Assembly (NCBI GenBank): GCA_017521405.1
Contig: JAFXCP010000026.1
Location: 1-41,216 of the forward strand
DNA from: Akkermansia sp.
GTDB lineage: Bacteria > Verrucomicrobiota > Verrucomicrobiia > Verrucomicrobiales > Akkermansiaceae
DNA: 41,216 bases
Direction: 5' to 3'
Shown here: piece after piece, positions 1 through 41,216 of the stretch
How the letters are laid out: each line of letters starts with the position of its first letter
Numbering within the stretch: position 1 is the stretch's first letter
The notes under the pieces: generated by a model
The model's database searches: none
What the model saw: only the letters and a program-made list of their open reading frames with translations
What the model was told of the DNA's origin: nothing
Program-made: the position numbers and the translations under genes

Positions 1-2
1 CG

Positions 3-386
3 CGGCTTACTTGGGATGCGGTGGATTTGGTGCATGGGTATATTGCGCTGCAGGCGCGGCACAGTAAGACGGGTGGTGCGCGGCGGGTGACGATTCACCC
101 GCCGTTGCGGCGTATTTTGGAGGGTGCGGCGGCGCGGGGTGGGGGGCGTATATGCCCGGCATGCTGGGGGCGGCATTGGGCGGCGTTGCACCGGGCGGCG
201 GGCTGGGGTTCCGCCCGCCCCTGGCGGCAGGATGTGCTGCGGCATACCTTTGCGAGTTACCATTTGGGGCATTTTCGCAGTTATTCGGCGCTGCAGTATG
301 AGGTGGGGCACCGGGATGTTTCCCTGCTGCGGACGCGGTATGTGGATATGGGCGGGGTGCGGAGTGCGGAGGCTTTTTGGCGTTAA
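3..386 (+). CDS. Tyrosine recombinase/integrase, C-terminal part (5' end outside window)
   Basis: The reading frame is open from the left edge, so the gene starts upstream; only the last ~127 residues of the catalytic domain are visible. Tyrosine recombinases cut and rejoin DNA through a Tyr nucleophile. Visible motifs are the Lys-containing beta-hairpin (HSKTGGARRV), box II as DVLRHTFASYHL, the third-box GH (EVGHRDVSLL) and the nucleophile in RTRYVDM. The usual first His of box II (HxLR) is Asp here, as DVLR. The variant LRHTFASYHL resembles integrases of Verrucomicrobiota and relatives, by recall of the family. The gene is very G-rich compared with its neighbours, which may point to mobile origin. 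It faces folD convergently. I see no att site. It could be a resident Xer-like enzyme or an element integrase; the missing N-terminus prevents a choice. Confidence 0.8.
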   Translation, partial: RLTWDAVDLVHGYIALQARHSKTGGARRVTIHPPLRRILEGAAARGGGRICPACWGRHWAALHRAAGWGSARPWRQDVLRHTFASYHLGHFRSYSALQYEVGHRDVSLLRTRYVDMGGVRSAEAFWR

Positions 387-414
387 AAATCCCTCCACTC
401 GCCGGAGTGGAGGG
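385..414 (-). terminator. Rho-independent terminator of the folD operon
   Basis: A perfect 10-bp stem (391-400 with 405-414, 4-nt loop) lies 35 nt beyond the folD stop. Read on the minus strand it is followed by ATTTTT. On the plus strand no T-run follows, so it serves folD and not the recombinase. Confidence 0.85.
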
Positions 415-448
415 ATGAAAGATAAGGAGAAAGGAGCACCGAACTCCC

Positions 449-1336
449 TTAGCGGGAGGCGGTCAACTGGCGGCAGGCTTTGACAGTGTTTGCCATGAGC
501 ATGGCAATCGTCATGGGGCCCACGCCGCCCGGCACGGGGGTGATGGCAGAGCAGACCGGGGCGGCGGAGGTGTAATCCACATCGCCCACGATGCGGTAGC
601 CGCGAGGGCGTGTGGCATCGTCTATGCGGTTGATGCCTACATCCAGCACGACGGCACCGGGTTTAATGTAATCGGCAGTGACCATTTCCGGGCGACCAAC
701 GGCGGCGACCAGAATATCCGCCGTGCGACAGAGTGCGGGGAGGTCCTTTGTGCGAGAATGGGCAATGGTGACGGTGGCATTGGCTTTTTTGCTCACGAGG
801 AGATGCGCCATAGGCTTGCCCACAATCATACTACGGCCAATGACTACGGCATGTTTGCCGGCGGTTTCCAAGCCGTGGGCCTTCAGGAGTTCCATGCAGC
901 CCAAGGGTGTGCAGGGGACGAAGCCGGATTCATCCTCCAGCACGAGTTTGGCCACGTTGACGGGGTGGAAGCCATCCACATCCTTGCGGGGGTCGATGTT
1001 GAGGATGACGGCTTCTTCATCGATGTGCGGGGGGGGCGGGCTTTGCACCAGGATACCGTGGATGCGGTCGTCCGCGTTGAGGCGGTGGATGAGCTGCACG
1101 AGTTCGTCCTGCGTGGCGGAGGCGGGAAGTTCCCATTTCTGGGAGTACAAGCCCAACTCTGTGCAGGCTTTAACTTTGGAGCCGACGTAGACTTGGGAGG
1201 CGGGGTCCTCGCCTACCAGCACCACGGCAAGTCCCGGGGTGTGGCCTTGGGCTTTCAGCTCGGCAATTTCCGTTTTGAGGCGCTCGCGCACTTGGGCGGC
1301 AACTTCCTTGCCGTCGATGATGATGGGGGTGGACAT
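449..1336 (-). CDS. folD: Bifunctional methylenetetrahydrofolate dehydrogenase / methenyltetrahydrofolate cyclohydrolase
   Basis: FolD oxidises 5,10-methylene-THF with NADP and hydrolyses the methenyl product to 10-formyl-THF in the cytosol, feeding purine and formyl-Met synthesis. The 295-residue length is normal. Family active-site residues align exactly in numbering with E. coli: Tyr50 and Lys54 in [11 protein letters not shown], Gln98 in ILVQSPPPP, Asp121 in KDVDGFHP. The Rossmann part shows [16 protein letters not shown], and the C-terminus has the [12 protein letters not shown] signature. The usual VQLPLP loop reads VQSPPPP, a small deviation. The ATG at 1336 is 11 nt after the acyltransferase stop, so folD is the last gene of a minus-strand unit that ends at the terminator 391-414. 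No Shine-Dalgarno sequence is seen. Confidence 0.97.
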
Positions 1337-1347
1337 GGTGTGGAAAA

Positions 1348-2037
1348 TCAGAATTGCAGGGGTTCGAAATCCGGGGTACCGCAGGCCAAGGCCTCATCCA
1401 AGCGGGCGGCATATTGCCGAACGCCCTCATCGTCCAGCTCTGCGGGGACGGAGATGGGGTCCTGAAGTTTGAAGTTTACCCGGGAAAAGGGTTTGGGGAT
1501 AATAAAACCGTCCCACGCTTTTTGAAGCCGCCAGCAAGAGGGGACCTCGATGCAGATGGGGATGATGGGCACACCGCTGACGGCGGCCAGTTTAATGACT
1601 CCCGGATGGCTCTTATAGCGGGGGCCTTTGGGGCCGTCCGGGGTGATGCACATGCTGCAACCGGAGCGCACCTCGCGCACCATGTCCAGGAAGCCGGCGA
1701 CGCCACGACGGCCGCTGGAGCCGCGCACGGCACGCATGCCGTAATCCTCCGCCACGGTGGCTAACACGGTGCCGTCCTTGCTGGCGCTGGTGAGCATGCT
1801 CATCGTCACTTTACCCTTGATGACATATTTGTACACATAGCAGGGCACGAAGGTGCGGTTATGCCACAGGGCTATGATGACCGGCTGTGTTTTAAGAAGA
1901 TTCCGAACTTCTTCCGAGGCGATGATTCTCTTTCGCAAAGTGAAGCAAACCAAGGTGATGAAGAACCACACGAGGTGACCCGCCGGGCGAGACCACCATT
2001 TGGAACGAAGTTCGGTGTTTCTGTGACGTGCAGCCAT
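1348..2037 (-). CDS. DUF374-type lysophospholipid acyltransferase family protein
   Basis: A 229-residue protein with an N-terminal hydrophobic helix (about 21-37) and the LPLAT/DUF374 blocks: LWHNRTFVP with His59, SKDG at 86-89, RGSS at 105-108, and [10 protein letters not shown] around 131-139 followed by [17 protein letters not shown]. Members transfer acyl chains onto lipid A-like or other membrane lipid acceptors at the inner membrane; the exact acceptor cannot be read from sequence. The His-x4-Asp catalytic motif of PlsC is represented here only by His59, as is common in DUF374. It lies 27 nt behind the single-span protein and 11 nt before folD, so it is likely co-transcribed. A role in envelope lipid synthesis would suit the secretin gene further upstream in the unit, but that link is inference. 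Confidence 0.85.
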
Positions 2038-2064
2038 AGGGGGTAACTGGGGGAGCTTAGCGCA

Positions 2065-3795
2065 TCAGAAGGGAACCGGCGTTGCGAAAGGATCGTCGGC
2101 AGGGGCGGTGCTGAAGGGGTCGGACGGCTCCCGGCGGGGAGAATCCGAGCCGGGTTTTTGAGAGGAATCGCCCTGCTCCTCCGGAGTACCGCCCAGAGCC
2201 TCATCTGCGCTGAGTTTCTTGGTGAGGGTTTCGAAATCAATCTGATTGAGCGGGAGGCGAGCCGGACGGGAGCGACGAGCCTCCACGGCGCGAGCCTCGA
2301 TTTCCGACATGTTATCCGCAGGGCGGTTTGCAAGGCCGCTCAGGGTGGTACTCAGCCAGGCATACTGGCCATCCTCGCGGAAGATGGGGTCGGCCTTGCC
2401 ATCGGGATATTCGGCATGAGTCAGCACGGCAGGGATGCCGTATTCCAAGCTGCCGGAAAGCTCATTGGTATCCGTTACCACAATTTTACCGCGCAGGGCA
2501 ATGAGGTCGCGTTCCTCCACGGCCCCCACGGGCAGCTCCATGGCAATATCCGAGCCATGGCGGCTGATGCAGACATAGCCATGGTGTATACTGGGCGTGT
2601 AATAGCCTTTGCGGCGGGAGGATTCCAAGTGTTCCACCACGGACATCAATGCCGGCATGGAGGAAAGTGCTATTCCCTTTAACTGGAATTCGCCCGAGAA
2701 TACGGGGGCTTCTTTCTCCCCGAAGGGAAGGACGATGGAGGCTTTATCGCTGATACGCCCCCGAGTGGCGGAAACGGTACGCGCGGTGAAGAAGTGGTCG
2801 AAACGGCCTTCGGTGAAATCAATCAGGTTCATGTTGTCGGAATCGACCGACAGGGGGGATGCCAGAGAGGCTCCGTCCGCCAGACGCCCGCCAAAGGAAA
2901 TGGAGGTACGGCTGGCTTCCGGCACATCGGAGAGGGCATCCGTGGTACCTTTGAGGAAGAAATCCTCCAGAGCAAGGGCGGAGAGGCTCAATTTAGCCTC
3001 GCGAATGTTCACGCGCTTCCAGCCCTTGATTTCCAGAGAACCTTCGGTGAGCATGGTGACGGAAATATCCGAATCTCTGCGGGGGTAATACATGTACGCC
3101 TTGCTGTTTTTAAGGGAGAAGGGAGCCCGGCTCTGCTCCCCATCGAAGGCAAGGGAGAAGGAATCGCATTCCACACGGCGCACTTTCCACAGTTTATTGG
3201 TATCCTCCATGGCTTTGGGGATGCTCAACTTATCCACTCCGGCACGCAGGCGAACATCCGCACGCCCGATTTTGAGTTTATCTGCCCGGAGTACGCCGGT
3301 GACGAAGGTAAGGGAATCCAAATCGGCTTCGATGTTCCCCATATCGACACTGCGAATCATGCAGGATTCCGGGAATTCCGCCGTGAGGGAGGTGAGATGC
3401 AGAGTGGTACCTTCCACCCCTGCTCCGCTCCACTGTAAGGATGTGGCACCCCATGCCTTTTGCAGGGCCACGCGCTGCTCTTCCATAAAGCGGTCGCCGC
3501 TCATGCTGGTCATGCGGAAGAGGTAAAATACCGCCATGAGCGCAATGACCACAAAACAACCCAAGAGGAAGAGCATGCCTGCCTTTCTGCTCTTGCGGCG
3601 TTTGTCCGAATCATTCAGCAGTACTTTACGACGCTTCGTAACCCGCACTACTTTGGAGCCATCCTTCCGCGTGACAACCTCTCGGCGACGCTCCGTGGAT
3701 GGTTTTTCCTCGTTCAGATGCTTAATGATATTTCTAACCTGAGAAAGCTCTTGGTCAGCAGCATCGTCTCTATACTTATCGTCGTATTTACCCAT
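2065..3795 (-). CDS. Single-span membrane protein with large extracytoplasmic domain, function unknown
   Basis: I do not recognise a named family. The 576-residue protein begins with a charged cytoplasmic segment (1-72, with an RRKVLL and KRRKSRKAG basic stretch), has one transmembrane helix at about 73-93, and then about 440 residues of mostly beta-type sequence ending in a low-complexity tail rich in Pro, Ser and Asp. The topology is that of an inner-membrane anchored periplasmic protein, with distant AsmA-like flavour in its repeated short beta strands, though I cannot assign that domain. The gene follows the secretin gene by 17 nt. In Akkermansia the Amuc_1098 secretin neighbours several pilus-like partner genes, so this may be such a partner. 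That assignment rests on position only. Confidence 0.75.
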   Translation of the reverse strand: MGKYDDKYRDDAADQELSQVRNIIKHLNEEKPSTERRREVVTRKDGSKVVRVTKRRKVLLNDSDKRRKSRKAGMLFLLGCFVVIALMAVFYLFRMTSMSGDRFMEEQRVALQKAWGATSLQWSGAGVEGTTLHLTSLTAEFPESCMIRSVDMGNIEADLDSLTFVTGVLRADKLKIGRADVRLRAGVDKLSIPKAMEDTNKLWKVRRVECDSFSLAFDGEQSRAPFSLKNSKAYMYYPRRDSDISVTMLTEGSLEIKGWKRVNIREAKLSLSALALEDFFLKGTTDALSDVPEASRTSISFGGRLADGASLASPLSVDSDNMNLIDFTEGRFDHFFTARTVSATRGRISDKASIVLPFGEKEAPVFSGEFQLKGIALSSMPALMSVVEHLESSRRKGYYTPSIHHGYVCISRHGSDIAMELPVGAVEERDLIALRGKIVVTDTNELSGSLEYGIPAVLTHAEYPDGKADPIFREDGQYAWLSTTLSGLANRPADNMSEIEARAVEARRSRPARLPLNQIDFETLTKKLSADEALGGTPEEQGDSSQKPGSDSPRREPSDPFSTAPADDPFATPVPF

Positions 3796-3812
3796 ATCTT
3801 TTGTTCAGTATG

Positions 3813-6341
3813 TTAAGCGCCGATTTTTTCCGGAGCTTCACCCGTGCGGACATCACGTCCGGAAGGATCCACCACATCCACCTTAATGAATACGATGTAC
3901 GCCTTGCGTATCATATCCTCGCCTTCGGAGCGGAAGAGGCGCCCCACCATCGGCAAATCTCCCAGCACGGGCAGTTTGTCCTCATAACGTACCTTGCGAG
4001 CCTCCTTTAAACCACCCATGACGATGACGGCCCCGGGGGCAATCGTCACCTTGGTATGCTCCATGCGGCGCTTAAATACAGGCTTGAGGATGTAGTTCTT
4101 CGTAAGAGTCATGAATTCGCTCTTCTGCCCGGTAGTCACCATACCTTGGATGGGGGCACCCCAGTTCACAAAGCCTTCAAACTCATTGGTTGTCATGGAG
4201 AGCGTCATGGTGACATGCTGGTCATCCGGGGCGACTTGGGCACTATGCACCTGCAACACGGCACCAATGCCATTGGCGGCCTCCTCCGTGGGAGCATAGC
4301 GGGTGAAAGCATCCGGATGTGCAGGGCTTGCAATGATGGCGTTACCGTAGCGGTCATCATCGCCATCGTCATCCCAGTCATGATCAACAGAGCGATACGC
4401 AGGACCATCGCCCGGCAGGAAGAAGCTCATGCTTTGGATTTGCGGCTCCGTGTAGCTTTCCGGGTAGAAGAGTTCCTTTATATTATAGAAAGTAACCTGC
4501 TCTTCCCGACCGGGGCTAAACACTAAGCGGGGGTTGAAAAGAATATCCACGCCTTTTTTCTGGGAGGCGCCGCGCATGACCATGCTCATATCGCCAAACT
4601 TCCAGATACCACGGAAGCCGAAGATACCCGGGGCCTTCTGTCCGCCGGATGCAGCGTTGAAGGCATCTGCCCGTCCATTGCGAATGAGCGTATCCATATT
4701 ATCGGCAGAGAGTACGGAGGAACCGCTGCGAAGACCGCCTGTCACCAAACCCGTTTGGGTGGGGTCTCCATAGCTCGTGGTGACCACAGGTATGCCGATG
4801 GCATCCGAAACGGCTTGCTCGCCGCCCGCGCCATAGAAGGAGGGTCCCAGTTTGAAGTTGAACATCCATTCGAAGCCGAGTTCTTCGAGCGTTTCTTCTT
4901 CCACCTCCATGGCAATCACATTGAGCACCAGAGAGCGGTCCGTGCTGATAGGCACACTCACCAGCCCCTCAATTTCCTGATGATTGTACATGGTATTACG
5001 CACCTTGAGCTGGCGGCTTTGAGCATCGTAGCGGGCGGAAGCTCCCTCCGGGAAGGAGATACCCATTTCCTTAAGGCGCTCCACAGGGTTGACACGAGTT
5101 ACCACCATGCGGGAGGAAGAGCCGGAGAAATCGCTTTCCTCATCATCGTATTCATCTTCCTCCTCGCCGGAGGATTTTTCTGCATCGAAGAAGTGGGGCG
5201 GCACCGTGTAAATGCGGTCTACGAGCGGACCGAAGTCTTTACCGGAGTAGGAAAGTTCCACCCCCATGGGGGTGACGTAGTACGAAATATCCAGCTGCCC
5301 GGAAAGCATATCCAGCAACTCGTACACGGAGACATCATTCAGTTTGAGATTCAAACGGCGGCTCATCACTTCCTTGTAGGAAGGAGAATCCGGTGTGCCA
5401 AAGCGTGTGACGATGTTAATGGTACGCCCGGCATTGATACCCTGATTCTCGAAACGGCGCACCTGCCCCTGCAATGCCTCCACCACTTCCGTAATGGAAG
5501 CATCGGAAAATTCAATCTGCGGCAGGGTCATCCGCTTCAGGGCATCGGCAATGGAGTTTTCCATCTCCGCATTTTCATGCACGACACCACCGGCTTCGGT
5601 AGTCTGCACATCCGCCCGGGGTTCCTCTGCGGGCAAGGGTTCCTCCCATGTGGCATCCACCTCTGCCAGCATGCGCGCCCGGGCACTATCCCGAGCAGAA
5701 GCGTAATAAGCACGCTCGCGCTTGCGGGCAGCCTCCAGCCCACGCTGAGCCGCCACATTGTACGCATCCGCCCGGAGAACATCTTTGAAAGTCTGCTCCG
5801 CCTCATCGTATTTTCCCAAATCCAGCGCACCATAACCAAGAGTGAGCAGGCGGTTTACCTCCTCCACCTTGCCGATATGCTCCGGAGTGAGAGCCGGGTT
5901 ATGACGCAGAACATCCTGCGTGCGCGCCAATTCGGCAGCAGCCCGCTTGCCGGAGGGATCCAACTCTGCGGCTTCCTTGAAGAATGAGACGGCCTCATCG
6001 TAACGGCCAACGGTGCGATAATCCATACCCTTGGCAATCAAGGCATCTGCCAAGCTCTGGCGAATGAACTGCACCTGCTTTTCCGTAGCCGAAGCTTTAG
6101 GCACCACGGACAAGGCATTGCGGTAATGCTCCACGGCCTCACTGTATCTGGCGGCAGAGTATGCCGTGCGCCCCATTTGCACTTGCTGCATAGCATCGCG
6201 CAGGGCTTGCTGGCGGCGGGCAACCTCCTGTACTGCCAAAGAGGAATTCCCGGTCTCTTGTGCTGCCAGTTGGGGAGAGAGGGACAGCGCAGCAGAGGCC
6301 ACCATGGAAAAGAGTACAGTGCGTGGTAAAAAACTCTTCAT
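3813..6341 (-). CDS. TPR-bearing secretin, Amuc_1098-like type IV pilus/type II secretion outer-membrane protein
   Basis: The frame is open to a GTG at 6383, but the ATG at 6341 gives a clean signal peptide (MKSFLPRTVLFSMVASAALS, cleaved after AAQ), so I use 6341 (842 residues). Residues about 50-205 form TPR-like helices. Residues about 275-365 resemble an N0/STN secretin module, with DVSVYELLDMLSGQLDISYYV. An acidic linker (EEEDEYDDEESD) follows. The C-terminal third is a secretin domain with the diagnostic IVMGGLKE, DKLPVLGDLPMVGRLF and IVFIKVDVVDP blocks. Secretins form gated rings in the outer membrane through which pili or substrates pass. No ATPase, PilM-like or pilin gene is seen in the window, so the rest of the machine is elsewhere. 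The name Amuc_1098-like is from recall of the Akkermansia family with this architecture. Confidence 0.88.
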   Translation of the reverse strand: MKSFLPRTVLFSMVASAALSLSPQLAAQETGNSSLAVQEVARRQQALRDAMQQVQMGRTAYSAARYSEAVEHYRNALSVVPKASATEKQVQFIRQSLADALIAKGMDYRTVGRYDEAVSFFKEAAELDPSGKRAAAELARTQDVLRHNPALTPEHIGKVEEVNRLLTLGYGALDLGKYDEAEQTFKDVLRADAYNVAAQRGLEAARKRERAYYASARDSARARMLAEVDATWEEPLPAEEPRADVQTTEAGGVVHENAEMENSIADALKRMTLPQIEFSDASITEVVEALQGQVRRFENQGINAGRTINIVTRFGTPDSPSYKEVMSRRLNLKLNDVSVYELLDMLSGQLDISYYVTPMGVELSYSGKDFGPLVDRIYTVPPHFFDAEKSSGEEEDEYDDEESDFSGSSSRMVVTRVNPVERLKEMGISFPEGASARYDAQSRQLKVRNTMYNHQEIEGLVSVPISTDRSLVLNVIAMEVEEETLEELGFEWMFNFKLGPSFYGAGGEQAVSDAIGIPVVTTSYGDPTQTGLVTGGLRSGSSVLSADNMDTLIRNGRADAFNAASGGQKAPGIFGFRGIWKFGDMSMVMRGASQKKGVDILFNPRLVFSPGREEQVTFYNIKELFYPESYTEPQIQSMSFFLPGDGPAYRSVDHDWDDDGDDDRYGNAIIASPAHPDAFTRYAPTEEAANGIGAVLQVHSAQVAPDDQHVTMTLSMTTNEFEGFVNWGAPIQGMVTTGQKSEFMTLTKNYILKPVFKRRMEHTKVTIAPGAVIVMGGLKEARKVRYEDKLPVLGDLPMVGRLFRSEGEDMIRKAYIVFIKVDVVDPSGRDVRTGEAPEKIGA

Positions 6342-6415
6342 AGCTAGTGCGGGTATTCTAGCAAATTCAGGCAGCGAAGTCACTCACAAATTGCATCTTG
6401 ATACCAAAAATTATC

Positions 6416-6457
6416 AGGAAAAACAAAATACCGACTGTTTCCGCGAGAGGAAACAGC
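6416..6457 (-). terminator. Rho-independent terminator after rpoD
   Basis: An 8-bp stem (6435-6442 with 6449-6456, 6-nt loop; extendable with one mismatch) lies 28 nt beyond the rpoD stop. Read on the minus strand it is followed by a T-rich stretch (TATTTTGTTTTT). It separates rpoD from the secretin unit. Confidence 0.75.
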
Positions 6458-6484
6458 CGGCAGAGAAATCGGAAGAGGCGTTTT

Positions 6485-8899
6485 TCAGCTCTCCGCAGAA
6501 TCGGGCAAATAGCCCTTGATTTTGCTGATACGCGTGGGATGCCTCAGCTTACGAAGAGCCTTAGCCTCAATCTGGCGGATACGCTCGCGAGTCACATTGA
6601 ACTGGCGCCCCACCTCCTCAAGCGTGCGGGGATTACCATCCTTGAGGCCGAAGCGTTGCTCAATCACAGCGCGTTCTCTGGAGTTCAGCGTATTGAGCAC
6701 GTCCCCAATTTTATCCCTGAGAGAGTTATAGGATGCGCCGTCCATGGGATTTTCGGCGCTCTTATCCTCCAGGAAATCGCCGAAGGAGGTATCATCCGAA
6801 TCGCCCACGGGCTGCTGCATGGAGATGGGCTGCTGTGCCATTTTAAGCACACTGCGAACCTTTTCCACAGCCATGCCGCACTCGGCGGAGATTTCATCCG
6901 GCGTGGGCTCGCGCCCGAAATCCTGCACGAGTTTCTTCTGCACACGCATGAGCTTGTTAATCGTCTCAATCATATGCACCGGGATTCGAATCGTGCGAGC
7001 CTGGTCCGCAATCGAGCGGGTAATGGCTTGGCGAATCCACCATGTGGCGTAAGTGGAGAACTTATAACCACGGCGATATTCGAATTTTTCCACCGCTTTC
7101 ATGAGCCCCATGTTACCTTCCTGAATGAGATCGAGGAAAGCCAAGCCTCGGTTGGTGTATTTCTTGGCAATGGAAATCACCAAACGAAGGTTTGCCTCGA
7201 TCATTTCCCGCTTCGCGTCCTGAGCATCCTTCATACTCTGGCGCATCTGCTTATAATTCTCCAGGAATTGGGGTATGGGCATCCAAAGCTCCATCTCGAA
7301 TTCTTTGAGAGCATCCCGGTACTGGTTGTTATCCGGGTCGCTTTCCCTCTGGCGAAGCAAGCGCATAATACGCTGGCGCACATCGCGAAGCTCCTTCACA
7401 AAATCCTCGTACACTTTTCCCTTGAAGGAGAAGCCACTGTAAAGGGCGGTGAGAGCCTCCAACTTTTCCTCGAATTCCGCTTGAAGTGCCGTCAGCGATT
7501 TTTTCCGCTTACGGGCAGAATTAAGCCGGGCATACACGCTTTGCACCTCGGCATGGCGGGCAAGCACCTTGTTGACCAAGGGGGGAAGCTCCTTCAGGTA
7601 TTTATCCCGGCGGTCGATGTTCTTATCCACCACCACGCGGTCGAAGCGCTCCTCGTTATGCTGCACCTTATCCGCAGTATCGCAGTAATAGATGGCCACA
7701 AGCCCAAAGCGGTGCAAACATTTTTGCAATTCTGCCTCGGCTTGGTCGATTTTGCGGGAGATTTCCACCTCTTTCTGGCGAGAGAGAAGCTCCTTGAGGC
7801 CCATCTGCTTAAGATACATGCGGACGGGGTCGTCCAGAATGTCTAATTTAGCCTCGATTTTCTCCGTCTCGTCCTCTTCCCCGGATTCCGTAAGGCGCTG
7901 GCGGTCGCTGTAAGAGTCCACATCGGAGGCATCGATGATATCAAACTGCATTCCGCGCAAGCGTTCCATGATTTCCTCGTAATCGGAGGGGTCAATCACA
8001 TCGTGCGGCAGCACATCGTTAATATCATCGTAAGTTAAATATCCCTGTTCCTGAGCCAGACGAATAAGGTCCTTAATGCGAGCCTGCACCACCGGGGTAT
8101 TCACCAAGCTACCCTCCTTGGACTTAAGCTCATCGGAAGAAAGCGGAGTTACCTCGAAGGGAGAGGATTCCCGCACTTCTACACCCACCTCATGGAGGCG
8201 GTCAAAAAGGCGGTCTTGATCGTTATCCTCAGCCTCATCCGGTGGCAGGGAATTAGCGATATCCTCATCCGTAACGAAGCCGCCATTTTTCTTCGCAATG
8301 GCAAGCAGCCCCTTAAAAGCATTCTTGAGGGTGAGGTCCTCCTGGAAGAAATCCTGCAACTCCGCAGCAGACACCCGAGGGACGAAGGTCTTGCGCTTCT
8401 TTTCCGCAGATTTGCGAGAGCTTTTATTTTTTTGCTCCAGCTCTGCAAGTTCCGTTTCCTCCTCCGGCTCCGGCATGGGAACAGCGGGCAGCACAGGCTT
8501 TTCCGTTTCCGGCTCTGCCGGGGCTATTGTCTTCTTTGGCTCCGGGGCTTTTTTAGCGGCGGGTTTCTTTTCTTCCGTAGCAGTTTTTTTGGTCACTGCG
8601 GGCTGTTTTTTCACCTCTGCGGGCTTCTTTTCCGGAGCGGGAGATTTTTTGGGAGTGCTTGTTTTCTTCTCCGAAGCAGGCTTCTTCTCCACCGTTTCCG
8701 CAGCGGCGGGCACCTTTTTCTCCGTCTTTTTGGAAACTACCTTTTGGGGAGAGGCCGGTTTTGCAGGGGAGGCTTTCCCGGAAACACTCTTCTTGGTCTT
8801 TGTGGCGGCAGGTTTTGCTTTCTCCTTTACGGATTCAGGCTTCGGAGTTTCTTTGCTGGCTGCCGGTTTTGTCGCGGTTTTCTTTTTGGGGGTCGACAT
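6485..8899 (-). CDS. rpoD: Primary sigma factor RpoD (sigma-70) with Lys/Ala/Pro-rich tail and two region-1.1-like modules
   Basis: Primary sigma factor that directs RNA polymerase to housekeeping promoters. From the ATG at 8899 it has 804 residues; ATGs at 8923 and 8941 are in frame but lie in promoter-like DNA. Residues 1-175 are low-complexity Lys/Ala/Pro/Glu. Residues about 192-243 ([20 protein letters not shown]...) and about 272-325 ([20 protein letters not shown]...) both have the region 1.1 pattern. Region 1.2 starts near 354 ([12 protein letters not shown]). Region 2 has [27 protein letters not shown] split over the 2.1-2.2 helices, then [19 protein letters not shown]. Region 3 has [12 protein letters not shown]. 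Region 4 ends with [19 protein letters not shown]. The gene has its own promoter and terminator. Confidence 0.96.
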
Positions 8900-8971
8900 G
8901 ATAGATAAAAGGCTACGGGGCATAATCCACCCATTACACATTTTGTCAAGTTTTTTGCAAAATGCGTGTGC

Positions 8972-8999
8972 ATTATATAGGCAAAATGCGACCTGTCAA
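8972..8999 (-). promoter_or_regulatory. Consensus sigma-70 promoter of rpoD
   Basis: On the minus strand TTGACA (8999-8994), a 16-nt spacer and TATAAT (8977-8972): both hexamers are perfect consensus. The predicted start near 8965 gives a leader of about 65 nt to the ATG at 8899. A weaker second candidate is TTGACA at 8949-8944, 17 nt, ATTATG at 8926-8921. Confidence 0.8.
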
Positions 9000-9006
9000 C
9001 CAAACA

Positions 9007-9021
9007 TGTCACAACATGACA
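9007..9021. promoter_or_regulatory. 15-bp palindrome upstream of the rpoD -35 box
   Basis: TGTCA-5 nt-TGACA inverted repeat whose edge is 8 nt upstream of the rpoD -35 hexamer. The position suits a regulator binding site (activator or modulator). No regulator gene is adjacent, so the binding protein is unknown. Confidence 0.4.
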
Positions 9022-9066
9022 CATTTTTCGCTTTTTTTATCCGGCAAGGGAAGTACCGGGAAAGGA

Positions 9067-11067
9067 TTAAGCCCCGGTATCGCCGAACTCTGCCTCTAGC
9101 TCTGCGATTTTCAATTCAATTTCGCAGGAGAGTTCCTCCCAGCGGGAGTATAGGGATTCCGATTCGCGCTCCAGCAGCTGATATTCCTGCGTAAGCTCCA
9201 TGAGTTTCTGATTATCGCTCATATTCTCCGGTTTTTCCAGCTCTGCGGAGATGGTTGCCTTGCGTTCATCTGCAACGGCAATGGAATTTTCGACCTCTTG
9301 GAGTTCTTTTTCCAAGGGTTTCACGAGGCGATTTCTCTGTTCTCTGGCGGCGGCCCGGGCACGCCGGGCATCCCGTTTATTGGCGGGCTGCCCCCCATCC
9401 CCGGCGGAGAAGGAAGAAGAGGGCGATGCCGCTGCCGTTTCCGCAGCACGGCGTTCCTCCGCCTCGACGGTTTCGAGGTAGGCGGATACGTTGCCATGGA
9501 AAAGTCTGGGGGCGTGCCCCGGGCGGAACTCCAGTACTTTGTTAACGATGGGATCCAAAAACTGGCGGTTGTGCGAAACAATGCAGTATGAGCCGGGGTA
9601 CTCTGCCAAGGCACGCTGCAATACCTCCTGACTCTGGAAGTCCAAGTGGTTGGTGGGCTCGTCCATAATCAGGAAATTAGCAGGCTTGAGCAGCATGCAT
9701 ACCAGAGCAACGCGGCTTCGTTCCCCACCGGAAAGCACCCCGATTTTCTTGAAAACATCGTCCCCGCGGAAGAGGAAACAGCCCAAGATGTTACGCACCA
9801 GCGGGCGTGTTTCCCGGGAGGCGGCAGCCTCCACGCATTCCAGCACCGTCTGCTCGTTGTTTAGCACATCCGCATGGGTTTGGGAGAAAAATGCCACCTG
9901 TGTATGGTGCCCGAAAGCGAAGGTGCCGGCATCCAGTGCCTCCGTGCCGGAGATTAGGCGGGTAAAGGTGGATTTACCGGCACCATTCACCCCCACAATG
10001 GCCACGCGGTCCCCCTTGGGCATGGAATAATCGTAACGGTCCAAAATTGTTACCGCGCCGTACGCTTTGCTAGCTTTTTCCAGACTCACCACCGTATGCC
10101 CACCGGGAGGAGGCGGGGGGAAGTGAAAACTCATCACTGCATCATCTTCCTCCACCTCAATAAGCTCCACTTTTTCCATCTGCTTAATACGGCTCTGCAC
10201 CTGCGTGGCTTTAGTGGCTTTTGCCCGGAAACGGTCGATAAATTCCTGCGTTTTAGCAAGTTCCCGCTGCTGGGCTTTAGCCTGCCGCAAAAGGATTTCC
10301 TTACGGGCTTTGCTCTCCCGGAGGTAAAAGGAGAAATTACCGGCGTATTCCTCTGCGCGCCCATGGTGGAAGGCGATGGTGCGGCTCACGAGGCTATCCA
10401 GCAGGGCCACATCGTGGCTGATGATGCAAATGGCACCGCGATAATGGCGTAAATTCTGTTCTAACCAGCGCTGGCTTTGCAAATCCAAGTGGTTGGTGGG
10501 TTCGTCCAGCAGCAGCACCTCCGGCTCTTGCAGCAGGAGTTTGGCCAGAGCAATACGCATTTGCCAGCCGCCGGAGAATTCCCCGCAATCCCGCGCAAAA
10601 TCGGAGGAGGAAAAGCCGAGGCCGCGCAGAATGGATTCCGTGCGTGGGCGCAGGCGTGCCGCATCCCGCTCTTGGAGCAAAAGTTCCAAATGCCCGATTT
10701 CCTCTAAAGTTTCCCTATATTCCGGGGAATCCGCCGGGAGGGATTGCAGCTCAGCGGAGAGTTCATCCACCTGTTGCTGAAGGAGCACCACGCCGCCCAC
10801 ACTACCCAGCACTTCTTCCAACAACGGAGTGCCGGAAATGTGGATACCATCCTGCGGCAAGTAGCCCACCTGTGTGTGGCGGGGAAGCAGTACTTTGCCC
10901 CGGTCGGGTTCTAACACGCCGACAATGCACTTCATCAGCGTGGATTTACCGGCACCGTTCTGCCCGGCAAAGGCAATGCGTTCCCCCTGCTCCACCACGA
11001 AGGAAAGAGAATCGAACAGCACGCGAGGGCCGAACTCAATATGCAAATCCTGAACCGCAAAAACCAT
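9067..11067 (-). CDS. ABC-F family ATPase (Uup/YheS/EttA-like)
   Basis: Soluble protein with two fused ATP-binding cassettes and no membrane domain; ABC-F proteins act at the ribosome (translation, antibiotic protection or ribosome biogenesis). First cassette: Walker A GQNGAGKST at 35-43, signature FSGGWQMR, Walker B LLLDEPTNHLD. Second cassette: GVNGAGKST, LSGGERSR, LIMDEPTNHLD. Between them is the ABC_tran_Xtn-like linker (RQAKAQQRELAKTQEFIDRFRAK split across the helix), and the C-terminus carries a charged coiled coil as in Uup/YheS. The frame extends to 11124, but the ATG at 11067 (MVFAVQDLHIEFG) fits the family start, giving 666 residues. Sub-family cannot be fixed by eye. Confidence 0.93.
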   Translation of the reverse strand: MVFAVQDLHIEFGPRVLFDSLSFVVEQGERIAFAGQNGAGKSTLMKCIVGVLEPDRGKVLLPRHTQVGYLPQDGIHISGTPLLEEVLGSVGGVVLLQQQVDELSAELQSLPADSPEYRETLEEIGHLELLLQERDAARLRPRTESILRGLGFSSSDFARDCGEFSGGWQMRIALAKLLLQEPEVLLLDEPTNHLDLQSQRWLEQNLRHYRGAICIISHDVALLDSLVSRTIAFHHGRAEEYAGNFSFYLRESKARKEILLRQAKAQQRELAKTQEFIDRFRAKATKATQVQSRIKQMEKVELIEVEEDDAVMSFHFPPPPPGGHTVVSLEKASKAYGAVTILDRYDYSMPKGDRVAIVGVNGAGKSTFTRLISGTEALDAGTFAFGHHTQVAFFSQTHADVLNNEQTVLECVEAAASRETRPLVRNILGCFLFRGDDVFKKIGVLSGGERSRVALVCMLLKPANFLIMDEPTNHLDFQSQEVLQRALAEYPGSYCIVSHNRQFLDPIVNKVLEFRPGHAPRLFHGNVSAYLETVEAEERRAAETAAASPSSSFSAGDGGQPANKRDARRARAAAREQRNRLVKPLEKELQEVENSIAVADERKATISAELEKPENMSDNQKLMELTQEYQLLERESESLYSRWEELSCEIELKIAELEAEFGDTGA

Positions 11068-11079
11068 AGCCGAGAGGGA

Positions 11080-11113
11080 GAAAACACACCGCCCTGCCAT
11101 GAATGCAGGGCGG
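11080..11113 (-). terminator. Hairpin between cyclophilin gene and ABC-F gene
   Basis: A perfect 9-bp GC-rich stem (11089-11097 with 11105-11113, 7-nt loop) sits 32 nt after the cyclophilin stop. On the minus strand a short T-rich run (TGTGTTTTCT) follows. It is probably a terminator that may allow some readthrough into the ABC-F gene. Confidence 0.6.
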
Positions 11114-11145
11114 CAGAAATACAAGCATCGTGCCGGAGTTGAGGC

Positions 11146-11682
11146 TTACTTTTTGAGCTTGCTGTTCCAGCGGGCGATGTTGCGCTCCTGCTCTGCAAAG
11201 AGGTCCGCGCAATCATCTAGAATCTCGATGGATTCAATCTTATCACCTTGGCGGATGGCATTCACCACCTCCTGGTCGGCAGGGGAAAGCACCTCTCCGA
11301 AGATGGTGTGTTTCCCATTGAGCCATTCCGTGGGCACATGGGTAATGAAGAATTGGGAGCCATTCGTGCCCTGCCCGGTCCATGTACGTCCGGCATTGGC
11401 CATGGCCAGCAAACCGGGGCGGGTAAACTTCAAATCGGGGCGGCACTCATCGTCAAACTGATATCCGGGACCTCCGCAGCCCGTGCCCTCAGGGTCGCCG
11501 CCTTGAATCATGAAATCGGCAATCACACGGTGGAAGGTCAGCCCGTTGTAGAACCCACGGGCTGCCAGATTCAGGAAACTGGCAGCTGTCATAGGAGTCT
11601 TGGAGGCAAACACGGTGAGCTTAATGTCACCCTTGCTGGTCTTCATCGTGATTTTCTTATCAGTAGCCATGCGCGGCACCAT
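11146..11682 (-). CDS. Cyclophilin-type peptidyl-prolyl cis-trans isomerase
   Basis: Catalyses cis-trans isomerisation of X-Pro bonds. Cyclophilin motifs are plain: FYNGLTFHRVIADFMIQGGDPEGTG carries the FHR and QGGD active-site blocks, followed by LLAMANAG, the NGSQFFITH block and LNGKHTIFGEV. There is no signal peptide, so it should act in the cytoplasm. Three in-frame ATGs exist (11730, 11682, 11670). The ATG at 11682 is preceded at about 7 nt by GGGAG, one of few Shine-Dalgarno sequences in the window, so I use it (178 residues). The C-terminus has a short basic tail. The gene follows the metallo-hydrolase gene at 48 nt and is probably co-transcribed. Confidence 0.94.
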   Translation of the reverse strand: MVPRMATDKKITMKTSKGDIKLTVFASKTPMTAASFLNLAARGFYNGLTFHRVIADFMIQGGDPEGTGCGGPGYQFDDECRPDLKFTRPGLLAMANAGRTWTGQGTNGSQFFITHVPTEWLNGKHTIFGEVLSPADQEVVNAIRQGDKIESIEILDDCADLFAEQERNIARWNSKLKK

Positions 11683-11730
11683 ATCAGCTCCCTGAAACAA
11701 AATCAAGGGCAAAGAGAAATCATGTCGCAA

Positions 11731-12540
11731 TTACTCCAGCAGGACAGTCTCCCCATCGTTAGGCACATGGATAATCCCTTGAAAATGCTCTGCCGCCTCC
11801 GCAGCGTATGCAGCGCGGCGCGTATCGAGCGTGGCATCCTCGGTGTGGTATAAAAGCAGATGTTTCACTCCCAAGCCGGCCGCCAAGCGCCCGGCATCCA
11901 GTGCTGTACTGTGGTGCTTCTCGTAAGGGCGGAAACGCTCCCGGTCTGAGTACAGGCAAAAAGCCTCGCAGAGCAGCCAATCCGCGCCACGAGCAAGCAG
12001 TTCATTACGCTCATTATATGGTTCATCCCCCAAGCAAACGAAGCGTTGACCATCCGGGAGCATGAGGCGGTATCCCAACTGGCGAGCCTTTGTGGAGCCT
12101 ATATCAAACGCCACACCCTGCATGCCGATAACGGAAAACGAAGTGCCATCCTTCAATGCACAAAGGCGAATATCCGCTCCCAAATGAGCACACACTTTTC
12201 CCGGCAGAGTTAGGCGGCATATTTTCTCCAACACATCCAGAACCTCCGCATGGCCATATAAACGCAATTCTCCCTCGTATGCTCCGGCATTCATCGCCTG
12301 AGCCACCATGCGCAATACCCAAACTACGCCAAAAATGTGGTCCGTATGGGCATGCGTCACGAAAATATCGTGAATATCGGAAATCGCTACTCCGGCCTGC
12401 TCCAAGCGGGATAAAATTCCATTTCCGCCGCCGGCATCCGTCAAAAAACACTGCCCCCCACAGCGAAGAACAAAACAGGTATTATAACAGCGCGTTACCG
12501 CTGCATTACCGGTTCCCAGCATAAGCAAAGAGACCTTCAT
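11731..12540 (-). CDS. Metallo-beta-lactamase-fold hydrolase (RNase Z / PhnP-like)
   Basis: A 269-residue MBL-fold protein. The metal-binding signature THAHTDH is present (His63, His65, Asp67, His68), and later candidate ligands are in CLGDEPYN and LLLYHTED near the C-terminus. The start LLMLGTGNA and the LTDAGGGNGILSRL segment are like RNase Z and its small-molecule hydrolase relatives, and HHSTALDAGRLA resembles the HxST motif of that group. The substrate is not predictable: it lacks the long exosite arm that a true tRNA 3'-processing RNase Z would show. The ATG at 12540 is chosen because upstream residues to 12582 do not fit the fold. It lies 38 nt beyond the YD-like gene. Confidence 0.88.
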   Translation of the reverse strand: MKVSLLMLGTGNAAVTRCYNTCFVLRCGGQCFLTDAGGGNGILSRLEQAGVAISDIHDIFVTHAHTDHIFGVVWVLRMVAQAMNAGAYEGELRLYGHAEVLDVLEKICRLTLPGKVCAHLGADIRLCALKDGTSFSVIGMQGVAFDIGSTKARQLGYRLMLPDGQRFVCLGDEPYNERNELLARGADWLLCEAFCLYSDRERFRPYEKHHSTALDAGRLAAGLGVKHLLLYHTEDATLDTRRAAYAAEAAEHFQGIIHVPNDGETVLLE

Positions 12541-12578
12541 GCCGGGGAGAATAGCACAGGCAATGGGGATTTTCAACC

Positions 12579-13781
12579 TCAAAATGGAGCCTCAGCATCC
12601 TGCGGAAGCACTGCCGTAGAGCCATCCGTGTGCAAACTCAACCGATACCGAGCGCCGGATGTTCCGTGTATGAACCTCCGTTCGTACTCCGGCATGGGAT
12701 TTCCCCGCGCATCCCAACGTAACTCCCGGGAGAGAGAGCCATCGTCTGCATATTGGCACACCCGCTCTGCAAAGCCACGGGCATCGTTGCATGCGGGCAA
12801 GCCATCGGCGGCATTATAGCATTCCCATTCCGGAAGCCCTTGTGCGTTTTCCCGCACCAAATGCTCCACCATGGGGCGCCCCTCCAGATAAAGAGACCCA
12901 TCCATCCCGCACAAACGCTGCTGCAAAATACCGGGTGCCAGCCCCTGCGATTCCTGCACGGCGGGAGCCTCCACCACCGGATGCACCACCGGCTCTCCGG
13001 CGGCATTTTTCCACGCATAAAGCACGGAATGTCCATCCGCCGCAGCCTCCATGCGAGCCACAGCCACACCATGGGCATTATCCGCCACATTCCCGCGCAC
13101 CCGATTTGTACGCGTCACAAGCCGCCGGGCATCATCGTAAAGATATTCCACACTTTCTTCTCCCTCGGCATCCGGCATTAAATGCCCCTCGGCATCAAAA
13201 TGCTGCACCAGAAGAGGGCGGCCCTGTGTATCGTAACGCACCGTCCGCACGGCGTACCCCGGCATGCGCGGAGATATGGGATGTCCCGCCGCATCCAAAA
13301 GGCGTGTACACACCACTCTACCGGCAGAATCATACTCAAACTGCCGCACCGAAACCCCGGAAGCATCCGCCACCGGCTGTCCGTCCACTCCATAATTTTC
13401 CTTACGATACAAGCGCCCCTCTGCATTATACACCAGGCGCTGCTCTGCCACGCTGCTGCCGGGCAAACACGCTTTTTTCCCGGTGGCATCCACATGCAGC
13501 ATACGCTGCACCTGCCCACCTGCCGTACAGTGCAGTTGCACATGGGGAAGAGGCGGTGGCGTATGCCCTTCACCCAAGGAGATAATGCCCCTCGGCGGTT
13601 CTGCCGCAGAACTATTAAACACTCCGGCATAGAACAGCATCGGAGGCTCCGTATCCCCCATCCAAGAATGGTACACCCCCATTCCCAGGGCTCCCACCAG
13701 CATGCTCCCTGCCGCCAAAGTACCCAAGTACTGCCACCCGAAAGCTAATCCCCCTTTTATCCGCTGCCATACTTGTTGCAT
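12579..13781 (-). CDS. Membrane-anchored YD/RHS-like repeat protein, function unknown
   Basis: From the ATG at 13781 the protein has 400 residues: a short amphipathic start (MQQVWQRIKGGLAFGWQ), one hydrophobic helix at about 18-36, a Pro-rich stretch, then repeated units resembling YD repeats, each with an aromatic-Asp plus GR or GP turn, for example FEYDSAGRVV, VRYDTQGRPL, EYLYDDARRL, LRWDARGNPM. YD/RHS-like repeats form beta shells or extended surfaces; here the array is short and there is no toxin-like C-terminus or RHS core motif. It should face the periplasm. It diverges from cysS across a 112-bp region with back-to-back -35 boxes. No enzymatic role can be given. Confidence 0.7.
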   Translation of the reverse strand: MQQVWQRIKGGLAFGWQYLGTLAAGSMLVGALGMGVYHSWMGDTEPPMLFYAGVFNSSAAEPPRGIISLGEGHTPPPLPHVQLHCTAGGQVQRMLHVDATGKKACLPGSSVAEQRLVYNAEGRLYRKENYGVDGQPVADASGVSVRQFEYDSAGRVVCTRLLDAAGHPISPRMPGYAVRTVRYDTQGRPLLVQHFDAEGHLMPDAEGEESVEYLYDDARRLVTRTNRVRGNVADNAHGVAVARMEAAADGHSVLYAWKNAAGEPVVHPVVEAPAVQESQGLAPGILQQRLCGMDGSLYLEGRPMVEHLVRENAQGLPEWECYNAADGLPACNDARGFAERVCQYADDGSLSRELRWDARGNPMPEYERRFIHGTSGARYRLSLHTDGSTAVLPQDAEAPF

Positions 13782-13854
13782 ATTAAATGCGGAGTCTAGC
13801 TCTGCGCCGGGCATTCAATACCTTTTAGCCGGGGGCGCATGTCAACGCGCAGAC

Positions 13855-13883
13855 TTGACATACGCGCGTAGGGAGAGCATACT
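13855..13883 (+). promoter_or_regulatory. Promoter of the cysS-queF-queC-miaB operon
   Basis: TTGACA at 13855-13860, a 17-nt spacer and CATACT at 13878-13883. Only 10 nt separate the -10 box from the cysS ATG, so the mRNA should have a leader of about 0-5 nt. A second TTGACA faces the other way at 13845-13840, 9 bp away, and could serve the YD-like gene. Confidence 0.65.
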
Positions 13884-13893
13884 CCTCCACGTT

Positions 13894-15309
13894 ATGTTGA
13901 ATCTCTACGATACACAGTTGGGGGCACTCAAGCCCGTGCAGGCAGAAGATGGCAAACAACTGCGCTTCTACTGCTGCGGCCCCACCGTGTATGCCGCAGC
14001 ACACATCGGCAATTTCCGCACCTTCGTAGTGCAGGATGTGTTCCGCCGTGTGGTGGAACTGGGAGGACTCCGCACCAAACATGTGCGAAACCTCACCGAT
14101 GTGGATGATAAAACCATTCGCAACTCCCAAGCCCAAGGCATGCCGCTGGGAGAATACACCGCCATCTGGACAGCCAAATTCCATGCGGATTGCAAAGCAC
14201 TTAACTGCCTTTCTCCCCATGTGGAGCCCAGTGCCGTGGCTCACATCCAAGAACAGCTCGATATCGTTCAAAAACTCATTGATAAGGGGCACGCCTACCA
14301 GAGCGAAGATGGCTCCGTTTATTTCCGCATCTCCTCCTATGCCGATTACGGCCGCTTAGCTCACCTCGACAAGCAGGAACTCGACCTCGGCAAAACGGCC
14401 AGTACCCGAGCCGATACGGATGAATACGAAAAAGACAGCGTGGCCGATTTTGTACTCTGGAAAGCACGCCGCCCCGAGGATGGGCCCAACTTCTGGCCTT
14501 CCCCATGGGGCGAAGGACGCCCCGGGTGGCACTTAGAATGCTCTGCTATGAGCCATAAGTACTTGGGCGACACCTTCGACCTGCACTCCGGCGGTGTGGA
14601 CCTCGTATTCCCCCACCACGAAAACGAAATTGCCCAAAGCCGCTGCGCCTGCGGCGGGGACTTTGCCCGCCACTGGTTCCACGTCACCCACCTTCTGGTG
14701 GATGGAGCCAAGATGAGCAAAAGCCTGGGGAACATGTACACCTTGGACCAGCTTCAGGAAATGGGCTACACCCCCGCAGCTCTGCGCTACATTTTAGCAG
14801 GTGCCTACTACCGCCGCCCGCTCAATTTTACCCTTACCGGCATGAAGGATGCCACCAGTGCCCTTAACAAACTCGGGCGCTTCGATAAAGAACTTGCCAA
14901 GGCCAGCACCGCCAAGGAGCCCACCTACCGGGACTTCCTCAAAAAAGCCCCTGCCCTTGGTGCCTTCCAAGCCGCATGGGACAGCTTGGAGGACGACCTC
15001 AATGCTCCGGAGGCACTGGGGCACGTTTTCAGTGCCATCAAGGGTACCAAACCCGCCGAGATGAGCCCCGAAGAAGCCACCGCCATGTGGAAAGCATTCC
15101 GCTTTATTATGGAGGCACTTGGGCTGCAACTGCCGGATCCCGATGCGGATATCGAAGTGCCGGAGGATATCCGCGCCATCGCAGAAGAACGCTGGGCTGC
15201 CCGCTTAGCCAAAGACTGGGCCACTGCCGATGCCCTGCGCGGCAAACTCGCCGGACTGGGTTGGGCCATGAAAGATGGTAAGGACGGCTACAAACTCACC
15301 AAAGCATAA
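13894..15309 (+). CDS. cysS: Cysteinyl-tRNA synthetase
   Basis: Charges tRNA-Cys with cysteine; monomeric class I synthetase, cytosolic. The 471-residue length is normal. Zn-site Cys28 lies in YCCGPTVYAAAHIGNFRTF with the HIGH-box variant HIGN at 37-40. Further blocks are RNLTDVDDKTIR, WHLECSAMS and DLHSGGVDLVFPHHENE, with the KMSKS loop as AKMSKSLGN, and a C-terminal helical anticodon-binding region. The open frame extends upstream to 13702, but the family start and the promoter at 13855-13883 place the start at 13894. First gene of an operon with queF 5 nt downstream. Confidence 0.97.
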   Translation: MLNLYDTQLGALKPVQAEDGKQLRFYCCGPTVYAAAHIGNFRTFVVQDVFRRVVELGGLRTKHVRNLTDVDDKTIRNSQAQGMPLGEYTAIWTAKFHADCKALNCLSPHVEPSAVAHIQEQLDIVQKLIDKGHAYQSEDGSVYFRISSYADYGRLAHLDKQELDLGKTASTRADTDEYEKDSVADFVLWKARRPEDGPNFWPSPWGEGRPGWHLECSAMSHKYLGDTFDLHSGGVDLVFPHHENEIAQSRCACGGDFARHWFHVTHLLVDGAKMSKSLGNMYTLDQLQEMGYTPAALRYILAGAYYRRPLNFTLTGMKDATSALNKLGRFDKELAKASTAKEPTYRDFLKKAPALGAFQAAWDSLEDDLNAPEALGHVFSAIKGTKPAEMSPEEATAMWKAFRFIMEALGLQLPDPDADIEVPEDIRAIAEERWAARLAKDWATADALRGKLAGLGWAMKDGKDGYKLTKA

Positions 15310-15314
15310 CCCCC

Positions 15315-15731
15315 ATGGATACTCCGCAAAATCTTTCCCTCCTCGGTAAACACAGTGAATTCTTCCGTACCCCGGAAGAAGCCAAACTGGAAGCCTTCCC
15401 GAACCGCAGCCCCCACCGCCGCTACACCGTAACGCTGGATACACACGAATTCTCCTCGCTTTGCCCCGTTACCGGCCAGCCGGATAGCTGCCACCTCACC
15501 ATCACTTACTCCCCGGCAGAAAAAGTGGTGGAAACGAAGAGCCTCAAGTACTACCTCGTATCCTTCCGGAACTACGCCGCATTCAATGAACAGGTCGTGA
15601 ACCGTATTCTGGACGACCTTGTAGCCGCAGTGGCTCCGGCATGGATGAAGGTGGAAGGACGCTTTGGCGCCCGAGGCGGCATCCAGCTCACCTGCACCGC
15701 AGAACATAAGCCAGAAAACCGCTCTGTATGA
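15315..15731 (+). CDS. queF: NADPH-dependent 7-cyano-7-deazaguanine reductase
   Basis: Reduces the nitrile preQ0 to the amine preQ1, the last free-base step of queuosine synthesis. At 138 residues this is the short, unimodular YkvM-type QueF. The catalytic Cys50 and Asp57 are in FSSLCPVTGQPD; the substrate-binding ETKSLKYYLVSFRN block is at about 73-86. QueF is a tunnelling-fold (GTP cyclohydrolase I-like) enzyme that forms oligomers in the cytosol. It begins 5 nt after cysS and its stop overlaps the queC start as ATGA, indicating translational coupling. The other preQ0 genes (folE, queD, queE) are not in the window. Confidence 0.95.
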   Translation: MDTPQNLSLLGKHSEFFRTPEEAKLEAFPNRSPHRRYTVTLDTHEFSSLCPVTGQPDSCHLTITYSPAEKVVETKSLKYYLVSFRNYAAFNEQVVNRILDDLVAAVAPAWMKVEGRFGARGGIQLTCTAEHKPENRSV

Positions 15732-16384
15732 ACGTAGCTGTCCTACTCTCCGGCGGATTAGATTCCACCACCGCCCTCCACTGGGCACACCGGCACCACC
15801 ATGTCGTATGTGCCATGGCCTTTAATTACGGCAGCAACCACGGCACCCGCGAGCTGGAATGCGCCCGCTGGCAGGCAGGGCAACTTGGCATCCCCTACTG
15901 CGAGATTGATTTACGCTCCGTGTCCGAGCATCTTCAAAGTGCCCTCCTCAGCGGGGCGGAGGCCATTCCCACCGCCAATTATGCGGAGGAGAACCTGCGA
16001 CAAACCGTTGTTCCCTTCCGCAATGGCATTTTCCTTGCCATTGCCGCAGGTATTGCAGAAAGCAAGGATGCACAAGGCATCGTCATCGCAGCACACAGTG
16101 GGGACCACGCCCTTTACCCCGACTGCTGCGAGGACTTTATGGAATCCATGTCCACGGCCATTGCCTTAGGCACCTATGCCCGGCTGCAGATTCTGCGTCC
16201 CTTCATTGCACACAGTAAGGCGGATATAACCGCCCTTGGTGCCGAACTGGGGGTAGATTTCTCCCGAACTTATTCCTGTTACTGCGGCGGAGAAAAGCAC
16301 TGCGGGCAGTGTGCCACCTGCCGCGAGCGCCGCGAATCCTTCGCCACAGCCGGCATTCCCGACCCCACAGAATATACCTCCTGA
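15728..16384 (+). CDS. queC: 7-cyano-7-deazaguanine (preQ0) synthase
   Basis: ATP-dependent conversion of 7-carboxy-7-deazaguanine and ammonia to preQ0, upstream of QueF in the queuosine pathway. The PP-loop SGGLDS is at residues 8-13, and the C-terminal zinc site is the Cys cluster CYCGGEKHCGQCATCRER. The 218-residue length is typical. The gene overlaps queF by 4 nt (ATGA), so the two consecutive pathway steps should be made together, although in reverse of reaction order. It is followed 15 nt later by miaB, another tRNA anticodon-loop modification gene. Confidence 0.96.
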   Translation: MNVAVLLSGGLDSTTALHWAHRHHHVVCAMAFNYGSNHGTRELECARWQAGQLGIPYCEIDLRSVSEHLQSALLSGAEAIPTANYAEENLRQTVVPFRNGIFLAIAAGIAESKDAQGIVIAAHSGDHALYPDCCEDFMESMSTAIALGTYARLQILRPFIAHSKADITALGAELGVDFSRTYSCYCGGEKHCGQCATCRERRESFATAGIPDPTEYTS

Positions 16385-16399
16385 ACCTTTCTCCAAGAC

Positions 16400-17758
16400 A
16401 TGCCCAGCGTACTAATTAAAACCTATGGCTGCCAGATGAATGAACGCGATTCCGAACAAGTCGCAAGCATGTTTCTGGCAGGCGGTTACCATCTGACCCA
16501 AAGCGAAGCGGAGGCAGATGTGATTCTCATCAATACCTGCTCCGTACGCGAAAAAGCAGAACTGAAGGCGCTGGGGAAAATGGGACTCCTTTGTGCGCGC
16601 CCCACAGCTAAACCCTGGGTGGTGTACGGCTTTATGGGATGTATGAGCCAAAGCCGTGCCCGAAGCCTTTTCCGGGATGTTCCCCGCTTGGACATCGTAA
16701 CCGGCACCCAGCAGTACCACCATGTATACGAACTGTGCAACCGCTTGCTGCGCAGCCGCATGGGAAACAATACGGACACACCGCTCCGCAAGGGCGCACA
16801 CATTTGCCATACAGAGCAGGAAGAAGGATTCCAAAATGCCATCCGCGACCACCTGCCCCCCGCCGGAAACTGCACGGCTTTTGTCTCCATTATGCAAGGC
16901 TGCGAGATGCGCTGCTCCTACTGCATCGTACCCAGCACGCGAGGCAACGAATGCAGCCGCCCGGCGGAGGATATTCTCCAAGAAGTTCGGGAGCTGGTGG
17001 AGCGAGGGGTTCGCGAAGTCACCCTACTGGGACAAATTGTTAACCGCTACGGCAAGGATGAACCCATCGTGAATGGTCGGGGTGCCTTTGTACGCCTGCT
17101 GGAAGCCTTGCACGAAATTGATGGCTTGGCACGTATTCGATTTACCTCCCCGCACCCCATCGGTTTCCGGCAGGATTTGGTAAATGCCTATACCTACCTG
17201 CCCAAACTGTGCAGCCACATTCATTTTCCCATGCAGAGCGGCAGCGACCGCATCCTGCAACTAATGCGCCGCCCATATAAAAACGAAAAATACCTGCGCC
17301 TCTGCGAAGCCATGCGCGAAGCCCGCCCGGATTTGGCCATCACCACGGATATCATCGTGGGCTTCCCGGGAGAAACGGACGAGGATTACCAACAAACGAA
17401 AGCAGCAGTGGAACGCATCCGATTCGATAATGCTTTTGTTTTCCAATACTCCCCCCGGCGCGACACCGTGGCCGCAGCCATGCCCGACCAAATTTGCCTG
17501 CGTGTTAAAGAGGAGCGAAACCACGACCTGCTGGAAACCGTAAACCGCATCGCCACCGCTCGAAACCATGCCCTTGTGGGCACTTTGCAACACATTCTTG
17601 TAGAAGGTCCCAGCAAGAACAACCCCGAGCGCCTGCAAGGGCGCACATCGCAAAATAAACCCGTCATCATCCCCGGAGGCAGTGCCACTCCCGGGCACAT
17701 CGTCCCCATACGCATCAACGAATGCACCGGCTTCACCCTCTATGGCGATGTGGTATGA
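16400..17758 (+). CDS. miaB: tRNA-2-methylthio-N6-dimethylallyladenosine-37 synthase
   Basis: Radical SAM methylthiotransferase that adds the ms2 group to i6A37 of tRNAs reading UNN codons. The N-terminal cluster cysteines are Cys11 (KTYGCQMN), Cys47 (NTCSVREKAE) and Cys81 (GFMGCMSQ). The radical SAM motif is Cys168-x3-Cys172-x2-Cys175 (GCEMRCSYCIVP) and a C-terminal TRAM-like domain ends near 450. The 452-residue length is normal. The usually conserved LLGQNVNSYG block reads LLGQIVNRYG; the Asn to Ile change is worth noting, but the rest argues for a working enzyme. MiaB rather than MtaB/RimO is supported by KTYGCQMN and PSTRGNECSRP. The stop overlaps the next gene by ATGA. Confidence 0.95.
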   Translation: MPSVLIKTYGCQMNERDSEQVASMFLAGGYHLTQSEAEADVILINTCSVREKAELKALGKMGLLCARPTAKPWVVYGFMGCMSQSRARSLFRDVPRLDIVTGTQQYHHVYELCNRLLRSRMGNNTDTPLRKGAHICHTEQEEGFQNAIRDHLPPAGNCTAFVSIMQGCEMRCSYCIVPSTRGNECSRPAEDILQEVRELVERGVREVTLLGQIVNRYGKDEPIVNGRGAFVRLLEALHEIDGLARIRFTSPHPIGFRQDLVNAYTYLPKLCSHIHFPMQSGSDRILQLMRRPYKNEKYLRLCEAMREARPDLAITTDIIVGFPGETDEDYQQTKAAVERIRFDNAFVFQYSPRRDTVAAAMPDQICLRVKEERNHDLLETVNRIATARNHALVGTLQHILVEGPSKNNPERLQGRTSQNKPVIIPGGSATPGHIVPIRINECTGFTLYGDVV

Positions 17759-18699
17759 GCCCCATACACCTGCTCATCCTGCTCATCCTGCTGCTGCCGC
17801 CTTTGGCAGCCACAGAGTACAGCCCCCCATGGCAGGATAACATCCCTGCCGATGTGCGGGAAAACGCCCTACTGCCGGATCAGGTTCTCACGGAGGAGCC
17901 TGCTCACTGGCGCCCCGTATTAGAAGCTCTTTTCCGGCCGCAAGTGGCACATTGCCGCAGCGCGCGGGAAGCAGTACTGCACATAGCCTCCCGGTTCACA
18001 CCAATCACCGGTGTGTATTACTCCACCGCCAGGAGGAAACACGATATGAACGCCTTGGAGGCCTTAGCAGAAAAGAAAGTATCCTGCACCGGGCAAAGCA
18101 TTCTGCTGGTTTGTGCGCTACGCTCTGTGGGCATTCCCGCGCGTGCCGTAGGCATCCTCACATGGAACCACATCCCCGGCAATCACACTTGGGCGGAAGC
18201 ATGGTTCGAGGGAGAATGGCACATGATTGAGCCCTACGAAAAAAACTTCAATACCCCATGGGTTATGGAATACATCGGCATGCTGAATCCCCGGCACCCC
18301 TACCAGCGCATCATGGCGGCCTGGCCTGCCGGTAAAGAAAACTTCCACCCCGTCCCCCTTGCGCCCGGCAGCCGCAACATCCCCGCACAAGACGTCACCG
18401 AGCGTTACATGGCACTCTCCTCCGCTTGGTACGCCTCCCAAGGCAACGCGCCGGAATACCAGAAGCTCTATATCGACCGCACCCCCCGGAGCAACACCCC
18501 CGAGGAAATTCTCTTGGAAAATGCGGAGGGAACCATCCTCTCCCGTGCAGAACTCCCCACCAGCCGGCACGATATGCGTTACCGAGCCCGGCTTCTCCTG
18601 CCCCGCAAAGGAACCCATTTCCTACGGCATAGCGGTACTGCCACTCGCATTCCCATCCAAGCCACGCCGCCCCCCGTGCAACTGCTCGATTTACATTAA
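17755..18699 (+). CDS. Secreted transglutaminase-like (papain-fold) protein
   Basis: A 314-residue protein with an N-terminal signal peptide (Leu-rich, MSPIHLLILL..., cleavage near Ala18-Ala19). A transglutaminase-like core spans about 65-170. The predicted catalytic Cys111 is in KKVSCTGQS, followed by ALRSVGIPARAVGI, and His144 is in GNHTWAEAWF. The third residue, normally Asp in WxxxD, appears as Glu159 in WHMIEPYE. Bacterial members are often proteases or peptide-handling enzymes rather than cross-linkers; the substrate is unknown. It starts inside the miaB stop (ATGA), so it is coupled to a tRNA-modification operon although its product is exported. The C-terminal half (about 175-314) has no recognised domain. 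Confidence 0.82.
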   Translation: MSPIHLLILLILLLPPLAATEYSPPWQDNIPADVRENALLPDQVLTEEPAHWRPVLEALFRPQVAHCRSAREAVLHIASRFTPITGVYYSTARRKHDMNALEALAEKKVSCTGQSILLVCALRSVGIPARAVGILTWNHIPGNHTWAEAWFEGEWHMIEPYEKNFNTPWVMEYIGMLNPRHPYQRIMAAWPAGKENFHPVPLAPGSRNIPAQDVTERYMALSSAWYASQGNAPEYQKLYIDRTPRSNTPEEILLENAEGTILSRAELPTSRHDMRYRARLLLPRKGTHFLRHSGTATRIPIQATPPPVQLLDLH

Positions 18700-18706
18700 A
18701 ATTACT

Positions 18707-18747
18707 AATAAGAATAATTAGCCTTATTTATTTTAATAATTTTTTTC
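18707..18747 (+). terminator. Weak AT-rich hairpin after the transglutaminase gene
   Basis: A 6-bp stem (AATAAG 18707-18712 with CTTATT 18723-18728) is followed by an A/T tract ending in seven Ts. The stem is weak, so termination is probably inefficient. Confidence 0.35.
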
Positions 18748-18775
18748 TTGCATTCCACCAGCGGAATGTTAAAAT
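18748..18775 (+). promoter_or_regulatory. Promoter of the first PEP-CTERM gene
   Basis: TTGCAT at 18748-18753, 16-nt spacer, TAAAAT at 18770-18775. The spacer holds an inverted repeat CATTCC-6 nt-GGAATG (18751-18756 / 18763-18768), a possible operator. The predicted leader is about 82 nt. Confidence 0.55.
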
Positions 18776-18863
18776 GCGGCGGGGTCTTTTGCATCCCGGC
18801 AAAACACTTTTGAGTGGCATTCCCCGGGAAAAGCCCCACCCCACCCTCAACCAACTCAAAAAT

Positions 18864-19550
18864 ATGAATCTCCACACAACTGCTCTGGCTATACTCCTCG
18901 CCGGCTTTTCCTTTGCAGCCGCCGCTGAGACGATTGTTGACCCCTCCACCATTACGGATGGAAAAATTTACGTACCGGCTGGTCAGACGGTACGCATTGA
19001 TGTTCCTGCTGGTGACACGCTGAACATTTCCGGCATTCACATTGTCGACCCCACCTCCACCACGGCACTTAACATTGTGCTTTCCAGACAAGAAACGGAA
19101 GGCAGTATGGACTTTGGCGACCTCTTCCCCGGTTTGGGCGGCGATGGTTTTGAAGTATCCGGAGGCGAGGATTCCCCCCTCTACGAAGATACCAGCTTCA
19201 TCAGCTTCAGCGATGACTTCAAGTTCACAGTGGAGTTGACGGACGATTTCCTGAAGGAAGGCGCCCGAGAGGACTTTATTTTCTCCCTTGTTTCCTTTGA
19301 AAGCTGCCAGTTCGGAAAATACTGGACGGAGGAAAATACCACCATGATGGATTATGTTGAATTCATCACCGAACGCGGTGAATTGATTGATGTTACAGTT
19401 GATAATACGCGAGAGGATGTTCGCCTTAATGAAGGTGTAGCCTATGGTTTACAAGTGGACATCCCCGACATGAACGTTGTACCCGAGCCCGCCACGGCAA
19501 CACTGAGTCTTCTGGCACTTGCCGGTCTGGCCACTCGCCGCCGCCGCTAA
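18864..19550 (+). CDS. Secreted PEP-CTERM-tailed protein, function unknown
   Basis: A 228-residue protein starting with a signal peptide (MNLHTTALAILLAGFSFAAA) and ending with a PEP-CTERM-type sorting tail: VPEPATATLSLL, a short hydrophobic helix and four Arg. In the known system exosortase recognises PEP and cleaves before the helix, anchoring or releasing the protein at the surface; no exosortase gene is present here. The middle is acidic, low in Cys, and has no recognised domain. An in-frame ATG at 18774 lies right after the -10 box and would precede the signal peptide, so 18864 is preferred. The gene has its own promoter and a strong terminator. Confidence 0.8.
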   Translation: MNLHTTALAILLAGFSFAAAAETIVDPSTITDGKIYVPAGQTVRIDVPAGDTLNISGIHIVDPTSTTALNIVLSRQETEGSMDFGDLFPGLGGDGFEVSGGEDSPLYEDTSFISFSDDFKFTVELTDDFLKEGAREDFIFSLVSFESCQFGKYWTEENTTMMDYVEFITERGELIDVTVDNTREDVRLNEGVAYGLQVDIPDMNVVPEPATATLSLLALAGLATRRRR

Positions 19551-19579
19551 GATTAACGATTCTTTTTTGAAACAAAGAA

Positions 19580-19609
19580 GCCGCTATCCCAATAAGGATA
19601 GCGGCCTTT
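19580..19609. terminator. Bidirectional terminator between convergent genes
   Basis: A perfect 10-bp stem (19580-19589 with 19596-19605, 6-nt loop) is followed by CCTTTT-type T-run on the plus strand and by TTCTTTGTTTC on the minus strand. It serves both the PEP-CTERM gene and the ferredoxin-like gene. Confidence 0.85.
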
Positions 19610-19633
19610 TCATTCCATAGAAAGCCGGAAAAA

Positions 19634-20371
19634 TCAAAGAAACAGGTCCGGTGCCTTAGGCTCCGCCGCCACGGCATTCAAACGCGCCGTCATCATCGCC
19701 ACCATGGGCGGAGGCAGATGCCTAGCCCCGGTGGGACACTCTGCCACGCAGCGCATACACAATATACAGCGGGAAGCATCCGTTGTATCCGGGGCATCCG
19801 CCGGAATGGCTCCCACGGGGCACACCGCAGCGCAGCACCCGCAAAAACCGCAGGCCTCCCCCACTTGCGGCGTCACCGGCATCTTTTTACGCTCCCCGGG
19901 AGCGGGATTCCCCGGCACTGCCACAGGCTGCCACTCCTCTGCCGGAAGAGCAAGGCGCTCCATTACAGCACGGCCAAAAGCAGCGGCTGCCGCCTTATCC
20001 TCCGCATTCGGTCGGCCGGCAGCAATACTGCGAATCACGGAATGCTCTGCCACGAACGCAGCGGCAGCCAACACCAAATACCCCTGCTGCGAGAGAGCCG
20101 CATGCAGTTCTGCCAAGGCATCCTCGTAAGCGCGATTCCCATACACCACCACAGCTACAGCCGGAGTTCCCGGGCGCGGGGTCAACATCTGCAAACGCTC
20201 CAGCGCCACCTCCGGCACTCGCCCGGCAAATACCGGCAGCACCACCAACAATGCTTCCTCCACTGTGCATGCGGACACAGGCGCACAGAGATCCACAAAA
20301 CGGGCAGACGGTGCCACGGCATCCGCAATGCGCCGAGTGCCTCCCGTAGGACTAAAAACGGCCTTAATCAT
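19634..20371 (-). CDS. Flavodoxin-like plus 2[4Fe-4S] ferredoxin protein (EFR1-like)
   Basis: A 245-residue electron-transfer protein. The N-terminus (MIKAVFSPTGGTRRIADAV) is a flavodoxin-type FMN loop. The C-terminal part has two complete [4Fe-4S] sets: Cys174, 177, 180 with Cys184 (CGFCGCCAAVCP) and Cys202, 205, 208 with Cys212 (CILCMRCVAECP). This domain order matches the EFR1 family (flavodoxin fold fused to ferredoxin), known in anaerobes; partner and electron donor are unknown. It supports an anaerobic lifestyle. The ATG at 20371 is chosen since the FMN loop starts there; the frame reaches 20428 but that part lies in the upstream gene's terminator. Confidence 0.88.
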   Translation of the reverse strand: MIKAVFSPTGGTRRIADAVAPSARFVDLCAPVSACTVEEALLVVLPVFAGRVPEVALERLQMLTPRPGTPAVAVVVYGNRAYEDALAELHAALSQQGYLVLAAAAFVAEHSVIRSIAAGRPNAEDKAAAAAFGRAVMERLALPAEEWQPVAVPGNPAPGERKKMPVTPQVGEACGFCGCCAAVCPVGAIPADAPDTTDASRCILCMRCVAECPTGARHLPPPMVAMMTARLNAVAAEPKAPDLFL

Positions 20372-20376
20372 TGTCG

Positions 20377-20418
20377 TAAAAATAAGAACACCCCGGCAGA
20401 ACAGCCTCCTGCCGGGGT
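20377..20418 (-). terminator. Terminator after the M42 peptidase gene
   Basis: A perfect 10-bp GC-rich stem (20390-20399 with 20409-20418, 9-nt loop) begins 18 nt beyond the stop. On the minus strand GTTCTTATTTTT follows. Confidence 0.85.
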
Positions 20419-20435
20419 ATAAATTCAAAAAAGCA

Positions 20436-21572
20436 TCAAGCCTTGCGGCACTTGCGAGCCCCGCACTTCTTCTTGGTCGGGGTCGCCTCCTTAGGAGCCA
20501 AGGACTGCTCCGCCCGCTTCCAGCAATCCCAATTCCAACGGGAAAGATTCGTGAAGCAAGCCGTCAGCAAATCCACACTGGCTTGAATATCCGTCTTGTG
20601 TGCCATTTCGATGCTCTGATGCACATTCCGCACCGGAATGGAAATAGCACCGCTAATAGAGCCACCGGCCGTAAACTTCTGCATAGCACCGGCATCCGTA
20701 CCTCCGGCAGCCAGCAATTCCAGCTGGTAAGGCAACTCCCCTTCCTCTGCCAGAGCCACCATGAATTTCACCATGCGCGGATCTGTAATCAACGTACCAT
20801 CATACACCTTAATTGCCGTTCCCTTGCCCAGAACCGTGCATTTATCGTGAGCACCACTGCCGGGAGTATCGAAAGCAATCGTCACATCCAAAGCAAAAGA
20901 GAACGTGGGATTAATAGCCAGAGTAGCGGCATGGGCACCGCGCAAGCCCACTTCCTCCTGCACGGTAAAGACGGCATACAAATCATAATCCGGCAGATTT
21001 CCGCTCTCCCGAATCGAGCGCACAGCCTCTATCAGCATGTAGCAACCGCCGCGGTTATCAATACTCTTCACATTTAGGCAATCACCCATCTCCACCAAAT
21101 CACCGATGCGGGTAATGGAATCACCCAGAGAAACATACTTCTCCACTTCCTCCTTGGGCAGGCCCACATCCACCACATAATCCGTTACCTGCGGCATCTT
21201 GGAGCGCTCCTCCGGAGCCATTACATGAATGGGTTTCACACCCATGCAACCCGGCAAATCCTTTTTACCATGAACCATCACACGCTGAGCCGTCAGCGTT
21301 TTGGGGTCGAAACCGCCAAGAGGAAGAATCCGAATAAAGCCATTATCATCAATATGGCGCACAATGAAGCCAATCTCATCCATGTGAGCGGCGCACATAA
21401 TACTCTTGGAGGAATCCTTACCCTTGATAAGAGCCACCACATTGCCGATGTTATCAATCTTCATCTCATCCGCCAGCGGAGCCATCTGCTCCATCACAAG
21501 CTCACGGATACCATACTCAAAACCGGGGGCACCGGTTGCCTCGCAGAGGTCTTTGAAAAGAGATACGTTCAT
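20436..21572 (-). CDS. M42 family metallo-aminopeptidase (glutamyl/PepA-like)
   Basis: Cytosolic dodecameric-type aminopeptidase of the M42 family that trims peptides. Dinuclear metal ligands are recognisable: His63 and Asp65 (AAHMDEIGF), Asp172 (IDNRGG), the catalytic Glu206/207 (VQEEVGLRGA), Asp229 (ALDVTIAFDTPG) and His318 (VRNVHQSIE). Length (378 residues) is a little above the usual 340-360 because of a C-terminal tail with KKKCGARKCRKA. The ATG at 21572 fits the family; a GTG at 21578 has better spacing (6 nt) from the AGGGG ribosome site, so the true start may be two codons earlier. Between two surface-protein genes, with its own terminator. Confidence 0.93.
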   Translation of the reverse strand: MNVSLFKDLCEATGAPGFEYGIRELVMEQMAPLADEMKIDNIGNVVALIKGKDSSKSIMCAAHMDEIGFIVRHIDDNGFIRILPLGGFDPKTLTAQRVMVHGKKDLPGCMGVKPIHVMAPEERSKMPQVTDYVVDVGLPKEEVEKYVSLGDSITRIGDLVEMGDCLNVKSIDNRGGCYMLIEAVRSIRESGNLPDYDLYAVFTVQEEVGLRGAHAATLAINPTFSFALDVTIAFDTPGSGAHDKCTVLGKGTAIKVYDGTLITDPRMVKFMVALAEEGELPYQLELLAAGGTDAGAMQKFTAGGSISGAISIPVRNVHQSIEMAHKTDIQASVDLLTACFTNLSRWNWDCWKRAEQSLAPKEATPTKKKCGARKCRKA

Positions 21573-21659
21573 ACGCACATCTTACCCCTTTCCGCCTGTT
21601 TTGGCAAGTGGGATTCAGGGCATATTGCCAAGCCGGCAGCGATTCCCTTTTTTCAACAC

Positions 21660-21698
21660 CTCAAATAAAAACACTCCCGGCCTTACTCAGACCGGGAG
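21660..21698 (-). terminator. Terminator after the second PEP-CTERM gene
   Basis: A 7-bp stem (CTCCCGG 21674-21680 with CCGGGAG 21692-21698) followed on the minus strand by TGTTTTTATTTGAG. Confidence 0.75.
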
Positions 21699-21724
21699 CG
21701 GATAGGGAATATTGGACACCGGTA

Positions 21725-23260
21725 TTAGCGGCGGCGGCGGCGAGCAGCCAAAGCCGCAAGAGAAAGCAGGCTCAGGGTAGCTGTGGCCGGCTCCGGCACT
21801 GCCGTCACAAGCACATTGGCCTGCAGCTTCCCGGATTCTTCATCCACGCTCAATCCCAGAGACTCTATGCTGACACTCTCCGCCGTGGCACGCCTCAACA
21901 GACTGAAGGTGGCTACCGAGTTATCCACCAAAGTCAGGGTGAGAGAATCGCTCTCCACCAAGCTCTTCAGCTCCTGAACATCAGCATCGGAAAGGTTTGT
22001 AATCAAATCGATGGTGTAGCGAGCACCTTCGATGGTGGCTTCCGTCTGCATCTGCTGGCGCAGCGTGTCTCCGAAAATCAGCACCACTTCGGCACCACCT
22101 TCAAAGGCCAAATCGCCCGTGGCAGCCATTTCCAAAGCAGGCACATCCATGCTGTCCATGGTGAAATTCAAACTGGCGGCATCACTCAGCGTCAGGCTGC
22201 CGGAAACACTCATCGCAGCCTTCGAGGAACCGGTTGTATTCAAGCTGAGGGAATCGGTGGAGCAGCTGGCACCGCTGCCCAACTCAACGGTGCTGTTACC
22301 ATTGGTCTGTTCAATGTTGATTACCGCTCCGCTATTCTCTTTGAGAATGAGCTTACCCGTACCCTCTTGGGAGATGTTGTAAACGCCGTTCGTCGTCTTT
22401 TGCAGCTCAATGGTACCGGCACCACGCTGGGTCACATTAATAGCAATGCTGCTGCTTGCACACTGCAAGTTCCCAATCGTGAGCTTGGTATTTTGGTCGC
22501 CATCCTGCACGATGGAGGTTGTACCGGAACCCGCGTTGTTAATCTTCAGCGTATCACGGAAATTCATCGTACCACCCGTCTGGGTAATAGAGAAGCCCTT
22601 ATTAGTAAGAGAATAGCCATATACGTTCATTGTACCCGCACGCTGAGTAATGGCGGAACCCTTCGACAAAAAGCCGGAGGCAAATACATTCATGAAGTGA
22701 CTTTCGTTCAACTGTGCGCCGGTAGTCCCCATGGACAAATACCCACCATCCAGAATCAGCTCCTTCGTAATCTTAGCCTGCTTCTCGTTGCTGAAAGTAA
22801 TATAACTATTACCGGAGGTATACGAACCATGCAGCTCTACACGGCCACTCTTAAGATGCAGCGTTTCAATGTTCGCCATCGTGGAAATCAGATTCACACC
22901 GGAGGAACTATCCGCATCCACCGTCACCGTCTTAGCCTGCAAGCCCATATATTTGGAGCTATTCTGCCCACCAAGAGCAATCTGCCCGGTACCGTTGATA
23001 TACACATTCCCCGTAACGGTGAGAGAGTTCGTGGGGGTACCAAAAGAAGTTACCAGTTTATTATTGGCATCAAAAGCACCCACCTTATCCCCGCTGTTCA
23101 CCGTCAAATCCCCGGAGATGGTTTGTGTAGTATTGCCAAAACCCACATTGGTATATGTGGCACCATTGACTGTTTCTGTCGTAACGGCAGCCTGTACCAT
23201 CCCCAGACCAAACAGGACAAGCAATACCGAATGCAATGTTTTATTCAAATGTAATTTCAT
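21725..23260 (-). CDS. PEP-CTERM-tailed, beta-helix/autotransporter-like surface protein
   Basis: From the ATG at 23260 the 511-residue protein begins MKLHLNKTLHSVLLVLFGLG (signal peptide, cleaved after VQA) and ends with VPEPATATLSLL, a hydrophobic helix and five Arg. The body is rich in Gly, Thr, Ser and Asn with strand-turn repeats such as TQRAGTMNVYGY, TQTGGTMNFRD, TQRGAGTIELQ and SQEGTGKLILKE, as in right-handed beta-helix passenger domains. No autotransporter barrel is present, so surface retention would depend on the tail. Its first five residues MKLHL equal those of the Pmp-like protein at 37327. The upstream region carries direct repeats and a palindrome. Ligand or enzymatic role is unknown. 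Confidence 0.82.
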   Translation of the reverse strand: MKLHLNKTLHSVLLVLFGLGMVQAAVTTETVNGATYTNVGFGNTTQTISGDLTVNSGDKVGAFDANNKLVTSFGTPTNSLTVTGNVYINGTGQIALGGQNSSKYMGLQAKTVTVDADSSSGVNLISTMANIETLHLKSGRVELHGSYTSGNSYITFSNEKQAKITKELILDGGYLSMGTTGAQLNESHFMNVFASGFLSKGSAITQRAGTMNVYGYSLTNKGFSITQTGGTMNFRDTLKINNAGSGTTSIVQDGDQNTKLTIGNLQCASSSIAINVTQRGAGTIELQKTTNGVYNISQEGTGKLILKENSGAVINIEQTNGNSTVELGSGASCSTDSLSLNTTGSSKAAMSVSGSLTLSDAASLNFTMDSMDVPALEMAATGDLAFEGGAEVVLIFGDTLRQQMQTEATIEGARYTIDLITNLSDADVQELKSLVESDSLTLTLVDNSVATFSLLRRATAESVSIESLGLSVDEESGKLQANVLVTAVPEPATATLSLLSLAALAARRRRR

Positions 23261-23324
23261 TGTTTTCAGAGGTTTATATTCTTGTACAGCCATGCATTTT
23301 CCCATGTAGCAGGCCGGCGCGCGC

Positions 23325-23353
23325 ATTCTATCGCATTTAAAGTATTATGTACA
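23325..23353 (-). promoter_or_regulatory. Promoter of the second PEP-CTERM gene
   Basis: On the minus strand TGTACA (23353-23348), 17-nt spacer, TAGAAT (23330-23325). The -35 box and spacer fall inside copy A of the 30-bp direct repeat. The predicted leader is about 58 nt. Confidence 0.5.
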
Positions 23354-23360
23354 GCATAAA
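23331..23360. repeat. 30-bp direct repeat, copy A
   Basis: Matches 23474-23503 at 24 of 30 positions in the same orientation, 143 nt apart. Copy A covers the spacer and -35 region of the predicted promoter. The rest of the 307-nt non-coding stretch 23261-23567 is AT-rich and holds copy B, the palindrome and the rpsA terminator, with no small gene seen. Confidence 0.65.
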
Positions 23361-23468
23361 TTTTCTTCTTTGTTATTTTTTAATCGTGTGAGAATTGCTG
23401 AAAATTCATTTGATTACCGCACTAAAAGCGTATCACCTTTGAATACCAGTGAGTTATATTGTAAAAAT

Positions 23469-23503
23469 GCACATCGTATTTAAAATACCATGTGCAGTAT
23501 AAA
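23469..23503. repeat. 30-bp direct repeat copy B overlapping a 27-bp near-perfect palindrome
   Basis: Copy B is 23474-23503. The palindrome is 23469-23495 (GCACAT ... ATGTGC at its ends, centred on 23482) with one mismatched pair. It lies about 120 nt upstream of the promoter of the 23260 gene and borders the rpsA terminator. A dimeric regulator site is likely; the regulator is unknown. Confidence 0.6.
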
Positions 23504-23541
23504 GAAACATCCCCGCTGCGGAAGATTCCGCAGCGGGGATG
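23500..23541 (-). terminator. Strong terminator after rpsA
   Basis: A perfect 14-bp GC-rich stem (23508-23521 with 23528-23541, 6-nt loop) 27 nt beyond the rpsA stop, followed on the minus strand by TTTCTTTAT. Confidence 0.85.
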
Positions 23542-23567
23542 GCATTGAGAATGAATGAGGCAGAAGA

Positions 23568-25253
23568 TTAGTTCTGCTCGGAGGGGCTCCACTCCTCGGA
23601 CTGCAGGGCAGCGAGGTTGAATGCCTGCTCCAGACCCACCATATCGCCGGCACGCACGGTCTCGAAGGCGGCGGTCTCGCGACGCAGCTGCTCGGGATCG
23701 TAGTTCACAGCCTTGATGGAAAGACCAATGCGGCGCTCCACCTTGTCGACCTTGATGACGCGAGCCTTGATTTCGTCGCCCACCTTGATGACGTCCTTGA
23801 CGCGCTCCACGTGTTCCTCAGACAGCTGGGAGATGTGGATAAGACCGTCGATATCGCCATCCAAGTTCACGAAGGCACCGAAGGAAGCAATCTTGGCCAC
23901 CGTGCCGGAAACCAAATCGCCCACCTTGAAGCGGGAGTCGATGGATTCCCAGGGGTCGGACTCAAGCTGCTTCACGCCAAGGGAAACGCGCTGGTTCTCC
24001 TTGTCGATATTCAGCACGCGAGCCTCCACCACATCGCCCTTCTTGAGGACTTCGGAGGGGTGGTTAATCTTGCGGGTCCAGCTCATATCGGACACGTGAA
24101 TCATGCCGTCGATGCCTTCCTCCAGGGCCACGAAGGCACCGTAGGGGGTAAGGTTACGCACAGCGCCGGAGATAATCGTACCCACGGGGAAGCGGACTTC
24201 GATAGCCTCCCAGGGGTTCTCGTCGAGCTGACGGATACCGAGGGAAATCTTCTGCTCTTCCACGGAGATGTTGAGTACCACGGCCTCGATTTCCTGATCC
24301 AGAGAGAGGACATCGGAGGGGCGAGTGATGCGCTTGGTCCAAGACAGTTCGGAAACGTGTACGAGACCTTCCACACCCTTCTCCAGCTCCACGAAAGCAC
24401 CGTAGGCGAGGAGCTTGGTCACGCGGCCCTTAACACGGGAAGCGATAGGATACTTCTGCTCGATATCGGCCCAAGGATTGTCGGAAAGCTGCTTGAGACC
24501 CAGGGAAACGCGCTCTTTGTCGCGATCCACATCGAGGATGAGCACTTCCAGCTCCTGCCCGATGTGCAGCAGCTCGGAGGGATGATTCACGCGACCCCAG
24601 CTCATATCGGTGATGTGCAGCAGACCATCCATGCCGGAGAGGTCCACGAAAGCACCGAAATCGGTGATGTTCTTGACCTGCCCCTTCACGCGGTCGCCAA
24701 TCTTGACCGTCTCCAGGAAACGCTGGCGCTGCTCGCTGCGCTCGGCTTCGATGACCTCGCGGCGGGAGAGAACGATGTTCTTGCGCTCGTCGTTCACCTT
24801 CACAATCTTGAATTCGTACACATTGCCCACGAATTCGTTGAGGTCCTTCGGGGGGATGATGTCCACCTGAGAGCCGGGGAGGAAGGCTTCCACGCCGACG
24901 TTGACCATAAGGCCACCCTTCACGACGCTCTTAACCTTACCCTTAACCAGACCGCCGTCCTTGTATACGGCCACAATCTTATCCCAGTTCTGCTTGTGGG
25001 CAGCCTTTTCTTTGGAAAGTACGACGAGGCCCTCGTCGTTCTCAAGGCTCTCGAGGAGAACCTCGATTTGATCGCCCACTTCGATTTCTTCGTCCTCGAA
25101 CTCAGAAACGGGGATAACACCCTCGGACTTATAACCAATGTCCACGAGGACAACCTGGGGGCGGATTTCAAGGATGGTACCGTTGACGATATCGCCCTTG
25201 CGGAAAGACGGAAGCTTGGAATCAATCAAAGCCTCCAATTCGGAATTACTCAT
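23568..25253 (-). CDS. rpsA: 30S ribosomal protein S1
   Basis: S1 binds mRNA on the small ribosomal subunit and helps initiation on leaders with weak or absent Shine-Dalgarno sequences. The 561 residues contain six S1/OB repeats at about 18-82, 98-165, 184-255, 270-341, 356-427 and 441-513, with repeats 3-6 carrying the strong RNA-binding pattern (ITDFGAFVDL, LLAYGAFVEL, LTPYGAFVAL, IASFGAFVNL). The length equals the six-domain form of E. coli. There is no Shine-Dalgarno sequence before the ATG, which is also true of autoregulated rpsA genes elsewhere, but an autoregulatory leader is not demonstrated. The gene has its own promoter and terminator. Confidence 0.97.
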   Translation of the reverse strand: MSNSELEALIDSKLPSFRKGDIVNGTILEIRPQVVLVDIGYKSEGVIPVSEFEDEEIEVGDQIEVLLESLENDEGLVVLSKEKAAHKQNWDKIVAVYKDGGLVKGKVKSVVKGGLMVNVGVEAFLPGSQVDIIPPKDLNEFVGNVYEFKIVKVNDERKNIVLSRREVIEAERSEQRQRFLETVKIGDRVKGQVKNITDFGAFVDLSGMDGLLHITDMSWGRVNHPSELLHIGQELEVLILDVDRDKERVSLGLKQLSDNPWADIEQKYPIASRVKGRVTKLLAYGAFVELEKGVEGLVHVSELSWTKRITRPSDVLSLDQEIEAVVLNISVEEQKISLGIRQLDENPWEAIEVRFPVGTIISGAVRNLTPYGAFVALEEGIDGMIHVSDMSWTRKINHPSEVLKKGDVVEARVLNIDKENQRVSLGVKQLESDPWESIDSRFKVGDLVSGTVAKIASFGAFVNLDGDIDGLIHISQLSEEHVERVKDVIKVGDEIKARVIKVDKVERRIGLSIKAVNYDPEQLRRETAAFETVRAGDMVGLEQAFNLAALQSEEWSPSEQN

Positions 25254-25360
25254 TATAATGATGTTTTAGGTTGATATTGTTGGCGTTTTATCCGGCGTGG
25301 CCCCACCACCGGCAGCTATCGGGGCACCTGTAAAGCAGCCGGGCGGAAAAACGGTGCAGT

Positions 25361-25389
25361 ATTTTACACACGGGAGTATGGCTTAGCAA
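25361..25389 (-). promoter_or_regulatory. Promoter of rpsA
   Basis: On the minus strand TTGCTA (25389-25384), 17-nt spacer, TAAAAT (25366-25361). Predicted start near 25354, giving a leader of about 100 nt with several GC-rich segments that could fold. Confidence 0.6.
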
Positions 25390-25434
25390 GCCTTTTTTCA
25401 ACAAACAAAGCAGAATTCAGGGCATACAGGCGGG

Positions 25435-27006
25435 TTATCCCCGGAGCTGGCACTCAAACTGGCGGAATTGGATAGCCTCGTACACATCCTGAGCCGTGGG
25501 GAACTCGTGCCCGGCGAGGTCGGCAATAGTGCGAGCCACGCGAAGAATGCGGTCGAAGGCACGAGCGGAGAGGAAGAGCTGTTCCACAGCATCCAGCAGG
25601 AGCCGGCGGAGCTGGGGAGAGAGCGGGCAAAATTGCTGCAATTGTTTGCCGCTCAACTGGGCATTTCGGGAGATTCCGCAGGCGGCATAGCGTTGCTGCT
25701 GGATGCTTCTTGCCGCCAATACCCGCTGCCGAATGGCAGCACTGTTTTCTCCATTCGGGCGGGAGAGAAGGCTGGAGGGTTCCACTGCGGGAACCTCCAG
25801 AATAAGATCGAAGCGATCCAGCAAGGGGCCGGAAATCTTTTTGCGGTAGCGGGCCACATCCCCGGAGGAGCAGCGGCAACGGTGCCGGGAATCCCCCAGA
25901 AATCCGCAGGGGCAAGGATTCATCGCCGCCACGAGCATGAAAGAACAGGGAAAATCCATGCTGTTTCCGGCGCGGGAAATGGTTACTCTTCCGCCTTCCA
26001 AAGGCTGGCGCAGAGTTTCGAGCGTATGGCGGGAAAATTCCGGCAGTTCATCCAGAAAAAGAACACCATGGTGAGCAAGGGATACCTCCCCGGGGGTGAT
26101 ATTACTCCCGGAGCCACCCCCCATCAGCCCCATCTCAGAGATGGTATGGTGCGGAGCGCGGAAGGGGCGGTGCTGTAAAAGGCCGCCGGCTCGGGGCAAC
26201 AGCCCGCAAACAGAATGGATGGTACTGGCCTCTAGGGCTTCCTCCTGTGTAAGCGGAGGAAGAATCCCCGGCAGACGCGCAGCCAGCATGCTTTTGCCAC
26301 TCCCCGGGCTGCCGCACATGAGCAGGTTATGCCCACCGGCGGCGGCAATCTCCATCGCACGGCGTGCATAGGGTTGCCCTTTCACCTCGTCAAAATCCGG
26401 CATATTTTCTTCCAAGGGCGTGGTTTCTCCTCCCTTACACGGCTTGTAAGCGGTTCTGTCCGCAAGTACATTCCATGCTTGGAGCAGGCTCTCCACGGCA
26501 TACACCTCCAGCCCCTCCACCATGGCGGCTTCCGCTGCATTTTCCGGGGAAACCATCATATACTTTCTTCCGGCTGCGCGTGCCGCCACGGCCAGCGGAA
26601 GCACGCCGCGCACGCCACGCACCATACCATCCAGTGCCAGCTCCCCCACCATGCACCACTCTTCCAAGCCGGAGGGAATTCTGCGGCGGCGGGAGGGGGG
26701 CACATCCTCGTAATTCTGCTGAATCGCCATTTCGAGAGCAAGAGCGATGGGAAGGTCAAATCCGGGACCTTGTTTCCGCACATCTGCCGGAGCAAGATTC
26801 ACCGTCACCTGCACCTCTGCCGGGAGAAAAAAATCACTGTTAATCAAGGCGGAGCTTACGCGCTGATTGCTCTCCCGCACAGCGGCATCCGGCAAGCCCA
26901 CCACCACAATGCGCCCCTGCTCTTTGAGCTTGAGGGCATCCACCTCCACCTGCACCTCGAAGCCTTCGATTCCGGCTACCGCCGCAGAATGTAAACGAAC
27001 AATCAT
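25435..27006 (-). CDS. YifB family Mg-chelatase-like AAA+ ATPase (ComM-like)
   Basis: A 523-residue AAA+ protein. The N-terminal ChlI-like domain has VVGLPDAAVRES and the Lon-like region NLAPADVRKQGPGFDLPIAL. Walker A is GSPGSGKS at 232-239, followed by a MgChl segment with HHTISEMGLMGGG, GEVSLAHHGVLFLDELPEF (Walker B) and the C-terminal Mg_chelatase_C region with LSARAFDRILRVARTIADL. ComM is a DNA branch-migration helicase used in natural transformation in some bacteria; that role here is by family only. The ATG is preceded by GGGGGGAG at 5 nt, one of the clearer ribosome sites. It follows the L,D-transpeptidase gene by 18 nt. Confidence 0.93.
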   Translation of the reverse strand: MIVRLHSAAVAGIEGFEVQVEVDALKLKEQGRIVVVGLPDAAVRESNQRVSSALINSDFFLPAEVQVTVNLAPADVRKQGPGFDLPIALALEMAIQQNYEDVPPSRRRRIPSGLEEWCMVGELALDGMVRGVRGVLPLAVAARAAGRKYMMVSPENAAEAAMVEGLEVYAVESLLQAWNVLADRTAYKPCKGGETTPLEENMPDFDEVKGQPYARRAMEIAAAGGHNLLMCGSPGSGKSMLAARLPGILPPLTQEEALEASTIHSVCGLLPRAGGLLQHRPFRAPHHTISEMGLMGGGSGSNITPGEVSLAHHGVLFLDELPEFSRHTLETLRQPLEGGRVTISRAGNSMDFPCSFMLVAAMNPCPCGFLGDSRHRCRCSSGDVARYRKKISGPLLDRFDLILEVPAVEPSSLLSRPNGENSAAIRQRVLAARSIQQQRYAACGISRNAQLSGKQLQQFCPLSPQLRRLLLDAVEQLFLSARAFDRILRVARTIADLAGHEFPTAQDVYEAIQFRQFECQLRG

Positions 27007-27024
27007 ATTCTCCCCCCTTAAAAT

Positions 27025-27669
27025 CTAGCGAACAATTACACGCGAGCCCACAGCCAGTTTATCGAAAAGAATGCTGCAAGCCTCTTCCGGAATACGCACA
27101 CAGCCATGGGAATCCGTTTCCCGCTGCACCTTCCCCACATGCATCCCGATGGGTCCGTTAAAACGCATCCAGTACGGCATATCCGCCCCTTCGAACACTG
27201 CACCGGGAGGCGGGGTATCATCGGCAGAGATGTTCCGCTCCACCACTCGCTTACCATCCGCACTCATAAAAGAGCCATAACGGTTAGAGCGATATTCGCG
27301 CACCTTCTGGCTAATGCGAAACGAGCCCACCGGGGTTTCCTGCCCGCCAATGCGCCCGGAGCATACCGGAAAATCCATGGCAATGCGCCCACCAATATAC
27401 AGGCGTCCGCGCTGCTCCTCCAGCAGCACCTCCACATGGGACTGTGCAGGGGCATAATCGGCCAAAGCAGAGCCATACCACACATCTCGAGTGTTGCGGT
27501 ATTCCGGGTGGGCAATAAACTCCTCGAACGTGCTGGGCAGTTTTTTGCCGCGCGCCTCCTCCTCCATCTTGTCTCCCATGGCATAGAAATCCGCAGCTGT
27601 TGGGGCTGATTGCTGCCGGCAGGAAAACACCAAGCAGGGGAGCAGAATAAAGGGCAGCAGTTTCATCAT
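27025..27669 (-). CDS. L,D-transpeptidase (YkuD) lipoprotein
   Basis: A 214-residue exported protein. The N-terminus has a lipoprotein signal with lipobox LVFSC (Cys17), so it should be anchored in a membrane facing the periplasm. The YkuD domain occupies about 76-214 with His176 (GMHVG) and the catalytic SHGCVRIP block (His188, Cys190, Arg192). Such enzymes form 3-3 peptidoglycan cross-links or attach proteins to the wall. The first ATG at 27669 overlaps the hflX stop codon; a second Met follows immediately, so the start could be 27666. It is translationally coupled to hflX. Confidence 0.92.
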   Translation of the reverse strand: MMKLLPFILLPCLVFSCRQQSAPTAADFYAMGDKMEEEARGKKLPSTFEEFIAHPEYRNTRDVWYGSALADYAPAQSHVEVLLEEQRGRLYIGGRIAMDFPVCSGRIGGQETPVGSFRISQKVREYRSNRYGSFMSADGKRVVERNISADDTPPPGAVFEGADMPYWMRFNGPIGMHVGKVQRETDSHGCVRIPEEACSILFDKLAVGSRVIVR

Positions 27670-28979
27670 GAGAGGCGATAAGGTTCCAAGCGAGCCGCAA
27701 ATTCCTTAGGCAAAATAGCCTCCACCAATGCATCGTTTCCTTCGTACTCGGTGGATAGCACCTTCCCATCCCGGTGCATAATGGCAATGATTCGGCTTTC
27801 CGCCAGCGGGATGCGGTAGCGCTGTTTTTCCACACGGTGGGAGAGCATTTCCACGCAAGCAGCCAGCAAAGACTCCCCCCCCTGTTCTTGGAGTACGCTC
27901 ATACTCAGGCTGGGGCAATTCACCTTGGCTTGGAGAGCCGCCAGAGTTGATTCCCGCAGTTCCTCAGGAATCAAATCGCACTTATTCCACACCACCACCA
28001 TGGGCTTATCCGCCGCTCCCAGCTCGGCGAGCACCTCGCAAGTAGTTTCGTAATGCCGCAGGGCATCGCGGTCTCCGGCATCCACCACCTGAATCAGGAA
28101 ATCTGCCAGTACAGCCTCCTCCAAAGTGGATTTGAATGCCTCCACCAAGCGGTGGGGTAAATTACGGATAAAGCCCACAGTATCCGTAAGCACCAAAGGC
28201 TGTCCATCCGGCAATTCAATCTTACGGCTTGTCGTTTCCAACGTGGCAAAGAGGATATTCTGCGCCAGCACTCCGGCCCCGGTCATCATATTCAGCAGGG
28301 AAGATTTACCGGCATTCGTGTACCCCACAATGGCCGCAGTGGGAATCCCCTGGCGCGTGCGTTCCTTGCGCTGCGTGCCACGCTGGCGGCGCACGATTTC
28401 CAGCTCCGCACGAATAGCCTCTATGCGCTCATGCGCCAAGCGGCGGTCCACCTCAATCTGCTTTTCACCCTCCCCGCGAGCCGCAGCACCGCCGCCCTTG
28501 CCACCGCCGGAGCCACCGCGCTGGCGGTCCAAATGCTTCCACATACCCGCCATGCGCGGCAAGGCATACTGCATGCGTGCCAAATCCACCTGCATCACGG
28601 CTTCGCGCGTGCGAGCACGCTTAGCGAAGATATCCAGGATGACCTCCTCGCGGTCAATCACCGTTACATTGGTCAGCTTTTCCCATTCCCTCTGCTGGGA
28701 GGGGGAAAGCAAATTATCAAAAATCACGCAATCGGCTTCCAATTCCTGCACACGGGCACGAATTTCCTCCGCCTTCCCCACACCACACAGATATTTAGCC
28801 TGAATCTCGCGGGTAAACTCCAGCATGGTACCCACAATACCAATCCCCAAATTCCCTACAAGGTCCTCCAGCTCTGCCAGCAGCGCCGTGCGCTCCCGCC
28901 GGGAATCCCCCGGCATACCCAGCCCTACGAGCAGGGCCCGCTCCACCATATCCGGCTTTTCGCGAATCTCAAACGACAT
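27666..28979 (-). CDS. hflX: GTPase HflX
   Basis: Ribosome-associated GTPase that splits stalled or stress-arrested 70S ribosomes. The 437 residues show the HflX N-terminal domain (KYLCGVGKAEEI, IFDNLLSPSQQREWEK), the linker helix with the Gly/Lys-rich stretch GGSGGGKGGG typical of the family, the P-loop GYTNAGKS at 219-226, G3 DTVGFIRNLP and G4 NKCD, and a short C-terminal domain. It follows the small lipoprotein gene by 13 nt and overlaps the L,D-transpeptidase start, in an operon probably begun by the SulP gene. Confidence 0.96.
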   Translation of the reverse strand: MSFEIREKPDMVERALLVGLGMPGDSRRERTALLAELEDLVGNLGIGIVGTMLEFTREIQAKYLCGVGKAEEIRARVQELEADCVIFDNLLSPSQQREWEKLTNVTVIDREEVILDIFAKRARTREAVMQVDLARMQYALPRMAGMWKHLDRQRGGSGGGKGGGAAARGEGEKQIEVDRRLAHERIEAIRAELEIVRRQRGTQRKERTRQGIPTAAIVGYTNAGKSSLLNMMTGAGVLAQNILFATLETTSRKIELPDGQPLVLTDTVGFIRNLPHRLVEAFKSTLEEAVLADFLIQVVDAGDRDALRHYETTCEVLAELGAADKPMVVVWNKCDLIPEELRESTLAALQAKVNCPSLSMSVLQEQGGESLLAACVEMLSHRVEKQRYRIPLAESRIIAIMHRDGKVLSTEYEGNDALVEAILPKEFAARLEPYRLS

Positions 28980-28992
28980 CGGCAGTGGGAAT

Positions 28993-29130
28993 TCAGTTAA
29001 ACGAACGGGACGTACTCACCGGGATATCGCGCAGGTACTCAGGATTGTAGGAATTACACGCGCACTCTCCGCAAGCGGAGAGTGCAAAACTCGTTACAAG
29101 CCCGGCCATAAGGGTAAAAAGCAGCTTCAT
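28993..29130 (-). CDS. Small lipoprotein (45 residues), hypothetical
   Basis: The frame ATG 29130 to TGA 28993-28995 encodes 45 residues: MKLLFTLMAGLVTSFALSAC then GECACNSYNPEYLRDIPVST and a few more. The first 20 residues form a lipoprotein signal with lipobox LSAC, so Cys20 should be lipidated, leaving a 26-residue mature peptide with two further Cys. I do not recognise a family. It lies 50 nt after the SulP gene and 13 nt before hflX in the same direction, without a terminator on either side, so it is likely part of that operon. The codons of the lipobox region form a 24-bp inverted repeat. It is short, so chance cannot be wholly excluded, but the signal and lipobox are convincing. Confidence 0.65.
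   Translation of the reverse strand: MKLLFTLMAGLVTSFALSACGECACNSYNPEYLRDIPVSTSRSFN
29062..29085. repeat. Inverted repeat inside the small lipoprotein gene
   Basis: A perfect 11-bp inverted repeat (29062-29072 with 29075-29085, 2-nt centre) that codes for the residues around the lipobox. No T-run follows on either strand, so it is not a terminator; it could be an mRNA structure or a palindromic site. Confidence 0.6.
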
Positions 29131-29180
29131 GCCACATATTGAACCTTATCTCGGCAGGAGAATCAAGCTCAAATATGGCA

Positions 29181-30878
29181 TCAGGACGGATTCTTCGAAG
29201 AATCACTCCCCTCCTCCAGCTTCTGAATACGCAGCAACGCCGCATCAATATCCTCGCAGATATTTTCTGCATGCAGCTCACTCATAAAAGGAGAATCCCG
29301 GCGAATTACCTTCATCGGCTGGGGCTGCACACCGCAAAGCAACAGCGTAATCCCACGGTCGTGGCAATAACGTTGGAAATCCTCCAGCACATGCAGACCG
29401 GAAGCATCCAATGCCGGAACCAGGCGCAAACGCAGCAGCACGTACTTGATGTCCGCGCGAATAGTGCGGAACACACGGTCCTTAAACTGCTCCACAGCAC
29501 CAAAGAAGAACGGTCCCTGCACATCGAAAATCTCCACATTAGAGGGCACTTGGCGCAGGTAACGGGAGCGGGACGGTTGTTCCACCGGGTCCTCACCCTC
29601 AATTTCCCGGCTAATGCTCTCCACATTGCTAATCTGAGCCATGCGCCCAATAAACAGCAGCGCCGCCAGCACCACGCCCACCTCCACGGCCACCACCAAA
29701 TCAATCAGCACCGTCAGGATAAACGTAATGCACAGCACCACCGCATCCTGGCGGGGACCACGCAGCAAGTGTGCAAAAGTTTGCACCTCCGCCATGTTCC
29801 AACACACCACCAGCAGAATTCCGGCCAGTGCGGCCAAGGGAACCATCGCGGCATATTGCCCGGCCAAAATCAAAATCAGCAGCAAAGTAATGGCATGAAT
29901 AATACCGGAAACGGGCGTCTTACCACCGGCACGAATATTGGTCGCCGTGCGGGCAATAGCTCCTGTGGCAGGAATACCGCCGAAGAGCGCAGAGGCTATG
30001 TTACCCACACCCTGCCCCACCAGCTCCGTATTCGGATGGTGGCGGGCCCCCGTCATACCATCCGCCACGCTGGCACTCAGCAGGGATTCTATGGCTGCCA
30101 GCAGCGCAATCACAAACGCAGGCTGAATCAATTTCGGCAAATTGTTCCAATCAAAGTCCGGCAATCCGGGGGCAGGCAAGCCATGCGGCAGCTCCCCAAA
30201 GCGGGAACCAATCGTCTCCACCGGCAGGGAAAACACCTGGCACACCACCGTACTGAGCAGCATGGCTATCAGCATGAAAGGCAAACGCGGGCACACACGT
30301 TTGATGATGATGATGGTAGCCACCGTCAGCACAGAAAGCATCACAGCCCATGGGTTAATCGTCCCGATATGTTGGAAATAGCAGCTCCATTTCGAAAAAA
30401 ATTCGGCAGGTATATGCCCATCTATCTGTAAACCAAGCAAATCCTTAATCTGCGTGCAGAAAATCGTAACAGCAATACCACTGGTAAACCCTGTGGTTAC
30501 CGGGTAGGGAATAAACTTGATTAGAGAACCCATGCGGCATACCCCAAACAGGATAAGGAATATACCGGCCAACAAAGTACACAGCACCAAGCCGCTGAAG
30601 CCAAAACTCCCGACCACCCCGGCAATCAGCACCACAAAGGCACCCGTAGGCCCGCCAATTTGGTACTTGCTCCCCCCCAGCAGAGAAATCATAAACCCGG
30701 CCACCACTGCCGTCACCAAACCCGTGGAGGGAGTGATGGAGCTACTGCCGCAAGCAATAGCAAAGGCCATGGCCAGCGGCAAAGCCACTACACCCACGGT
30801 TAACCCCGCAGATAAATCCGAGAAAAAAGTCTTCCTATTATAATTCCGGAGGCAATGAATCAGACTTGGAGCGTGCAT
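29181..30878 (-). CDS. SulP/SLC26 family anion transporter with STAS domain
   Basis: Inner-membrane secondary transporter for sulfate or another anion such as bicarbonate. The family start DLSAGLTVGVVALPLAMAFA is followed by about 12-14 hydrophobic segments including GGPTGAFVVLIAG and the NIASALFGGIPATGAIART block. A C-terminal STAS domain spans about 425-545 with the loop LDASGLHVLEDF. The frame extends to an ATG at 30911, but a strong promoter (30922-30894) overlaps that start. The ATG at 30878 is therefore preferred (565 residues). It is the first gene of the operon with the small lipoprotein, hflX, the L,D-transpeptidase and probably the YifB ATPase. The anion cannot be determined from sequence. 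Confidence 0.9.
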   Translation of the reverse strand: MHAPSLIHCLRNYNRKTFFSDLSAGLTVGVVALPLAMAFAIACGSSSITPSTGLVTAVVAGFMISLLGGSKYQIGGPTGAFVVLIAGVVGSFGFSGLVLCTLLAGIFLILFGVCRMGSLIKFIPYPVTTGFTSGIAVTIFCTQIKDLLGLQIDGHIPAEFFSKWSCYFQHIGTINPWAVMLSVLTVATIIIIKRVCPRLPFMLIAMLLSTVVCQVFSLPVETIGSRFGELPHGLPAPGLPDFDWNNLPKLIQPAFVIALLAAIESLLSASVADGMTGARHHPNTELVGQGVGNIASALFGGIPATGAIARTATNIRAGGKTPVSGIIHAITLLLILILAGQYAAMVPLAALAGILLVVCWNMAEVQTFAHLLRGPRQDAVVLCITFILTVLIDLVVAVEVGVVLAALLFIGRMAQISNVESISREIEGEDPVEQPSRSRYLRQVPSNVEIFDVQGPFFFGAVEQFKDRVFRTIRADIKYVLLRLRLVPALDASGLHVLEDFQRYCHDRGITLLLCGVQPQPMKVIRRDSPFMSELHAENICEDIDAALLRIQKLEEGSDSSKNPS

Positions 30879-30883
30879 AACGG

Positions 30884-30922
30884 AACAAGTCTTGTTATAC
30901 TCCCCACCCATGAGTATGTAAA
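30884..30922 (-). promoter_or_regulatory. SulP operon promoter with overlapping palindromic operator
   Basis: On the minus strand TTTACA (30922-30917), 17-nt spacer, TATAAC (30899-30894), each 5 of 6 to consensus. A 13-bp palindrome AACAAG-A-CTTGTT (30896-30884) overlaps the -10 box and the predicted start, the classic position for a repressor. The leader to the ATG would be about 9 nt. Confidence 0.6.
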
Positions 30923-30968
30923 GAAAAAATGGCTGTTTTTCGCGCTTTTTGCCCCATTTCCCACTTTT

Positions 30969-31003
30969 TTGCTGTACATTTAATATAGGCTATGATATGG
31001 AGG
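30969..31003 (+). promoter_or_regulatory. Candidate promoter and ribosome site of the GH35 gene
   Basis: TTGCTG at 30969-30974, 16-nt spacer, TATGAT at 30991-30996. GGAGG at 30999-31003 is 5 nt before the ATG at 31009 and fixes that start. If this promoter is used the mRNA would begin about at the Shine-Dalgarno sequence, so another upstream promoter is possible. Confidence 0.4.
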
Positions 31004-31008
31004 AAACC

Positions 31009-32913
31009 ATGCTCAGAAAACACTTACTGAACATTCTCTCCATCGCATTTTTTGCCGGCACCACCGTGTATGGCAGCGTGGAAGCCATGAAGAATACGCA
31101 GTTTCCGCAAAAAGGCAAAGAAGCCGTACTCAGCTTCGGAGGCGAAGGCGGACGCGATTTTATGCTGGATGGCAAGCCCTTCCAGATACGCTCCGGGGAG
31201 ATGCACCCGCAACGCATTCCCCGCAGCCACTGGCGCCACCGCATTCGCGCAGCCAAAGCCATGGGGCTCAACACCATAGCCTTCTATACCTTCTGGAATG
31301 AGTTGGAGCCGGAGGAAGGAAAATGGGATTTTTCGGGGCGCAAGGATATCGGGGCTTTTATCGACATGTGCCAAGAGGAAGGCATGTGGGTGCTTTTCCG
31401 CCCCGGTCCCTATGTATGCGGCGAATGGGATTTAGGAGGCCTACCCACCTACCTTATTCAGAAGGACGTAAGCCCCCTGCGCTGCACCACTAACCCCGAG
31501 TTTATGGAGGCCCAAACACGCTATTTGGAAGAAATGGCCAAGATAGCCATTCCCCGCCTCAGCAAAAACGGCGGTCCCATACTCATGATTCAGTTGGAAA
31601 ACGAATACGGCAGCTACAACTCGCCCCACGATGAGAAAGCCTACATCGAATGGCTGCGCGATTTTTGGAGCCAAAAAGGAGCCGGACCCTTCTACCTCTC
31701 GGAAGGCTCTTCCCCGCACCACCTGCGCTTTGTCATCCCCGGGGTAGCTGTCGGTCTGGACCCGGCTGACCATGCCGGACAAATGCAGCATGCTTTGCGT
31801 CTGGCTCCCGGTGTACCTGTATTCTCCAGCGAAACATATCCCGGCTGGCTGCGCCACTGGGGGGAGGGTAACTGGGCGCCTTCCCGCAACACGCTCAACT
31901 CCGTACGCTGGTATATGAAGGACGGCATCTCCTTTAACCTCTTTGTGCTGCACGGCGGCACCAGTTTCGGGCTCACTGCGGGGGCTAACTCCAATGGGGA
32001 CGGCACCCATTTCCAACCGGATTTGACCAGCTACGATTACGGCTCCCCCATAGGAGAACACGGCAACTTAACCCGCGAATACCACGAGTACCGCGACATC
32101 ATCACCAAGGCTCTGCCCGGAGTGAATATTCCCCCGCCCCCGGCCACACCGGAGTGCATCTCCATCCCGGCCTTCACACCGAAGAAAAAATGCACCATCT
32201 TCCAACTCCGCACCCGCCGGAGCCGGGAAAAAGCATACACCCAACTCCCCACGCTGGAAAGCCAAGGACAAAACCAAGGGCTGGCCATTTACACCGCCAC
32301 CATCCCCGCCGGGAAAGCGCAGCCCCTGCATGCCACAGCGCACGACCACGCCCTTGTCTATTTGGACGATACCTTCCTGGGCACTCTGGACCGCATGGCC
32401 GGCACCAAGCAAATCAACATCCCGGCCAGAACCGGCAAAAAACGCCTACGCATCGTGGTGGATACATTCGGGCATGTCAACTTCTCCCGCTATACAGAGC
32501 AGGATCGCAAGGGGCTGCTGGGCGAAGTCAAACTCGGCGATACCCTCCTCACCGATTGGCGCATGCGCCTTCTCCCCCTGCAGCGGGAACCCCGCCAAGG
32601 CAAGAAAAACCAAGCTAAAGGACTGGGCGGCTTGTACCAAGCCTCCCTGCACCTCAACCTTGTAGCCGATACCTTCCTCGATATGAGCCAATGGCAAAAA
32701 GGCTATGTGTGGGTAAACGGTCACGCACTGGGCCGCTACTGGAACATTGGCCCCCAAGAGCGCCTGTACTGCCCGGGCGAATTCCTCCGCCAGGGGGACA
32801 ACACCATTACCGTGCTGGACCTCTATGCAGAACAGGCAGCCCCCATTACCGGAGAGCCGGAGCGCAACCTGGAAATAAAAAAACATACAAAGAGTCTCAA
32901 CAACAACTGGTAA
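31009..32913 (+). CDS. GH35 beta-galactosidase, secreted
   Basis: Hydrolyses terminal beta-linked galactose from glycans. The 634 residues start with a signal peptide (MLRKHLLNILSIAFFAGTTV, cleaved near YGS). The (beta/alpha)8 catalytic domain (about 50-390) has the family blocks SGEMHPQRIPRSHW, GLNTIAFYTFWNELEPEEG and RPGPYVCGEWDLGGLP. The acid/base is Glu199 in QLENEYG and the nucleophile Glu275 in SSETYPGW. C-terminal beta-domains contain GYVWVNGHALGRYWNIGPQ and the jelly-roll end. It would act in the periplasm or outside, and with galK and the symporter downstream forms a galactose pathway. A strong terminator ends the gene, so the neighbours are separate units. Confidence 0.96.
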   Translation: MLRKHLLNILSIAFFAGTTVYGSVEAMKNTQFPQKGKEAVLSFGGEGGRDFMLDGKPFQIRSGEMHPQRIPRSHWRHRIRAAKAMGLNTIAFYTFWNELEPEEGKWDFSGRKDIGAFIDMCQEEGMWVLFRPGPYVCGEWDLGGLPTYLIQKDVSPLRCTTNPEFMEAQTRYLEEMAKIAIPRLSKNGGPILMIQLENEYGSYNSPHDEKAYIEWLRDFWSQKGAGPFYLSEGSSPHHLRFVIPGVAVGLDPADHAGQMQHALRLAPGVPVFSSETYPGWLRHWGEGNWAPSRNTLNSVRWYMKDGISFNLFVLHGGTSFGLTAGANSNGDGTHFQPDLTSYDYGSPIGEHGNLTREYHEYRDIITKALPGVNIPPPPATPECISIPAFTPKKKCTIFQLRTRRSREKAYTQLPTLESQGQNQGLAIYTATIPAGKAQPLHATAHDHALVYLDDTFLGTLDRMAGTKQINIPARTGKKRLRIVVDTFGHVNFSRYTEQDRKGLLGEVKLGDTLLTDWRMRLLPLQREPRQGKKNQAKGLGGLYQASLHLNLVADTFLDMSQWQKGYVWVNGHALGRYWNIGPQERLYCPGEFLRQGDNTITVLDLYAEQAAPITGEPERNLEIKKHTKSLNNNW

Positions 32914-32956
32914 CACCTCTTCAGCGCGGCATATCACCCGCCAGTCCGAAACAATC

Positions 32957-33000
32957 CCGGGCAGCCCCATCAAAACTACCGGGGCTGCCCGGAGTTTTTT
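32957..33000 (+). terminator. Terminator after the GH35 gene
   Basis: A perfect 12-bp GC-rich stem (32957-32968 with 32981-32992, 12-nt loop) followed by AGTTTTTT. Confidence 0.9.
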
Positions 33001-33094
33001 CCCACCTTAAGCAAACGAACAGAACATTATCCCCTTTTCCCCCCCTCTTTTGCCGTTTTTTTTCTTCTTTGAGCGGAATTTCATCCTTTTTCAC

Positions 33095-33122
33095 TTGAAA
33101 TACAGCAACAGCATGCTAACAT
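33095..33122 (+). promoter_or_regulatory. Promoter of the HU-type gene
   Basis: TTGAAA at 33095-33100, 16-nt spacer, TAACAT at 33117-33122. Only 8 nt separate the -10 box from the ATG at 33131, implying a leader of about 0-3 nt. Confidence 0.55.
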
Positions 33123-33130
33123 AAAGACCT

Positions 33131-33448
33131 ATGAACAAAACTCAACTTGTTGACTGCATTCAGGCTAAACTCGGTGAAGGTGCTACCAAGAAATGCGCCG
33201 AAGCTGCGCTGGGCGCAGTTCTGGATGCCATCAAGGACGCCGTCCGCACGGACAAAGTTCAGCTCGTAGGTTTCGGTACGTTTGAGATGAAGACCCGCGC
33301 TGCCCGCACGGGACGCAATCCGCAGACGGGTGAGGCCATGAAGATTGCTGCTTCCCAAACACTTTCCTTCAAGCCCTCCTCTGTTTTCAAAACGGTGGTT
33401 CCCACCAAAAAGACCTGCAAAAAGAAGAGCTGTGCCAAGAAGAAGTAA
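33131..33448 (+). CDS. HU/IHF family DNA-binding protein with Lys/Cys tail
   Basis: Nucleoid-associated protein that bends and compacts DNA as a dimer. The 105 residues have the HU fold: MNKTQLVDCIQAKL helix, VQLVGFGTFEM, and the DNA-arm block ARTGRNPQTGEAMKIAASQT with the conserved Pro in GRNPQTG. About 12-15 residues longer than canonical HU because of a tail, TKKTCKKKSCAKKK, with two Cys in a Lys run; Cys9 and Cys22 lie in the helices. It sits alone between the GH35 and galK genes with its own promoter and terminator, so it is not part of a galactose transcript. Which of several HU paralogues it is cannot be told. Confidence 0.94.
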   Translation: MNKTQLVDCIQAKLGEGATKKCAEAALGAVLDAIKDAVRTDKVQLVGFGTFEMKTRAARTGRNPQTGEAMKIAASQTLSFKPSSVFKTVVPTKKTCKKKSCAKKK

Positions 33449-33473
33449 AACCGAATATTCCGGTTCCTTTGCC

Positions 33474-33506
33474 AGCCGCCATGCCTCTTCGGCACGGCGG
33501 CTTTTT
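33474..33506 (+). terminator. Terminator after the HU-type gene
   Basis: Stem AGCCGCC-A-TGCC (33474-33485) with GGCA-C-GGCGGCT (33491-33502), one mismatch, 5-nt loop, followed by TTTT. Confidence 0.85.
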
Positions 33507-33546
33507 CTGTTAACAGTTCAAAATATCCGCCTCCGGAACTTTAGGA

Positions 33547-33575
33547 TTTACTTGTGATGCCAAATATGCTAAAAA
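33547..33575 (+). promoter_or_regulatory. Candidate promoter of galK
   Basis: TTTACT at 33547-33552, 17-nt spacer, TAAAAA at 33570-33575, each 4 of 6 to consensus. Nine nt separate the -10 box from the ATG at 33585, so again a near-leaderless mRNA. Confidence 0.4.
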
Positions 33576-33584
33576 TACCGCGCT

Positions 33585-34763
33585 ATGGACTTAGAGCAAC
33601 GCGAAATCAGCGCAGAAACCATCTCCCCTTATTTTGAACAGTATTTCGGGCACAAGCCCGTAGTTGTTTCTGCCTCCCCGGGACGAGTCAACCTTATCGG
33701 CGAGCACACCGATTACAATAACGGCTTTGTGCTGCCCATGGCTCTTAATAACATCAATGTAGTAGCAGTGGCGCCCTCCCCCACCGGCAAACATCGTTGG
33801 ATTGGCGCCATCGGCGACACGATGATTGAAATCGCCCCGGAGGATGCCACCAAACCCGGAGAACCCTTCTGGAGCAACTATGTACGCGGCGTCATCTGCA
33901 TGTTAGAGCGCCGCGGCATCAAAGTGCCGGCCGTGGATATGCTTATCGATTCCAACGTACCGCGCGGTGGTGGTCTCTCCTCCAGTGCCGCTTTCGAGGT
34001 TTCCACCTGCACAGCACTCGCCGCCCTTTGCGGTGCGGATGTCTCCCCCACGGAAAGAGCTCTCATCGGCCAAGCCACTGAGCATGAATTCGTCAATGTT
34101 CCCTGCGGCATTATGGACCAATTCATCTCCGCCAATGGGCGTAAAGACCATGCCCTCATGCTGGACTGCAAGGACCTTTCCTACAAACTCATCCCCATGA
34201 CGGACTCCTCCGTAAGTGTTCTCGTCATCGATTCCGCCGTGAAACACTCTCTGGCCGATGGCGGCTACGCTTCCCGCCGCAAAAACTGCGAGGACGCCTG
34301 CACCATTCTGGGCATCCCCTCCCTGCGCGAAGCCACACTGGACATGCTGGAAGAACGCAAGAACGATTTGGGAGACCTCTGCTACCGCCGCGCCCGCCAC
34401 GTCGTAGGCGAAAACATCCGCGTAGCCTCCTTTGCCGAGGCTCTGCAAAAGAGCGATTGGGAAGCGGCCGGCATGGCCATGCGCGCCTCACACGCCTCCC
34501 TCAAGGATGATTTTGAAGTCTCCTGTGCCGAGGTAGATACCCTCGTCTCTCTGGCAGACACCATCCCCTCTGCGGCTTCCGTATTTGGAGCCCGCATGAC
34601 AGGAGGCGGCTTCGGCGGCTGCATCGTGGCACTCGTCAAGAGCGATGCCGTGGAACAGGTAGCCGAGGAAATGATTGAAGCCTATCGCAATACACTTGGC
34701 ATCGAAACCACCTACCTCATCACTCGCCCCGGGGAAGGTGCGCGCGTGCTTTACCAAGCCTAA
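33585..34763 (+). CDS. galK: Galactokinase
   Basis: Phosphorylates galactose to galactose-1-phosphate (Leloir pathway), cytosolic GHMP kinase. The 392-residue length is normal. The galactokinase signature GRVNLIGEHTDYNNGFVLP is at 33-51 with catalytic Arg34, the ATP loop GGGLSSSAAFEVS at 128-140, the catalytic base Asp178 in CGIMDQFIS, and the third motif MTGGGFGGCIVAL near the C-terminus. The symporter gene starts 27 nt downstream with no terminator between, so the two are likely co-transcribed. Other Leloir genes (galT, galE) are not in the window. Confidence 0.97.
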   Translation: MDLEQREISAETISPYFEQYFGHKPVVVSASPGRVNLIGEHTDYNNGFVLPMALNNINVVAVAPSPTGKHRWIGAIGDTMIEIAPEDATKPGEPFWSNYVRGVICMLERRGIKVPAVDMLIDSNVPRGGGLSSSAAFEVSTCTALAALCGADVSPTERALIGQATEHEFVNVPCGIMDQFISANGRKDHALMLDCKDLSYKLIPMTDSSVSVLVIDSAVKHSLADGGYASRRKNCEDACTILGIPSLREATLDMLEERKNDLGDLCYRRARHVVGENIRVASFAEALQKSDWEAAGMAMRASHASLKDDFEVSCAEVDTLVSLADTIPSAASVFGARMTGGGFGGCIVALVKSDAVEQVAEEMIEAYRNTLGIETTYLITRPGEGARVLYQA

Positions 34764-34789
34764 TTTCAGAAAAACAACTCCATACTCTT

Positions 34790-36943
34790 ATGAAAAAAAT
34801 CGCAACCATACTGGGCGCTCTCGCGCTCATGACAAGCAGTGCTCTGGCACAGGACTCTGCTCCCGCAGCTGCGACCACCCAAGACGTACTTCCCCTTTGG
34901 GAAATGATTGTCTTCTGCGTTGTCGTGGTAGGAGTGATCGCTCTGGGCATCTGGAAATCCGGAGATTCCGGAGAGCAGAACAGTGAGGAGAAAAAAGAAA
35001 AAGGCGCTGCCGATTATTTCCTGGCCGGGCGCGGCCTGAGCTGGTGGCTCGTAGGCTTCTCCCTGCTGGCAGCCAACATCTCCACAGAGCAATTCGTGGG
35101 CATGAGCGGTCAATCTGCCGACTGGCTGGGGCTTGCCATTGCCGGCTATGAGTGGCTTGCCGCCATCGTGCTCGTCATTGTTGCCTTCACCTTCCTGCCC
35201 ATGCTGCTCAAGCGCGGCGTATTCACCATCCCTCAATTCCTGGAAGAGCGATACAATGGAGTAGCCCGCATCATCATGGCACTGGTGAACCTGCTCATTC
35301 TGGTAGGCGTACCCACCGCAGCCGTTATCTATGCCGGTGCCAGCGTTGTTTCCGTATACTTTGATTTATCCGTCCCCACAGGCTGCCTCATCATCGCCGG
35401 TGCAGCCACCGTTTATGTATACGTGGGCGGTTTGAAAGCCTGCGCATGGACAGACCTCATTTGGGGTGCCGCCCTCATCATCGGTGGCGGTGTGGTGGCC
35501 TACTTTGCCATCATGGCCCTCGGTGCCTACCCGACCCTGCCGGACAACGTGATGGCCACCGCCGTCTCCACGGCTAACACCGGTGCAGACGCCCTCGCCT
35601 CCACCGGCTCCCAATTCTGCGATGGTCTCAGCCGCATGGTTAACCTGAACGCAGGCGATGTCAGCGGAGCCACCAACGGCATCGGCGGCAAACTGCACAT
35701 GATGCGTGAAGCCAGCGACCCCGTCATGCCCTGGACGGTTTACCTCCTTGGCCTCTGGATTCCCAACTTCTTCTATTGGGGGCTGAACCAGTACATCATG
35801 CAGCGCACCCTCGCCTCCAAGAGCTTGGAAGAAGGACAGCTCGGTATCGTGTTTGCAGCCTTCCTCAAACTGCTTGTTCCCTTTGTAGTCATCATCCCCG
35901 GCATCTTGGCATACAACCTCTTCCGCGATGACCTCGCAAAGAAGGCCGACGACAACAGTGCCGCCATCGTGCAGGCCGCAGAAGCCACCGGCAAGAAAGT
36001 CATTTACGACATCGCCGCCAGCCGCCTCGTGCGCGAGGACGCCACAGCCTCCTCCGTGGACTACCTGCGTAAGAACCTCGGCACCGTAGGCGCCGTGGAG
36101 CAAATGGCAGCCCTGGAAGCCAAAGCCGCAGAACTGAGTGCCCTGCCCGCATCCGATATAGCCGGCCGCAATGCCAAAGCTGCGGAACTGCTCGCCATCG
36201 AAAAAGCAGCCACCTCCGCAGCCCGTGCTAACACCACGGAATACACCGTCACCACCACCATGGCGGCTTACCAGTACGACTACGCCTTTGCCACCCTTCT
36301 TCGCAAACTGCTGCCGGGCACCGGCTGGGCATGGTTCGTACTTGCCGCACTCTTCGGTGCCGTAGTAAGCTCCCTTGCCTCCATGTTGAACTCTGCCTCC
36401 ACGCTCTTCACCATGGATCTGTACAACAAGGCTAAGGAAGTAACTACCGGTAAACCTGCCTCCGACAAACAACTCGTAGCCGTGGGTAAAGTGGCCGTGT
36501 TGGTATGCGCCGTCATCGCCACCGTCGTTGCCCCCTTCCTGGATAACCCCGCCTTCGGTGGTATCTTCACCTTCATTCAGGAATTCCAGGGCTTCCTCAG
36601 CCCGGGCGTACTGGCCGTATTCCTCTTTGGCTTCTTCGTACCCAAGTGCCCCCGCGTCTTCGGCTGGTTAGGCATCGTTATCGGAGCCGTGGCCTATGCC
36701 TCCTTCAAGTGGGTAAGCCTTCTGGGCTGCACGGATTCCTCCTTCCTCAACCGCATGGGCTACTCCCTCATCGTGGTATGCGTGGTGGGTCTCATCCTCA
36801 CCATCATCAACCACCTCAAGGGTGGCGAAGCCGTGGTACTGGAGGACAAGGGCATCATCGAAATGAAGACATCCGGCCGTGCCAAGGGCTTTGGTATTGC
36901 CGTTGTCATCGCCACCGTGGCCCTTTACATCCTCTTCTGGTAA
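34790..36943 (+). CDS. Sodium/solute symporter (SSS, SGLT-like), probable galactose transporter
   Basis: Inner-membrane Na+-coupled transporter of the SLC5/SSS family. The 717 residues begin with an apparent cleavable signal (MKKIATILGALALMTSSALA, then QDSAPAAA), unusual for the family. Then follow the SSS blocks DYFLAGRGLSWWLVGFSLLAANISTEQFVGMSG, listed here in parts: DYFLAGRGLSWW at 75-86, AANISTEQFVGMSG at 94-107, and FLEERYNG. Later helices include LGLWIPNFFYWGLNQYIMQR and the core GAVVSSLASMLNSASTLFTM. Residues about 380-495 are an Ala/Glu/Lys-rich hydrophilic insert between two membrane helices. Galactose as substrate rests on position 27 nt after galK and near GH35, not on a residue signature. 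Confidence 0.9.
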   Translation: MKKIATILGALALMTSSALAQDSAPAAATTQDVLPLWEMIVFCVVVVGVIALGIWKSGDSGEQNSEEKKEKGAADYFLAGRGLSWWLVGFSLLAANISTEQFVGMSGQSADWLGLAIAGYEWLAAIVLVIVAFTFLPMLLKRGVFTIPQFLEERYNGVARIIMALVNLLILVGVPTAAVIYAGASVVSVYFDLSVPTGCLIIAGAATVYVYVGGLKACAWTDLIWGAALIIGGGVVAYFAIMALGAYPTLPDNVMATAVSTANTGADALASTGSQFCDGLSRMVNLNAGDVSGATNGIGGKLHMMREASDPVMPWTVYLLGLWIPNFFYWGLNQYIMQRTLASKSLEEGQLGIVFAAFLKLLVPFVVIIPGILAYNLFRDDLAKKADDNSAAIVQAAEATGKKVIYDIAASRLVREDATASSVDYLRKNLGTVGAVEQMAALEAKAAELSALPASDIAGRNAKAAELLAIEKAATSAARANTTEYTVTTTMAAYQYDYAFATLLRKLLPGTGWAWFVLAALFGAVVSSLASMLNSASTLFTMDLYNKAKEVTTGKPASDKQLVAVGKVAVLVCAVIATVVAPFLDNPAFGGIFTFIQEFQGFLSPGVLAVFLFGFFVPKCPRVFGWLGIVIGAVAYASFKWVSLLGCTDSSFLNRMGYSLIVVCVVGLILTIINHLKGGEAVVLEDKGIIEMKTSGRAKGFGIAVVIATVALYILFW

Positions 36944-36970
36944 ACCCACCGGAACAAAAACATCCCTTTC

Positions 36971-37005
36971 GGGGCAGTTGCCATTCCCGGCAACTGCCCC
37001 TTTTT
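36971..37005 (+). terminator. Terminator of the galK-symporter unit
   Basis: A perfect 12-bp stem (36971-36982 with 36989-37000, 6-nt loop) followed by TTTTT. Confidence 0.92.
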
Positions 37006-37121
37006 CATCTACTCAACGCCAAAACGCCTCCGCGCTCCGCAACCGCCCGCTCAAAACACACCGTCCGCTCCTGCAGCTCCAGCGCCGCCGCCTCTTTCTT
37101 GCTCACTTTCATCTTCTTCAT
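37005..37121 (-). CDS. Possible small ORF or gene remnant (38 residues)
   Basis: The minus-strand frame ATG 37121 to TGA 37005-37007 encodes MKKMKVSKKEAAALELQERT and 18 more residues (charged, helix-forming, no signal). A GGAAG motif lies only 2 nt before the ATG. The stretch is much richer in G+C than the surrounding AT-rich region, as coding DNA here usually is, so it may be a gene fragment. I recognise no family. The rest of the 383-nt gap 36944-37326 holds the terminator, the palindrome at 37174-37189, short direct repeats and the promoter of the next gene. Confidence 0.25.
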   Translation of the reverse strand: MKKMKVSKKEAAALELQERTVCFERAVAERGGVLALSR

Positions 37122-37138
37122 ATCTTCCGGTCTACCCT

Positions 37139-37155
37139 GCTGTTTCTAAAACCGC
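37139..37155 (+). repeat. 17-bp direct repeat, upstream copy
   Basis: Matches 37295-37311 at 14 of 17 positions (GCTGTTT, three differing bases, AAACCGC). The downstream copy fills exactly the -35 to -10 spacer of the Pmp-like gene promoter. Confidence 0.45.
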
Positions 37156-37173
37156 AAGAATACTTTCTTAACA

Positions 37174-37189
37174 CTAAGGTATACCTCAG
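37174..37189. promoter_or_regulatory. 16-bp palindrome upstream of the Pmp-like gene
   Basis: CTAAGGTATACCTCAG reads the same on both strands except for one pair. It lies 100 nt upstream of the -35 box, within an AT-rich region, and is a candidate regulator site. Confidence 0.4.
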
Positions 37190-37288
37190 CTTGCATTTTC
37201 TTTTTCAAAGCACATGTGATTTTTTTGCCCATGGGTGAAAAATATAACTCTCTTACATCTCAGTATTGCTTTTTCCCATCTTTCGTGC

Positions 37289-37317
37289 TTGACGGCTGTT
37301 TTAGAAACCGCTAGTCT
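37289..37317 (+). promoter_or_regulatory. Promoter of the Pmp-like gene
   Basis: TTGACG at 37289-37294, 17-nt spacer, TAGTCT at 37312-37317. The ATG at 37327 lies 9 nt after the -10 box; the in-frame ATG at 37318 would be upstream of the predicted start. The -10 is weak (3 of 6). Confidence 0.45.
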
Positions 37318-37326
37318 ATGGGCAGC

Positions 37327-40300
37327 ATGAAACTACACCTTCCTACGCATTTATTCCGTGCTGTCATCGCTTTGATAGTGACTCTGTCCTCTACGCTGCA
37401 TGCAGAGTATACCATCCCCACCGAGATTGTCATTCCGGAATATTATTCAGTAAGACAACTTGTTTTTACCCTCGATGACATTATCACTCACACCTCATCC
37501 TCATCCAATGTAGCATTGCGGCTGATTAATGATTTGGAAATTAGCGGCTTGAATGATGCTCTGATGAAATCCGATTCTGGGTCTCGCCATTTTTCCAGTT
37601 TTTCATCGGATTATCTCTGTTCTTTGAGATTTAAGGATAACACCTTCAGCCTTTTTTGTGTAAACGTTGGTGAAAATATTGAGTTCTCCGCTCTTTGTGA
37701 TTTGAGCTTCATCGGGAACTTGTCGACTCGCTTTGATAACGGCGGCGCGATTTATGGGGGCTCCGACAGCACCATTGCACTGAGTAATAACGGCACGGTG
37801 AGCTTCAGCGGGAATGAGGCTGGTAACGGCGGCGCGATTTATGGGGATAGCGACAGTACTACCACGCTGAACGACAACGGCACGGTGATTTTCAGTGGAA
37901 ACACTGCTTCCGATGGCAACGGCGGCGCAATTGGTGGTGGCTCCATTATACTGAGTAACAACGGTACGGTGACCTTCAACGAGAACAAGGCTTCCGAGGA
38001 CGACAGCGTCAGGAGATACAGCTACGGCGGCGCAATTTCCGGCAGCACCGTCACGCTGCTTGATAATGACACGGTAACTTTCAGCAAGAATTCGATTTAC
38101 GGCTACGGTGGTGCAATTTATGGGAGCTCCATTACGCTGAGCAACAATGGCGAAGTTTCCTTCAAAGGGAACTCGGCTTCAGGATCTTACAGTTACTACT
38201 CTAGTCAGGGCGGCGCGATTTATGGGGATAGAGACAGTACCATTGTGCTGAACAACAACGACACAGTGATTTTCAGTGAGAATACGGTTTCCGTTGGTGC
38301 CGGCGGTGCAATTTCCGGCGGCACCGTAACGCTGAGTAAGAATGGCATGGTAATCTTTAGCAAAAATGAGGCCTTTCATAAAGTCGGTACCACCTACGGC
38401 GGCGCGATTATCGGCGATGCCATTACGCTAAATGAGAATGGTACGGTGACTTTCAGCGAGAACTCGACTTTTGGCTACGGTGGCGCGATTTATGGGGGTG
38501 GTAACGGCACTATCTCGCTTAACAATAACGGCGAGGTGACATTCAACGGGAACGCCGTTTCCGGCTCATCCGCTTACAGCAACAGCGGCAGTGGCGGTGC
38601 GATTTATGGGGGGAGCATCACGCTGAACGTCAACGACACGGTGAGCTTCAGCGGGAACTCGGCGTACTACATCGGTGGCGCGATTCGTGGCAGCACCATC
38701 ACGCTGAGCGACAACGGCACGGTGAGCTTCAGCGGGAACTCGGCTCGCTACGGTGGTGCGATTTATGGGGGGAGCAACGCCACTATCTCGCTGAATAACA
38801 ACGGCGAGGTGACCTTTGGCGAGAACACGGCTACCTCCGGCGGGAAAGGGGCTGCCGACGGCGGCGCGATTTCTGGAGGCAGCTACAGCACCATCACGCT
38901 GAGCGATAACGGCATGGTGAGCTTCATCGGGAACTCGGCTACCTCCGGCGGGAATGGGGCTTCCTACGGCGGCGCGATTTATGGAGGCAGCTACAGCACC
39001 ATCACGCTGCGCAACAACAATACGGTGAACTTCAGCGGGAACACGGCTGAGGACTCTGACGACGCCTACGGCGGCGCGATTAAAGGTAGCGCCATCACGC
39101 TGAGCGACAACGGCACGGTGAGCTTCAGCGGGAATGAGGCTTCCGGCACTTTCTACGCCTACGGCGGCGCGATTGAAGGTAGCACCATCACGCTGAGCAA
39201 CAACGGCACGGTGACCTTCAGTGGGAACTCGGCTTCCTGCTCTTACGGCGGTTACGGTGGCGCGATTCGTGGCAGCACCATCACGCTGAGCAACAACGAC
39301 ACGGTGAGCTTCAGCGGGAATGAGGCTGCCTACGGCGGCGCGATTTCTGGAGGCAACTACAGCACCATCACGCTGAGCGACAACGGCACGGTGAGCTTCA
39401 CCGGGAACACGGCTACCTCCGGCGGGAAAGGGGCTTCCTACGGCGGCGCGATTGAAGGTAGAACCATCACGCTGAACAACAACAATACGGTGACCTTCAG
39501 CGGGAACACAGCTTCCAGAGACAATGGCGGTGCGATTTATGGGTACGATGGAAGCAGCATCACGCTGAGAAACAACAGCGAGGTAACCTTCAGCGAGAAC
39601 TCGGCTTCCAATGCTTCCAATGCCAGTGGCGGCGCGATTTGTGGGAGTACCATCACGCTGAGCGATAACGGCATGGTGAGCTTCATCGGGAACACGGCTT
39701 CCAGAGGCGGCGGCGCGATTTCCGGGAACACCACGCTGAGCAATAACAATACGGTGAGCTTCATCGGGAACACGGCTTCCGCAAAATCATATATCGGCTC
39801 CGGTGGTGCGATTTCCGGGAAAACCACGCTGAGCGACAACGATACGGTGAGCTTCACCGGGAACACGGCTGATGACGCTGGCGGCGCGATTTATGGAGCC
39901 ACGACGCTGAGCAAGAACAATACGGTAACCTTCACCGGGAATGGGGCTTCCGACGGCGGCGCAATTTTCGGAAGCACGACGCTGAGCATCAATGGCACGG
40001 TGACTTTCAGCGGGAACACGGCTTCCGGCGACGGCGGCGCGTTTTTCGGAACCCGCATCACGCTGAGCGACAACGGCATGGTGACCTTCAGCGGGAACTC
40101 GGCTGGCTCCTACGGCGGCGCGATTTATGGGAATGGCACCACCACGCTGAGCAACAACGACACGGTGAGCTTCAGCGAGAACACGGCCGGATACGACGGC
40201 GGCGCAATTTATGGAGACACGACGCTGAGTAACAATGGCACGGTGACTTTCAGCGGGAACACGGCTGGATACGACGGCGGCGCGTTTTTCGGATCCAGCA

Positions 40301-41216
40301 TCACGCTGAGCGACAACGACACGGTGACTTTCAGCGGGAACACGGCTTCCTCCGGCGGCGCGATTTATTCTTCCGGCAATCTGCACATCCGCAACAACGA
40401 TTCCGTGGAATTTGCGGGGAACGTGGAGAAATCCGATTCCTCTTATCGTCTGCGGAGTATTTATGTATCCGGAGGCAGTGGAAATACCGTCTCTCTCTCG
40501 GCTGCAGCGGGGAAGAGCATTATTTTCCGGGATTCCATGTATATCGGCAGCGGTACCACGGTGGACTTTAATGCCGATTACACGGATGCAGAGGGGAATA
40601 TCCATGCACAGAAGGGCGATATTCTCTTTACCGGTGCGACCACGGATGCGGACTTGCTGGAGGCCAAGGGCAGTGCCGGCACGGCGGCGGAGCTTCTCAA
40701 CTCCCGCACCACGGAGGTGCTTGCGATGACGAATCTGTATGGCGGGCGCCTGCGTGTGGAGGATGGAGCGGTGTATCAAGGTCAAGGCATCACGGTACAC
40801 GAAGGTTCTGAAGCTATGGTGCGAGTAAAGGATGCCACGCTGAATCATGCCGGCTATGAAATCCTCTTCAACCACGGCACGAAGCTGGAAGTGGAGGGAA
40901 ACAGCAGCATTAGCGGTAGCATTGTGCTGAGGGGATATACATTGAGTGGTGGAATAACCATCAACCCCGGACTAGGTGGAATAATCATCGACCCCGGGCA
41001 TGAGGGTGAACTGTGGGATGATCCGTCCCTTCCCGGGGCATCGCTGGCACCGAAAGCACGCGGAGACCTTGCCGAAAGCAGCATTACGCTGACTCCCGCA
41101 GCGGAAATGAGTGTGAAGGGGAGCGTAACGCTGGATGGCGGGCTGAGCATTAGCTCCGGAAGCACGCCTGCCACGCTGCGAGGCGTAACGCTGGCTGATG
41201 GTAGTATTACGGGCAC
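37327..41216 (+). CDS. Pmp-like giant surface protein with 30 GGA(I)/FxxN repeats (3' end outside window)
   Basis: The frame is open from the ATG at 37327 to the window end: 1296 codons, no stop. MKLHLPTHLFRAVIALIVTL is a signal peptide (cleavage near LHA). Residues 30-138 are non-repetitive. From 37741 to about 40410 there are 30 units, each beginning GGAI (GGAF in two) and holding a strand pattern like ITLSNNGTVSFSGN, so an FxxN follows every GGA motif. Tandem GGA(I/L/V) and FxxN tetrapeptides define chlamydial polymorphic membrane proteins, whose passenger is a beta-helix adhesin. Residues about 1050-1110 (VSLSAAAGKSIIFRDSMYIG) resemble the Pmp middle region. An autotransporter barrel or PEP-CTERM tail would lie beyond the edge. 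Adhesion or surface display is inferred from the family. Confidence 0.88.
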   Translation, partial: MKLHLPTHLFRAVIALIVTLSSTLHAEYTIPTEIVIPEYYSVRQLVFTLDDIITHTSSSSNVALRLINDLEISGLNDALMKSDSGSRHFSSFSSDYLCSLRFKDNTFSLFCVNVGENIEFSALCDLSFIGNLSTRFDNGGAIYGGSDSTIALSNNGTVSFSGNEAGNGGAIYGDSDSTTTLNDNGTVIFSGNTASDGNGGAIGGGSIILSNNGTVTFNENKASEDDSVRRYSYGGAISGSTVTLLDNDTVTFSKNSIYGYGGAIYGSSITLSNNGEVSFKGNSASGSYSYYSSQGGAIYGDRDSTIVLNNNDTVIFSENTVSVGAGGAISGGTVTLSKNGMVIFSKNEAFHKVGTTYGGAIIGDAITLNENGTVTFSENSTFGYGGAIYGGGNGTISLNNNGEVTFNGNAVSGSSAYSNSGSGGAIYGGSITLNVNDTVSFSGNSAYYIGGAIRGSTITLSDNGTVSFSGNSARYGGAIYGGSNATISLNNNGEVTFGENTATSGGKGAADGGAISGGSYSTITLSDNGMVSFIGNSATSGGNGASYGGAIYGGSYSTITLRNNNTVNFSGNTAEDSDDAYGGAIKGSAITLSDNGTVSFSGNEASGTFYAYGGAIEGSTITLSNNGTVTFSGNSASCSYGGYGGAIRGSTITLSNNDTVSFSGNEAAYGGAISGGNYSTITLSDNGTVSFTGNTATSGGKGASYGGAIEGRTITLNNNNTVTFSGNTASRDNGGAIYGYDGSSITLRNNSEVTFSENSASNASNASGGAICGSTITLSDNGMVSFIGNTASRGGGAISGNTTLSNNNTVSFIGNTASAKSYIGSGGAISGKTTLSDNDTVSFTGNTADDAGGAIYGATTLSKNNTVTFTGNGASDGGAIFGSTTLSINGTVTFSGNTASGDGGAFFGTRITLSDNGMVTFSGNSAGSYGGAIYGNGTTTLSNNDTVSFSENTAGYDGGAIYGDTTLSNNGTVTFSGNTAGYDGGAFFGSSITLSDNDTVTFSGNTASSGGAIYSSGNLHIRNNDSVEFAGNVEKSDSSYRLRSIYVSGGSGNTVSLSAAAGKSIIFRDSMYIGSGTTVDFNADYTDAEGNIHAQKGDILFTGATTDADLLEAKGSAGTAAELLNSRTTEVLAMTNLYGGRLRVEDGAVYQGQGITVHEGSEAMVRVKDATLNHAGYEILFNHGTKLEVEGNSSISGSIVLRGYTLSGGITINPGLGGIIIDPGHEGELWDDPSLPGASLAPKARGDLAESSITLTPAAEMSVKGSVTLDGGLSISSGSTPATLRGVTLADGSITG
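37741..40410 (+). repeat. Array of 30 coding tandem repeats (75-113 bp units)
   Basis: Units start at the GGNGGNGCN codons at 37741, 37831, 37921, 38026, 38108 and on to 40276 and 40354 in one frame. Unit length varies because a Ser/Gly/Tyr-rich linker between FxxN and the next GGA varies. Units after 38700 are more alike at the DNA level than the earlier ones, suggesting recent expansion. Confidence 0.85.

Follow-up and report, generated by a model that had tools for sequence, protein, structure and literature searches.

A Pmp-repeat surface protein gene of Akkermansia with a putative invertible promoter and a presumed exosortase anchor

The polymorphic membrane proteins (Pmps) have been studied mostly as an autotransporter family of the chlamydiae. 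Chlamydial Pmps mediate adhesion (PMC2997323) and carry GGA and FxxN motifs in pairs, 75% of them at a spacing of 14–18 (PMC11166332); four predictors agree on a β-helix for their repeat family, PF02415 (PMC11795689). A Pmp-like protein of Akkermansia glycaniphila with a predicted β-barrel end has been published (A0A1C7PBX1; PMC11166332), so the genus was already known to have the repeat; the consulted sections of that paper describe neither a switch nor a sorting signal for it. PEP-CTERM/exosortase systems have been linked to exopolysaccharide, in the part of PMC3048395 used here. The word 'polymorphic' has 0 matches in the main text of either PMC3048395 or PMC4960237, so that Pmp repeats go unmentioned by that word, and we found no paper containing both 'PEP-CTERM' and 'polymorphic membrane protein'. 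Invertible segments (invertons) of Akkermansia have the motif CGGATT..AATCCG (inverton group 138; PMC11892184, PMC13343947), first given by Jiang 2019 as cited in PMC13343947. According to the extracts of the former two papers, PEP-CTERM genes are enriched among the genes that could be regulated, one example lies near autotransporter genes, and similarly built switches reportedly flip in A. muciniphila; the same extracts name no invertase.

We analysed a whole contig of 41,216 bp from an Akkermansia sp. genome (JAFXCP010000026.1, our C21), hereafter the window, whose end falls inside a Pmp-repeat gene. Features are listed in Table 1. We give a probability of about 0.62 to a phase-variable, exosortase-anchored Pmp-repeat adhesin cassette, one of multiple Akkermansia copies, and the cassette is best read as a new combination of known parts.

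Table 1. Features of the window that bear on the Pmp-repeat gene and its putative switch
Feature	Position	Strand	Remarks
Tyrosine recombinase, another copy, C-terminal part	3..386	+	cut by contig start; 92% identical to the C31 copy across 127 residues
Divergent tyrosine recombinase remnant	37013..37121	-	first codons, deletion, last codons
Left inverted repeat GCTGTTTCTAAAACCGC (plus strand)	37139..37155	-	17-bp arm
Putative invertible promoter segment, 139 bp	37156..37294	.	reverse-complemented upstream of C30, C11
-35-like TTGACG, within segment	37289..37294	+	no sigma-70 site at scan threshold in the upstream
Right inverted repeat GCTGTTTTAGAAACCGC	37295..37311	+	exact 17-bp spacer of the would-be promoter
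-10-like TAGTCT	37312..37317	+	TATCAT, TAGTAT, TATTAT, TAGCCT in paralogues
Pmp-repeat surface protein gene	37327..41214	+	1296 residues if started at MKLHLP; frame open to contig end; alternative ATG 37318
Predicted signal peptide MKLHLPTHLFRAVIALIVTLSSTLHA	37327..37404	+	leader type M[KR][LP]HLP, common to family
30 GGA(I/F)...FxxN units, predicted β-helix coils	37741..40422	+	residues 139-1032
Post-array 'Pmp-middle-like' segment	40384..40893	+	alignment A2 of 17 sequences; start overlaps last array unit

The original prediction of at least 1296 residues in a continuing frame holds: the frame has no stop up to the contig end, whether counted from the family-like start MKLHLP (1296 residues) or from the upstream ATG (1299). 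The cleavage site and peptide of the predicted signal peptide were called by eye from the translation, and paralogue leaders were compared. The protein has 30 GGA[ILVF] (28 GGAI, 2 GGAF) and 33 FxxN motifs, which bears out the thirty units first noticed, since all 30 are paired, FxxN following GGA by 12–23 residues in 30/30 units (14–18 in 25 and 13 in five). A chance pile-up of motifs is ruled out by 1000 shuffles of the 891-residue array, in which GGA, FxxN and pairs averaged 0.5, 4.4 and 0.03 and peaked at 3, 12 and 2. The Pmp assignment made from the motifs extends to the profile level, with Pfam Chlam_PMP (PF02415) matching at 222 bits over 29 stretches (E 2.4e-69; cut-off 20.6) and POMP_repeat (TIGR01376) at 332.8 bits over 26 stretches (cut-off 15). 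A structure model of positions 39739-40908 (390 residues, 24 aligned sequences) is a confident β-helix with a mean pLDDT of 95.5, as had been anticipated for the repeat region. Foldseek alone returned nothing for this model at E <= 0.001; a VIA structure comparison returned a broad set of β-helical proteins with no single close fold. A PDB sequence search with the window protein gave no match at E <= 1, and one with the post-array profile gave weak Blc matches only.

The segment behind the array had been called Pmp-middle-like, and its tie to the Pmp middle domain is indirect. Pfam ChlamPMP_M (PF07548) has no match in the window protein at E <= 10, and its best match in the source genome, 9.4 bits, is at a different locus. 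The link runs through other Akkermansia proteins: in hhalign, a profile of 17 segments (the window, eight paralogues and eight relatives) pairs at 98% (E 2e-13) with a profile of seven related Akkermansia sequences, some of which reach ChlamPMP_M. A control using a different region of such proteins gave 0.3%. Segments of related Akkermansia proteins pass the PF07548 cut-off of 25 in 3/195 genomes, at 25.5, 26 and 25.1 bits with neighbours, or 23.2, 23.3 and 22.4 bits for the stretch alone. The alignment of 17 was too divergent for use as a search query, and an initial scan of genome contigs with one whole paralogue came back empty. A phage origin was rejected, the post-array profile having no relative in viral contigs (one query, one scan).

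The likeness to Pmps might still be convergent, if any such β-helix needs GGA and FxxN and Akkermansia built one independently. The PF02415 scan also gave a match in an E. coli control genome, and ChlamPMP_M does not reach the window protein, both of which suit convergence; the co-occurrence of the repeat with a post-array segment that is profile-linked to those Akkermansia segments passing the ChlamPMP_M cut-off argues the other way. We consider convergence possible, though it is not the reading that we favor.

An exported adhesin, as we read the gene, would leave the cytoplasm by its signal peptide and display a long Pmp-type β-helix on a Pmp-middle-like base. Its surface delivery would probably depend on a C-terminal PEP-CTERM signal and exosortase rather than on a barrel of its own, a tail that we infer from paralogues. 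All 11 family tails found in the source genome (C2, C10, C11, C20, C30 and C37, and the contig-end stubs C3, C23, C26, C35 and C36) are over the PF07589 (PEP-CTERM) cut-off of 20.7. In 4/4 paralogues scanned the scores are 22.5, 21.3, 21.8 and 21.6 bits, with 21.4 for C11; by NCBIfam PEP_CTERM (TIGR02595) four paralogues score 15.2–15.7, slightly below the cut-off of 16. Paralogue tails show the PEP motif, the hydrophobic stretch and the arginine-rich end, and the genome encodes an exosortase (TIGR02602, 116.7 bits; cut-off 105.55). The last 279 residues of the window align with C30, C11 and C2 (57–58% over 278 residues), and those three continue to PEP-CTERM. Between the window end and five tail-only contig ends there is no exact suffix-prefix overlap of >=10 bases. 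The C18 end overlaps C23 and C35 by 67 bases.

The default reading for a protein with these repeats would be a conventional type Va autotransporter like the Pmps, with a β-barrel in the missing C-terminus. Such proteins do occur nearby: tails of relatives are PEP-CTERM (L158, at 18.2 bits, falls below the Pfam cut-off) or less often a barrel, PF03797 matches 11/42 C-termini of Pmp-repeat frames in the source genome and genus, and locus L162, 62% identical to the window in repeat and post-array segment, ends in a barrel (96.6 bits). The A. glycaniphila protein is likewise predicted to be barrel-ended in the section of PMC11166332 consulted. (The 42 C-termini are 47 closed frames minus the L079 short fragment, L126, the second L130 frame, L133, L135, L136 and L137, plus L016 and L075; L092 to L095 have no frame above the motif threshold.) In the source genome, however, none of the family tails found is a PF03797 barrel; barrels sit at other loci, and none of these coincides with a PF02415 locus. 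Barrel protein L126 (on C18) clears a loose motif threshold, with counts of 3 and 9 over its 1763 residues, but has no PF02415 match. Because all 11 family tails found in the genome are PEP-CTERM, and with the window's last residues aligning to paralogues so ended, we dropped the barrel-ended default and hold it to be very improbable. The Pmp-type interpretation thus survives in part, for the repeats and the β-helix; the 11/11 paralogue tails and the lack of a direct PF07548 match depart from it.

Upstream of the gene, paired 17-bp arms stand 139 bp apart in intergenic DNA. We propose that the gene is switched in living cells by inversion of the segment between them. The right recombination site would also serve as the 17-bp spacer of a promoter whose -35 box lies inside the segment and whose -10 box lies outside, so that inversion would remove the -35 box. 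A sigma-70 scan of the window's upstream gave no site at the scan threshold. Between paralogues the segment is found both ways, one way in C21, C27, C10 and C18 and the opposite way in C30 and C11; against the window, C30 aligns with a score of 98 inverted and -11.5 direct, and C11 with 34 and -7. Among relatives whose 17-mer differs, L164 has the segment reversed with respect to L152 and L155 (scores of 109 and 73.5 when inverted against -4.5 and -2.5 when direct; highest shuffled score 9.0). The window's 17-mer has 12 sites in 7 loci, six upstream of Pmp-family genes. The repeat motif is CGGTTT..AAACCG in the source genome and CGCTTTCNNAATYCG-like in ruminant relatives, whose repeats escape a CGGWTT regular expression and were found by a general inverted-repeat scan.

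That scan found arms in 17/26 upstreams versus 25/282 random windows; L010 and L148, with short upstreams, were left out, L077 and its duplicate L170 were counted apart (16/25 distinct), and of the 17, at least two (L074, L173) are apparently coincidental. The TTGAC-17mer-TAnnnT layout is present in 13/29 upstreams examined and absent from 16/29. It also appeared in 15/4993 random 330-base windows, all 15 of which, placed by eye, either precede a Pmp-repeat gene or adjoin a copy of the recombinase, and are therefore the same feature, making this an unclean background.

The likely invertase is a multi-copy tyrosine recombinase (PF00589, 38.7 bits) that adjoins the switch in many copies and is encoded divergently upstream in many relatives. 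Of 59 Pmp-repeat frames whose 5′ end is present, 24 (from 23 genes, as one was counted twice) have a divergent copy or remnant within 3 kb. The other 35 have none in reach, though the upstream sequence is shorter than 1500 bases in 11 of the 59. This count leaves out frames with many X, as well as L156 and L170, which duplicate L078 and L077; one L079 gene entered twice, the L012 start lies upstream of its MKLHLP, and L016 is below the motif threshold. Barrel and other labels in the recombinase-neighbourhood table came from regular expressions that missed some barrels, and Pfam labels are used elsewhere. At C20 there is neither inverted repeat nor recombinase. The window's adjoining copy is a deletion remnant, so the switch would either depend on copies elsewhere, in trans, or be frozen by now.

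The repeats could be a fixed promoter architecture, with the two orientations left by past rearrangement and nothing flipping now. The remnant recombinase would suit this, as would C27 and C18, which lack the strict promoter layout and whose far repeat has diverged or was not located. Against it, the two repeats are identical in C11 and differ by one base in C22 and C30. Further, the end of the C30 contig runs across the far repeat and returns to 39 bases that match its own start exactly; a sample with both orientations present would give this, although a second divergent copy would also explain it; and like switches are reported to reorient in A. muciniphila (extracts of PMC11892184 and PMC13343947). 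We think a frozen architecture unlikely.

A switchable adhesin would presumably bind a host or mucus surface. The protein could instead belong to a structural or protective surface layer, such as an exopolysaccharide-associated scaffold or a phage decoy, with switching as an escape from phage or immunity. MBOAT/DltB-like genes are of a kind that modifies surface polymers, and one such gene (C22) has an inverton of the same repeat type ahead of it. The structural neighbours of the model by VIA comprise adhesins and carbohydrate-active proteins alike, and the exopolysaccharide tie of PEP-CTERM/exosortase (PMC3048395, in part) fits a layer as well. Adhesion by chlamydial Pmps with this repeat (PMC2997323, in part) points away from it, and nothing speaks directly against it. 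We rate a surface layer as a serious contender, somewhat behind an adhesin.

More broadly, we lean, by a little, toward a portable cassette of recombinase, switch and adhesin, in which a Pmp β-helical passenger has a PEP-CTERM or barrel tail, the copies form an on/off adhesin repertoire, and the 17-bp spacer of each promoter doubles as recombination site. The spacer sequence varies between lineages and the layout is constant, which suggests that recombinase and site evolve together. Here the same repeat passenger would be joined to another delivery system, in a commensal genus that dwells in mucus. Relatives have barrel-ended versions, so that passenger and anchor lend themselves to study as separate modules. 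Flipping promoters, if real, would give Akkermansia a combinatorial and phase-variable repertoire of giant surface proteins, with consequences for how strains differ in colonisation and in mucus binding. The tyrosine recombinase is a candidate invertase for Akkermansia invertons.

The locus shares with chlamydial Pmps (PF02415, PF07548, PF03797) the paired GGA(I,L,V)/FxxN repeat, the β-helix, a conserved post-array segment and a multi-copy family. Pair spacing is 14–18 in 25/30 units, compared with 75% in chlamydial Pmps (PMC11166332, in part). It differs in its 30 canonical units, in having no direct ChlamPMP_M match, in paralogue tails that are PEP-CTERM and not barrel, and in a promoter layout with inverted repeats and a recombinase. 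A. glycaniphila A0A1C7PBX1 has genus, repeat and many coils in common with it but a predicted barrel end (PMC11166332, same section). With known Akkermansia PEP-CTERM/exosortase substrates (PMC3048395, PMC4960237, from extracts) it shares the leader and the exosortase gene and, through its paralogues, the PEP motif, hydrophobic stretch and arginine-rich end. Akkermansia invertons, as far as the extracts of PMC11892184 and PMC13343947 describe them, have 17-bp arms in the printed example, similar spacing and the same dyad build, whereas here the motif is CGGTTT..AAACCG, a divergent recombinase accompanies many copies, and the repeat falls exactly between -35 and -10.

The Pmp-repeat gene of the window is best read as encoding an exosortase-anchored surface protein of Pmp-type beta-helical fold, probably an adhesin, that would be switched by promoter inversion. 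The beta-helical fold, the paralogue tails, the repeats, the differences in orientation and the gene neighbourhood come from computation; the tail of the window gene itself, flipping, the identity of the invertase, promoter activity and binding are inferred. The window is one entire contig (C21), and the frame runs without a stop to its end, encoding 1296 residues from the family-like start MKLHLP; at least this length, continuing, had been predicted, together with thirty GGA/FxxN units. We counted 30 GGA[ILVF] and 33 FxxN motifs, every one of the 30 GGA motifs being paired with an FxxN 12–23 residues later, far above the maxima of 1000 shuffled arrays (3 GGA, 12 FxxN and 2 pairs). The Chlam_PMP (PF02415) search proposed with the original prediction gave 222 bits, and POMP_repeat (TIGR01376) 333 bits, confirming the repeat observation.

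The segment after the array had been called Pmp-middle-like. A direct test against the chlamydial middle domain (ChlamPMP_M, PF07548) failed, but a profile of the segment (17 sequences) matched the equivalent region in seven further Akkermansia sequences at 98% (E 2e-13; control 0.3%), and segments of the matched kind reach the ChlamPMP_M cut-off in 3 of 195 genomes. Because this link runs through other Akkermansia segments, the tie to the chlamydial domain is an indirect one. Filing the gene as a chlamydial-type Pmp autotransporter was rejected because the direct test failed and the barrel is missing in the paralogues. The protein likely functions like a Pmp passenger.

Pmp-repeat frames occur on nine contigs of this genome (C2, C10, C11, C18, C20, C21, C27, C30 and C37), five being truncated by a contig end (C2, C18, C21, C27 and C37), and contigs C3, C23, C26, C35 and C36 each end in a stub consisting of the tail alone. 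An exosortase gene is present, and in the genome scan PEP-CTERM (PF07589) was above cut-off at 11 of 11 family tails; the four paralogues scanned with the NCBIfam PEP_CTERM model fall <1 bit below its cut-off. Within this genome PF02415 loci and barrel (PF03797) loci do not coincide, one barrel frame (L126, on C18) passing the loose motif count only. The last 279 residues of the window protein align at 58% over 278 residues with C30, which continues to PEP-CTERM, at 57% with the likewise PEP-CTERM-ended C11 and C2, and at 78% over 207 residues with C10; from these aligned paralogues the missing tail is probably PEP-CTERM, through which the protein would be anchored at the surface. Two other window frames carry PEP-CTERM above the Pfam cut-off, away from PF02415 matches.

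Two anchors are found on this passenger type. We scanned 42 C-termini, taken from this genome and from its genus; PEP-CTERM matched 26 and the autotransporter barrel 11 (E ≤ 0.01, each family counted separately). A search of named genomes with the post-array profile gave 29 loci, whose tails on inspection are PEP-type (21), barrel-like (L162 and L176) or cut (six). Pfam backs both barrels (96.6 and 51.8 bits, respectively), while the PEP tail of L158 reaches 18.2 bits, below the 20.7 cut-off. The repeat and post-array piece of L162 is 62% identical to the window's. One barrel-ended Pmp-repeat gene of another genome (L079) is broken by a single in-frame stop.

Of 195 genomes sampled from the family, 41 had Chlam_PMP matches, spread over 6 of 16 genera; in a sample of 387 genomes from the phylum, 69 did. 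Titles of the 29 named loci are Akkermansia or Akkermansiaceae in 27 cases, and 23 name ruminant caecum, colon or rectum; two loci are identical, across the compared stretches, to contigs of a genome of the window's genus (G124), which places the window in Akkermansia. The remaining titles are uncultured bacterium (L167) and Oscillospiraceae (L148), the latter a MAG contig with an Akkermansia-type Pmp-repeat gene, probably through a binning error. In two genomes of family f22 in the same phylum (G220 and G343), Chlam_PMP candidates are extremely numerous (at first look 133 and 183, respectively), and the only complete tail inspected from this group (L133) has neither anchor by eye.

Directly upstream of the window gene, 17-bp inverted repeats enclose a putative invertible 139-bp promoter segment. 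TTGACG and TAGTCT border the right repeat, so that it would form exactly a 17-bp promoter spacer. The −10 is weak in the window and nearer consensus in C27, C30 and C11; a sigma-70 scan of the window upstream gave nothing above threshold. The 17-mer (≤1 mismatch) has 12 sites genome-wide in seven loci, against eight matches, positions unlisted, for the reversed pattern. Six loci lie upstream of Pmp genes (C10, C11, C18, C21, C27 and C30), C20 alone lacking it among the seven with a 5′ end; the other, on C22, precedes an MBOAT/DltB-like acyltransferase gene, to which a recombinase N-terminus is divergent.

The segment lies in one orientation (TTGAC against the repeat) in C21, C27, C10 and C18, and is reverse-complemented in C30, C11 and C22. 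C21 against C30 scores 98 inverted and −11.5 direct; C18 is the weakest call (16 direct, −7 inverted). The end of C30 crosses the far repeat and then runs back into a 39-base stretch that exactly matches the start of its own gene, as mixed promoter orientations would assemble; a second divergent copy is also possible.

A multi-copy tyrosine recombinase may be the invertase (on C31, 288 residues with the N-terminus cut; PF00589, 38.7 bits). Of 59 Pmp-repeat frames that include their 5′ end, 24 have a divergent copy or remnant ≤3 kb upstream, among them 19 of the 29 with an M[KR][LPI]HL leader; both PEP- and barrel-ended genes have such a neighbour. The window's own is reduced to the first and last codons. 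With part of another copy at the window start, cassette repeats occupy both ends of the contig and are the probable cause of the assembly break.

Coordinates of the features discussed
Feature	Contig	Position	Strand	Remark
Pmp-repeat frame	C21 (window)	37318–41214		start MKLHLP at 37327
Post-array segment	C21 (window)	40384–40893	+	
Inverted repeat, left	C21 (window)	37139–37155		17 bp
Inverted repeat, right	C21 (window)	37295–37311		17 bp
Recombinase, C-terminal part	C21 (window)	3–386	+	another copy
PEP-CTERM	C21 (window)	21731–21802	−	539-residue frame
PEP-CTERM	C21 (window)	19479–19544	+	305-residue frame
Fold-back at contig end	C30 (L010, G000)	7781–8009		
Inverton of the same type	C22 (L187, G000)	278–451		acyltransferase gene from 546
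In-frame stop	G150:C121 (L079)	5546–5550		
Recombinase bodies	C20 (both), C31, C32, C38, window	contig ends; window start		
Recombinase N-termini	C11, C22			
Recombinase remnants	C10, window			

Ruminant Akkermansia relatives keep the layout with a different repeat sequence (CGCTTTCNNAATYCG type). The strict layout was found in 13 of 29 upstreams (four on, nine off), the other 16 including diverged repeats and loci without repeats. In L164 the segment has the opposite orientation to that in L152 and in L155, the latter from the same MAG (SIG73). Published CGGATT..AATCCG motif pairs occur at 14 of 43 other genus loci scanned, kilobases away from the Pmp-repeat gene in at least two (L088 and L090). 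According to PMC11892184, A. muciniphila inverton group 138, whose repeat resembles the published motif, has PEP-CTERM genes enriched alongside, and an example near autotransporter genes shifts orientation across mouse generations; PMC13343947 places a switch with the published motif beside the capsule locus of A. muciniphila.

A Pmp-like protein, PEP-CTERM proteins and surface-gene invertons of Akkermansia have each been published separately. The literature searched, which took in few subscription papers, had no report of a cassette that joins them, of the alternative tails or of a repeat that doubles as promoter spacer.
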